The position numbers and the translations under genes were made by a program. From Urechis unicinctus (lineage: Eukaryota; Annelida; Polychaeta; Xenopneusta; Urechidae), in NCBI GenBank assembly GCA_034190875.2, contig CM067343.1, positions 64,468,476-64,532,475 of the forward strand: 64,000 bases of DNA, in the 5' to 3' direction. Under the pieces are notes generated by a model that was not told the origin of the DNA, did no database searches, and saw only the letters and a list, made by a program, of their open reading frames with translations. Within the stretch, counting starts at the first letter, position 1. Each line of letters opens with the position of its first letter. Positions 1-64,000 of this stretch are shown here, piece by piece.

Positions 1-221
1 TTGTCTTGTTAAAAAGAAGAACTGATATCACTTGACACCGAGCGCAATCAGTCCGCGGTGGGAATCGTAACCTGCTTTTCGTTTGCTTTGCAATATTACT
101 GTCAGACAGCTGAGTTTATAGACTGCGCATCTGGAATTCATGTTAGAGTTGACACTTAAAATATGAACCTGGAGCGGCACCAGCACAGCTTCATTCTAAA
201 TCACCGTACATGGGTGTGGAG
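1..221. repeat. Segment shared by the outer edges of two Polinton remnants (left copy)
   Basis: Bases 1-221 match 12802-12988 in the same orientation, both ending at the word GGGTGTGGAG. The left copy has about 32 extra bases near 69-101. The two flanking Polintons lie in opposite orientations, so the segment reads outside-to-inside at the outer edge of each, as a terminal inverted repeat would. The inner edge abuts a truncated polymerase gene here and unrelated sequence at 12989. The outer limit cannot be seen because the window starts inside it. Confidence 0.55.
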
Positions 222-1755
222 TCTGCATACACGTCAGTCGTGCGGATCTCTAGAAGCAGCGATTCCGTGCCTGTGTATAGCAGGTCAAGGTCGCTACCGT
301 ATCTGGACTTCATTGTGTTATAATAGAAGTCGTACATCAGGTGCTTGGAGAGGTCGAGTATGCACATACCTACATACACCGGGCGATTTAACACTGATGG
401 GTCTTGTGCATATGCAGGGCGGCCAGGTCATCATCGAATACTCTATGTCGAGCATAGGCGGGGCTGGCCACAAGCCTGCATATTTTTTCCTCTTCTGCCG
501 AGCGCACAATTTTAACATCGACTCGCCTTCTGAGATTCTCCATGGTTTTACCAAACACAGAGTTGTTCATCAGCTTGTACAGGTCCTTTTCAAAGTCGCT
601 GGTGGCAACCTTACGCAGGTCTGTGTTCATGCGAATGTAAGGCTCCATCCAGGGGCTCTGATTGAATGCAAGCGCACAGTGTATCTTGGTAAGCCTCATT
701 CCCAGAGATAGGTAAAGCTTGAGATTCATATAGTGTACAACATACTTCTCTTTATTGCGCAGGTTCGGTACTAGCTTTTCAACTCCATTTCCGGTGCTCC
801 CCAATACACCTAGGAAATTCTTCTGATAGTCTGACAACCATTCATTCTGCACAGACATTCGCTCTGGCGCTAGTGGATAATCATTGTGATCAGCATGTAA
901 CTCTGCAGGGTATTCCAGGTCACCTTCAAGTATATATCCGATTTTGGCATTGTCGGGATGGTCCTGTATCTGTAGATCGGCCGGCCGATCCACCCACTCA
1001 ATACCCGCAGTAGGCAAAGGTTGACTCATCGCCCACCCATACAGCTTGTTAGAGTCAAGGTACTGGATAAAACTCGCCAGCTTATCCTGCTCAAAGCCCT
1101 CTACGTACAGGTTATTAGCTTTAGCGTGGCGACGTGATACCATGCTTATACCACCGCACAGGCCCTTCTCAATGAATAGGTGTTTGTGACAGTCGGTGAG
1201 AAGCTCGAGCTCCACCCCTGTGCTCTTAAGAAGCGCATCACATGAAAGACCAGGACTGGTATAGTAGTATGCTGGATCTAAGCCATACTGCTTAAGATAG
1301 ATTTTGCGGAATATCTCAAACACATCAGTCAACAGTAGTGCATCTGTGCGCAGGTACAGGTCAAGACAGTCGCCCATGTTTTTACACCCGAACACGTTCC
1401 AGACCTTCTGTGCATGTTCATAGTCTGCAGCAGATATACCCTGCTCAGAGAGCTTGCTGTAGAACTCCTGGATTGGCGATAGCGAGGCATCAAACTTATC
1501 CCAGCCATCCATAAACTCATAGGGATACACTCCATTGCGCAGTAGCAGCCGGCGCTTCGTTTCATTAGGCTCATAATTAACCGTCGCTGTAAATGCCTCT
1601 GGTTTATTTGCAGCCACCAGCCTGTCAAGCGAGGCCAGGAGGAAATGTGCACTGTCGATAAAACGCAACTGTCCGATCCATAGGGATATATACTCCTCCA
1701 TATTGTTTGGGAAACACTTGATCTTCCCTTCCACCTTGCTTACGGCCTGCACCAA
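191..1755 (-). pseudogene. Polinton protein-primed DNA polymerase B, C-terminal part (broken)
   Basis: This is the polymerase domain of a family B protein-primed DNA polymerase of Polinton/Maverick (adintovirus-like) elements. The open stretch 1755..388 carries the motif A region YLDSNKLYGWAM and motif B KLMNNSVFGKT. The frame breaks near 390, and the continuation 394..191 holds the motif C region as YTGTESL instead of the family's YTDTDSL, so a catalytic aspartate is gone. The protein then fuses near 222 to the shared edge segment and stops, and the usual C-terminal part is missing. The N-terminal half lies at 1875-2675 in the same orientation. I infer a dead gene copy. Confidence 0.85.
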
Positions 1756-1874
1756 GAGGTGGGAGTCATAGCCCTATAGGTTATGGAATACAACAGGCAC
1801 GGCCGTTGTCTTAGGATGTTGTCAGCTTTAGTTTGCATACGTTGTGGGCTGCCCTCCTGTACTTACCCGAGTCC

Positions 1875-2675
1875 CTACCCATTTTTTTTACACACATGAT
1901 AATGGGTTGCTGCCCTGTGCACTCTTTTATCCTCTCGCGTCATGCGCATGGGGACAGGTTTTGACAGAACTGCTTTGATCTTGAGCTCTTCCTGTTGCAG
2001 GGCTTGCAATAATTTCTCCACAGTATTGCCTCCTCTATACACCACAGGGGGTTCAGTCTGACCATCACACCGGACATCTAAATAGCCGTAACCACATGGC
2101 TCATGTTCCTGTGTTTTCTGTGTGTTCCTGTTGGTAGCATCAAGTGCAGGGCCTGGAAGTTTCACCGTGAGCGCCTCAACGTTGGCGTAGATAACATAAG
2201 GGGCAGCCAGCTGCTTCTGCCAGTTCTGGAAGGATAATATGCTCTTCCCTTCTTTAGGCATGTCCACTCGCAAAGCAGTTTGCCCTATCCACATACACTC
2301 AGGCTTGTGCTCAGAGAGCAGTTTGTCCGTGGTATAACCATGTAGGCATCGCTCACAGAAGAACTTGCTGTGTTCGTATTTACTCTGATCATAAAGCAAG
2401 CGGTTCAGATCTTTGATTGGCATGTAATGAAACTTGCCATCCTTTTCAATCAGCATGAGGTTTCTACGTGGACCAGGCTGTTTACTGATGTGGTGTATGA
2501 TAGTGGACCCCCCATCCCAGTCATAGACGTTCAAGGCTAGGTTAGCATGACTTTCTACCTTCTCAATGTGCGACACGGGTGTTGGATATTCTACGCCTTT
2601 ACTTTCCAACAGGTTTAACAGCCACTGAATGTTATATTTCGATGGTCGCTGTGGGTTCTTGACAACTGGGTGCAT
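1875..2675 (-). pseudogene. Polinton polymerase B, N-terminal and exonuclease part (broken)
   Basis: This is the N-terminal region of the same Polinton polymerase. A zinc-ribbon-like block (CERCLHGY followed by HKPEC) is followed by the exonuclease I region read as VIYANVEAL. The family has an Asp-x-Glu pair there, so the Asp is replaced by Asn. The reading frame stops at 1875 and the polymerase resumes at 1755, so about 120 bases contain a break. A homologous stretch (PQRPSKYNIQWLL) occurs in the forward Polinton near 19240, which confirms that the two copies are related. Confidence 0.8.
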
Positions 2676-2829
2676 AGCCGATTCAATAGACCATAGATGG
2701 CAGTAGTCGTCTGTGTTTTTTACGTATATGATCGCTCACTCGGTAGTGACAAGTAGGAGTCACCTTTTAATGGCAGGTAGTTGGCAATATCAATCCACAG
2801 AGCTGTGACTGACTCAAACTCTCAACCAG

Positions 2830-2965
2830 ACCCTTTATTGGTCCACTTCTCCAACCGCTCTTGGATATTAGCTTCTGTTGCAAGCTTCTTGATAGCTGTA
2901 ATGCCTTTCCAGTAACCCTTAGGACTATAGTAGATCTTTTGCATGCGACGATCCATATAAAGTAA
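2830..2965 (-). pseudogene. Polinton integrase N-terminal scrap
   Basis: A minus-strand reading from about 2962 gives MQKIYYSPKGYWKGITAIKK, which resembles the start of Polinton retroviral-type (RVE) integrases. The reading ends at a stop near 2828 and no DDE catalytic core is present in this copy. It sits just upstream of the polymerase, as the integrase does in the forward copy (18598-19200). It is too short for a domain-level call and rests on the family-like start. Confidence 0.5.
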
Positions 2966-2986
2966 ACGCTCGAGTCTCCAAATGAC

Positions 2987-3402
2987 CTACTTAGCAAGTC
3001 TGTATGCAATCAGCCCGGTCGCAGCCATACCCAGTATAATGAACGCCACCTCACGCCCTTTTTGACCATCTGAGGGCTCGTAGAAGTCTGAGAGTTGGGG
3101 CTCAGAGCCCAGCGGGTCGACGGGTTTACCATGTAGTACTAATGCATAGCCTCGTCCACATCCCGAAAAGTATGCTCGGCATGTCTCTGGCGGCGCAGTT
3201 GCTCATTGATGAAGTCTAAACGCTCAGTTTGCTTCTTGGCCCATGCTGCCTGAGCAGATTGAAGCTGCTCGATTGCCATATCATGGCGTTTACATTCCGC
3301 GTCCACTTGGCTGCTTCGTAGTTTAGAGAATAAAAAATTGCTCCCAGAGAATGCAAGGGCATTAACAAGAGAACCTCCAACAAGTAGCGCACATGTGGCC
3401 AT
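2987..3402 (-). pseudogene. Small Polinton coiled-coil/tail-anchored protein, interrupted
   Basis: The reading 3402..3139 gives an alanine/glutamine-rich, probably helical protein ending in TFRDVDEAMH. After a stop codon and a frame change, the minus strand continues to 2987 with an acidic linker and a hydrophobic segment (VAFIILGMAATGLIAY), so the ancestral product was probably one helical protein with a C-terminal membrane anchor. Its ATG overlaps the stop of the preceding gene as TAATG at 3402, a compact virus-like arrangement. I do not know its function. A virion or assembly role is inference from the neighbourhood only. Confidence 0.5.
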
Positions 3403-3635
3403 TACTTCAGTATATCACCTGGTATAATCCCTGATTTAATTAGCATATGCTTTGTGGTCATGGCTACATCGGCAACAGCAATCGCCAGGTCGCATGGCGT
3501 GAAGTCAATTTTGGGAACTGCCCCACTCAGAGCCATCCTACCGAGCTTAGCATAACCTATTGAAACACCGGAAACAACTGCACCATGGTACAGCGCGTTA
3601 ACGAGCATTTTTCCATCAGTAATTGGTGTTGTCAT
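3402..3635 (-). CDS. Small Polinton protein of unknown function
   Basis: An intact 77-residue frame begins MTTPITDGKMLVNALYHGAV and ends GIIPGDILK. It is overlapped by the next gene through a TAATG junction, so the two were probably expressed together. It contains a glycine/alanine-rich moderately hydrophobic stretch (residues about 15-40) and a second one near 48-60, and may be membrane-active. I recognise no named family. It lies in the same orientation as the polymerase and the capsid fragment, between them. It may be one of the conserved small Polinton proteins, but that cannot be shown here. Confidence 0.5.
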   Translation of the reverse strand: MTTPITDGKMLVNALYHGAVVSGVSIGYAKLGRMALSGAVPKIDFTPCDLAIAVADVAMTTKHMLIKSGIIPGDILK

Positions 3636-3715
3636 CTTATTCCAAATAAAAAGAATCCTTTAACAACTAAGGGTTGCTGACTTTTGTGAGTAACCTGTTT
3701 AGGGTGCAGTTTGTG

Positions 3716-3972
3716 TCAGCACCAATACCACGTTAGTCCAGCCAACACAACGCCGCTGACAACCAAAGGCAAAGCCCATGTTGGCCAAGCCCACCTTTCT
3801 GGAGGCTTGCTTGTTGATGTTGGCTCGACAGCTTTGTCTCTAGCGTCTGTAAGCGTGGCCTTAGCCTCACGGAGCTTTCTCAGAAGCTTATTCTGATTGG
3901 CTTTTTGAGCTGCAGCAGCCTTTTGTCCTGATGCAACTCTTTTAGCGTTTTTAGTAGGTCGCTCACTGATAA
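3716..3972 (-). pseudogene. Coiled-coil plus C-terminal membrane-anchor protein, 5' truncated
   Basis: A minus-strand frame without a usable ATG runs from about 3972 to a TGA at 3716-3718. It begins with a lysine/alanine-rich predicted coiled coil (KAAAAQKANQNKLLRKLREA), then a proline/serine linker, then a hydrophobic tail (ALPLVVSGVVLAGLTW). The layout is that of a tail-anchored helical protein. The 5' end is fused to the truncated capsid gene at about 3980. Function unknown. It belongs to the same decayed element. Confidence 0.5.
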
Positions 3973-3981
3973 CTGAGGTAG

Positions 3982-4214
3982 TTAGGGATATACAACGCTG
4001 CGGTTAGCATCAGTCGAGGTCAGCGTGATTGTAAAAGCCAGCCGTGCTGTCCCTGGAACAATGACGTCATCTGGGCCTAGATTGGGGAAGCGAACCAGCA
4101 GTTGTTGGTTCTGGTCAATAGTGCTTGGATTGTTTGTAATAACTACAGACTGTCGCATGCCCTTTATCCCGGCGGTGTGGGTTGAGTTTGCGTCCGTGAG
4201 TTCCTGACATGTTG
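3982..4214 (-). pseudogene. Polinton major capsid protein, N-terminal fragment
   Basis: This is the start of the double jelly-roll major capsid protein of the reverse Polinton. It matches residues about 1-75 of the gene at 16420-17517: shared words are SVVITNN, DQNQQLLVR, DDVIVPGTARLAF and TLTSTD. A short internal deletion shifts the frame near the start (relative to copy 2), and the fragment ends abruptly after SVVYP. The remaining three quarters of the gene is absent, replaced by the coiled-coil gene at 3972. It is divergently arranged with the gene at 4254, exactly as in copy 2. Confidence 0.8.
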
Positions 4215-4253
4215 AATGCTTATTTACAATAATTATATCTTTAACATAGTAAC

Positions 4254-5165
4254 ATGGAGTTTGATAACCCAACATTTAAAGACGTAGTGGAGGAGGATTG
4301 GCACGACGCTGGAAGAGAGGATGAGGTCCTTATCCCAGAGGCCCCCTCTCTCCCACCTGTTATAGAAGGGGACATTGAGATGGATCAGTCTCTATCACAG
4401 GAAGGGCGATTAGTTTTAGGCTTCGTAGAGGACGTTCATAGCGCTATAGAAGACGTGGGCACACAGACAGATGGTCTGACATACCAAGAGCTTGTGGGGC
4501 ATGACAAGGCTATGCAGACCCAGAGGAGTGAGCTGGTCAACAACCTAAGATAACTGAGATAGATAGGGATATACACTGGCGGGAAGCTAAAATGGCAAGC
4601 ATGGAGGAGGATGGGAGGGGTGATAGTGGAGCATGGAAATTCCAAGCAAATGAGCTTGCAGAGCTGCAGGACCTGCGGCGTGTCCGTGTTGAGACTGCCT
4701 CTGCAAACCATGAACGTCTGCGAACCCAAATTAACCACAGACTTCTTAACAAGGACACAACGCTAGCTGAGCGTGTACACACCCTGTTCCGGGAGCAGGG
4801 CATAACAATCGCCTCCATCCTCACTGCGATTGGATTGGCAATCTCGACCCTGGTAGTTGCTTTGACGGGTTGAGGGAGCACTAGTGCAACCCTTGCACCA
4901 ACACTGGCGCCAGCTGATAAGCCCGGTGTAAAGGAATGGATTAAAAAACAGCTGAACTCCTTGGCAAACGTCCTGAAGGGCCTAGTCGGTAAGGCAGCAG
5001 CTGCCTTTCCAAGAATCATTGGCTCCATCGTATCATGGCTGCTTAAGTCAGCTGCAAAGGTGGCTGGTTGGATGGCAGAACATGTATGGGCCGCAGCTGT
5101 GGCGGTGGGGGGAGTTATCCTCCTGATACTCCATGACTTACTACATAGCAAACCAAAGCACAGAT
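4254..5165 (+). pseudogene. Polinton accessory protein with acidic N-terminus, coiled coil and hydrophobic C-terminus (broken)
   Basis: The protein starts MEFDNPTF, continues through an acidic region to SELVNNLR (stop near 4553), then in another frame (4592-4873) through a helical stretch to the hydrophobic block REQGITIASILTAIGLAIST. After a TGA at 4871 the frame continues with an alanine-rich amphipathic region and a membrane-like segment (VAVGGVILLILHDLL) near 5100-5140. The homologous gene in the forward Polinton is 16385..15180 on the minus strand. Conservation across both copies supports a real gene; its function is unknown. Two breaks make this copy non-functional. Confidence 0.65.
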
Positions 5166-5583
5166 ATGCCTATAGCGATTCCGCCTACAATAAGAGCGGT
5201 TTTCTCATCCTCGTGCCCCTTTCTATGGGTATATCGGCCACGCCGCTTGGAACGCCTGGAGAGGGGACTCCCATATCTGTATCTAGTGGAGGGTCAAAGC
5301 TTTCTCTATCTGGAACAGCAGCAGCCGCGTTGACATCAGTATTGCTGCCGATCTGCTGTTCCACAGTCGCGATGGTAATCAGATTGCTGTACCCAACAAC
5401 GTTTCCAATGGCGAGGCTCATATCCGACGGAGCCATGTAAAGGCCCGTTCCAAACACATAATCAACCTTTGAGGAAACATTCTGGAGCAGGTTTTGATAC
5501 CTGCGGATGAATGAGGGTGAGCAAACATCTTGTATAAGCTGCCAATGGCCAGAACGGCTACTCTCTATACTACTATGATACAT
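5141..5583 (-). pseudogene. C-terminal part of the Polinton TM-tail protein (broken)
   Basis: The minus strand encodes the end of the protein found complete at 14108-15174: the shared blocks are AVPDR, MGVPSP/LGVPSP and the membrane tail EKTALIVGGIAIG followed by VLWFA, ending at a TAG at 5141-5143. A frameshift separates the proline-rich part from the membrane tail. The upstream portion differs from copy 2, so the two elements are related rather than identical. It converges on the gene ending near 5165 with overlapping 3' ends, as in copy 2. Function unknown. Confidence 0.6.
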
Positions 5584-5788
5584 GGAGTGGTAGCTGCCGT
5601 TGCTGCTACAAATTCAGCCGATTGTCAACAGTGATGATGACGACGCCAACGACAACGATGATGATGATGATGGTAATGATGATGATAATGATACGACCAC
5701 AAATGTATTGTGTACCATGGTGCTCTGTTTATGATATGAAGCTAGGCTTGTTTGAAGACAGATATTGAGGAAATTCATGCTGCTCACC

Positions 5789-5840
5789 TCAAATGAACTT
5801 GTGAGATTCAAAGGAAAGAGCCAGGGTACAATGACTCACT
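5789..5840 (-). pseudogene. Fragment of an SLC5 transporter exon with its splice donor
   Basis: About 50 bases match the 3' end of the exon at 12290-12636. The minus strand reads VPWLFPLNLTSSFE followed by the donor GTGAGCAGC, against VPWLFPLKLTSSFE with the same donor in the gene. Similarity stops abruptly near 5840 on the exon side. It is therefore a duplicated exon scrap rather than a second working gene, and it sits beside the reverse Polinton just as the intact exon sits beside the forward one. Confidence 0.75.
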
Positions 5841-7435
5841 GCAAAAGCCCGATTGATACAAAGCTGCCTACGTATAGGTTTAAGGTCGTTTATTTCGTAT
5901 ACAAAATAACCATTGGTCGGACAGGCGCTACAATTGTGTTATAGTAGTGACATTGAAGAGTACAGAAATGAGGTATTTATACCAGGCATGAGTCTATCAC
6001 TTAGGGCCACCCAGAGAGCTTGTTGCATCAAAGTAATATTGTATATTGATATCTTAGACGAGAACTGTTATTCCTTTTGCTTGAAAATATAACAGCCAAT
6101 CTGCTCAGATTATAGAATCCGCACCTGACATTCAAAGGGAATGATTGTGAAAGAACCAGATACATAAAGCAACGCTTTGTTAATATGTCAAAGAGATTGG
6201 CCCTGATGCTTACTTGTGGCACAATCACCGTCCCATGGGTGAGTACGTCTTACAAAGCACTCATATCGTGTGTGTTCCTATTACGTAAGAAACAAGTGCA
6301 TTGTGGGACAGTAACAGATAATGCTTGCTGCGAGTATATGTCCACATCAGTGCTTGTATTCTAAACTGGTGCAACAGAGCCCAATTTCATAGAATAATGG
6401 CTCCCGTGTGGTGTGACTTAACAGCTCACGATCTGCATCGTTTACTTGGTTTGAATGACTCTTCTATTTTGATAGGAAAACCTCTTTGTTTCTTACACTT
6501 TCGCTTGAGTAGCCCCGCCCGTCTGCCTTACCTTTTATGAAGTACATTACATCTCTTGAAGTACTTGCCAATCATTACTCAAGGCTCCCCATTATGCAAG
6601 CTTTGTTATATGATAGGAGCACGGTTTTGTTCCTCACACAGGAGTACACTTTAATGCTTTCTGTAAATGTTTTACTGAAACCATAAAACATATAATATTT
6701 CGGCTTTGTGATGAGAGCCTCCACTTTAAATGCGAGAAAATGGATTAATCTAATTATGACAATAGATTGGAATGATGACGTTTATGATGACGTTTATGAT
6801 GACGTTTATGATGACGTTTATGATGACGTTTATGATGACGTTACGCTACGTTTCATGATTATATTGTTACTGCTGCCCATGATTATATTGCTGACATCGT
6901 ACTGGTGTGTGAGTCGACTACGATGACGATGATGGTGGTGCAGGTGCAAGGTAACATATGTGCCATGAATTATATTGTGGGGTTCTATTCGTGATTTGAA
7001 GCTATGTAAGACTTGAATTGATCTTAACGAGGTCCTTTTTTCGTTTTGCTGAAATGGTTTTTTTCCGGAACGATTATCATCAAACCAATATACATGTTTA
7101 CGTACGAATTACTGGTTGCCAGCATGGTCTGCGTCCAAACTGAAGTTTATTTTCCGATTGAATAGCATTTGATATCTAAATAACCCTTTGTAGGTTTCAA
7201 CACAGATGTTACAGTAGCAGCAGATATTTGTTATCACTACGAACATGATTTAGTACACTCAGGCAATCTAAGATGCGCCTGGTATATTGGCGGTTAGGCA
7301 TTCAATGTACACCAGTCTTGTTTTATGGATCTCCAGTCAACACAGCAGCTGGTACAACAACGGAAACGAAACTGTAAATGTTGCAGTTCGTCAAAAAGCT
7401 AAATTACGGTTGTGAAGGGACGTTGTTGAGCACCC
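5841..7435. other. Non-coding stretch
   Basis: No conserved protein frame or RNA gene was recognised here. The only structure seen is a short tandem array (listed separately at 6773). The short frames in this stretch lack family resemblance. Confidence 0.5.
6773..6841. repeat. 12-bp tandem repeat
   Basis: Five to six near-perfect copies of GATGACGTTTAT stand in a row. The period is a multiple of three, which creates an artificial open frame rich in VYDD. Confidence 0.9.
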
Positions 7436-8165
7436 TCACCCATATCACATAGCAAATAATCATACATCACCCATATCACATAGCAAATAACCATACATCA
7501 CCCATATCACATAGCAAATAACCATACATCACGTAATGCCACATATACAACCATACCAATAACCATACATCACCCATATCACGTAGCAAATAACCATACA
7601 TCACGTAATGCCACATATACAACCATACCAATAACCATACATCACCCATATCACATAGCAAATAATCATACATCACCCATATCACATAGTAAATAATCAT
7701 ACATCACCCATAGCAAATAATCATACATCACCCATATCACATAGCAAATAACCATACATCACGTAATGCCACATATACAACCATACCAATAACCATACAT
7801 CACCCATATCACGTAGCAAATAACCATACATCACCCATATCACATAGCAAATAACCATACATCACCCATATCACATAGCAAATAACCATACATCACCCAT
7901 ATCACAAAGCAAATAACCATACATCACCCATATCACATAGCAAATAACCATACATCACGTAATGCCACATATACAACCATACCAATAACCATACATCACC
8001 CATATCACGTAGCAAATAACCATACATCACCCATATCACGTAGCAAATAACCATACATCACGTAATGCCACATATAAACATACGTCACCCACGTAATGCC
8101 ACATATAGCCATACATCACCCACGTAATGCCACATATGAAGATACGTCACCCACACGCTACAACA
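7436..8165. repeat. Minisatellite with 31-bp and 41-bp units
   Basis: The array mixes a 31-bp unit (ACATCACCCATATCACATAG plus GCAAATAACCAT-like ends) with a roughly 41-bp unit containing CGTAATGCCACATATACAAC. The units alternate irregularly and decay towards 8300. There are no unique spacers and no flanking gene. From 8166 to the SLC5 stop at 8513 nothing else was recognised. Confidence 0.85.
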
Positions 8166-8512
8166 AATAACCATACGTCATCCACATCACTCAGCATATA
8201 ATGATACGTCACCCACACCATGCATCATATAACCACACAACACCCACATCACATGGCATATAACCGTACAACACCCTTATAACATGACATTATATAGCTT
8301 CACATTTCTCATATCACATGGTGTATAGCGCTTATCATTCTTCATAAACTGTGCTCGTCATTCTTTTCATACCTTACAGTGTCGCCACCCATCGCGCGCC
8401 ATTAACTTCTCTACATGGTCATTGTCCATCACAATCTATGCATACATAAACACAAAGTATATCAGAAAATAATTTCCCTCCTTGTGATGCGATTCGGATT
8501 CAACCAAAGTAT

Positions 8513-9424
8513 TTAAACTCCAAACAAAATCACCTCATCATTAGGTGTTCTTTTGGGTGTGCCTACAGTCCATCTAATTGCATCATGCCAGTTAATCAAG
8601 CAGTCCTCGTCAACGTCTTCTTCTTTCAAACTAGGTTTTAAATGTCCTGAAAGGAAGGAAGTCACAGCCATTTTTAGTAACATGATTCAATGTACTACAT
8701 CTATTGGATTCCATGATAGTACTCACTGGCTATGTATGACACGAGAATACCGATAATGAGTGTCACAGCCACTGTGATCGGGGAATACAAGAGGTAGGAG
8801 ACCTGGTAAAAGCCCTGAATACCACTGTGATCAAATACAACACTATGGTATAATTCTTGCACATGTACAACTCATGCACAACAGCACCATAATGCTTGTT
8901 TAAAAGGATTAATCTACGTGAAACTGATATACCTAGTTCTATCGGCTATTGATGGTTCGGATATATTATAATGGCTATGTCCTTGAATAGTTGTATTATT
9001 TCCATGACAGCCATCGATGGGAGGATGAGGTAGAATTCGGAATCGCGGTCTGACAGAAAAGGAGCCAATGTTGAGCCACAGGATGAAGGCAAAAGACGAC
9101 CAGCCGGCAGCCACAGCGCCCTGTCAACATGGAGTTAATGGTTGTCGGCCGCCATCAATTTACCGCCATTGTTACTTTTTCGGGACTTATCAGTACTACA
9201 TACAGAGTTATAGGTAAGCCACGTTGAGGTTACGTGGTGTGGCATACATACGATCCAGTTGGAGGCTTTGCTGACTCCGCCCAATAAGAACATGCCGACT
9301 ATGGGACTGCCGCAGGAGCCAACCACAGACGCCACGGCCTAAACGCAAATGCAACCACCCTCAGTCCACATTGCTAGTAATGGAAATTTAAAAATCAGGG
9401 GTTTTGAAAACATATGGATTTCAG

Positions 9425-9468
<44 letters not shown>

Positions 9469-12019
9469 GTACCAACGTTCCTGGCAGATAAGAGCAAATA
9501 ACACTTGCACCTATTCCAGCCACACCCACGACGACAACTGCACTAGACAACAGACTAATGGTGAAAAACCATGGGATATTTCACTATATTTGTCACATTT
9601 ATGCTTTCGGCTTGAGGATTCCAGCTGACCTAATATCTTATTCAATAGAGTTGCTCTCCGCTCTGACAAGGAGTTAAGAAGGCGGGGCTTCAATATGTCT
9701 TCCCATATGTTAGCCGCGCATCCATTGAGACTCGAAGACACAGAACTATAGACCGAAGATACACAACTTACGTCTATATGATATTTCTCTGATAATCATT
9801 AGAATTTGTTCGCATAATAATTGTTGATAACATATGTATTTGACGAAGTGGTTGTTTTGAGAGAATATTTGTATATGATACCTGAGTGCGCCAGCATACA
9901 ATATTGACAATGTAAGTCCCAAGAAACCATGATAAGAAGAAAATGCCAACTTCACAAAATATGGCAAAATCTGAAGCAGAGCAAAGCAAGTAAACTGGTG
10001 AACATTTGATGATTTCCATGTTATTATCTATTGCTGCATGATGTGTATGGCAGTACCTGATTTGCGCTGTGAATCGCTCCACTCGTCAGAGGGTCACATT
10101 GCAACTTGGTGAAGAAGGCGAAGATATTGATGCCAGTGATTCCGTTGATTACATTCAACGCCACGATGAACGGAATTGTCAACAACATAACTCTAGTTAG
10201 AGACAAAAAACATTTCTCATCACCATATATCTTTGAAATGAGCGGCTGAATCAAGTCGTTCTCATTGCTTGACTTACAATCGAGCGTCTCTGAGGGACTT
10301 GGTGGCGCTATAGCGCTGCACAGCAGCCTGTTTGATGCCGAAGGCGAAGACGAATACAAATGTAAAACCAAAGAGAAAGCCCCACTGGGTATGCCGCACA
10401 GTTGGGTCGACTGACAAGCTGTAAAAGAATAGATTAAGGTTAGGGAAAGTGCCTGTTGCAGTTACATCTACAATTACCGAATTATTCGGATGAGTGATTA
10501 ATTGCATGGCGTCCGTCTGGAGTATCTACCTGACTTGTAATCGCCCAGCTTGCTTAGCTATAAAGTATGCATTCTGTGGACCTATGATAATCCAGCCCTA
10601 GACACAACACATTTTCCCTCAGAATATGATACTGATGATGGACAATGCAATTGTACAAGGGTAAACCTTCATTAGCACATTGATGTAACAGACTGTACTC
10701 TGGGATGACCACGAGTTGTATTTATGATTTGTCAACAAAACCAACCAGGGCAGTGAAATTTTTGCGCAATGATAGTTTTCGAATATCCAGTTATATTTAT
10801 TTATGCACTAGGACATCAGGCGCATTGTCAATGTGGTAAAATATGACGTCACGAACCATGACAAGAATGCTTAATGTCCCCACGAGAAACACTAAACCCT
10901 GGAAGACATCAGTGTAGACGACTGCTTTCATTCCACCCTGAACATTTCGATGATAACAGCAGTAGCCATAAAAACAATAAAAGAAAAAAATCTATAACAA
11001 CTATAACAGCAGCATTGGCAATACAACCGGTCATAGCAGCGCACAGTACATCAGCATGGATTTCTTATTGTTGTAGGTTGGGTAGCTTGCTGATTGAAGT
11101 AAAGTAAGAAACGTATTTGAACACGTTGTGGGATAAATCCGGGTCATAAGAAATTTATGCAGAATTTGAGCAGCATCTTACCACAGCCGTGTATAGTGTG
11201 GAAATGATCGTCATCACAGAGACACTGATCATAACGTCAATACCTGTCACTGAGGTACAGGTACGCATATAACAGCAAAATAATGACATATTCTTTATCG
11301 CATGCTGTATCTGATGTGATCGTTTAATAGCGGTACATGTGTAGCTTACCCGCGTCAAGAGCTAGAGATGGTGCGTACATTGCCACGCCCATGTAAAATA
11401 CCTGCAACCGATGATCTGTTACTTTGTGAGGGAAAAAGGAAAGTAGCAAGCTTTTAGAAATAACACATATAGATTCAAACATTTGGAAAGCCATAAAACT
11501 TACATGGCTTAATATGCCAAAGAATGAGGCCGTGGCCCTGGCGGCTTTTGATCGGAATCTCCTCTCCAGATACTGGTATAAGGAAGATGTTAATTAAGAC
11601 AACAGTTGCGATGCAGTTGATGATGATGTGATTGAATAAGTCGGTGATTATTGTGATGGAGTAGCTGGTGTTGATGATGTGATTGATGAAGCCGGAACGA
11701 TTGTGACGAAATAGCTGGTGATGATGATGAATGGTGATGATTGTGATGAAATAGGCTGGTGATGATGATGAATCCGGTGATGATTGTGATGAAATAGGCT
11801 GATGATGATGATGAGGAATTCGGTGATGATTGTAATGAAATAGGCTGGTGATGATGATGAATCCGGTGATGATTGTGATGAAATAGGCTGGTGATGATGG
11901 TGCTTTTGCTGCTGATATAGAATGTTATGACTCTTACGTCCATGCTGTTGTAACATTGAAGATATGCATGTTGAAGAAACTTCTGTTAATGCTGCCATCG
12001 TAGCCGACGAATGTAATGG

Positions 12020-12071
<52 letters not shown>

Positions 12072-12636
12072 CCGGTGATGATTGTGATGAAATAGGCTGG
12101 TGATGATGATGATGATGAATCCGGTGATGATTGTAATGAAATAGGCTGGTGATGATGATGAATCCGGTGATGATTGTGATGAAATAGGCCAATGATGATG
12201 GTGCTCTTGCTGCTGATATAGAATGTTATGACTCTGGTTATTATATGGTGCCATGCATGTTTGATTCGATGGGAATTATTGCTGCTCACCTCAAATGAAC
12301 TTGTGAGCTTCAAAGGAAAAAGCCATGGTACAATGACTCGCTCGATGAGCAGCAGGGCTAGAACATAAGCTAAGGTGGAACCCAGGGCGTACTCGACTCC
12401 GTACATGTACATCTCTGCCGTCGTCCCCAAGATCATGATGGCCGACAAGGAAGACATCGACACAGAGAGCGCTGTAGGTAATACCGAGAGTTGACGATTT
12501 GCCACAAGGAACTCATTGGTTGTGCGCTGACGGCCCCCGGAGAAGGCATGGTAGACGCCGATAACCAACGAAACGACGAGGAAGATGACGAAGACGACGC
12601 AGTCAGCCCAGTGTAGGGTGCTTGTTTGGCTGACAT
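8513..12636 (-). CDS. Sodium-coupled solute symporter, SLC5 family (spliced; 5' exon not seen)
   Basis: Fifteen minus-strand exons with matching phases can be placed: 12290-12636, 11504-11572, 11350-11401, 11182-11249, 10853-10937, 10530-10581, 10278-10418, 10057-10192, 9882-9970, 9630-9745, 9467-9537, 9252-9338, 8933-9120, 8727-8824 and 8513-8646 (stop at 8513). Family marks include ADCVVFVIFLVVSLVIG (TM1), LVANRQLSVLPTALS, TSSFE joined to YLERRF, GGMKAVVYTDVFQ, DPTVRHTQWGF, CDPLTSGAI, ILPYFV and SVSSSLNG. The protein would move a small solute with Na+ across the plasma membrane; resemblance is closest to the SLC5A5/6/8/12 group, substrate unknown. The first listed exon begins after an acceptor in phase 1, so an upstream exon is missing, possibly displaced by the Polinton at 12.8 kb. 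The 10853 donor is the weakest junction. Confidence 0.88.
11645..12195. repeat. Minisatellite and (GAT)n tract in SLC5 intron
   Basis: Units of about 43 bp (GGCTGGTGATGATGATGAAT, then CCGGTGATGATTGTGATGAA) recur through the intron between the two most 5' visible exons, with a pure GAT tract at about 12015-12070. A longer block (TGCTGCTGATATAGAATGTT) is duplicated near 11910 and 12210. The histidine/serine-rich frames here are repeat artefacts. Confidence 0.88.
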
Positions 12637-12801
12637 CTGAAAATAAATGAAGTTTCCACAACTACTACCAATTCATTCGAGAGTATTTTTCGGTAAATGT
12701 TCATATCGAGGAACGTCTTTAAATCATTGAACGAAAAAACCATCAACGTGCATGCGACTGATTGATACCTGCCATGAGTCAGATGCGTATGCTTCCCTCA
12801 G

Positions 12802-12988
12802 TTGTCTTGTTAAATCGAAGAACTGATATCACTTGACACCGTGCGCAATCAGTCCGCGGTGGGAATCGTCAGACAGCTGAGTTTATAGCCTGCGCATCTG
12901 GAATTCATGTTGGAGTTGACACTTAAAATATGAACCTGGAGCGGCACCAGCACAGCTTCATTCTAAATCACCATACATGGGTGTGGAG
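12802..12988. repeat. Segment shared by the outer edges of two Polinton remnants (right copy)
   Basis: This is the second copy of the segment at 1-221, differing by scattered substitutions and one 32-base gap. It lies between the SLC5 exon at 12290-12636 and the first gene of the forward Polinton, where a left terminal inverted repeat is expected. No reverse-complement partner was found near 20.1 kb, so the right end of this element is lost. Confidence 0.55.
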
Positions 12989-13384
12989 ATATAATATTTG
13001 TATGATCAAATGGACCATACAGCATGCGCTTCTCCTCACATCTCTCAGTTTTTCTGTGGATATTCGCCAAAATCCGGTAAGCTTGGGTGCACTAAATAAA
13101 GTAACGTTTTGCAACGCTTGAACTGGAGATTGGTTTTCTATCCACCCGATCTAGAATCAATAATTTTGTATTGAAACATAAGATACACGACAAATTGGTA
13201 ACACAATAATATGCCAACGCATGATAATGATAGTCATAACTCCATAATGAGAGATGATAAAGATTGGGATAATAGGGCCATCGGCCATCCCCATTACGTT
13301 TCGGGTTTGGCGAGGGCTGGTTGTGAAGCACATCAACATAGGTTTTTTTAACATATTCCGAGAGGTCTGCGCCCTGAACAGTGC

Positions 13385-14101
13385 TTACCGGGTTTTGCCT
13401 AGGTCCATAAATACTAGACATCTTGGAAATTGAAGAACAATTTTTACAGGTAAATCGTGGTTTTTCAATAGACGTCCATTATTGTCCAGTAACTGAACCT
13501 TCAACTCATGCACAGTTCCGCTAGTAACACACTTACCCACAGGATTAGCGATGTTTGTGGTTATAATATCACCGAAAGAGCCACCCTCTAAGCCAACAAC
13601 TTCAAGCAGCGTAGGGGACGCACCATCTAGCATGTTGTGCGTGGTACTGACTTGATCGAGATGAACATAGAGTGTGTTAAAGATGCTAAAGTTGATGGGC
13701 CGGTCACCTGTTTAAGTATCTGAAGGAATTAAACGCAGACCCTGGCCATCATCAAGACCCAACATTTTTAACACACCGTCTGATATGCGTGCAGTTCCAT
13801 TATCAGGAACTCTGAGGGTAATAACCCCATTTGCAGCATCAACATCTAAACTAAGACCTATTGATGTAATCTGCTGCTGAAGAAGGCTGAAACTCCAGAG
13901 ACCAGGTTTTAACTGGACAGATCCTCCCTCTTCTGAAGCTCTTGACTGCCATTGAATGGTCTCGTTTGAGTTGAGATTGTACCAGCCCACAGTATACGTG
14001 ATTGACCTTAGGCCAACACATAGATCGCCCGCAGTGTTGTAAATAGGATTTTGCAGGGACACAGCCTCATCGCTTTGAACATTTGACAGGGTGTGATACA
14101 T
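13385..14101 (-). pseudogene. Polinton minor capsid (penton-like) protein, one internal stop
   Basis: The frame starts at the ATG at 14101, runs to a stop near 13710, and resumes immediately in the same frame to 13385. It carries words typical of Polinton/adintovirus penton proteins: LYVHLDQVSTTHNMLDGASP, TLLEVVGL and the C-terminal LLDNNGRLLKNHDLPVKI. This protein forms the vertices of the predicted icosahedral capsid. Its start lies only 6 bp from the divergent ATG at 14108, so both genes would share one tiny promoter. One nonsense codon makes it a pseudogene. A further frame (13421..13092, MSSIYGPRQNPVS) overlaps its end and may be a remnant of the next gene. Confidence 0.72.
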
Positions 14102-14107
14102 AGCACT

Positions 14108-15174
14108 ATGAATAAACAAGCCTTTACATTAAATATGAATAAAGCGTACAATACCGGGCCAGTGTACCCACCCCATATAGCCGCCGAGGATCTGACACAT
14201 CTCCTCATCCAGGTGAAATCGAATGATATCACAGATTCGTTTGGGGTGGAGTTTGATAAGTACTTGGTGCCAAACATAAGGGACGACACCCTTGTGGTTG
14301 GCTGGAGAACCAACCACATGCGATACTGGCAGAACCAGGTAAACTTTGATGTATGGTGCGCAACAAGCAGCTGTGGTGTTTCTGCCCTGGACCACCTCAA
14401 ATCTGACTCCCCAACACTAAGTAATCTCTACAGGTTCCACGCCTACTACACCATCCGGAGACTTTTAGATGAAATGAGAATAGCACTGCCAGATGACGTC
14501 ACATGGTCGGCTACCAACAATACCTTTGACAAGAGAAACTACCACCAGCTCTGCCACGAGTTTGGGGTTGACAAAAACAGCGACTGGAGGATAAAGGGCG
14601 GTAACCAGGGCCTAGGGCGGGTCTACTTCACCGACCCTGAAACACACGACGTACGGGCGATCACTCATTATGGAAACACCCACCTGTATGAATCCGTCAT
14701 ACAAACCTTTGAGAAATCAACCGACGGGTTTATTTTTCAGGGCAGCAAGCTACATATTGATTTTATAAAGCAAGACCAGGAGGGTGCAAGCACCGCATGG
14801 AGCACTTTCATCCTGGAAAAATCTGCGGGGTTCACCGCCCCAGGTATCACACGGATCAACGACAGCATTCGGACCTATGTCTGGGCCATTGTTGGTGCTC
14901 AAGCACAGACCCGCTCAGAGATACTAGGTGTTGGCACGTCCTTTGATGCCCAAAAGCAATTTCAGGTCACGCGGTTTTTGCTGTTCCAGATAGAGGAAGC
15001 TTTGACCATCTGCCACCATTTCCGATGGAACCGAAAATGGGAGATTTGGGAGTCCCCTCTCCACCTACCCTGAGCGGTGAGGCCAAAGTGAAGGCGCACG
15101 AGGATGAGAAAACCGCTCTTATTGTAGGCGGAATCGCTATAGGCTTAGCTGTGCTTTGGTTTGCTACGCAGTAA
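14108..15174 (+). pseudogene. Polinton protein with proline-rich region and C-terminal TM tail (frameshift)
   Basis: The frame beginning MNKQAFTLNMNKAYNTG is open to about 14977, where it includes a conserved-looking core (LVPNIRDDTLVVGWRTNH). A frameshift in the T-run near 14977 moves the true continuation to the next frame, giving AVPDRGSFDH, a proline-rich stretch, and the membrane tail ALIVGGIAIGLAVLWFA with a stop at 15172-15174. Copy 1 has the same tail, which confirms the frame choice. The layout is a large soluble domain plus tail anchor. I do not know its function; an internal virion or membrane-remodelling role is inference. I start at 14108 rather than 14093 because of the divergent neighbour. 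Confidence 0.65.
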
Positions 15175-15179
15175 GTCAC

Positions 15180-16385
15180 GGAGTATCAGTAGGATAACTC
15201 CCCCACTGCCACAGCTGCGGCCCATACATGTTCTGCCATCCAACCAGCCACCTTTGCAGCTGACTTAAGCAGCCATGATATGATGCACCCAATGATTCCT
15301 GGAAGGGCAGCTGCTGCCTTACCAGCTAGGCCCTTCAGGACATTTGCCAAGGAGTTCAGCTGTTTTTTAATCCATTCCTATACACCAGGCTAATCAACTG
15401 GCGCCGGCGTTGGGGCCGGGGTTGCACTAGTGCTCCCTCCACCCGTCAAAGCAACTACCAGGGTCGAGATTGCCGATCCAACCGCAGTGAGGATGGAGAC
15501 GATTGTTATGCCCTGCTCCCGGAACAGGGTGCGTTCACGCTTAGCTAGCGTTGTGTCCTTGTTAAGAAGTCTGTCGATCGTTTTTCTGATGCGGTAAATT
15601 TTGGTTCGCAGACGTTCACGGTTTGCAGAGGCAGGCTCAACACGGCACGCCGCAGGTCCCCAGCTCTGCAAGCTCATTTTATTGGAATTTCCATGCTCGA
15701 CTATCCTTCCTCCCATCCTCCTCCAAGCTTGCCATTTTAGCTTTGCGCCGGTCTATCTCCCTTTCTATCTCAGTTATCTTAGCTAGATTGTTGACCAGCT
15801 CACCCCTCTGGGTCTGCATAGCCTTATCAAGCCCCATAAGCTCTCTGAGTGGTAGTTCGTTGTCTGTTTGTGCACCTATGTCTTGGATGGTGTTATGAAC
15901 GTCCTCTATAAAGCTTGTTTCTCCCGCGCCATCTGTTTTATACCCGGTTTTATTTCCGGTTCCATCGGAAATGGCTTCAGGGCCACTCATTTCTAAATTC
16001 TCTGCGGCCCTAGCAGCTGCTTGGTCAACGCCTTGGAGGGCTTGTGCTGCCTTTTGTGACACCGCTTTTCGGGACCACTCAGTAAACCCCAAACCATCAC
16101 GGATGACCTTAGCCCCCCCTCCCCCTTTACTAGCTATTGTATAGTGAAAGTGGGGTTTTAGTACGAGAATTTGTAATACTTAAGCCACGGTAGTCCTTCA
16201 AACAAGTTCAAACTTTCCATAATCACGGCCGAGGGAATGTCCCCTCCTATAGCACACGGAGTTGGGAAAGAAGGGGCCTCTGGGAGTGTCTCATCCTCTA
16301 TTTCAGCAACGGGCCAATCCTCTCTTCCAGGGTCGTGCCAATCCTCCTCCACTGCGTCGTCAAATGCTGGGTTATCAAACTCCAT
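15180..16385 (-). pseudogene. Polinton accessory protein with acidic N-terminus and hydrophobic C-terminus (broken)
   Basis: This is the counterpart of the gene at 4254-5165. Pieces are 16385..16158 (MEFDNPAF start), 16092..15679 (coiled coil ending near IEREIDRRKAKMASLEEDGR), 15716..15390 (block REQGITIVSILTAVGSAIST then an alanine/proline-rich linker) and a further stretch to about 15180 (AKVAGWMAEHVWAAAVAVG). Frames change several times. It converges with the TM-tail gene and diverges from the capsid gene at 16420, with only 34 bp between the two start codons. The role is unknown; conservation of the layout across two elements argues for a standard element gene. Confidence 0.65.
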
Positions 16386-16419
16386 GTGTTAAAGATATAA
16401 TTGTAAATAAGCATTCAAC

Positions 16420-17517
16420 ATGGCGAGTACTTACGGACGCAAACTAAACCCACACCGCCGGATACGCGAACCCCTAGGGGTAGAGGGCGTGCGACAGTCT
16501 GTAGTCGTTACAAACAATGCAAGCCCTATTGACCAGAACCAACAACTGCTGGTTCGCCTCCCCAATTTAGGCGCAGACGACGTCATTGTTCCAGGGACAG
16601 CACGGCTGGCCTTTATAATCACGCTGACCTCGACTGATGTTGACAGCAGCGTTGTGCAAAACCTGGGTTGCGCCGCGGTTAAGAACATGACAATCAAGAT
16701 TTCTGGCAATGAGTTCATGTCTATTGATGACAGCGATGTGTACCACTGTTACCACGACTTGTGGCAGACTGTACAGGAGAGGCAGGGCCTCCAGTACCAG
16801 GGCATTGACACATCAGATGACAGATACGCAACTAAGATACGAGTGGGGGCAGGAGACAAGGATGAGACCAAGGAAGATGTCAAGGCCGTAGCCTATGTCT
16901 ATGGTAACAGGTTCTGCGTGCCGCTTGACTTTGAACTCCTCGAGAGCCATATGCCATTCTACCAGAGCGCGCTTAGTAATAGACTGGAATACAAGCTCAC
17001 GTTCAATGACTACAACCGCGTGATTCACGCAACAGGCGACACCGACGCCAGCTACAAAATTGATGTCATCTCCTTAGAGTATGACATGGTTACCCAACCA
17101 GAGTTAGCCGGTATGATACGCATCCAGTACACAGGTCGACTTGCAATTCTGTATGACCGTGTGCTTCGTCACAGGAAGCTTGTTTACAATAAAAGAGATA
17201 CACTGTGGATCATCAACCTGAACGTGCTGGCTCGCATCATGAAGGGCATCCTACTGCTCTTTGAAGACCCGGCCAATGCCTCATTCGCCAGGAAGACAGA
17301 GTCGTTCTACAACCCAAAGATTACAAAAGTTAAGGTTACCATTGAGGGCATCCACAACCAACTCTATGTCCAGAGCATGCGTGGATACCAGTAGTGGGAC
17401 GAGGTGAAGAAGGCCTTTGCAGCAACGAGTAAACGAGACCCCAGTGTAGCAATAGCAGTAAAAGACTTGCCGAACGTTTCCATAGGAGAGTACCTAACCA
17501 GTAAGTATGCTCTGTGA
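16420..17517 (+). pseudogene. Polinton major capsid protein, one internal stop
   Basis: This is the double jelly-roll major capsid protein. The frame is open from ATG 16420 to a TAG at 17392 and continues in frame to TGA 17515-17517, about 365 codons. It shows family-like blocks: DFELLESHMPFYQSALSNRL, EYKLTFNDYNRVI, SFYNPKITKVKVTIEG and NQLYVQSMRGYQ just before the nonsense codon, followed by WDEVKKAF. Capsid genes separate Polintons from ordinary DNA transposons and link them to adintoviruses. Neighbours are the accessory gene (divergent) and the packaging ATPase (downstream, same strand). A single nonsense mutation suggests fairly recent decay. Confidence 0.85.
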
Positions 17518-17681
17518 CTCGACTTAAGGACGAGTGATGACGACCAGCTGCATGGTAGTGGCAGGGCCATGGAAAAAAGCGTCTGAGGGCATCACCATAC
17601 AGATCACAAAAAAAGCAGAGGCAGTCGGTGCATTGAACGTCTATATGTATATTGTTATGGATGCACAGTTTAACATTAAAA

Positions 17682-18302
17682 ATGGCAGGTTCGGCAGCGC
17701 AGTCTACTAAGTTTACATTTGCAGATGGTCCCAGTTGTGCTATTATTTGTGGGCAGACAGGGTGCGGGAAAACCGTATTCATCCTCGACCTACTACAAGG
17801 GCTCTTCATCGGCGCCTTCGAACATATTGTAATCCTCTGCCCTACCATAAGTTTTAACGAGGCCTTTCAGTTGCGGTCATGGGTGTGGGATGATACAGAG
17901 GTGTACGCGGTTGAAACGAGGGAGCGGCTCCATGACCATTTGCGGGCTTTCTACCATTGTTTTAAGGGCGAGCCCACCCTGTACATTATTGATGACTGTT
18001 CGGCAACAAAGGCCTTAAACAAGAAGAAAGACATGTTATCCGAACTGGCCTTTAGTGGCCGCCATGCCCGGCAAAGTGTCTGGGTCCTCACCCAATAGTA
18101 CAACTCTGTGCTGAAGGACCTTTGTGAGCTGACTCGCTGGATGGTGCTCTTTTACACCAAGGACTCGTTTGAAGACGCCTTACGAGAGAATGATGTGATC
18201 CCAACAAGAGAGGAACGTGCCGCAGTACGCCAGCTACTAGCAAAGACCAAGCACGCAAAACAGCTGCTGAAGACTGATCAACCTACTACATATGCCGATT
18301 GA
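17682..18302 (+). pseudogene. Polinton genome-packaging ATPase (A32/FtsK-HerA type), one internal stop
   Basis: The protein begins MAGSAAQSTKFTF. Walker A is GQTGCGKT (residues about 23-30) and Walker B is LYIIDDC, followed by a sensor-like block ending VWVLTQ. A TAG at 18096-18098 follows that glutamine, and the frame continues to 18302 (YNSVLKDLCELTRWMVLFYT). The family powers DNA packaging into the capsid. It follows the capsid gene on the same strand, the usual Polinton arrangement. Apart from the one stop codon the gene is complete. Confidence 0.85.
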
Positions 18303-18588
18303 AGTGATATTGGCACTAATAGCGGCCGCCGCATCGGTAGCAAATTTAAGTTTATTGATCTGGGTTGAGGTGCAGTATTTTGAAGCTCGAAGGTGTATAC
18401 GTATATTCATTGATCCTGATACCATTATTGACAAACTCCTTGAACAGGACGCGGCTGGCCCAGTGTCTGATGGAGCGGAACCCACCGGTACAACCTCCAA
18501 TGCCATTTCCGGTGGAACCGGAAATGGAGGTGCAGATATGTCTTCTAAGAGAGGTCGCAGGATATACAAGCGAGGACCGCTGCATTGA
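18292..18588 (+). CDS. Small single-pass membrane protein of the Polinton
   Basis: An intact 98-residue frame begins MPIEVILALIAAAASVANLS, which is an N-terminal hydrophobic segment, and ends in a basic tail (SSKRGRRIYKRGPLH). It overlaps the end of the ATPase frame by 11 bases, so the two were probably co-expressed. Its middle is glycine/serine rich. No family recognised. It is followed directly by the truncated integrase. Confidence 0.45.
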   Translation: MPIEVILALIAAAASVANLSLLIWVEVQYFEARRCIRIFIDPDTIIDKLLEQDAAGPVSDGAEPTGTTSNAISGGTGNGGADMSSKRGRRIYKRGPLH

Positions 18589-18597
18589 CCTAAACTA

Positions 18598-19200
18598 CTT
18601 CAGGTGGACCCCGGACGGGAGTTTATGGGAGCAGTGAATCAGCTGCTAGCAAAACATGGAGTATCAGTCAGACGTGGCCGTGTGAATATCCATCGTGACC
18701 AGGCTATAGTGGAGCGCTTTAACCAAACACTGGCTGAACGACTGTTTGGACACCAGTATGCCGAAGATTTAAGGGATACTGGAAAACGATCGACTGAGTG
18801 GGTTTCTCAACTGCAGGCTGTAGTCTCTGCGATAACTAATGAGGTGATCCGCTTGACTGGGAAAAAAAACACCTAAAGATGCTATAAAGGGTGAGCCTGT
18901 ACTACTTTTATTGGATGGACCACTCCGTGGCTTTGTTAAGGCTGGGGTGGCACGCACCTCTGTCCCCATCCCCAAGCCGTGCAGACCAGTCCCAGCTCCG
19001 CGCAGACCAGTCCTTGCCCCACGCTCGCCGCAACCCAGTCCCCAGTCCCCACAGCACGTCTTGCCTTCAAGAAGAATAAGTGGGCTGTTAAAAACTATTT
19101 GCGTGGATGGGTGGCACCTACCTGAAACTGTCGAGAAAGCTGGCGATAAAGAAGGCAATCATAAACGTAAAAAACACAAACGACCCATTCCGGCTTCTAT
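18598..19200 (+). pseudogene. Polinton integrase, C-terminal fragment
   Basis: The frame 18604-18876 carries the end of an RVE-type integrase core: DPGREFMGAVNQLLAKHGV, then IVERFNQTLAERLFG, which contains the conserved Glu-bearing helix, and later EVIRLTGKK. The reading changes frame near 18870 and continues as a basic, proline-rich tail to about 19200. The N-terminal zinc domain and first catalytic Asp are missing. Integrase inserts the element into host DNA, so this copy could not move itself. Confidence 0.75.
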
Positions 19201-19202
19201 AT

Positions 19203-20045
19203 TCCATTGAAACGGCTCTGCACCGGTTGCCAAGGACCCACAGCGACCATCGAAATATAATATTCAGTGGCTTTTGGATCTGCTGAAAGGTAAAGGTGTA
19301 GAATATCCAACACCCATGCCGCATATTGAACCTAGCCTTGAACATCTTTGGCTGGGATGGGAAGGCCATCATTGTTCACTGCACGAGTAAGCACTCTGGT
19401 ACATGCATAAACCTCATGTTGGTTGAGGAGGACGGCAGGTTTCATTACACGCAGATCAAATATCTGAACCGCTTGCTCTATGATCAGAGTAAGCATAACG
19501 AGCGCAAGTTCTTCTGCACATTAGGATGAATACAGATATGCGCAAGGCCGCCACCAGCGACTTTGAGAAGGATCTCTATAAACTTATGAACAACTCCGTC
19601 TTTGGTAAATGATGGAGAGTTGACGTTAAGATTGTGCGCTCTTTGGAAAAAGAAAAAATACGTAGGCTTGTGGCCGGCCCCGCCTATGCTCGACAAAAAG
19701 TCCTTCCCATGCAAGAAGGTGCTAGGGAAAATGAAGGATGAGTGTGCTGGTGTGGCTATTAAAGAGTATGTTGGCCTACGCCCAAAGATGTACTCGATCT
19801 TGATGTCGAGCCAGGATGAGATTAAAAGGGCAAAGGGCGTGAAGAAGGTGGTGGTCAAGAAGCATCCACGACACGCTCAGTACGTGGAGTCACTATTCAC
19901 CCAAAAGCAATTCAGGCATGGGATGATCATGCTGCGCAGTGACTGCCACAAAATATACGGGCTTCACGTCAACAAGCGGTGGATAGCTGAGAATGGTGTA
20001 GACACCCTGGCCTATGGTCACAACAAACTAGCCCTTGGTGTGCAA
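19203..20045 (+). pseudogene. Polinton polymerase B with large internal deletion
   Basis: Fragments in order are PQRPSKYNIQWLLDLLKGKG near 19240, the N-terminal domain (19326-19520, ends at KFFC), then a jump to the motif B region KLMNNSVFGK with an immediate stop near 19610, and then the C-terminal domain 19720-20040 ([41 protein letters not shown]). The exonuclease and motif A regions are deleted. The gene lies on the plus strand, opposite to copy 1. Similarity to the element ends near 20045 just before a perfect hairpin. Confidence 0.8.
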
Positions 20046-20080
20046 AAATCTTGTATAAGTTGCCAAGGGGTCAGTATTAT

Positions 20081-20117
20081 ATATATGGGGGTACTGCGCC
20101 AGTACCCCCACTATATA
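20081..20117. repeat. Perfect hairpin at the broken end of the forward Polinton
   Basis: GGGGGTACTG and CAGTACCCCC are perfect reverse complements separated by CGC, with AT-rich arms (ATATAT / TATATA) outside. It lies about 40 bp after the last recognisable polymerase codon. Confidence 0.85.
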
Positions 20118-20221
20118 TACTACTACTTGGCCAAATGTATCAGGAAGTTAAAAAAGTTATTCAAAGTCGGCCAAAAATTGAACAAGTTAGGATGGATTTT
20201 AAAATTTTTTGACCAATGACT

Positions 20222-23205
20222 TTCCCACATCGGACGGGTGGAAAAACTTTCGATTCGTAACAATTACTTTGAATTAGGCTTCCATGATATGCTAACTCTA
20301 TTGCAATCAAACAATTCTTCAGGTAGATATTGATGATTTAAAATTGCTTTTGATGACCTTGACCTTGATTTGAGGTCATGGAAAAAAAAAACCAAGGCTC
20401 TGGGTTCTGCGCACCAGCCATACATTCCAATTAAGAAAAATACTTCGAAAAATTGTTATTTGTATCGTAAAACAATTTGTTTTTACAAACAAACACGGTG
20501 TAAATGAAACCTGTGGGTTCTGGGCACGAATAACACTTTCTATTTAGAAATCGAATTCGAAAATATGTTGAAAATTTCGACCTGACAATAAAATTCCGAT
20601 AATATGTTGACCATTGCGACTTGTAATGCGAGATAAAAAAGCTAACAAAAGATTATTTGATTTCTTCATTACATATTCTAAGCATTCTTTAAGCTAGAAT
20701 TTAAATTGTTATTTTGCTAATACACTTGTTATAATGGATGAATAAAACGTTTTAAACGAGGGATGTATGGCAAATAATTTTTTTTCAAAAAAATAAAAAT
20801 GAAAATGAAGAAATTTTAACTCTTGTAACTCAATCAATGTCGGATAAGCAGTGCATTGAATACTTGTACTCTCAATCGGCCTTTTGTTCAAGGAGCTCTT
20901 TCAAAGAGTGTATAGCTTCGCTAAGAGGATTTGCTCGGAGTGGCTCTGCCACGATCGCTTCCCTATTTTTTATACACAGTCACTGTTAGGTGGCGGTACC
21001 TTGCGATAAACAAAATTGCAAGTGTATAGTGGGAGAAATTACAAGTACAATATCATTTGTACAGCCTTTGCACTCAGACTTCTTCTACACTCGACACAGT
21101 TGATTGTGTACAGTTGTTACCCTTGGTACAGGTATTACATTGAATTTGGTTGTTTTGCAGTTGTTGCACTTGGTACACTGGTTACGTTTAATACAGTTCG
21201 AACATTGGGCACGGTAACTACTCTGGATAAAGTTATTGCCCTGATTAAGTTGTTACCATTGGTGCAGTTGTTACCATGTAAACGATTGTAACACTGGCTA
21301 CAGTTGTTGTCTTGGTTACAGATGTTACCCTGAGTACAGATTTTACCCTGATAACATTTGTTACATAGGTTTAAGTTTTTATGCTGGGTACATTTGTTAC
21401 CTTGGGTAGAGTTGTTATGCTGAGTGCAATTGTTACCATGGGCACAGTTGTTACACTGGGTACAATTGTCATATTGAGTGCAGTTGATAACCTAGGTACA
21501 GTTTTTGAACTGAGTACTGTTGTTACCCTTGGTACAGCTTTTGTCTAGTCTTTGAATGGGGTGCAGTTCTTTCCAATGGTACAGTCGTTACTCTTAGTAC
21601 TGTTGTTACATTGTGTTAAGTTGCTAGAGTGGGTGCAGTTGTTACACCTGGTACTGCATTTATCCTGGATATGTTTTACTCAGGATATCATTGTTAAATT
21701 GGATACAGCTGTTCAACTGGGGAAATATTGATGATTTAGCATTTGCTTCGATGACCTTGACCTTTGCGTTCAAGATCAAAATATAACCTCTGGGTTTCAC
21801 GCACTTTCCAACTATCTTATGTCTTCCATACTGGTTTTTTTTTCTTCTCTCCAGCCTAAGTTTTTCGGGCTTTTCTCCTGAACTGTTGGACATTTCAACA
21901 TGAAATGTTGGGGAATGATAGATCAAGTTGGGACACAACTACCGATCCAGATTGACGCGCATGCGCAGTGTTGGAGGCTTATGGGATCGATTTTTCGTCG
22001 ATTTTTCCCCCAATTTTCTGTAACTATCTCCTCCATAACTACTGCAGTTACGAACATATGAATTACATGGTTGTAACAAGCAATTATCGTAGCATGGAAT
22101 AGTTGGAAAAAATACTTGTTTTCACTTTTTGTACTTTGTATAATGACATGTGTCTTAGAGTACCTATCGCGTTCTCTCCTCGCTGATATATCTGAAACGA
22201 CTGTATTTACGCGCATGAAATTTTGTCAGTATTTAGAACTTGGCCTCGTGATAATGATTGTAACAGAATTTTAAGCATTCACAGTAATAAAAAAATAAAA
22301 AAAGTTAAAAGGACGCTTAGTTTTAATGTTTTCAGCTTAGCGAGTAGGCTTTCTGCAGGCTTGACATGTCTAAGTAGGCCAAACCTACGTAATCGACCTG
22401 AGGCATTCATCGCTTCCCTCGGCTTTGCATTGATTTTGCTAAGCGGTCATGTCAAAACATCTGCTAAGGGGTCATGTCAAAACATCTAAGCGGCAGCAAT
22501 TTGTGACATCTATCCTAAAATAGTGCGCGTTACCAGCTCCCCTCGCTGACATCTATCGTAAACGTGTGCGGCGCACAGGGGGCCTTAACACCAACCTTAC
22601 GTTATGTAAACAAGGCGCAATCACAGTCCCGATTGTTGAACTAATAGGTCAAGTATTCGTTTTGTTTAGTGTTGCTGCCCCAAGTACCAACGTAAAAAAC
22701 GGTTGTCCTGAATTCGTTTTATTCTTAATTCACTTACAGTGCCGTGAAACTGGACGTAAACACAAAATAGAACAATTCCAGTAACAAAGCACAGACACGC
22801 AAATGATTTAATTTTGATACCAAGTAAATCTCAACAATCGAATCAGCAAGGTTTACAGGAAGTAACGTTGTAAAAGCAAAGCAGTTCAAATAAAGAGTAA
22901 CTAGAGAACAATGATCTCACAAAAAGGATTACAACATATAAATACCTCGTTGGGAGCTTTCGAACTTAGAGCAACAAAAATGCGTGCGTTGTGCTTCAGT
23001 TTTAATTGCGAATTGAAGGCCCGCCAGAAAGTTCGTTAGCGGATGAATACAAACACAGTAATAGTGGGCATTATTGACAAACATGTTCTTTAATTATAAC
23101 TAGTGCATCATGACGTGCGCAGTAAGGTGTCGCCCTCTGTTGGACTTTGTTATCATTGTAACATGTGCTTCGTATGTATTAAATGCGTAACAGCGCCAAA
23201 TGGAA
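20222..23205. other. Non-coding stretch with dispersed and tandem repeats
   Basis: No gene recognised. Contents: two members of a dispersed repeat with a TGACCTTGACCT core (near 20330-20420 and 21730-21810; a third at 30270-30330), a degenerate tandem array at 21100-21665, and a short direct repeat GGTCATGTCAAAACATCT near 22443-22487. Confidence 0.6.
21100..21665. repeat. Degenerate minisatellite, about 20-24 bp unit
   Basis: Degenerate copies of a GTTGTTACCNTGGGTACA-type unit run through the stretch with many substitutions and small gaps. No coding signal. Confidence 0.75.
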
Positions 23206-23365
23206 GTCGTTCCTATTTATGATAACAAAGTCAGGGCAACAAGAGCCCCAACCACGTAAATGAGCATTCGACGCTGCAGACAGGACCGCCTCAAGACAGT
23301 GCAGCGTGAGCCATAGTCAACTACCCTATTATCGCCCACACAGTTAACCACAACAAACGGACCAG

Positions 23366-24530
23366 TTGAGGTCAGTCGAACTTTCTAGACATTTAGCGAC
23401 TGTTGCCCAACAGTTGGATCACCGCAAAATGGTTAAAGTGAAATTCCCCCTCCCCGGTTGTGACTTTGAGACTGCTGAGGTCGATGATGGTGCTGTAATC
23501 GCTGCCCTTTTCAACATACATGCCCAAGTTCATGCCACATCTGCCACCGGACCCGCAAAGGCGGAGAAGTTGAAACGCCCATGTATCTCGGCTGCTGGAA
23601 CCAGCGAGGAATGGGCCTACTTCGTTACACGATGGATGGAATGAATACCGTGAAGGGACGAAACTGACGGGCCCAGAAGTCGTCTCTCAACTCCTTGAGA
23701 GCTGCGACGATCAGCTACGTAAGAACCTGACCCGCGCTGCGGGAGGTTCGCTCACAGCCAAGACCGAAAGGGAGGCACTCACAGCAATGGAAGCACTTGC
23801 GGTGGGGCGAGAAAATATCATGGTCGCCCGCGTCACGCTACACCACATGTCACAAGACCGCGATGAGCCATACGGTCATTTGGTGCTCGAATCAAAGGAC
23901 AGGGCGGCACATGCAAATATGTGACAATATGCTCGTCCGATGGCTGTGGGGCTGATGTAGACTTCACGGAGGCGATACTACGCGATGTGCTCGTCCGTGG
24001 CATTGCAGACCAGGAGATCCAGCTGGATCTGCTTGGCGATAAAAACCAGGACATGTCGCTGGAAGAAATGCTCTCGTTCGTTTAGGCCAAAGAGTCCGGG
24101 AAGAGATCTGCGTCCAGACTGCTCGAATGCGCAGGGAGCCAACGCGATGCACAGTGCCTACCGCCGCTCCAAAACGCAGGAATTGAGTGGCAAAAGACCG
24201 GATTCAAAGGGGAGCCAGCTTGAGAGGCAGCCAGCCACATGTTCGTATTGCGGAGGCCGGGGCCATGGCAAGCGTGCACCACCTCACATCAGGGCCAAGG
24301 AGTGTCCTGCGTATAACCACAGATGCAAACTGTGCAACAGGGACCACCACACCGAAGGCCTGTGTCGCAGCAAGGATAATCCAAAGCCTAGCAGCAAAGC
24401 TACTGATGCCTACGACCAGGAGGCAGCGGCCTTCAGTGAGTTATGCACCGTCAAGGCCATTGGTCGTCACCATGCCATGCCAATGCCATGGGCCACCACC
24501 TATGCAGTAACCTGCGCGACGTCTGGTTGA
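23366..24530 (+). pseudogene. Gag with zinc knuckles (frameshifted)
   Basis: The reading starts MRSVELSRHLATVAQQLDHR and passes a stop near 23644 and further frame changes. The nucleic-acid-binding end in frame 23985-24530 contains CSYCGGRGHG and CKLCNRDHHTEGLC, two cysteine/histidine clusters. Gag proteins of this type coat the element RNA in cytoplasmic particles. At least three frame breaks separate the N-terminal part from the zinc clusters. Confidence 0.7.
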
Positions 24531-24900
24531 GAAGACCATCAAAGGCCCAGCCCTACATTCGCCTGAATGTCGCAGCCCACAAACAGGACTATAAGGACCT
24601 TGGCTTTGATCTGCTAACCCCAACGAAATCCGTATCTCTGCCGGTAATGGCAGACACGGGTTGCCAGAGCTGCCTCGTCGGGCTGCAGGCAATCTACCGA
24701 CTAGGTCTACGGAGCCATGACCTGATACCAGTCACCATGCGAATGCATGCTGCCAACGAGAAGGGCATTAACATCCTTAGAGCCGTCATCCTCCGATTCT
24801 CTGGATCGGGCAAGCCAGGTCATCCGCTCGAGACACGGCAAATCACGTATGTAACTCCGACAAAATCTTCCTCAGTCGCGAGGCTTGCGAACAGTTAGGG
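24530..24900 (+). pseudogene. Retroelement aspartic protease
   Basis: The frame 24443-24898 includes the active-site triad region VMADTGCQSCLVG (Asp-Thr-Gly) and a downstream hydrophobic strand (INILRAVILRF). It is preceded by a linker from Gag and ends before the RT frame. Retropepsins cleave the Gag-Pol polyprotein and work as dimers. The link to RT is interrupted by stops between 24898 and 25046. Confidence 0.7.
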
Positions 24901-25045
24901 ATGATCTCCAAATCATTTCCTTCCATCGGGGAGGTCCATCATGCTTGTACTACCCGACAATCCACTGATGTATCGATGAGCACCGCATGTCCCCAAGGGC
25001 ACAACCGTCCCATGTGACTGTCCCAAGCGCAGGCAGCCACCACTC

Positions 25046-26545
25046 GTGCCGACCGAAGTACCTTTCCCAGCAACGCCTGTCAACAGGGAGAGATTACAAG
25101 CATTCCTTATCAACCACTACAGGGATAGCACGTTCAACACATGCAAACATCAACCTCTACCCATGATGACAGGCCCCCCAATCAGGCTCATGATCGACCC
25201 TGACGCCAAACCTGTAGCCCACCACACCCCGATCCCAGTCCCGCTTCACTGGCAAGACAACGTGAAAGCTGGACTCGACCAGGACGTGAGACTAGGCGTG
25301 ATTGAACCTGTCCCGATAGGGACACCAGTCACATGGTGTCATCGTATGGTGATCTGTCCTAAGAAAACGGGGAAGCCACGGCGTACGGTTGACTTCCAGC
25401 CCCTCAATGCTCACGCCACCCAAGAAACCCATCATACGCAATCCCCCTTCCACCAGGTCCGTGCCGTCCCACATGGGAAATGGAAAACCGTCTTCGACGC
25501 CTGGAATGGATACCACAGTGTTGCACTCCACCCTGACGACAGGCACCTCACCACATTCATAACACCATGGGGCCGCTACCGATACTGCACAGCACCCCAA
25601 GGCTACATTGCTTCTGGAGATGGATACTCCCGCCGTTATGATGAGATTGTATCAGACATCCCGCAGAAGACAAAGTGCATCGACGATGCCCTGCTGTGGG
25701 CCGATACGATCGAAAGCAGCTTTCACCAGGCCGCACATTGGCTGGACATCTGTGGCAGAAACGGAATCACTCTGAACACTGACAAGTTTGTGTTCTGCCA
25801 AGAGGAAGTGGAGTTCGCTGGCTTCACAGTGACTATGGACAATGTGCGCCCTTGCTCGAAGTACCTGAGAGCCATAAAGGACTTCCCAACGCCTCGCAAC
25901 CTCACTGACATTCGATCTTGGTTCGGTCTTGTAAACCAGGTGTCTTATGCCTTCAGCATGGCTGACCGCATGCTGCCCTTCCGCCAGCTCCTCAAGCCAG
26001 ATAACACCTTCACCTGGAACACAAGCCTCGAGGAGGCCTTCCAGGAATCGAAGGACGTGATCACGAAGGAGATCGAGACTGGGGTGAAAATCTTCGACAA
26101 AACCGTACCGACCTGCATCGCCACCGACTGGTCAAAGGATGGAATCGGCTTCTGGATGTTCCAAAAACACTGCAAATGCCTGGGCATGACCCCATTCTGT
26201 TGCCAGGAAGGATGGAAGATCACGCTGGTGGGAAGCCGCTTCACTCACTCAGCCGAATCCAGATACGCCCCGATCGAGGGGGAGGCCCTTGCAGTGGCGG
26301 ATGCCCTCGACAAAGCCAGATTCTTCGCCCTTGGTTGTACGGACTTTATCGTGACAGTCGACCACAAGCCACTATTCAAGATCCTCGGAGACCGCTCACT
26401 TGAGGCGATATCCGACGGCCGTCTCAGGAACCTCAAAGAGAGAACCCTCCGATACAGGTTTAGAATGGTCCACATTCCCGGCGTTCGGAACAGAGTGGCC
26501 GATGCAGTTTCCCGCAACCCATCTGGTGAAAAGAAACGTTTTTGA
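25046..26545 (+). CDS. Reverse transcriptase-RNase H of a Ty3/Gypsy element
   Basis: This 499-codon frame is open. RT spans about residues 80-265: motif A VFDAWNGY (149-156) and the catalytic box CIDDALLW (211-218), where YxDD is replaced by CIDD. RNase H follows with Asp361 (CIATDWSKDG), Glu at about 411-413 (RYAPIEGEA), Asp439 (VTVDHKP) and Asp486 (RNRVADAVSR). The enzyme copies element RNA to DNA in cytoplasmic particles. The frame overlaps the start of the integrase reading, which continues in another frame. Confidence 0.88.
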   Translation: MPTEVPFPATPVNRERLQAFLINHYRDSTFNTCKHQPLPMMTGPPIRLMIDPDAKPVAHHTPIPVPLHWQDNVKAGLDQDVRLGVIEPVPIGTPVTWCHRMVICPKKTGKPRRTVDFQPLNAHATQETHHTQSPFHQVRAVPHGKWKTVFDAWNGYHSVALHPDDRHLTTFITPWGRYRYCTAPQGYIASGDGYSRRYDEIVSDIPQKTKCIDDALLWADTIESSFHQAAHWLDICGRNGITLNTDKFVFCQEEVEFAGFTVTMDNVRPCSKYLRAIKDFPTPRNLTDIRSWFGLVNQVSYAFSMADRMLPFRQLLKPDNTFTWNTSLEEAFQESKDVITKEIETGVKIFDKTVPTCIATDWSKDGIGFWMFQKHCKCLGMTPFCCQEGWKITLVGSRFTHSAESRYAPIEGEALAVADALDKARFFALGCTDFIVTVDHKPLFKILGDRSLEAISDGRLRNLKERTLRYRFRMVHIPGVRNRVADAVSRNPSGEKKRF

Positions 26546-28190
26546 CCCTCGAGTTGTTCGACACGATTTTTTGGCCGGCATACGGCCCCTGGACATCAAC
26601 CACGAGGGTCTCGACCCCAAGACTAGGCCCGGGATAGCAGCCGTCTCCTCCCTCGCTACTCTGCAATGCGTCACCTTGGACCGGGTCCGGGAGGCCACAG
26701 CCAGTGATTGGGATATGCACCTACTCGCGACGCTCGTCGAGGACGGCCTCCCCCAGCCTCGCCACGAACTGCCACCACTACTTCGACCCTACTACCAATA
26801 CCGTGGCGACTTAGACACAGCAGACGGCGTGGTCCTGTACAAAGGCCGTGTCGTGATCCCCCCATGCCTCCGTCAGGAAGTCCTATCCGCGCTCCACTCC
26901 GCCATCAAGGCACGACGTCGATGATCGCGCGAGCCGAGTCATCAGTCTTCTGGCCCAGGATCACCAAAGCCATCTACCAGACCCGCACTGACTGCTCGCA
27001 CTGCAACCGCATGGCACCGTCCCAACCCAACGCACCGCCAGCACCCCGCACCCCGCACCCCACCAACATACCCGCTCCAATGCGTTTGTGCTGACTTCTA
27101 CAGTTACAAGGGAACGGTATATCTCGTCATTGTAGACTGCTATTCCAACTGTCCCATCGTCGAGAGAACCAAAGGCGGAGCTGAAGGCCTGATCGACAGC
27201 TTGAGGAGGTGCTTCGCCACGTACGGTATCCCGATGAACTCTCCTCGGACGGTGGCCGTGAGTTCATCGCCTCAGGCACTCGCCAATTCCTGCGTACGTG
27301 GGGTGTCCACCATCGCCTCTCATCGGTGGCATTCCCCCACAGCAACTGCGGGCCGAGATAGGGGTCAAAACTGTCAAACGTCTCATCACTGACAATACTG
27401 ACGCTAATGGCACCCTTGACACAGATGCCACTCAACGAGCCATCCTGCAGTACCGGAACACCCCCGATCCAGACACCAAACTGTCACCTGCTACGTGTGT
27501 CTTTGGCCGCCCCATCAAAGACTTCGTCCCCATCCTACCAGGCAAATACAAACCCAACACGACTTGGAAGGAAACTCTGGCCCGCGAGGAGGCGCTCCGC
27601 AACAGGCACATGCGGTGTGCTGAACGATGGACTGAACACACACGACAGCTTGCCCCCCTGTCAGTAGCGACTTCGTCCGAGTCCAAAACCAGCGTGGGCC
27701 GCATCCCAACAAGTGAGACAAAACTGGGCGAGTGATTGAAGTTAAGCAGTTTGACCAGTACATAATCAAGGTCGACGGCTCCGGGAGAATGACACTTCGA
27801 AAAAGGAAATTCCTCCGAAAATACGCCCCGGTGGCTGTCCCTGCTGCTCGCCGCACAATCCTCGAGGACCTCACCCATCGACCCCAACGCGATGGGCCGA
27901 CCCCCACTCGGCCAGGACTAGCTATCCCGGCGACTCTGACTCCTCCCCCGACCACGTCAGTGACAGACACGCCAGTGACGAGAGCTCACTCTCCCACGCC
28001 GCCTACCTCCCCATCAGCTCAAGCATCGCCTCCCTCCAGACACGCGCCGCCGATTACCGCTAACCCAATCCTGCCCGAGGCCCATGGGACGGAGACCAGC
28101 CCTAAACGTCCACCACGAGCAACCGAAACTTGTCATCCACGACCCCCACCCGAGACCCTGGGCATTCTGGCCACACCAGACCTGAGATAA
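26546..28190 (+). pseudogene. Integrase and C-terminal tail (frameshifted)
   Basis: The zinc-binding region lies at 26830-27030 (VVIPPCLRQEVL and then CSHCNRMAPSQP) with a frame break near 26920. The catalytic core follows: first Asp near 27090 (CADFYSYKG read across frames), the second near 27240, and Glu near 27350 ([13 protein letters not shown]). The frame 27298-27735 is open through the end of the core. A basic then proline-rich tail runs to 28190. At least three frame changes inactivate it. Confidence 0.78.
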
Positions 28191-31100
28191 CATTTGTTCT
28201 GTATCAAATGGTGTGAATCATAGTATTGCTGGTCGTTCCAACTTGCAAAGTTGGAAGATATGCCGCTGGCGCTTGTGCCATCATTTAGTTTTATTAAAAT
28301 GGTCGTTCCTATTTAATAACTTCCCTCAATGACTCAGCCACGCTATCCCAAATTCTCGTGGAAACACGCACTGCAGCCTTGTTCAGAGGATCGGTGGCAG
28401 AAAATGGTCTATTATATATGGGGTATGCTGTGTCCAACTTGGAGAGGGGGCTTGGATGGCCAATCTAGGTGACACCCGAATGGTCACTCGTTGGCGTGAC
28501 TGAGATATGGGGTACGTTATGATGATGGACACGAAGGTTGTGGCATAAGATGGGCACGTTACTTTTTTGACACTCAACAACTTGGTTGACATAAAATCAG
28601 CCATTGGACCATCCGGTCTATGCACTGTCATCTAGATGTTTATCAATAGAAGTGTCCGTGTCAAACTGAGGAATAGAGGCACTCTTGCTTGACTATCCCA
28701 CTTCAACCACTACATTGATAACCTGTATGACCACGAACATATATATCGGGTTATGCGCAACTAGACATAAACCCTTACATACAAGCAGAACAACCGATAC
28801 ATTGGGATGTACAAGCAAAATATTTTGAACAAACATTTAATTGTCAAAGCAAATTTTAGCAGAGGTCTTATTGGGGGGCTGCAACATAGTTCACATTTTA
28901 AGGAACGCTGCTTGGGATGTGCAGGAAGGATATATTGCTTGGCTGCGATAGGTTAATCTACTGCACAGAGATGCTCCACCTTAAGAGTATATTAACTGAG
29001 ACTTGTTTTCGAAGAGTACATTAACTGACACTAATGTCTTGTTTCTAACAAGGAAGTAAAAAGAATGAATGGTACATGAAGAAGACGATATTTGTAAGCG
29101 TAAAACTGTGCGTATTTTCGCGTGCGCGCGAAAGTGTTCGTCTGTGGGCGTATTTGGCAAACATAAAATCAAATGAACATTGAGATTAAACGAGACATAA
29201 GCAAGCAGCATTCACAAACACTAGACCAATTGCACTTGAACAGTTGGCAGTTACTCTCATCGAAATGGTATATTTGCAACCAGTGAACGTATATCGCATT
29301 ATTTGCAAATCAGCAAAATTCAATAAAACCACATCAATTTAATTCACATTTAAGTGAATCACGCGGCATCTGGGCTTTGGTCCAGGGTTTTTCTTTGAGA
29401 ATTATGAAAACAAAAGATATAAGTATACAGCCTTGACCTCTAAGGCACTGAGGGGGTTGTTATGCTACAGGGTATGGATTCTTGTCAGAGGCACGTATTC
29501 CTCCAAGTGCAGCTCAGTTAATGTGGACTAAAATATATGTATTCGCTTTTTGCCTATGTCCCTGCTGCATGGAGTTACTTGGGTGGTCAATCTACGACCT
29601 GGAAGTTCGGTGAGGATAGGTTGGTTGGTAGGTTCAATCATTTGACATGCTTGGCGCTGTTTTCCGTGGGTACACTGTTTCTTTATTCATTCTGGCAAAT
29701 GACTCGATTGACGCAAGTTACTGCAGGCAGTGTGTTTGTCCACTTTACCTTATGATGTGTTTGGGCAACCTTACAGGGTTTAGCAATGTCGTAAGCTCAT
29801 TGACAGTCATCAAGCATAATTGCATCAAACATCTACTGGTTTTTGTTGATTCTGGCATTCTAGTTTGCTCTTAAAAGAAAATAATCGAAATCGTGTTGTC
29901 AAATATGCTTAATATATCCTCGCTGTGTTTGTGACCCATTCGGAATGGCGTTGGATTTCTTATCTGATGCACCGCTTTCAAGTTATATTGACAAAATGAC
30001 TTGCGTCCAAGGCATATTATTCTTAAAGTAGGACATCTATCTAAGGAATTTTGCAAACGATTGATAGGCTCACTTTTTTAAAATATAGTTGGCACCAATT
30101 GTTATTATGTTTAGAGCTGCAAACAGTTGTTGGCCATTGAATTCTAATGTTAATCTAAATATATGTAATTGTAAAAAGTAAATAGTTTTCCCAAGCGCCC
30201 CCGGTCGAAAAATGGTGTAAGTTTTGTGAAGATCGAACAATAATCCACGGAGCTATTCGGGATTTTAGATTTTCACATTTTCGATGACCTTGACCAAGGT
30301 AAACGAAAAAGTCTGGGTTCTGTGCAACATTGTTTCCGACCTTTTAAAAAAAAACATTCGAAACTAATCACAACAAACCCGCAAACCGAACTAACGAACG
30401 AAACTTGGCGAAAGCCTTCGTTAACAAACAACAATATCATTAACATGATTGTTTTATGCCGTGGCTGTGTTGTCGATGGGAATGGTGCCTTCATTGTCAA
30501 AATTACCGCTATCGTGTCGTAGAATTGATGTTATATATGTACATTAGAGTTATATAATATTGTCAACTAAACACAAGGGTGAACAAGAGCGAGGAGACAG
30601 GTCCTACCTTTTTTCTGATAAATGACATTTTCTTCCTTCCATTCTTGCGTGTTTACATTGCTTAATTGCTAATCTAGCCTCCACATATTTCACCACCACG
30701 CACATGTGAAGTGAACTTGTTAATCTAGTTGTCTGTGAGTTTTCATCACGAAGCGGTAAATGGCTGGCTGATCACACGATATGGATAACGCTCATAACTA
30801 ATACAAAATTTTTACAAAATCAATCTAGTATGCCGTGGTTGCTGGGCGCACCCTTGTAATTAGCAATGTAGATTTACAAATCAGCTGGTAGCTTTCATCT
30901 TTGAATATATGATGAGTACATGCTAACGACGGGCATGTGCCATCATCATAATCAATCATCATCATCATCATCATCATCATCATAATCATCATCATCATAA
31001 TCAATCATCATAATCATCATCATCATCATCATCATCATAATCAATCATCATCATCGTCATTCGATATCATGGTTTCTATGAACAATTAGCCGCCTTTGTC

Positions 31101-31545
31101 ATACATTGACGCCGCCTTCAACATTATTGTACAAACATTGCTAGTTCTTAGAGACTACACAGTACAATATGTTTAGCACTAGTTCCATCAACACACAAAC
31201 ACAGAGATACTTTTCAAATAGCATTAATTGTGGAATTCAGTATTCAAATTATTTGGAAAACATCAGTTATTGTAGACCATTGGACATCGTAAACAATTTA
31301 TTAAGCAATGACGAAAACAAATGAAGTCAACCTTGTGGCTAACACAGCCAGTCGTTGATCATTTAGTAATTTGCTCTCTTGTATTATTTTGTAACTATCT
31401 CCAACCAAGTCATACATTACCACCAAGTTAGACAAACCAAATATCGACCCCGCTTCATGTCACCATGATCCACTCTTGCTTAGCCACCCCCTCCACAGCG
31501 ATGTGGTATCGATGTAACCTTAGGAGGTAGCCCCAGAAGGAACTT
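28191..31545. other. Non-coding stretch
   Basis: No gene recognised. It contains one member of the dispersed TGACCTTGACC repeat near 30270-30330 and an ATC microsatellite at 30956-31052. The short frames show no family resemblance. Confidence 0.5.
30956..31055. repeat. (ATC)n microsatellite with AATCAATC interruptions
   Basis: Runs of CAT/ATC are broken by CATAATCAATCATC units. Simple sequence only. Confidence 0.9.
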
Positions 31546-31549
31546 CCCC

Positions 31550-31557
31550 TATTTAAA
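31550..31557 (+). promoter_or_regulatory. TATA-like box upstream of a signal-peptide exon
   Basis: TATTTAAA lies 67 bp before the ATG at 31617, a spacing compatible with a short 5' leader. It is supported only by position and sequence. Confidence 0.35.
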
Positions 31558-31616
31558 CCCGAGCGGCCAGATGGTTGGCGCCACATGCGTTTTGAGTGTA
31601 CCAACACAAACCTATC

Positions 31617-31744
31617 ATGATGCCTCTTTGGGTGACTCCTTGTCTGCTGGCGTTTGCCATGGAGATGTGTGTTGACGGCAGAACCACCCGTTCCTTAGCA
31701 ACAGAAGAGATACATAAGGCGACATGGTTGACTCAAAATACAAG
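31617..31744 (+). CDS. Probable first exon of a secreted protein
   Basis: ATG at 31617 opens MMPLWVTPCLLAFAMEMCVD, a plausible signal peptide (hydrophobic core LLAFAM, cleavage near VDG), followed by polar residues up to an AG before the donor GTAAGC at 31745. A TATA-like box lies 67 bp upstream. The exon ends in phase 2. No phase-compatible second exon was found; a cysteine- and basic-rich reading at about 32888-33067 (NGSAKCKATRRCLPRDTF) is a candidate but needs phase 1. Function unknown. Confidence 0.4.
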
Positions 31745-33780
31745 GTAAGCCTTATGTAAGTATACCGCAGCATAATTTCGAGAGACCTGACAAAGTAACA
31801 AGAGTGAAACGAAGGCTGAGTGAAAAACGCCTTACACAATAGTATGAAAGACAACGTAATATTAGCACCTGGCCATCTTTGAATGAATTGCAACCTTTGC
31901 ATGATTTTTTCATATAATATAATACATTTAACCTGCGTCTGACATGCTGATTTCTTAATCCCATCAAATATGTGAAAGCATGTTAATGTTTGTATAATTA
32001 GTGCTATGAGATATTATATGGTTATATTTTATCAAATTTTATGTTGTGGTTGATTTAAAAATCGTATTAGATGCAAGCGCAAGCAGTGACAATAAAACTA
32101 TTGTATGCCAATTTAAGCATGATTCACACATAGGAGCAAGCTAACAGGAGCGATGATGGCGCTGTTGTGGCGAGACGCGTGAATTAAAACATGACAAAAT
32201 AGTATAGTCTTTTTCTCTCAATTTGTTAAATATATTGACCATATTGGCTGTATTTCAAGCATGTTCTATGGGTTCAGTATAAGACCCGCCACACTTACCC
32301 TATAAAACACTGATTTTAAACGACTGATTGATATAAATATGCAATGCATTTAAAAAAGTACATATAATATTTACATACATTTATGTCAGATAGGAGAGTA
32401 AGAAAACATACAGGTTTGTCCAGATAAAATGTAGACATTAAATGGCCAATATGGACTTGCCTATGTGTAACACGATACGAATGGTTATGTTAACAATGTA
32501 TTGATGTATGTTTTTACTCATACGTTTTTGCGCTATTCGGAAAGACAAACAGGCGTACAAATTTACTGATATCTTTCAAACAGAACAAATGATCATACTC
32601 CCGATCTAGACTAACTCTACCTTCCATGATTGTATCCCTAGTTACCCCCTACATCGGTGCAATGACTGCCAGGTGGAAACACTTCCTCCCAGTGATGATG
32701 CTTGGTTGGCTCAAAGAGACTTTACGGAGATTTTTCACCGCACAAATTGTGCTCCTTAATTGTCGAAACTAGACTGTTACCGTTTTTATATTCTAGAAAA
32801 ACCAAATAAAAGATAATATATCAATATCTTGAAAACAATCTTCGAACGTTTGCTACGAAACTATGCCAACACATAGCGAATGGGTCTGCTAAATGCAAGG
32901 CCACAAGAAGGTGTCTACCACGTGACACATTCGGTATTCACCAAGCTCCACGGAAAAAAATGAGCAAAGGGAATCACAATCACAATAAACATAGCCATGG
33001 TCGTCGACTTGGAAGGAAGCAGGACGTCGATCAGAGAAGTGTTTTTCACAGCAGTTTTGATGATGTTTAAAAAATGTACATTGACGATGGAGGTGATGCT
33101 GTTGACAATGATCGGTTGTAAGTCGATGGATATATTTCAGATGAACGTGATCTCGTAGCTGCAGGACCATCCACTTCACACCGTTAATCTATATCATCGC
33201 TTACTGATCGTGGATTCTCCTTAATTCTCTACCTTTAGACATATTGTACGCTCGACGGATTTGTGTTTTGGTCACGGTGGTTCAGATTCCAGAATAAAAA
33301 TTCCTTCTTAATCGCACATCAGCTGCAACTGCATGTAAGTTGATATCATCACTTGGAGATGCGTAAGGGCAAAGTATCAAATATGCAACATTGATGCATT
33401 TACTTTATTATAAAACAATGTGGTTTCAAATTAATTATCTGCTGTTGATATTGTTGAATGTAATAATGAAATGCAAAGATGAATACACCTACTTTCATGA
33501 ACACATTTTTTAACAGCTCAAAATATCTAAACTTGGAAAAAATCAGCGCTTTATCAAAATACAGAAATACACTGAATGCACCTACCACTAATTGGACACA
33601 GCATTTGATTCTCCTATTCACTTACATATATCAGGGGAGATTGGAGTTTTTGGATCGACAATTTGGATGGGACCCTGGCATGGGGATGAAAATTGGTGAG
33701 CGGGGGTCGGAGTCGGCTATAATTGATTAGAATGGGAGTTTAAAGGTTTGGTCGGAGTAGGTGACATATTGATTAGAATG
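31745..33780. other. Non-coding stretch, possible intron
   Basis: AT-rich. The only coding-like patch is 32888-33067 on the plus strand (lysine/histidine-rich, ending SSFDDV at a stop), which may be a terminal exon of the gene beginning at 31617. Otherwise nothing seen. Confidence 0.4.
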
Positions 33781-33784
33781 GGAA

Positions 33785-34145
33785 GTAAAGTGTTTGAGTG
33801 GAGTGGTGAGTGGAGTGGTGAGTGGAGTGGTGAGTGGAGTGGTGAGTGGAGTGGTGAGTGGATGGTGGTGGGTGAGTGGTGAGTGGAGTGGTGAGTGGAG
33901 TGGTGAGTGGAGTGATGAGAGGATCGGTGGATGGAGTGGTTAGGGAATGGTCGATGAAGTGGTTAGTGGAGTGGTGAGTGGAGTGGCTAGCGGAGTGGTG
34001 AGTAGAGTGGTAAGATGAGTGGAGTGATGGAAAAAACAGTGATTTGAGCGGTGAACGGAGTGGTGGTTGAAATATTGATTGAAACAGGATGTAAAAAAGT
34101 GGTGAGTGGAATGGTGTGTGGAGTCGTAAGTGGAGTGGCATGATG
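33785..34145. repeat. GAGTGGAGTGGT minisatellite
   Basis: Roughly 12-bp units of GAGTGGAGTGGT decay towards the GPCR exon. The array lies in the presumed 5' intron of the receptor gene. The reverse-strand threonine/histidine-rich frame is an artefact. Confidence 0.9.
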
Positions 34146-34231
34146 AGCGCAATTTTGAGAAGACTGAAGTATATTATGGGCGATAATAACATCAGCGTTT
34201 CTTTTACAGCGTCACGGTACCCTGGGACAAC

Positions 34232-35305
34232 ATGACGGTACCAGCTTATGAGACCACGGAGGGCGAAGTCGCACGGCCACGTGTATATATGTTCCCGGAA
34301 GCGAAAGCAGCGCTCTTCATTGACCGATATGGCGGCGGTTTTAACCAAGTCATGGGGATCGCGGGAAATATACTCGCTATCAAATTGTTACGTCGTCCAC
34401 GAATGCGCGCCAGTGTCACCAGCATGTACATGCAGATATTGGCATGCTCTGATATCAGCTACGTCACTATTGGTTTAGCCGGGAGACATTGGGCAAGGGC
34501 ACTTGGTTCAGATTTAGCTTCCTTGGACAAAATATACTGCAAAATATGGATTTATCTTATCAGAGTTATCGGAAGTTTTTCTAACTGGACCCTGGCATGT
34601 ATGTCAGCTGAGCGGTGTATTGCTATAATGTTTCCTCTTAGAGCGCGCTCTATCTTAAACCGTCGTTCTAGTGTGATTGCCTTGGTGTCCATACTTATCA
34701 TTTGCATAGTTTATTTCATTCACCTTTTCGACACTTTTAGTATTTATAACGACATATGCCGCATTATCAAAACCGGCTACCCCCCGGAAATCCGATCTTG
34801 GGTCGATTTCTTCCTGGAGACAGCATCGACATTTTCGACAATCGCCACTTGTAATTGCATTATTATTTCCAAGTTGATAAAAGCTGCCGTCAGGCGACAG
34901 GACCTTGCTCAAGGTCAGAAAGAAGATGCTAACAACATGACGTCATTGGTAGCCATGTTGGTCTCCGTCAGCATAGCGTTCATGATTCTTAAGATTCCCT
35001 TCCATATTTTTCTGATTATGGGTAACAATGTGATAGCCATTTACTATTTCCCGGACCGGGAGCAAGCCGTCGACCGTCTCATGCTCGCCATTACACTTTG
35101 GCTCACCTACTTCAATCACTGCGTCAATTTCTTTCTCTACGTCATTAGTGGACGTGAATTTCGCAATGAGTTAAAAGCCATGTTCGGTGAGATTCGTGAG
35201 AGATTTGGCTGTTGTGATGGTCGTGAGAAGAAAGAAGCTCACCAGCATGTGTCTACTGTAACCAGTTATGCCAGTACGAGAACCGTGTCTGCTGTTGTCC
35301 CGTGA
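34232..35305 (+). CDS. Class A (rhodopsin-like) G-protein-coupled receptor, peptide-receptor type
   Basis: A single open exon of 357 codons. A splice acceptor (TTTCTTTTACAG) ends at 34209, so the 5' leader is spliced and all coding lies in one exon. TM1 residues about 36-53 (GIAGNILAI, the GN motif), TM2 with LACSD (70-74), Cys103 before TM3, ERC (127-129) in place of DRY, Cys176 in loop 2, TM5 190-212, TM6 236-262, and TM7 with HCVNFFLY (296-303) in place of NPxxY, then a basic helix 8 (GREFRNELK). The TM7 and helix 8 pattern is typical of invertebrate neuropeptide (FMRFamide-like) receptors. Ligand unknown. The N-terminus is short and TM1 looks short. Confidence 0.85.
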   Translation: MTVPAYETTEGEVARPRVYMFPEAKAALFIDRYGGGFNQVMGIAGNILAIKLLRRPRMRASVTSMYMQILACSDISYVTIGLAGRHWARALGSDLASLDKIYCKIWIYLIRVIGSFSNWTLACMSAERCIAIMFPLRARSILNRRSSVIALVSILIICIVYFIHLFDTFSIYNDICRIIKTGYPPEIRSWVDFFLETASTFSTIATCNCIIISKLIKAAVRRQDLAQGQKEDANNMTSLVAMLVSVSIAFMILKIPFHIFLIMGNNVIAIYYFPDREQAVDRLMLAITLWLTYFNHCVNFFLYVISGREFRNELKAMFGEIRERFGCCDGREKKEAHQHVSTVTSYASTRTVSAVVP

Positions 35306-35990
35306 TGCAACTCACGCGATGGTGGCACGTATGTGTCGCACTGACGGGAGCTTGGACCACCTGATCTTCAGCTGCAGCGACGTAATATTACTGCCATCGT
35401 TTTCCACTTAAGGAAACACGTTGTGTGACACGTCAAATTTTCTCATATTTGAACAAAAGACACCTTTACAATTAAATGAATTGTGCAAACCTCCCCTTTA
35501 CCCCTCATCACGCTGAAGTCGAGTCATCCGGGTTACACCTGGTTGATAGTGTTCCTATTACCAGATTTTATTAGGTCTCATTGTAACTACCACCATTTTA
35601 TCTTGATTAAGATGCTTATCAACAGAAGCATTAATGACAGCTAATTTTTGATTTCCAACATCGTATCAAATTACCCCATCGTCAAATTCTGATTAAACTG
35701 GGACTTGAGTTGATGCATACCTATGTAAGTGGCTATATAAAATTCAGTGTATTTTGAAATAGCTGGTCAAATTATTGTTCTTGTTCACTGGTACCATAGG
35801 TGGCAATACCTGAATCTAGACTGGCGTGATGTTTGATGTTATGCTGTTCAAACGACTTGTCATAATTGTACAATAAAATGTCCACGGAGTAGTGATGTAC
35901 GGGTTTCACATTGATGTTCATCCCATCATAACAATAACTTTATGTATTTGTTATAGCCCATCAAGCACGATCGCAAGATACTAACTGGCC
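35306..35990. other. Non-coding stretch (3' of the GPCR)
   Basis: AATAAA-type signal at about 35874 (CAATAAAATG) could end the receptor transcript. Nothing else recognised. Confidence 0.4.
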
Positions 35991-35994
35991 ACAT

Positions 35995-37452
35995 ACATGT
36001 TATACTCAGGTGTAGGCTGTACTGATACAGAAGACATGTTATAATCAGGTGTAGGCTGTACTGATACAGAAGACATGTTATACATGTAGGCTATACTGAT
36101 ACAGGTGTAGGCTGTACTGATACAAGACATGTTATACTCAGGTGTAGGCTGTACTGATACAGAAGACATGTTATACTCAGGTGTAGGCTGTACTGATACA
36201 GAAGACATGTTATACTCAGGTGTAGGCTGTACTGATACAGAAGACATGTTATACTCAGGTGTAGGCTGTACTGATACAGAAGACATGTTATACCCAGGTG
36301 TAGGCTGTACTGATATAGAAGACATGCTATACCCAGGTGTAGGCTGTACTGATATAGAAGACATGCTATACCCAGGTGTAGGCTGTACTGATATAGAAGA
36401 CATGCTATACCCAGGTGTAGGCTGTACTGATAAGACATGCTATACCCAGAAGGCTGTACATGCTATATGCTATACCCAGTGTAGGCTGTACTGATACAGA
36501 AGACATGCTATACCCAGGTGTAGGCTGTACTGATATAGAAGACATGCTATACCCAGGTGTAGGCTGTACTGATATAGAAGACATGCTATACCCAGGTGTA
36601 GGCTGTACTGATACAGAAGACATGCTATACCCAGGTGTAGGCTGTACTGATACAGAAGACATGCTATATACCCAGGTGTAGGCTGTACTGATACAGAAGA
36701 CATGCTATACCCAGGTGTAGGCTGTACTGATACAGAAGACATGCTAGGCTGTACTGATACAGAAGACATGTTATACCACAGGTGTAGGTGTAGGCTGTAC
36801 TGATACAGAAGACATGCTATACCCAGGTGTAGACTGATACAGAAGACATGCTATACCCAGGTGTAGGCATGCAGAAGGCATGTACTGATATACCCAGGTG
36901 TAGGCTGTACTGATACAGAAGACATGTACCCAGGTGTAGGCTGTACTGATACAGAAGACATGATACCCAGGTGTAGGCTACTGATACAGAAGACATGCTA
37001 TACCCAGGTGTAGGCTGTACTGATACAGAAGACATGTTATACCCAGTGTGTTGTACTGATACAGAAGACATGCACCCAAGTGTAGGCTGTACTGATACAG
37101 AAGACATGTTATACTCAGGTGTAGGCTGTACTGATACAGAAGACATGTTATACTCAGGTGTAGGCTGTACTGATACAGAAGACATGTTATACTCAGGTGT
37201 AGGCTGTACTGATACAGAAGACATGTTATACCCAGGTGTAGGCTGTACTGATACAGAATACATGTTAAACCCAAGTGTAGGCTGTACTGATACAGAAGAC
37301 ATGCTGTACCCAGGTGTAGGCTGTACTGATACAGAAGACATGTTATACTCAGGTGTAGGCTGTACTGATACAGAAGAGATGTTAAACCCAAGTGTAGGCT
37401 GTACTGATACAAAATACGTGTTATACTCAAGTGTAGGCTGTACTGATAGAAA
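35995..37452. repeat. 39-bp minisatellite, about 37 copies
   Basis: The unit is ACATGTTATACTCAGGTGTA plus GGCTGTACTGATACAGAAG. Several sub-variants occur in blocks: TTATACTC, CTATACCC, GATACAG or GATATAG, and a few shortened units between 36400 and 37080. Because 39 is a multiple of three, open frames exist on both strands (MLYSGVGCTDTED forward, MSSVSVQPTPEYN reverse). No start context, splice sites or conserved neighbours support coding. Confidence 0.92.
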
Positions 37453-37455
37453 TTA

Positions 37456-38838
37456 GGGGCTATTGACCTTTTGCATGATATCCAAAGAATATTTAACTCG
37501 TGTATATTCAAATGAATGCTGGGTAAGCAAACGTGTGATTCTACTGATTAAACGTTTATTTTTGGAGAACATTACAATCAACCTAGAGCCAACCCATTTC
37601 ATAAAACAATACCAGCACAAAGTCGTGCCACTATCACAAAGTCGCGCAGACCGCTTGCAGAAGTCATAAGAAATTAGTGCTAACCTTCGAATTTCAAATT
37701 ACCATCCATGGACCCATCAATGATTTAACTGGTTCACCACTTCTTTGTTGAGTAAGTGTACTGTTTTACGGTACACCAACACTAATGTGTTATATGGTGC
37801 CTACAATGTTGGGGTACAACTGAATTGGATGAATAGACGAAAGAGGGAAAATGTACGTGGATGAACTGAACTAGAACAAGAATGTGCAAAAGGTTTCAAA
37901 AATGCAAAAAAAAATATCCTAGGGCAAGTAACCACAAGCCGATTGGCTGGACCAGGGCATTGCAGCCTCATGTCTGGAGAAATCCGGGCCAAGTGGTGTT
38001 TTGTAGATATAGCCCACGCAAGGACCGCTCCTCTTATCCACAAGAATCCCATCGTCCACCGATACGAGTCGCAAACCACGACAAATGGATTGCCCCTTTT
38101 AAGTCGACTCTTACGACAAGCACGAGAATTCAGTGGGCATGTATTTTTTCCTGATCATTTGTATTCGATGAGGCAAAAAATCAGCTGTTGAAGCCGTCTT
38201 TGAATACAAGCACTCGGTGACCTTTATCATGAAAACTGATGATTAGATGATTGAAGCGCGGCACAAAAATTTAAGGAGGAACGTCTGTGTCAGTTACGGG
38301 AGTTCTATTATCCTTTCGTCGACGTTGTATAGTCGGTTGCATGACATAGAATATTACTAAAGATAATCACATTAACCCGGCCAGCCTGTTTAGCCTTTCT
38401 ATAAGGAAGTAACTCCCCGATTTATGGATTTGCTTTTATCTTGGGTCGTTGAACACTGGAATATTGGCTTTGCTTGAAACGAGGAATAAATACTCCAAAT
38501 TGGAAACAAACAACTTGCTTTTAATGAGCATATAAGCGCGCCACAACAACATCGGAAATCACCAGTGAGGTGTGGTATCAATGCCTTACAATCACATACC
38601 ACTTGCCCTATGTACCACTTATGCTGGGTTTACTGCTTATCACTTGAAAACTAAGTAAAAACTTGATTGGCCAAAGGTGTGTTGGTAGGCTTTGATTTTA
38701 GCACAATAATATCAATCAAAACAGCCAAACATCGCGGATCACTTGTCAGCTTGGCTTATTGTGCCATTAAAATAACCCGGTCAGTGACAGAAAATTTCCT
38801 TTGAATCGAAACAGACTACACTTGATGATTCGTGCATC
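37456..38838. other. Non-coding stretch upstream of the PGRP gene
   Basis: No gene recognised. The promoter of the HEPN-PGRP gene presumably lies at its right end, but no clear core element was identified. Confidence 0.4.
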
Positions 38839-41800
38839 ATGGCCTCCGCAGTTTTTGACCACGACTTAGTGGCTGAGAGAGAGGGCAGCACTAACTACGC
38901 CCGCCTGGCTTGCCTAATTATTCAAGAAGGAACTCGCCAAATCCGTGTTAACTGTATGAATAAAATCATCGATAACTTGTCATTAACTCAAATACTGGCG
39001 GTCAAGAAAAGTGAGATGCAAGCGCTGAAAAGGAAAAAAGTCATCCATGATTTTCAGCTTGACATTCTGTACCCGCAAGAAAGTCTCGAGCCTCGCGTGG
39101 AGGATATTGATATGACTTTGTGGATGTTGGTGATAAGATATATCACAAAGGGGAAAAACCAAATCAATTGGACACGACCCCCCAAAGAGAATGATACTCG
39201 ATGGCAGCATCAGGCATTACGTCTTAGAGAAGTGAGAAACCGATTGTTTCATCTGCCTGAGCTCTCGCTGGCAGAATTCAGAGAATTGTGGGATATCGCC
39301 ACGGGGGTATTAAGTGCATTGGGAACCCCTAATGAAATCATCAAGGAATACTACACAAAAGATCTCGATCCGTTAAATACCAAGACGTACACATTGCAGC
39401 TACGCGAGCAAGTGTTCGAGGAAAAGTATGGGTTGATGATGAGCGATGCCCAGCGCCAGAAACAACTGAAAATCATGATTCCTTTGGTCATCTGTGTGGC
39501 ATTGTTGATCAGCGTTGCTTTTGTCGTTCCGTTGGTGATATACCTACGCGGCGGTGTATCGTGCAGCAAGGCCATACAGGCGATCCAGACAGGTAACATT
39601 CCACAAGCTATCTTCCTCTTGACTGATAATTACAGTGCTGCTCCGTTGCGATTGATTGCCGTGAATACATCACTGTAAGTCATATGTGACTGTTGTCATG
39701 TTGGTTAATTATTATATGAAATTGTACTAATTTACCCATAACCTTTATATATGTATCCTGACCTTGACTTCGATCCATATGTACCGGATTGACTGTTGGC
39801 TGATTGCAATGTTTGCCTAAGTTTTGCATGCAATCAGTAGATTAGGTGGATTTGGTCAATATGATATTTTATATTTGGTAAACATCCAAAGACTCGTATG
39901 TTTCATTTAAAAAGCTTATATTAAATATTGAATTATAGATCTTGGATGGTTACAATTTCTTCCTCGTGCTGGATGGGGTGCTGAAATGCCGAAGCATCCG
40001 TTGGAGGATCTGCACACTCCCGTGGACAATGTCGTTATAACGCACACAGCGATGATAACCCAGTGTAATGATATTGAAACCTGTTGCGGGGATGTGAAGC
40101 AGGTTCAGCATTACCACATGCACGAGCGAGACCCGCGTAAGTCCCTTGGAATCATTGGGTCCACGTTTTTTGGTAGGTTGCTGCTTGTTGTGAACTTATT
40201 CTGTGATGATTTTCAGCATTTGATGATATTGGCTATGACTTTCTTGTTGGTGGAGACGGAGTAATTTATGAGGGACGTGGCTGGAATAAAGTTAGTGCCG
40301 CCATTCCTGGGTGAGTGGATCGGTGTGTTTCCTATTCCTGGGTGAGTGGATCGGTGTGTTTCTTTGCTGTGTTTGTGTGTTAAACGATGATTTAACACAC
40401 ATTTAAATAACAAGAAGTGCTATGTGTGAGCGGTCAGACGTGAAGGTTTGACGAAATATTAACTTACACCCTGCATCATTCCCATTTGATGTTGACGATC
40501 ACACCCCACGTGGAGCTGTTCGATCAAAGGTCGCGAGGATTGGTCAGGCTTATCGTCAACAACTAAAGGGACTGGTGCAGGCCAGAATAGGCGCCAGACA
40601 TGTCGTGCTGATAATTTAGTTGGGGGAGGGGGCTGAATGGGATAAAAAACGATATTATAACACAACTGACTTTTATTGACTGCAACGAGCCTATCGTAGA
40701 GCAGATTTTGATTGCGCGTTACTTAATCAACCTATCAGGCGCACCTGATTTAATTCAACCAACGGGGGCCAGTCCGCTTAGACAGGGTTTTCAATTTTTG
40801 CTCCCTGTCACTTTTGTTGTTTTCTAAGGTGATCCCAACAGGGCTACGCGTCTCATAAGCAAATACAGGGTTGTAAGGGGGGTCGAGTCCGGCCCCCAAC
40901 GGACCCGACAACGGTAAATTAACGTGACCATAGGCTGAGGTGTCCACGCCATTCGCGGCTATCCACCTCTTTTTTTGGTCAAAAGAGGAGAGCTGTTGAT
41001 GTGTATAGCTCGTGGACTGCATCTTACCACTAACAAGCTGCTCATTGAACAAGGTCATCGTTTTAAGTCACTAACAACATCTCTCAGCTCGATCTCCAAA
41101 TCTATTTTCTCTTCTCACAGATAATCTACTTCTTTTACACAACCGTCAAGCCCAGCAATACACCCTTCGGTGTTTGTTTCTAAGCCTCGTTTATTTAATA
41201 GGCCAGGTATATACAGCGCGTTAAAGTCCGCGCAATGATATCATTCAGTCCGCTGGTCGGTGTAGAAGCAGGTGCACCCGTGTTTTTCCTGATGCCTTCT
41301 AATGCATCGTCTTTCCCACGTGGGATCAATGCGTTTTTTCATCGATGTTTGACGTACTTTTTATTAGCAACATCCTTTCCAGTTCCAAGGCTGCACTGCA
41401 AGATCTCTAAGAGCACCTAGCCTTTGTCCACGAGTACAATGACCTGCGCATGCGCCACGCGAGCCAGTCCCATGACCATGCAAGCCAGTTCCCAGGCCAC
41501 GTAAGACAAGTTCAAGAAGACCAAGTGGGCTGTTAAATCTGCAAGTGTGGGTGATAAGCGTTCCTGCGGGTCACCCGCTCAGCAGGGACACTCTGATATT
41601 CTTAAAGAGACTGTTCAGCCACATATAAGGCAATCAGGGATCATTTCGTTATTACATTACCACGATTAACGCAGACGTAAGTAATGACATCTTCTTATTT
41701 GTGCCGCCGAGTTTACATGATGGAAGTTATGTTGATAAGTTTTTAACATTATTATTTGACTGGAAATATTCATGATATACTGTGGAGATCTGTTTTATTC

Positions 41801-44048
41801 AGTTATGTCGTTCCATCGATAACGGTGCCTCCCTAAAACCATGAACTACACGAATGTTAGCTGTAAATCATAACGCGCTCTGAATTTACCTCGCTAACGA
41901 TGTGTATTCTTCCGCTTTAGTTACATAATGTAGATTTCATTAAATCTTCACTCATTCAAGTTGTGGGCATAATTGTGCACACATTAGACCGACAAGCAGG
42001 AAGGATAATGTCCGACAACATAAATGGTAACAGCCGAAGTAAGGATCTTTTTTCTGAGACCACAGCGCCGCGTAGCGACTGAAAGTCTGAAAATGTAACA
42101 TTTTTGGTTTCCAAGGTGCTGTTACCAAGCAGCTTGCTAGGCAACCACTTTCCTTATATGGGGCTGAACAGTCTCTTTAAGAGGCGTGGGATAAGCGAGA
42201 GACCCAAGCTGGTGCCTAGAGACAGCGGCCCACGCTTATCGCTGGGGATTACCTACCGACCGATTATTAACAACTTTAACCGCGGTGTTAATAATTGACG
42301 GTTCTGTTTTATGTCATCGCCATTATTAGAAAGATAAGATGATATATTTTAGGCCTGAGAGGTATGCGCCGCTGAATAGCAAAGGTGTTTCGCTTGAGTT
42401 GCTAACCAACTACGACAAACACCTGTTCATTGAGAAGGGCCTACGCACTGCCACGCTGAAGCCAATAACCCATACGTGGAGGGCTTCGATATGGATAAAC
42501 CTGCGAGCTTCATCCAGTACCTTGACGCTAACAACCTGTATTGCTGGGCGATGTGTCAGCCCCTACCTACTGGGGCGATTGATAGGGTGGACCGGCCAGG
42601 GCAGCTCGCTGCCCTGCAGATACACGACCATCTTGACGATGCCACAGACATGCAGGCGGACCTCACCCTCTCAGACATCAGCAACTACTCACCTGATCAC
42701 ACACTCCACTCCAGTGCCAATAAGAATATCTTTGGTAAAATGAAGGTTGGGTGCGCCGGTGTGCCTATCAAGGAGTATGTGGGCCTGCGCCCAAAGATGT
42801 ACTCTATATCCTGATGTCTGACGCGGGCGAGATTAAAAAGGCAAAGAGAGTGAAGAAGGTTGTGGTGAAGAAGGTTGTGGTGAAGAAGCACCTACACCAC
42901 GCGCAATACATGGAGTCTCTGTTCACACAGAAGCAGTTCCACCATGGGATGAACATGATACGCAGTGAAGGTCACAAGATATATGGACTATACGTCAACA
43001 AGATGACACTCTCCCCGTTTGACTCAAAGCGGTGGATAGCCACGAACGACGTAGACACCTTATGGTCACGTTAATTTACCACTGAGAAGTCGGGCCCGTT
43101 GTAATTGCTTAAGAGCCGCGTAACCCTGTTGTTTTAGAAAACAACAAAAGTGACAGGCGGCAAAAATCGAAAATCGTGTTTGAGCGGAACTGGCCCCCGT
43201 TGGTTAAATCAAGTAAGGTGTGCCAGAACAGCTATTTATATACTACTAGGACACAGATTTTAATTATACACGACTTATTCCGCCAACCAGATAGCAGACT
43301 TCAATTGCACTTAATCAACCAATGAGTGTGCTTTATTTTTCTGCATGTAACTTATCAACTCAGAGGACAATTTTGACTGAGGACAGCATGCCTGAGTATC
43401 TGCACTTGTCTTAATGCTTGTGCGCCTAGATATCATCGTCGAGAATTGTACAATTAAAATGAATGACGACACAGGCAGTTGATAGCAAGACAATAATGAT
43501 TATACATAGCAAAATATTACTCCAGAGGAACAATCCATTCCTTCGTTTACTTACATGTCCGTGGTATCATGTAGCTGACTTTGAATGTGATGGGTATTCA
43601 GTGTGTGTGAGTTTAATACACATCAAACGCTTGCACACTCTATAGCAATTATTATCTAGAAAATCGCTTTTCATTAAATGACATATCACTGATCAAAGTT
43701 GACATTGGCAGGACACCCACGAACTTTGTCTTGTTTCCTTGGGCACCAACCACCGTGCGGTATTGGGTGGCGATCGTTGTGAATCATTTTAAAGCTAATG
43801 TTAATTCTGATGATCTACAACGCAGGTGGAACAAGAAGATGATTAGCCTGGCCTTCATAGGGAACTTTATGTACTACACACCACCCATAGTGGCAACCCA
43901 AGCAGCCCAGGTGTTTATACACTATATGTTGGGCAGCCATAAAGTATCCAGCAACTATTCTATATATGCTCATTGCCAGCTCAACCCCAAATACCCTGAT
44001 AGTCCGGGAGAAATGCTCGTCAAGCTGATGAGAAAGTGGGACGGATTT
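38839..44048 (+). CDS. HEPN-transmembrane-PGRP receptor (DZIP3-like HEPN fused to a peptidoglycan recognition domain)
   Basis: Exons 38839-39592, 39939-40136, 40217-40310 and 43826-44048 have consistent phases (1, 1, 2, 0). Residues about 20-185 form a DZIP3-type HEPN domain: [28 protein letters not shown], and RNRLFH (133-138), an Rx4H motif. Residues 213-236 are a membrane helix ([19 protein letters not shown]) with basic residues before it, giving a type II topology with the HEPN domain in the cytosol. A short cysteine-bearing stalk follows, then a PGRP fold: [60 protein letters not shown] and [19 protein letters not shown]. The two zinc-ligand histidines remain, but the usual Cys of the CPG motif is Ser (DSPGE), so amidase activity is unlikely. 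A donor at 39675 is an alternative end of exon 1 but does not match the next phase. The 3' end may extend past the donor at 44049, or read through to a stop at 44195. Confidence 0.82.
40303..40364. repeat. 31-bp tandem duplication spanning a splice donor
   Basis: ATTCCTGGGTGAGTGGATCG and its flank occur twice in tandem, so the donor of PGRP exon 3 (at 40311) is copied at 40342. Use of the second donor would add 31 nt and break the frame into exon 4. Confidence 0.85.
41606..42176. mobile_element. TTAA-flanked MITE nested in the Polinton remnant
   Basis: Terminal inverted repeats AGAGACTGTTCAGCC and GGCTGAACAGTCTCT (extending to about 28 bp with CATATAAGG) are flanked on both sides by TTAA (41602-41605 and 42177-42180). 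TTAA target duplication is the piggyBac hallmark, so it may be a piggyBac-dependent MITE. No transposase inside. Confidence 0.75.
42339..43074 (+). pseudogene. Polinton polymerase B fragments
   Basis: Fragments in three frames include [30 protein letters not shown] (the motif A region, at 42476-42814), [11 protein letters not shown], and the C-terminal [19 protein letters not shown] with [11 protein letters not shown] (42751-43074). Motifs B and C are deleted. A lysine/valine-rich patch (VKKVVVKK) is locally duplicated. It is a third, independent polymerase relic in this window. Confidence 0.78.
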
Positions 44049-44300
44049 GTAAGTTTCGTTTACTTTAAGGAACATATGGGGAGCAAAATAACGTATGAAT
44101 TCATACTTGTCCTTAATGGCTTCGTTATAATTTTGTTATGTTGTAAACAGAATGATGCGAACTTGACCAACTGCGATGGAGTTACTAGGCGATGAAACCT
44201 TAATTTGTAGCAGAATCACATATAGCTTTAAAAGCTGATGCTCAGCAAACTCGCCATTGCTGTATTTGCTGGGAACAAACCGCGTGCTGTTGTTGATGTA

Positions 44301-44361
<61 letters not shown>

Positions 44362-44766
44362 TATATATATATATAGAGATAGATATATCTATATATATAT
44401 ATATATATATAGATATATATATATAACATATATATAAATATATATATATATTTGTATATAATATATATCTCTATATATCTATATATATATATATATATAT
44501 GCATATATATATATGTATATGTCTGTATATCTCTCCCCCTATGTCTATCTGTATGTTTCTGTTTATATGTATATATATATGTATATATATATGTGTATAT
44601 GTTTCTATGTCTCCATATCCCTCTATCTCTCTCTCTCTCTATCTCTCTATAGATCTAGATCTCCTCTCTATATCTCTATATATATCTCTCTCTCTCTCTA
44701 TATCTCTCTCTCTCTCTCTATATATCTCTCTCTATCTATATATATATATATCTATATATATATATC

Positions 44767-44804
<38 letters not shown>
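44301..44804. repeat. (TA)n / TCTA microsatellite block
   Basis: Long runs of TA are mixed with TCTC and TGTA tracts. Tyrosine/isoleucine-rich frames on both strands are artefacts. Confidence 0.95.
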
Positions 44805-45827
44805 CACCGTTGAGTATCCCTTATCGGGAATGCCCGATACCGAGCGAGTTCCGGATATCGGAATTTTCCGGATTTCGGAATTTCTACACATGCATTGCGG
44901 AAGTTTTGAGATGTCCAACTGCGTGTAAATCATAACGTTGCGGTTTTCCAATGGAACACCGATGTTAACAATAACAGTGTAAATATCAACGCGACAGGAA
45001 TCGGAAAAAAAGGATGCGTTAACAGTCGTAAGCGTACCTCATAGTTATTTCGTGATGGGGAATCTAACGAAACAGTCTAACCGACGCGATTGTGTGAGGA
45101 TTAAAATCTTATAATTTTATACCCTATTTAGTCATTGTGGCTTGCCCAACAGACCAACAGTCGATCGGGTACTCCCTTGTTGAGAGGGAGCGCAAGCTCC
45201 ACTTGGTTCAAAATAGCTAATTGTGGCATACATACTTGGACACAGGTTTTAAGACAATGTCAGCTGAGAATACGACCCGAGGTCCCGTCACTCCGTACGA
45301 TGTGAGGCATACAACAGATCAACAGAACATCACTGATGCTTATGCTAATTAGCGTATTATGGACATTTTATAGGCAAGACACTCGCCCCTGGTCTTTGTC
45401 GATCTTATGCATCACAGCGGATATGAGAAATCGAAATTAGTAAACAGCGCGGACGCTGTCAGAGGCGAAGTTTCTTTTCCTAGGTCGTTTTAGTGTCTAA
45501 ACTGGAGGCGCACGGTTTCAGCGTTCATGGTAATTTAAGAGACCCCCATTGTCGGCTGAGAAGGTGCGACTAATTTAAGCACCTTCATAACGGCCCAATC
45601 ACAAACCACTTGCGCAGAGGTCAGACCCACTCTCCATGGCAGACATGTTTGACGCAAGGCTATCACAACTGCGCAGAAGCCGATGCGCAGGAGATCGGGT
45701 CAGACCGCTACTGTCGTTAATTTGTTAATTGGGACCTGAAATCTTCGGAAAAATTCACTGCGGCATCATAACGGTACTTGCCAAAAGATTCCGGATTTCG
45801 AAATTCCGGATAAGGGATACTCAACTG
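44805..45827. mobile_element. Non-autonomous Tigger/pogo-like DNA transposon
   Basis: The ends are CACCGTTGAGTATCCCTTAT at 44805 and, inverted, CAGTTGAGTATCCCTTATCC at 45827, flanked by TA on both sides. The terminal word and the inner GGATTTCGGAATT resemble Tigger (pogo-type Tc1/mariner) ends. About 1 kb with no transposase frame, so it depends on an outside enzyme. Confidence 0.75.
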
Positions 45828-47285
45828 TATATCGTATAAGCAAATGTCAATTGTGGTTTGTAAAGTGAGGTATGCTTTTGATGATAGTGGGTTCTTCTCA
45901 CAAAAGTTGTGTGTTCATGTATTTTCATTTTCACAGGAAATGCACTATTTTGAATTTTGAATGAGGAGATTGTATTCCTCAATCAATGTTTCAGCCCACG
46001 TCTTATGATTTGTGGATACAATTTTATCATTATATTTACACTGACGGCTGATCACTGAGGGGTAAACATTTTGGTGTTCGACGTAAATTTTAACATTAGT
46101 AAAAAATTGCTTAGGGCTTTGTGGGTCAGTCATTGCCACAAATGTCCAGTTTCTCATATGTCATTGAAACATAAAACGTTCTATTGTTCTACATGTCATT
46201 AGTTTATTACTGTATTTACACGTCTTTAAAACATGAGTGATTAAAGAATATACTGAACACTCAACTATAAATGGAATATTCACAGGGAACAGATGAACTT
46301 TGTCCTTAGGCTCTGCCAATGTGATTGTTTGGAAAGCAATATTTCAACGAAACAAATGATGAAAAAACAAAGGTTAAAAATTTCCATGGACAGTAAGGTT
46401 GTATTGCACATAACAGTTAAGTCTCCTAATTCGTGGGTTAAAGTAAGTGTCCATATACTATGTATGATGGTGCAAACCAATAATATTTGAGTACTTTTCA
46501 TGGAATAAATTCTGACTAAAGACTTTGATGGGTGGAATATGATGACAGAAAAATATTGATTCGGTCATTCAGTCAACTAATCATAGCGCCAGACAGAGAG
46601 CTTTAACCAGTCAGACATTCAAATAAACAACATACATATACAATTAGCTACCATGCCAACCAGCTTTCATACTAAACAGTAAGTTTAAGGAATCCAACTC
46701 ACAGAGACAACCATGGTGTTTGTAACAATTTGGTGTCAAGGTAAGAAGTTAAGGAAACATAAGACTCAGTCATGAATACAGTGACTAGAGGATGCAACAT
46801 CATCTTCACAGGGAAAACAACACAAAGTATAAGTCACTAACTAATGAAAAAATCAACAATATATTAATGGTCAGGAAAAAACAAATGTTAAAATGATATG
46901 AATCAAAAAAACAACAAAAAACAGATTCATAGATGAGATGAACCGAACTAGTCACATTCACAAAAGGGCATCTGACATAACATGGACAAGCCCCCATACA
47001 TGGCAGCTGTGTGACACAGACACAAATTATATATGTGGTTTATTATACATAGGGTATCATACATGTGCTAGATATATCATTGTTCAGGTGTATACACCTG
47101 TATATTGTTGCCTTTTACACCTGATACAAACCACATTCCTTTTCCTTTAACTTGAACCAAAATAACCAATATAATCAAAAGCAAAATGATACTAAACTAC
47201 CTAGTCAAGTTGTTCATAATATTACACAGACATGATGAAAGTGATGGATTGATGGTTTCACAATGGTTATATGATGGTTTTGGAT
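45828..47285. other. Non-coding stretch (3' of the Rab gene)
   Basis: AT-rich with no conserved frame recognised. Part is probably the 3' untranslated region of the minus-strand Rab gene whose stop is at 47288. Confidence 0.4.
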
Positions 47286-47287
47286 GG

Positions 47288-50200
47288 TTACATGGAGCAG
47301 GTGGAGCAGAAACTCGTTGAGCGCACATCACTAGAGTTAAGTACAAGGCGTTCTGTATCAGCAACATCCAGTCCGGGACCTCCATCATGCAGACGCTTCA
47401 ACTCCTGAAATGAACAACAGTACCAATGAAACGAAGCTCTCAGAACTCATCGAGATGGGTAAGAGCTGACTTAGTGTAGTACTTGGCTTGATTTAAGAAA
47501 CTTGCTGCTTAGGGGATGTGACTTATTCCAGCAACCCCAAACAGGGTTTCATTGACTTCATGCCATTTTACGGTCCATCTGGTAGCTATTGCGACAACAG
47601 AATTGGGCGACATAAGAATTTAAGCTACTTCATTTTACTCATGCCTTCCAAGACCATTAGGTCATATGAAATAAGTGGAAGCTGGAAGTTTGTGAATACC
47701 ACTGCATATTCCATATAGTGTGGCCATCTTGAATGTGTCCAGCATTTTATTTATCACTTCTGGTAAGTGAACTCCGACATACACCAGTTCAACAGAATCT
47801 GAACATCTCTGTGACGTATGTAAACTCATCTTACACGTCAATATAGAATATAGCGACTAACAAACTCTATAGGCAAAATTTGGGATGCGACTTAGATGCT
47901 TGCTTGACCCATTTGAAATAAATATGGTAAATAATAAACTAAAATACTCTGAGAAAAGAAATCCTAAACTCCCAGATAAATGAGGATCATGCTCATCAAC
48001 AGCAATAATATCAACTTTACCTTTGCAATTTTGATGAAAGCATCTTCAACATTGACATTGTCCTTGGCACTTGTTTCGAGAACATCCAACATCATGTGAT
48101 GGTCAGCAAACTGCTTGGCAAGAGCACTGGAAACTTCCTTTTGAGACTCCAGGTCATTCTTGTTTCCTGATAAAGTTAAGATCATAGTGTTGATAAGGTT
48201 ACCAGTAATAGTTGGCCAACCAGTATAACCATTATCATATAATCATTAATTTGTGTTCAGAATTTCCTTCATCTATTCCTGCTGCCTGCAAATAAGACTT
48301 TATTTGATTCCTGCATTAGTAACTGGTAAAACAAAGGTGTTGATGATTAATGCTCAATAAGGATATAGCAGTGTATATTTCTTACCAATTAGTAATTGTA
48401 GAACATTTGTAGCTGCATATTTTTTTATGTCATCAATCCATCGCTGACAGTTGTCGAAGGTCTGTCTTCTTGTTACATCATACGCTACAATGACTGCATT
48501 AGCACTTCTGTAATAGCTCTGTGTTATGGTGCGAAAGCGCTCCTGACCGGCTGTGTCCCAAATCTGCAACTGTTATGAAAACAGGAACCACAATTACAAA
48601 GTTTGTCACAAAATGAGTACAACCACCTGCCATGAACATATCAGTGATCTCACACGCACGACTCATCTGTAAATCATGTAAAAGCAGGCAAAGCACTATT
48701 GCAGTAATGCTTCTAATACACAGTGTTTTGAAGACAGAGGGTACATATATTATTTTGACACATTATATAGGGCTTAAAGTTTTATGAGGTAGTGAGGAAT
48801 AGAGAGAGTAATTTCTTGTTAATGTACAAATTTAGTGTTCTCCTTCTAATAGTTCTATTTACTTGGTCACTCAAGGTAATCATCTCTCTGAGGGACGCTT
48901 CACAATTCTGATATGGAGTGATAAAGGGAAGACAAAATACCAGTGTGGCAGCCATCTTGGATTATGACAAAACGATAATCTAAAATGGACAGACAGCTAG
49001 AATGATTTGTTCACCTTGTCATTTCTAGCATTGTTGAAAACTTGAACATAACATGAGCAAGCGGTTGAAATAATCAATGGTGTTCATTGTGATCTTTAGC
49101 AAAGGCTTAGATGTAGGAGGAGAAAAGAATGTGTGCTACTACAAATAAAGAGATGGAATGACAATGTTAAGATATCAGCGAGCACGGTTGGATATTTGGT
49201 TTTATCTTTGGCTATCATTCACAATAAAACTCATTTGAGGTGAATGTTAGAAAGACCATATCAAAAGGACTACAGCCTGTATGTACGGCTGATATGCCCA
49301 GAGTCCAACCCAATACCCCACAACGCTGAAATAAATGGGACTTCTGACCCACACACAATCACATATTTTGACTGTATCCAAGAAATACATCATCAACTGT
49401 ACATGACTGAATGACTCGATCTGGCGTATCACAATATTCTAACATACACAGTCGTCGCACAACACAGCACGTGTTTTTGAGCGACTTCTATTCTGCATTC
49501 AAACTTTGCCCAGAGATCATATATAAGATGAAGCAATAATCCTCGCCCAAAGACCTCTGTCGATGTCGACACTTGAAACTGTATCGGATAGGACGTGGTG
49601 TGCCGAAAAAAACCCAACTTAATGATTGCATTCAACCCACCTGATACGTTCCATCATAGTAGCTGCCTTGTGGACACGAGGTGAGTTATGAAAATTGGAG
49701 TAAATTCCCTTAAGTACGTTGGAGGCGATCAAAGAGCACCGCAACAGGACATTTGGTGAGTTGTTAACATGATACACCTCACGAGTGACACTTGCTGAGT
49801 TGTTAACTGAAGTTAATCCACGAGTTCTATAACATACCCGCTTTTTGATCGTTCAGTAACTTTTTCCATCGTAACGTTTTCTCCACGCTATAAAAGGTTC
49901 GAAATTTTGTTTCTAATCAGGGCTCTCCAATGTTCAAATAGGATATTCATTCCATAATGTCAAAATTTACATCCCTCCTCCAAAAAGATCTTTTAAGTGC
50001 AATCAGTTTGGCCATACAGTAACCTACTGTCCTAACACAACCTCTTGCCCCAGTTGTGGGAAACATCATCAATTTTCAGAATGTTCAACATTAATCAAAA
50101 AGTGCTCCAATTGTGTGAATCTCATTGTGCTGCCTTCAAAGGCTTCAAAGCATGCGCCAAGGCCAAAACTATCAGGATATCCAAACAAGTAAGCAAATAA

Positions 50201-52655
50201 CATATGCTGTCTCTCTAGTCCCACCCTCCCATCCTCTCCAACCCCTTGCCCTTACATCTCTTCCGTCTAAGCCTGCCCCCAAGGCCCAATCTCCACCTCT
50301 TGCTCAACCCCTTCCTCCAGTCACTCCGCTTACCTCACCATCCATCTCAACCTCTGACCTCCCCAAACAAGTGTCTCCAATCTCATCCCCTCCTCATCAC
50401 ACTACCCCCTCTTCATCTCCCCCTTCAGCTCAGATTGCTCCGACACAACAAAAATCTCAACAATTACTCTCAGATTTTGTCTACTTGTCAACATCAATCT
50501 TATCATCTCCCCTATCTGCTGAGAAACAAAATCTAAAACTCTTGCCATTATTGCTTTTGAACACCTTAAAGTCGACATTGCCTCTCACACAATTGCTTAT
50601 GCCATGCATATTAGCTCTTCAATTAATTTTCATCAACCCCATAATTCCCACAGATTGAGATTCCCTATCAGTCATTACAGTTTTTAAAGGTAAAATCCTT
50701 AATCCCTTCATCAAAGAAATCCAATGTTTTTCCTCCTTACTTTCTTACCAAAACTCAACTGCTTAAATAATATGGATTCCAGCACATGGTGGGATCCTTG
50801 GTAATGAAATTGCCGATTTAGCAGCTAAACAATCACATACTGATTCCTTTATTCAATCCATTTCTCTCGATCTAAACACTGACTATCTACTCATTAAGGA
50901 TCTTATCGCCAAAACCTGGCAACATTATTGACTCTCATCAAACTCTTCATATAAACCAATCAAACCTACAATAGATTTTAAACCACAAATATTTCATCCA
51001 GATACTCTTTCAGACCGAATCCCACACACAACAACGGATGACATCGCATTTTCCATCCTTCTTCCCTCATTCAAAGCCCCTCACCACCCTACAGAGGATT
51101 CTATTCAAGAACAGACTCAACCATCACAACTGCCCGAACCAACTCCAGTAACCTACAAGATGGTGGATGATGGCAGCCAGAAAGGAAAGACTAAACTGGT
51201 AGACAGTTTCGGATATTCCTACTTCCTAAAGAAGAAGGGACCAACTACCAGTCTTTTGACATGCAGCGTCTGCAATAAGATTAAGAACCAGCGATGCTAC
51301 GCCAGTGTGTCTCAGAGGGATGGCTCGTTTGTTAGAGAGATCCGCGATCACATCTATCAAGCAGACCCAGGGTGTGCAGCCAAGACCAACATCAGTGCCG
51401 GGAAAAGAGCTCCTTCACAGCCCTTCCAATCTGCTATGTCCCTGGTGTAGGAGGCTCTTCTGAAGTTGCCCGAGAATGCCCACAAACTGCCTAATCCAGA
51501 CAGCCTCAAGAGGATGGCCAACCGAGTCAGGCAGTCTGCACGTCTTCTAGCATTACATTTCTTGCCACCCGACCACATAGCACTTACTTTTCAGGAACTC
51601 AAAAACCGGGCCACCAATGACATACTGAGCGAGCTCTTACTACACTTCTACTAAATGGCTGACATCAACTGTCTGGGATATCACCAGTTGGAGTGTTGTC
51701 CCGGCAAGGGCGTTTCGACCTGGGGGCGTTTTGACCCTTTACCTCATTAGCTCACAATTCTTTATAAACTGTTAGCGGACCTTTCTTTATGAATATAACC
51801 CTATTTCCATTGCCGACCAGATTGAATGTGTTTCTACAGGATCAAAGTCGTCACGGCTTACCTTGTGTGCGCGCATTTAGTGCGTCCAAAACTGAACCTC
51901 TGAGAGACGACGCATATGACCATTTTAGCAAGTGCGACCCAGCAAGGTGTCTTCAGACCTGAGTTAATATAACTGTAGGATCAAAGGCGCAACCTAACAA
52001 CGCAGTGCAAGTGATCATGTATATACACAAAAAATGGATATGCTATCAGTATCATTTCATCATGTCGATGTTACATTTTCTCACTGGCACTTTGCAACCA
52101 AAGAATTGAAAAAGGTATGGGAAAAAAGAAAAGGAAAAGATGTTTTCAGTGCACTAAGTTTCTTGTTATGTAGATAATCTGTTTAGTTTTTAGTTTGTAA
52201 GGTGTTTGGTATGAATATAATATTGGTTGTTGATTTGTGTATTAACATGGACCAGTAGAAATTCAGTCGGACCAGTAGAAATTCTGAGCCACTGTTCCGA
52301 TGGATTTTCTTAACGCCTTTTCTTAATCTGTTAATTTTGAACCCTGCCAACCGTAGTCCGTACTCAGGGAATGGGCCTGTATCCGAGTCACCGCACACGA
52401 CGGAACGTCAGAAACATAAATCTCCATAAGACTTTAATACAAATATTAGAGTACCTTCACTCGCTTGCCATCCAGAAATACAGTTTTCATTGTGAAGTCA
52501 ACTCCAATTGTGTTACCCTGTCGTTCGTAAAAGGTCCCGGTCTTGAAACGTTGAACGACACAAGTTTTCCCCACACCAGCATCTCCAATCAGGACAATTT
52601 TGAACAGAAAATCAAATGATTCCTCTTGCTCTTGGGAAGTAGTGTGGTGTGCCAT
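47288..52655 (-). CDS. Rab small GTPase, Rab19/Rab43 type
   Basis: Four exons on the minus strand with matching phases: 52455-52655, 48386-48569, 48021-48166 and 47288-47404, about 215 residues. G1 is GDAGVGKT, the effector region is [12 protein letters not shown]3 is [20 protein letters not shown]4 is reduced to GNKNDLES across the exon 2-3 junction, and G5 is [18 protein letters not shown] and [13 protein letters not shown] match Rab19/43 proteins, which act in vesicle traffic at the Golgi and in cilium formation. The C-terminus ends FCSTCSM, with two cysteines spaced CxxC and then two residues, unlike the usual CC or CxC ends. The start at 52655 is preferred over 52682 because it fits the family N-terminal length. 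The first intron, about 3.9 kb, holds retroelement debris. Confidence 0.9.
49975..50935 (+). pseudogene. Non-LTR retrotransposon remnant (zinc knuckles and RNase H)
   Basis: Near 49975-50190 the plus strand reads [19 protein letters not shown] and CSNC, the zinc-knuckle cluster of LINE ORF1 proteins. After a proline/serine-rich stretch, 50765-50935 reads [20 protein letters not shown], the signature of the RNase H domain in I/Jockey-type LINEs. The reverse transcriptase between them is deleted. It lies in Rab intron 1, on the opposite strand to Rab. Confidence 0.7.
51160..51654 (+). pseudogene. FLYWCH-type zinc-finger gene fragment
   Basis: The reading [18 protein letters not shown], then [20 protein letters not shown] and [11 protein letters not shown] follows the FLYWCH pattern, although the canonical Trp and a His are altered. 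A stop at 51450 is followed in frame by [19 protein letters not shown], which resembles the linker of FLYWCH-MULE transposase-derived proteins. It joins directly to the LINE debris. It is probably a mobile-element-derived relic. Confidence 0.55.
51655..52454. other. Intronic, nothing recognised
   Basis: This is part of Rab intron 1 next to exon 1. A short direct repeat, GGACCAGTAGAAATTC, occurs twice near 52250-52285. Confidence 0.5.
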
Positions 52656-60979
<8,324 letters not shown>

Positions 60980-61729
60980 TTAATGGTGTCAATGGTGAAA
61001 GACAGTTGCTTGGGAAGGATACATGAATTCTAGGAGACTTAGGAGGCCATGTTACTGACCTCAATGGAGGAAGCATTATTGACCTTTCACAACATTTGAC
61101 TGTCGGTTTTGTCCTAAGATATGAAATGTTCCTGTTCTTTTAACACAACTGTTAAGCTTAACGTATTATTTCAGTCCATGTTTTTGTAAGTGATCTTGGA
61201 TGGGACATTTTCTGAAAAAAGCTTTCTTTCATTGTCAAGGTCACCAGCACATTTTAAATTGAATAAATGCTAGCATGTGCTTCAACTGTTTATAATCATA
61301 GTGGTGAATAGAATATACTTATGTGCAATAGACTGATATAGCACCCATCTCTCTCTTTAAGAACAATTGACACCCATCAAAAGCCGAATGTCAGAGTTTC
61401 AATGCTGTTTCAATCTTTTTTATGAATGATATTGCCATGTATATGCTACAATACAAACAGGAAGCAGCAAATCACGTTTAATTCATGCGGTCAAATATGT
61501 CATAATAATTCTACTGATTACAGTTTTTCTTTGATAGAATGCATCAAATACATACACATCTTGGATACAATTGCTATTTAGAACTGATCCAATATACAAT
61601 GATCAAAATAGTTCTCCACAGACATTGTTTAATTGAACTGGTATTAAATTGTGCAAGCCAGTGTACACTACATACAATTTGATACAATGGAGGTTATATA
61701 TTAGGCAACTTGAATATTAACTAGGCAAC
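60980..61729. other. Non-coding, presumed Arp8 3' UTR and flank
   Basis: No conserved frame. A TTGAATAAATGC signal near 61260 could end the Arp8 transcript. Confidence 0.4.
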
Positions 61730-61864
61730 TTGTATATATATGCTAGTATATATACATATATATATTTATATATGCATATATATAAATTTATATATATATT
61801 TATATATGCATATATATAAATTTATATATATATACACACATACATATATACATATATATATATA

Positions 61865-61941
<77 letters not shown>
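61730..61941. repeat. (TA)n microsatellite with inverted ATATATAAATTTATATAT units
   Basis: TA-rich tract preceding duplication copy B, mirroring the one before copy A. Confidence 0.95.
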
Positions 61942-61944
<3 letters not shown>

Positions 61945-61994
61945 GTCATCCTTCCTTATTTAACAATGATTCAACCTGAATTTTCAATCCATAT

Positions 61995-64000
61995 TGTTTC
62001 CAATGTGAAAGCTTATTATAAATTTTGGGGTGATTTATATGGAGAATTGTACCTCATCTGACAGTGGATGGATCAGACATTTACTAATAGTCATGATACC
62101 CACAGGCACTGCCTTCACTACCTAATTTTATACAAAGGGTTTGTATAGAATGAAGAATGTCTGAGCACCTCAAGTGAGATCGCCAAGGTTTCAAGATCTC
62201 TGATATGATTGCATACCCTGTCTTTATATAGGTCTGTAGCAGGCTAAGGATGAGGGGCTTTTCAAGACTCATGTGCCTATGATAATACCAGCATGGAATT
62301 CGGGGTCGCGCACTATATTTTACTTTTGATTTGTTAACATGTTCCATGATTTAATAGCAAAACGCTTCAGAGGCCCGATAGGTTTCTTCTCCTCAAACAT
62401 TCAGGATCTTCCATGTATTTACCCCAAGGATTGAATTCACCACTAACTAAGTCCTCCTGCAGCTCCGTCTCCTGTAAAGCATCGGTCAACAGTTGAACAC
62501 GATTCTGAAAACCTGGCTTTTTGTCTTGATGTTCTGAAGATATCATCATCTTAAGATATTCTGCTTTGGTCATGGGGGAGTGGTTGGCTAACGCCAACTC
62601 GTTGAGAGAGTTTGTATACGCAGCGATCTCATCAATCAATTTCTCGACCTGTTTTTGTGTCATGTCAAATTCTCTTGACACATCGCTGATAATATCTCCT
62701 ATTGAGGAACCTTCTTCCAAAGCTCGGTCATATTTTGTTTTCATCTCAAAGTATGTCTTCCGCGATATCACCTCTTGGAGGTCAAATCTATGATCATCAT
62801 TTATGTGATCCCTCCAGGAGCATTTGTTGGGGCATACTGTACACACACTGTTCTCCCCTTCTTTACTCATTGCAGCACAGTGTTGCTTGGATGCGTTGTC
62901 TTTAATGCCACATGGATAGTGACACGACATGCAGCATACTTTGCAGTTGGTAGTGAAAGTATTTTCAGCCAAAGCCACGCTGACATATTTCGCCTCCTTC
63001 ACGTCATATTCGAAGTCTTTGTTTGCTTCGACTTCTGAAATGCGTTGTTTTAACATCCGTTTTTCCTGCATCAACCTGTCCAAGGTGTTTAAGCCTTTGT
63101 GGATTCTCTGTCGAAGTGCGGTAATGGTTATCGCAATCATGCGTCTGTTTCCTAAAACCTCTTTGGACAACTGGAGGCTTTTTGTTTCCATACCTTGCAT
63201 TACTGACAGTACATCAGCAAATCCAGTAATTCCCATATCCCAAAACATTTTGGCAAATTTGTCGTTGGAAGGGATCATGGAATTTAAAGCAAATAAACCC
63301 GAGTTGTTAAAGACAAAGTGTTTCTGAAATGATGTTTGGTTTCCTGCGAGAGCTTGGAGAACAGGGGGACTTTTACCATCAGCAAATGTTATTAGAACAA
63401 AGATATTTTCTTTGATAGACTTATCAAAAATTGATTCAAGGCTACTTAGGATGTATTTCTGACTTGGTGTGAGTCTGCTAAGAGATGCCTGGACAACAAA
63501 ACAAAAACCAGATCCAACTGCTGAATACCGCCCTCTTCTTCTGGTAGGGCAAATATTTTCTCTAACCGTTCAATCAGGTTTTCATCTTTGCCAATACCTG
63601 CTGTATCAGCGAATCCTGGCATGTCAACAATCTTTAGTTCACTCCTTATTCTGGATCCCTCAGTGGGCTGGACGGCATAGGTAGTTATCCATTGCGTCTG
63701 TGACTGTGCCTATTGCATACAATCATTACGTACATCTACATTGGAATACACGAACCAAACGGCCTGTCATCATATCTGTTTCATACAATACCATGATAAC
63801 TAGACTTGGTATATTCGATCATCTGAATAACATGTGAATTAGATATGATCATAGTCAGACACAAACACAGAATAAAGATGACTAAGAAAAAAGCACGAAC
63901 CTGATTGCCAGCTACTTGCTTTTCGTCATCTTTGATGTCTATGATTGAAAATCTGAAGTCATCCTCCCAGTCAAGCGTAGGATGTTGAGTTGTGTGGTGG
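61995..64000. repeat. Duplicated block, copy B
   Basis: It matches 58553-60300 and runs off the window, ending in the same Arp8 exon start (AAGCGTAGGATGTTGAGTTG). It is the more complete copy and carries 62100-62560, which is largely deleted in copy A. Confidence 0.88.
62367..63990 (-). pseudogene. Large AIG1/septin-like GTPase, N-terminally truncated, copy B
   Basis: Two exons are visible: 63901 to about 63985 (LDWEDDFRFSIIDIKDDEKQ ending NQ at a GT donor) and 62367-63709 (starting AQSQTQWITTY, in phase). The second has DMPGFADTAGIGKDENLIER, then two extra T's near 63507 that shift the frame against copy A, then SRLTPSQKYILSSLESIF, TFADGKSPPVL and FVFNNSGLFALNSM. Past this comes a coiled coil, a Cys-rich block (CKVCCMSCHYPCG, CTVCPNKCSW) and a helical tail to the stop at 62367. 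In the family these are cytosolic GTPases, possibly immune-related. The P-loop exon is not in the window, and the junction to Arp8 sequence suggests it was never carried along. Confidence 0.75.

Follow-up and report, generated by a model that had tools for sequence, protein, structure and literature searches.

The window, by which we mean the whole 64,000-nucleotide stretch of Urechis unicinctus DNA that was analysed, carries on its forward strand a gene predicted to join a HEPN_DZIP3 domain, a single membrane helix and a PGRP domain within one protein. This gene is one member of a duplicated receptor gene family, which is almost certainly real. Our main reading, i.e. such a receptor family together with a HEPN RNase that would be activated by clustering, is assigned a probability of roughly 0.55 as a whole.

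Gene model and paralogues

When spliced, the exons at 38839-39592, 39939-40136, 40217-40310 and 43826-44048 yield 423 codons without a stop, with GT/AG at the intron borders and intron phases of 1, 1 and 2, which bears out the four phase-consistent exons of the original prediction. Exon 1 (251 codons plus 1 base) is an open frame matched by Pfam HEPN_DZIP3 and encodes the predicted cytosolic HEPN region, the membrane helix and the start of the stalk. Spliced reading, Pfam and the paralogues all identify exon 2 as the first part of the PGRP domain and exon 3 as its core, and spliced reading and the paralogues place the domain end in exon 4, which includes an NYS sequon as well as SPG where CPG is expected. 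Intron 1 (39593-39938, phase 1) has its donor and acceptor at matching places in the paralogues. A reading of this intron as a coding linker was dropped because all nine copies read contain stops and because the window and C3 copies differ by indels of 1 and 10 bases. Intron 3 (40311-43825, phase 2) contains transposon-like debris at approximately 42434-43071, which resembles by eye an ORF found elsewhere in the window (19590-20216).

Directly after exon 4 lies a donor-like GTAAGT (44049-44054), and similar sites are present in the paralogues: GTGAGT, GTAAGT or GTACGT occurs at the end of exon 4 or 3 bases past it at 17 of the 18 loci examined, with none at that place in L017. This donor-like site suggests that the gene probably continues past 44048 and that the 423-codon model is partial at its C-terminus. 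Downstream of exon 4, the window copy has no block in common with either the C1 or the C12 group that might represent a further exon. That the window copy is a pseudogene was dropped in view of its open frame and its low dN/dS relative to the C1 copies.

Across the genome, the HEPN exon is present at 20 loci on five contigs, the window locus included. At 18 of these, PGRP exons 2-4 all lie downstream on the same strand, the exceptions being L018, which has exons 2-3 without exon 4, and L025, which has no PGRP exon; such co-occurrence exceeds chance. Furthermore, at least 19 of at least 21 genome loci matching HEPN_DZIP3 belong to the receptor family. Seven loci are fully open, each with both Pfam domains and the RNRLFH motif, and 13/20, on the present reading, are interrupted by a frame break or a stop or lack an exon. 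Among the 17 other loci with exons 2-4, junction 1 falls in phase 1 at 13 loci and in phase 0 at 2, with 2 unsolved, junction 2 is in phase 1 in 16 and unsolved in 1, and junction 3 is in phase 2 in all 17, the sites having been picked by splice matrices and similarity to the window protein, a choice that favours homologous sites.

HEPN domain and putative RNase motif

The original prediction placed a HEPN domain at residues 20-185 and proposed a check with HEPN_DZIP3 and Amidase_2 profiles, both of which match the window protein above their Pfam cut-offs. The HEPN domain itself is confirmed, whereas its range is narrower, as HEPN_DZIP3 (PF18738) covers residues 48-180 (38980-39378; E 3.4e-17, 63 bits against a cut-off of 27). 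The same profile is matched at E<=0.01 in all seven spliced products of the intact copies and at E<=0.001 in 10/10 exons. The Rx4H motif, a putative RNase motif that had been described as intact, is read as RNRLFH at residues 133-138 (39235-39252) and recurs in the paralogues, being invariant in 10/10 aligned HEPN exons. In a scan of the 20 HEPN-exon loci, Rx4H is kept at 19 (17 by pattern, plus RNRLFH in L021 and RNDLFH in L022) and was not seen at L018. According to the accessible part of PMC3710099, HEPN domains include KEN of IRE1/RNase L, and RNase L KEN, RloC and PrrC all require the motif His in order to act as nucleases. Neither a kinase nor a KEN domain of the IRE1/RNase L class was found at E<=1 in the Pfam search of the window protein. 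Similarly, no match arose from the NCBIfam profile search or, at E<=1, from a HEPN-family profile against PDB sequences, and no relative of the exon 1 protein was found in viral contigs.

Topology, PGRP domain and divergence

Within exons 1-4, hydropathy reveals a single strongly hydrophobic segment, a predicted membrane helix at residues ~212-238 (39472-39552). In all seven intact copies the N side of this helix carries more positive net charge and the NYS sequon is kept, and a hydrophobic N-terminus is absent from the predicted receptor. From these features, we infer an N-in/C-out, type II single-pass orientation with the HEPN domain in the cytosol and the PGRP domain outside. Beyond the helix, Amidase_2 matches residues 278-409 of the window protein (E 2.6e-13, 50.9 bits against a Pfam cut-off of 26). 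Among PDB sequences, the solved chain nearest to the PGRP part is PGRP-LCx, followed by PGRP-LF (E 1.5e-30), and the 28 distinct sequences matched at E<=1e-3 comprise 25 named PGRP, one CG14704 and two amidases. Hence, a single helix in a PGRP-LC-like order, with an extracellular-type PGRP domain following HEPN and helix, stands as originally predicted on hydropathy, profile and PDB matches and the paralogues. When the genome was searched in six frames with Amidase_2, 13 stretches were returned, none of them at receptor loci, because the split exons are sub-threshold and only spliced models match.

Amidase-type PGRPs use a catalytic Zn residue set of His-Tyr-His-Cys. The catalytic Cys is replaced in all seven intact copies (Ser in six, Asn in one), so the receptor PGRP probably binds rather than cuts. 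CPG is present in five of the eight other PGRP loci of the genome, the relevant exon not being seen in the remaining three. The first catalytic His is also missing in 3/7 intact copies; the C12 group has lost both this His and the VGGDG loop, and thus its ligand may not be peptidoglycan. The ectodomain has five Cys, an odd number, in 6/7 intact copies.

Constraint was compared between the two halves. For the window versus the C1 copies, dN/dS is 0.14-0.15 in the HEPN half (dS ~1.6), and in the PGRP half dN is 0.22-0.26 with dS saturated. For the window versus the C3 copy, dN/dS is 0.31 in PGRP and 0.56 in the first 100 HEPN codons, a weaker constraint attributable to the broken frame of the C3 copy; the last 140 exon 1 codons are unreliable in this comparison, as the rows are offset by two codons at the start. 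In C12 pairs, dN/dS is 0.15-0.39 in HEPN versus 0.75-1.03 in PGRP. Replacements among recent C12 duplicates are far commoner in the PGRP half than in the HEPN half (Fisher p of 0.003, 0.003 and 0.07), whereas C1 duplicates exhibit no such contrast (p of 0.6 to 1.0), these tests being on pairwise counts from pairs that are not independent of one another. At most, this hints that the PGRP half changes faster than the HEPN half in the C12 group.

Mechanism and alternatives

Several steps can be envisaged for receptor function. The receptor would be a type II protein whose N-terminal HEPN_DZIP3 domain lies in the cytosol and is followed by a single signal-anchor helix, a short stalk and, outside, one non-enzymatic PGRP. 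Its ectodomain would bind peptidoglycan or a related ligand, and binding would cluster receptors, which perhaps already form disulfide-linked dimers. Once clustered, the HEPN domains could assemble a composite RNase site and cut RNA in the cytosol, comparable to IRE1, in which a sensor on the other side of the membrane is coupled to a HEPN-type (KEN) RNase. We consider this RNase mechanism slightly favoured. A more specific version is held more tentatively, at somewhat less than even odds: a surface wall receptor that is itself an RNase, its nuclease switched on as peptidoglycan clusters the PGRP, giving an RNA-level output without Imd or NF-kB adaptors, with ectodomains that diversify and a nuclease half that stays constant.

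The main rival, which we regard as rather unlikely, holds that the HEPN domain is a docking module: on ligand binding, the receptor would recruit a soluble HEPN partner through HEPN-HEPN interaction, the partner would signal, e.g. via CARD, and the receptor would cut no RNA. A suitable partner may be encoded by the same genome at C12:25.24 Mb, where a HEPN_DZIP3 frame (E 4.5e-32) precedes a CARD frame (E 7.9e-12) in the same frame with two stops between, and where the HEPN reads by eye R-T-D-L-A-S at the RNRLFH place and so lacks the motif His. DZIP3-type HEPN domains elsewhere are fused to CARD, DEATH and NACHT, according to the accessible part of PMC3710099. However, just upstream of its domain the CARD frame contains a Met of its own, making a single HEPN-CARD protein putative, and docking alone would not require RNRLFH to be invariant. 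PGRP-LF has a dampening role in signalling, and its rank among the solved chains, the missing catalytic Cys and the many broken copies would each suit a decoy or tolerance receptor that binds ligand or other receptors, with an incidental cytosolic part. This is improbable, since the HEPN domain is the better preserved half in C12 pairs. Finally, a HEPN-membrane gene co-duplicated with a neighbouring PGRP gene was dropped as very improbable: the window HEPN frame does continue 28 codons beyond the donor to a stop (39678), allowing an unspliced product, but the position of this stop shifts (28, 8 and 4 codons in the window, L015 and L024) with the donor at a matching place, a stop immediately precedes PGRP exon 2, whose first in-frame Met lies inside the PGRP domain, the gaps of 112-130 bases between the halves on C4 and in three C12 copies leave little room for two genes, and phases are consistent. 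We infer that the HEPN and PGRP exons are joined in one spliced transcript.

Relation to known systems

A HEPN-membrane-PGRP architecture was found neither in the literature searched nor in the protein database, where the full model had two matches, the HEPN part none and a 7-row profile four, the matched proteins having a PGRP domain only; this search, including its lack of any relative of the HEPN part, covers proteins sharing short exact words with the query. Insect PGRP-LC and PGRP-LF are transmembrane PGRPs, which the receptor resembles in its order of cytosol, helix and PGRP, in its non-catalytic PGRP and as nearest solved chains, whereas its cytosolic part is HEPN_DZIP3. In PGRP-LC-type receptors, a RHIM-like cytosolic motif is the route to Imd signalling, and a pattern search for the RHIM core [IV]Q[IVL]G found it absent from residues 1-211 in 7/7 intact copies. 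A HEPN tail would provide a PGRP receptor with a different output. In the accessible part of PMC9835746, spiralians are reported to have Imd-pathway parts, with no PGRP fitting as their receptor in a nemertean survey, and molluscan and brachiopod transmembrane PGRPs are said to exist, being called only compatible with Imd activation. These are likewise membrane PGRPs, compared here by that description, and a HEPN tail is possible there too.

With DZIP3/hRUL138-like HEPN proteins (HEPN-NACHT, HEPN-CARD etc.), the receptor shares Pfam HEPN_DZIP3 with Rx4H and a lineage-specific expansion (accessible parts of PMC9646362 and PMC8260672). In the portion of PMC3710099 available, the DZIP3-type fusions named are with TPR, Zn-ribbon, RING, Ankyrin, CARD, NACHT, DEATH and LRR, a list that includes neither a membrane helix nor PGRP. 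The same portion describes IRE1 and C6orf70, which are similarly single-pass membrane proteins with a HEPN-superfamily domain. Unlike the receptor, however, both are proteins of the ER, have HEPN domains of KEN or DUF4209 type rather than DZIP3, and are without PGRP. Should the HEPN half prove to be an active RNase, the receptor would be, to our knowledge, the first surface pattern receptor of an animal to contain its own nuclease, and a surface sensor of the bacterial wall could act on RNA directly.

Results

The four phase-consistent exons of the original prediction (38839-39592, 39939-40136, 40217-40310 and 43826-44048, forward strand) hold together as a gene model, with GT/AG borders, phases 1, 1 and 2, and a spliced frame open for 423 codons. 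In its product, Pfam places HEPN_DZIP3 at residues 48-180 (E 3.4e-17), inside the residues 20-185 proposed for it, and Amidase_2 at residues 278-409 (E 2.6e-13); two other Pfam names were weak, both below their own cut-offs. The PGRP assignment was likewise borne out by solved chains, the closest being PGRP-LCx (E 1.6e-31) and then PGRP-LF (E 1.5e-30), and the PGRP-LCx alignment crosses the exon 3/4 junction without a gap and carries an insertion of two residues where exons 2 and 3 meet. The single predicted membrane helix corresponds to the only long hydrophobic stretch, at residues about 212-238, a second arising solely when exon 4 is read beyond 44048.

Elsewhere in the window are Polinton/virus-like remains at 391-1773 and 17637-18095 (DNA polymerase B, PF03175, and A32-type ATPase, PF04665), with adjoining ORFs that appear related by eye only, a retrotransposon frame coding for reverse transcriptase and RNase H (24980-26542), a rhodopsin-type GPCR frame (34190-35302; 7tm_1, E 2.4e-24) and a long repetitive region whose two strands both carry repeat-like open frames (36111-37453).

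A six-frame search of the 1.19-Gb genome with the window receptor model found the HEPN exon at 20 loci: twelve on contig C1, all on one strand at 23.00-23.15 Mb, five on C12, and one each on C2 (the window), C3 and C4. The 19 loci besides the window were retrieved for exon-by-exon comparison. At 18 of the 20 loci, window included, PGRP exons 2, 3 and 4 lie downstream on the strand of the HEPN exon; exon 4 is missing from locus L018 and all three are missing from L025, and PGRP remnants without their own HEPN exon occur in L016 (exons 3/4) and L021 (exon 4). All four exons are open in seven loci, namely the window, L015, L016 and L020 (C1), and L024, L026 and L027 (C12), and in a search-based reading the other 13 each appear to have a broken frame, a stop or an absent exon. 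Identity to the window copy is 65-68% for intact C1 copies and 43-44% for those of C12, and both Pfam domains are present in all seven intact products. It is nearly certain that a receptor gene family exists.

Do the HEPN and PGRP exons belong to separate genes? Frame-keeping junctions were sought in the 17 loci with PGRP exons, leaving the window out. Junction 3 was phase 2 in all 17 and junction 2 phase 1 in 16 (no solution in one), and for junction 1 the solution was phase 1 at 13 loci and phase 0 at two, with none at two more; among the 13 is L009, which has a poor acceptor and an exon 3 match divided between frames. On C4 the two parts lie 112 bases apart, and in three of the C12 copies the gap measures 115-130 bases. 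The distance from the donor to the HEPN-frame stop varies, at 28 codons in the window compared with 8 in L015 and 4 in L024, while the donor keeps its matching place across paralogues. A stop lies immediately upstream of window exon 2, whose first in-frame Met falls within the PGRP domain. Together, these sequence features argue strongly for one gene rather than two.

Divergence is compatible with an old HEPN-PGRP fusion duplicated as a unit. Against the C1 copies, the window gives a HEPN dN/dS of 0.14-0.15 (dS about 1.6) and a PGRP dN of 0.22-0.26 with saturated dS; against those of C12, HEPN dS is saturated and PGRP dS is 2.7-3.6. Compared with the frame-broken C3 copy, dN/dS is 0.31 in PGRP and 0.56 in the first 100 HEPN codons, and indels number none in the PGRP exons, two in exon 1 and several of 1 and 10 bases in intron 1. 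Among the three C12 pairs, dN/dS is 0.15-0.39 in HEPN versus 0.75-1.03 in PGRP; replacement counts differ between the two halves in two of these pairs (p about 0.003), and there is a weak difference (p 0.07) in the remaining one. No such difference was seen in the three pairs from C1 (p 0.6-1.0), where dN/dS is 0.46-0.72 in HEPN and 0.36-0.61 in PGRP. For L015-L016, dS is 0.023 in the HEPN exon and 0.152 in the PGRP part, such as gene conversion would leave.

Discussion

The PGRP catalytic set is His-Tyr-His-Cys. The Cys position is Ser or Asn in all seven intact copies, and the first His is absent in the three from C12; among eight other PGRP loci of the genome (L028-L035), the exon is visible in five, all reading CPG. 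Since tblastn blocks at these eight mostly break near the receptors' exon 2/3 place and continue across that of exon 3/4, the receptor PGRP may be a lineage apart, with borders judged from those blocks. In all seven intact copies the net charge of the helix flanks is more positive on the N-side and the sequon NYS is retained. Six have five ectodomain Cys (L024 has six), which would leave one unpaired and make a disulfide dimer possible.

The predicted intact Rx4H motif was recovered as R133-N-R-L-F-H138, invariant in 10/10 aligned HEPN exons. RNRLFH was found by pattern in 17 of the 20 loci, L021 and L022 also retain Rx4H, and none was seen in L018. Such retention is usual, because 194 of 202 HEPN_DZIP3 proteins of the diploid pearl oyster carry such a motif, according to PMC9646362. 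An RNase output, switched on by clustered ectodomains, is the leading but unproven mechanism.

Alternatively, the HEPN part could recruit a soluble HEPN protein that signals, for example, via CARD. PF18738 matches at least 23 stretches of the genome, 20 of them within 19 receptor loci (the copy at C4:26.2 Mb is missing from these matches), one at C12:25.24 Mb and two at C4:40.81 Mb. The C12 locus (L049, 4222-5769) has a HEPN_DZIP3 frame, by eye without the motif His, then two stops and, still in frame, a CARD reading frame that has its own Met; it is either a spliced HEPN-CARD protein or two genes. Spliced to CARD or not, this HEPN is a candidate partner of the receptors, concrete but no proof of docking. 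At C4:40.81 Mb (L046, 3851-8190), HEPN_DZIP3 is divided between two frames; the latter stays open for 1321 aa, has no further Pfam match above cut-off, and by eye may resemble SAMD9-like proteins. RNase output remains the leading reading.

As originally proposed, no description of a HEPN-PGRP protein was found in the open-licence PubMed Central literature, among the matches listed. Molluscan transmembrane PGRPs, which could carry a tail of this kind, are mentioned in PMC9835746. The HEPN-membrane-PGRP architecture appears to be new, and is built from two known immune modules.
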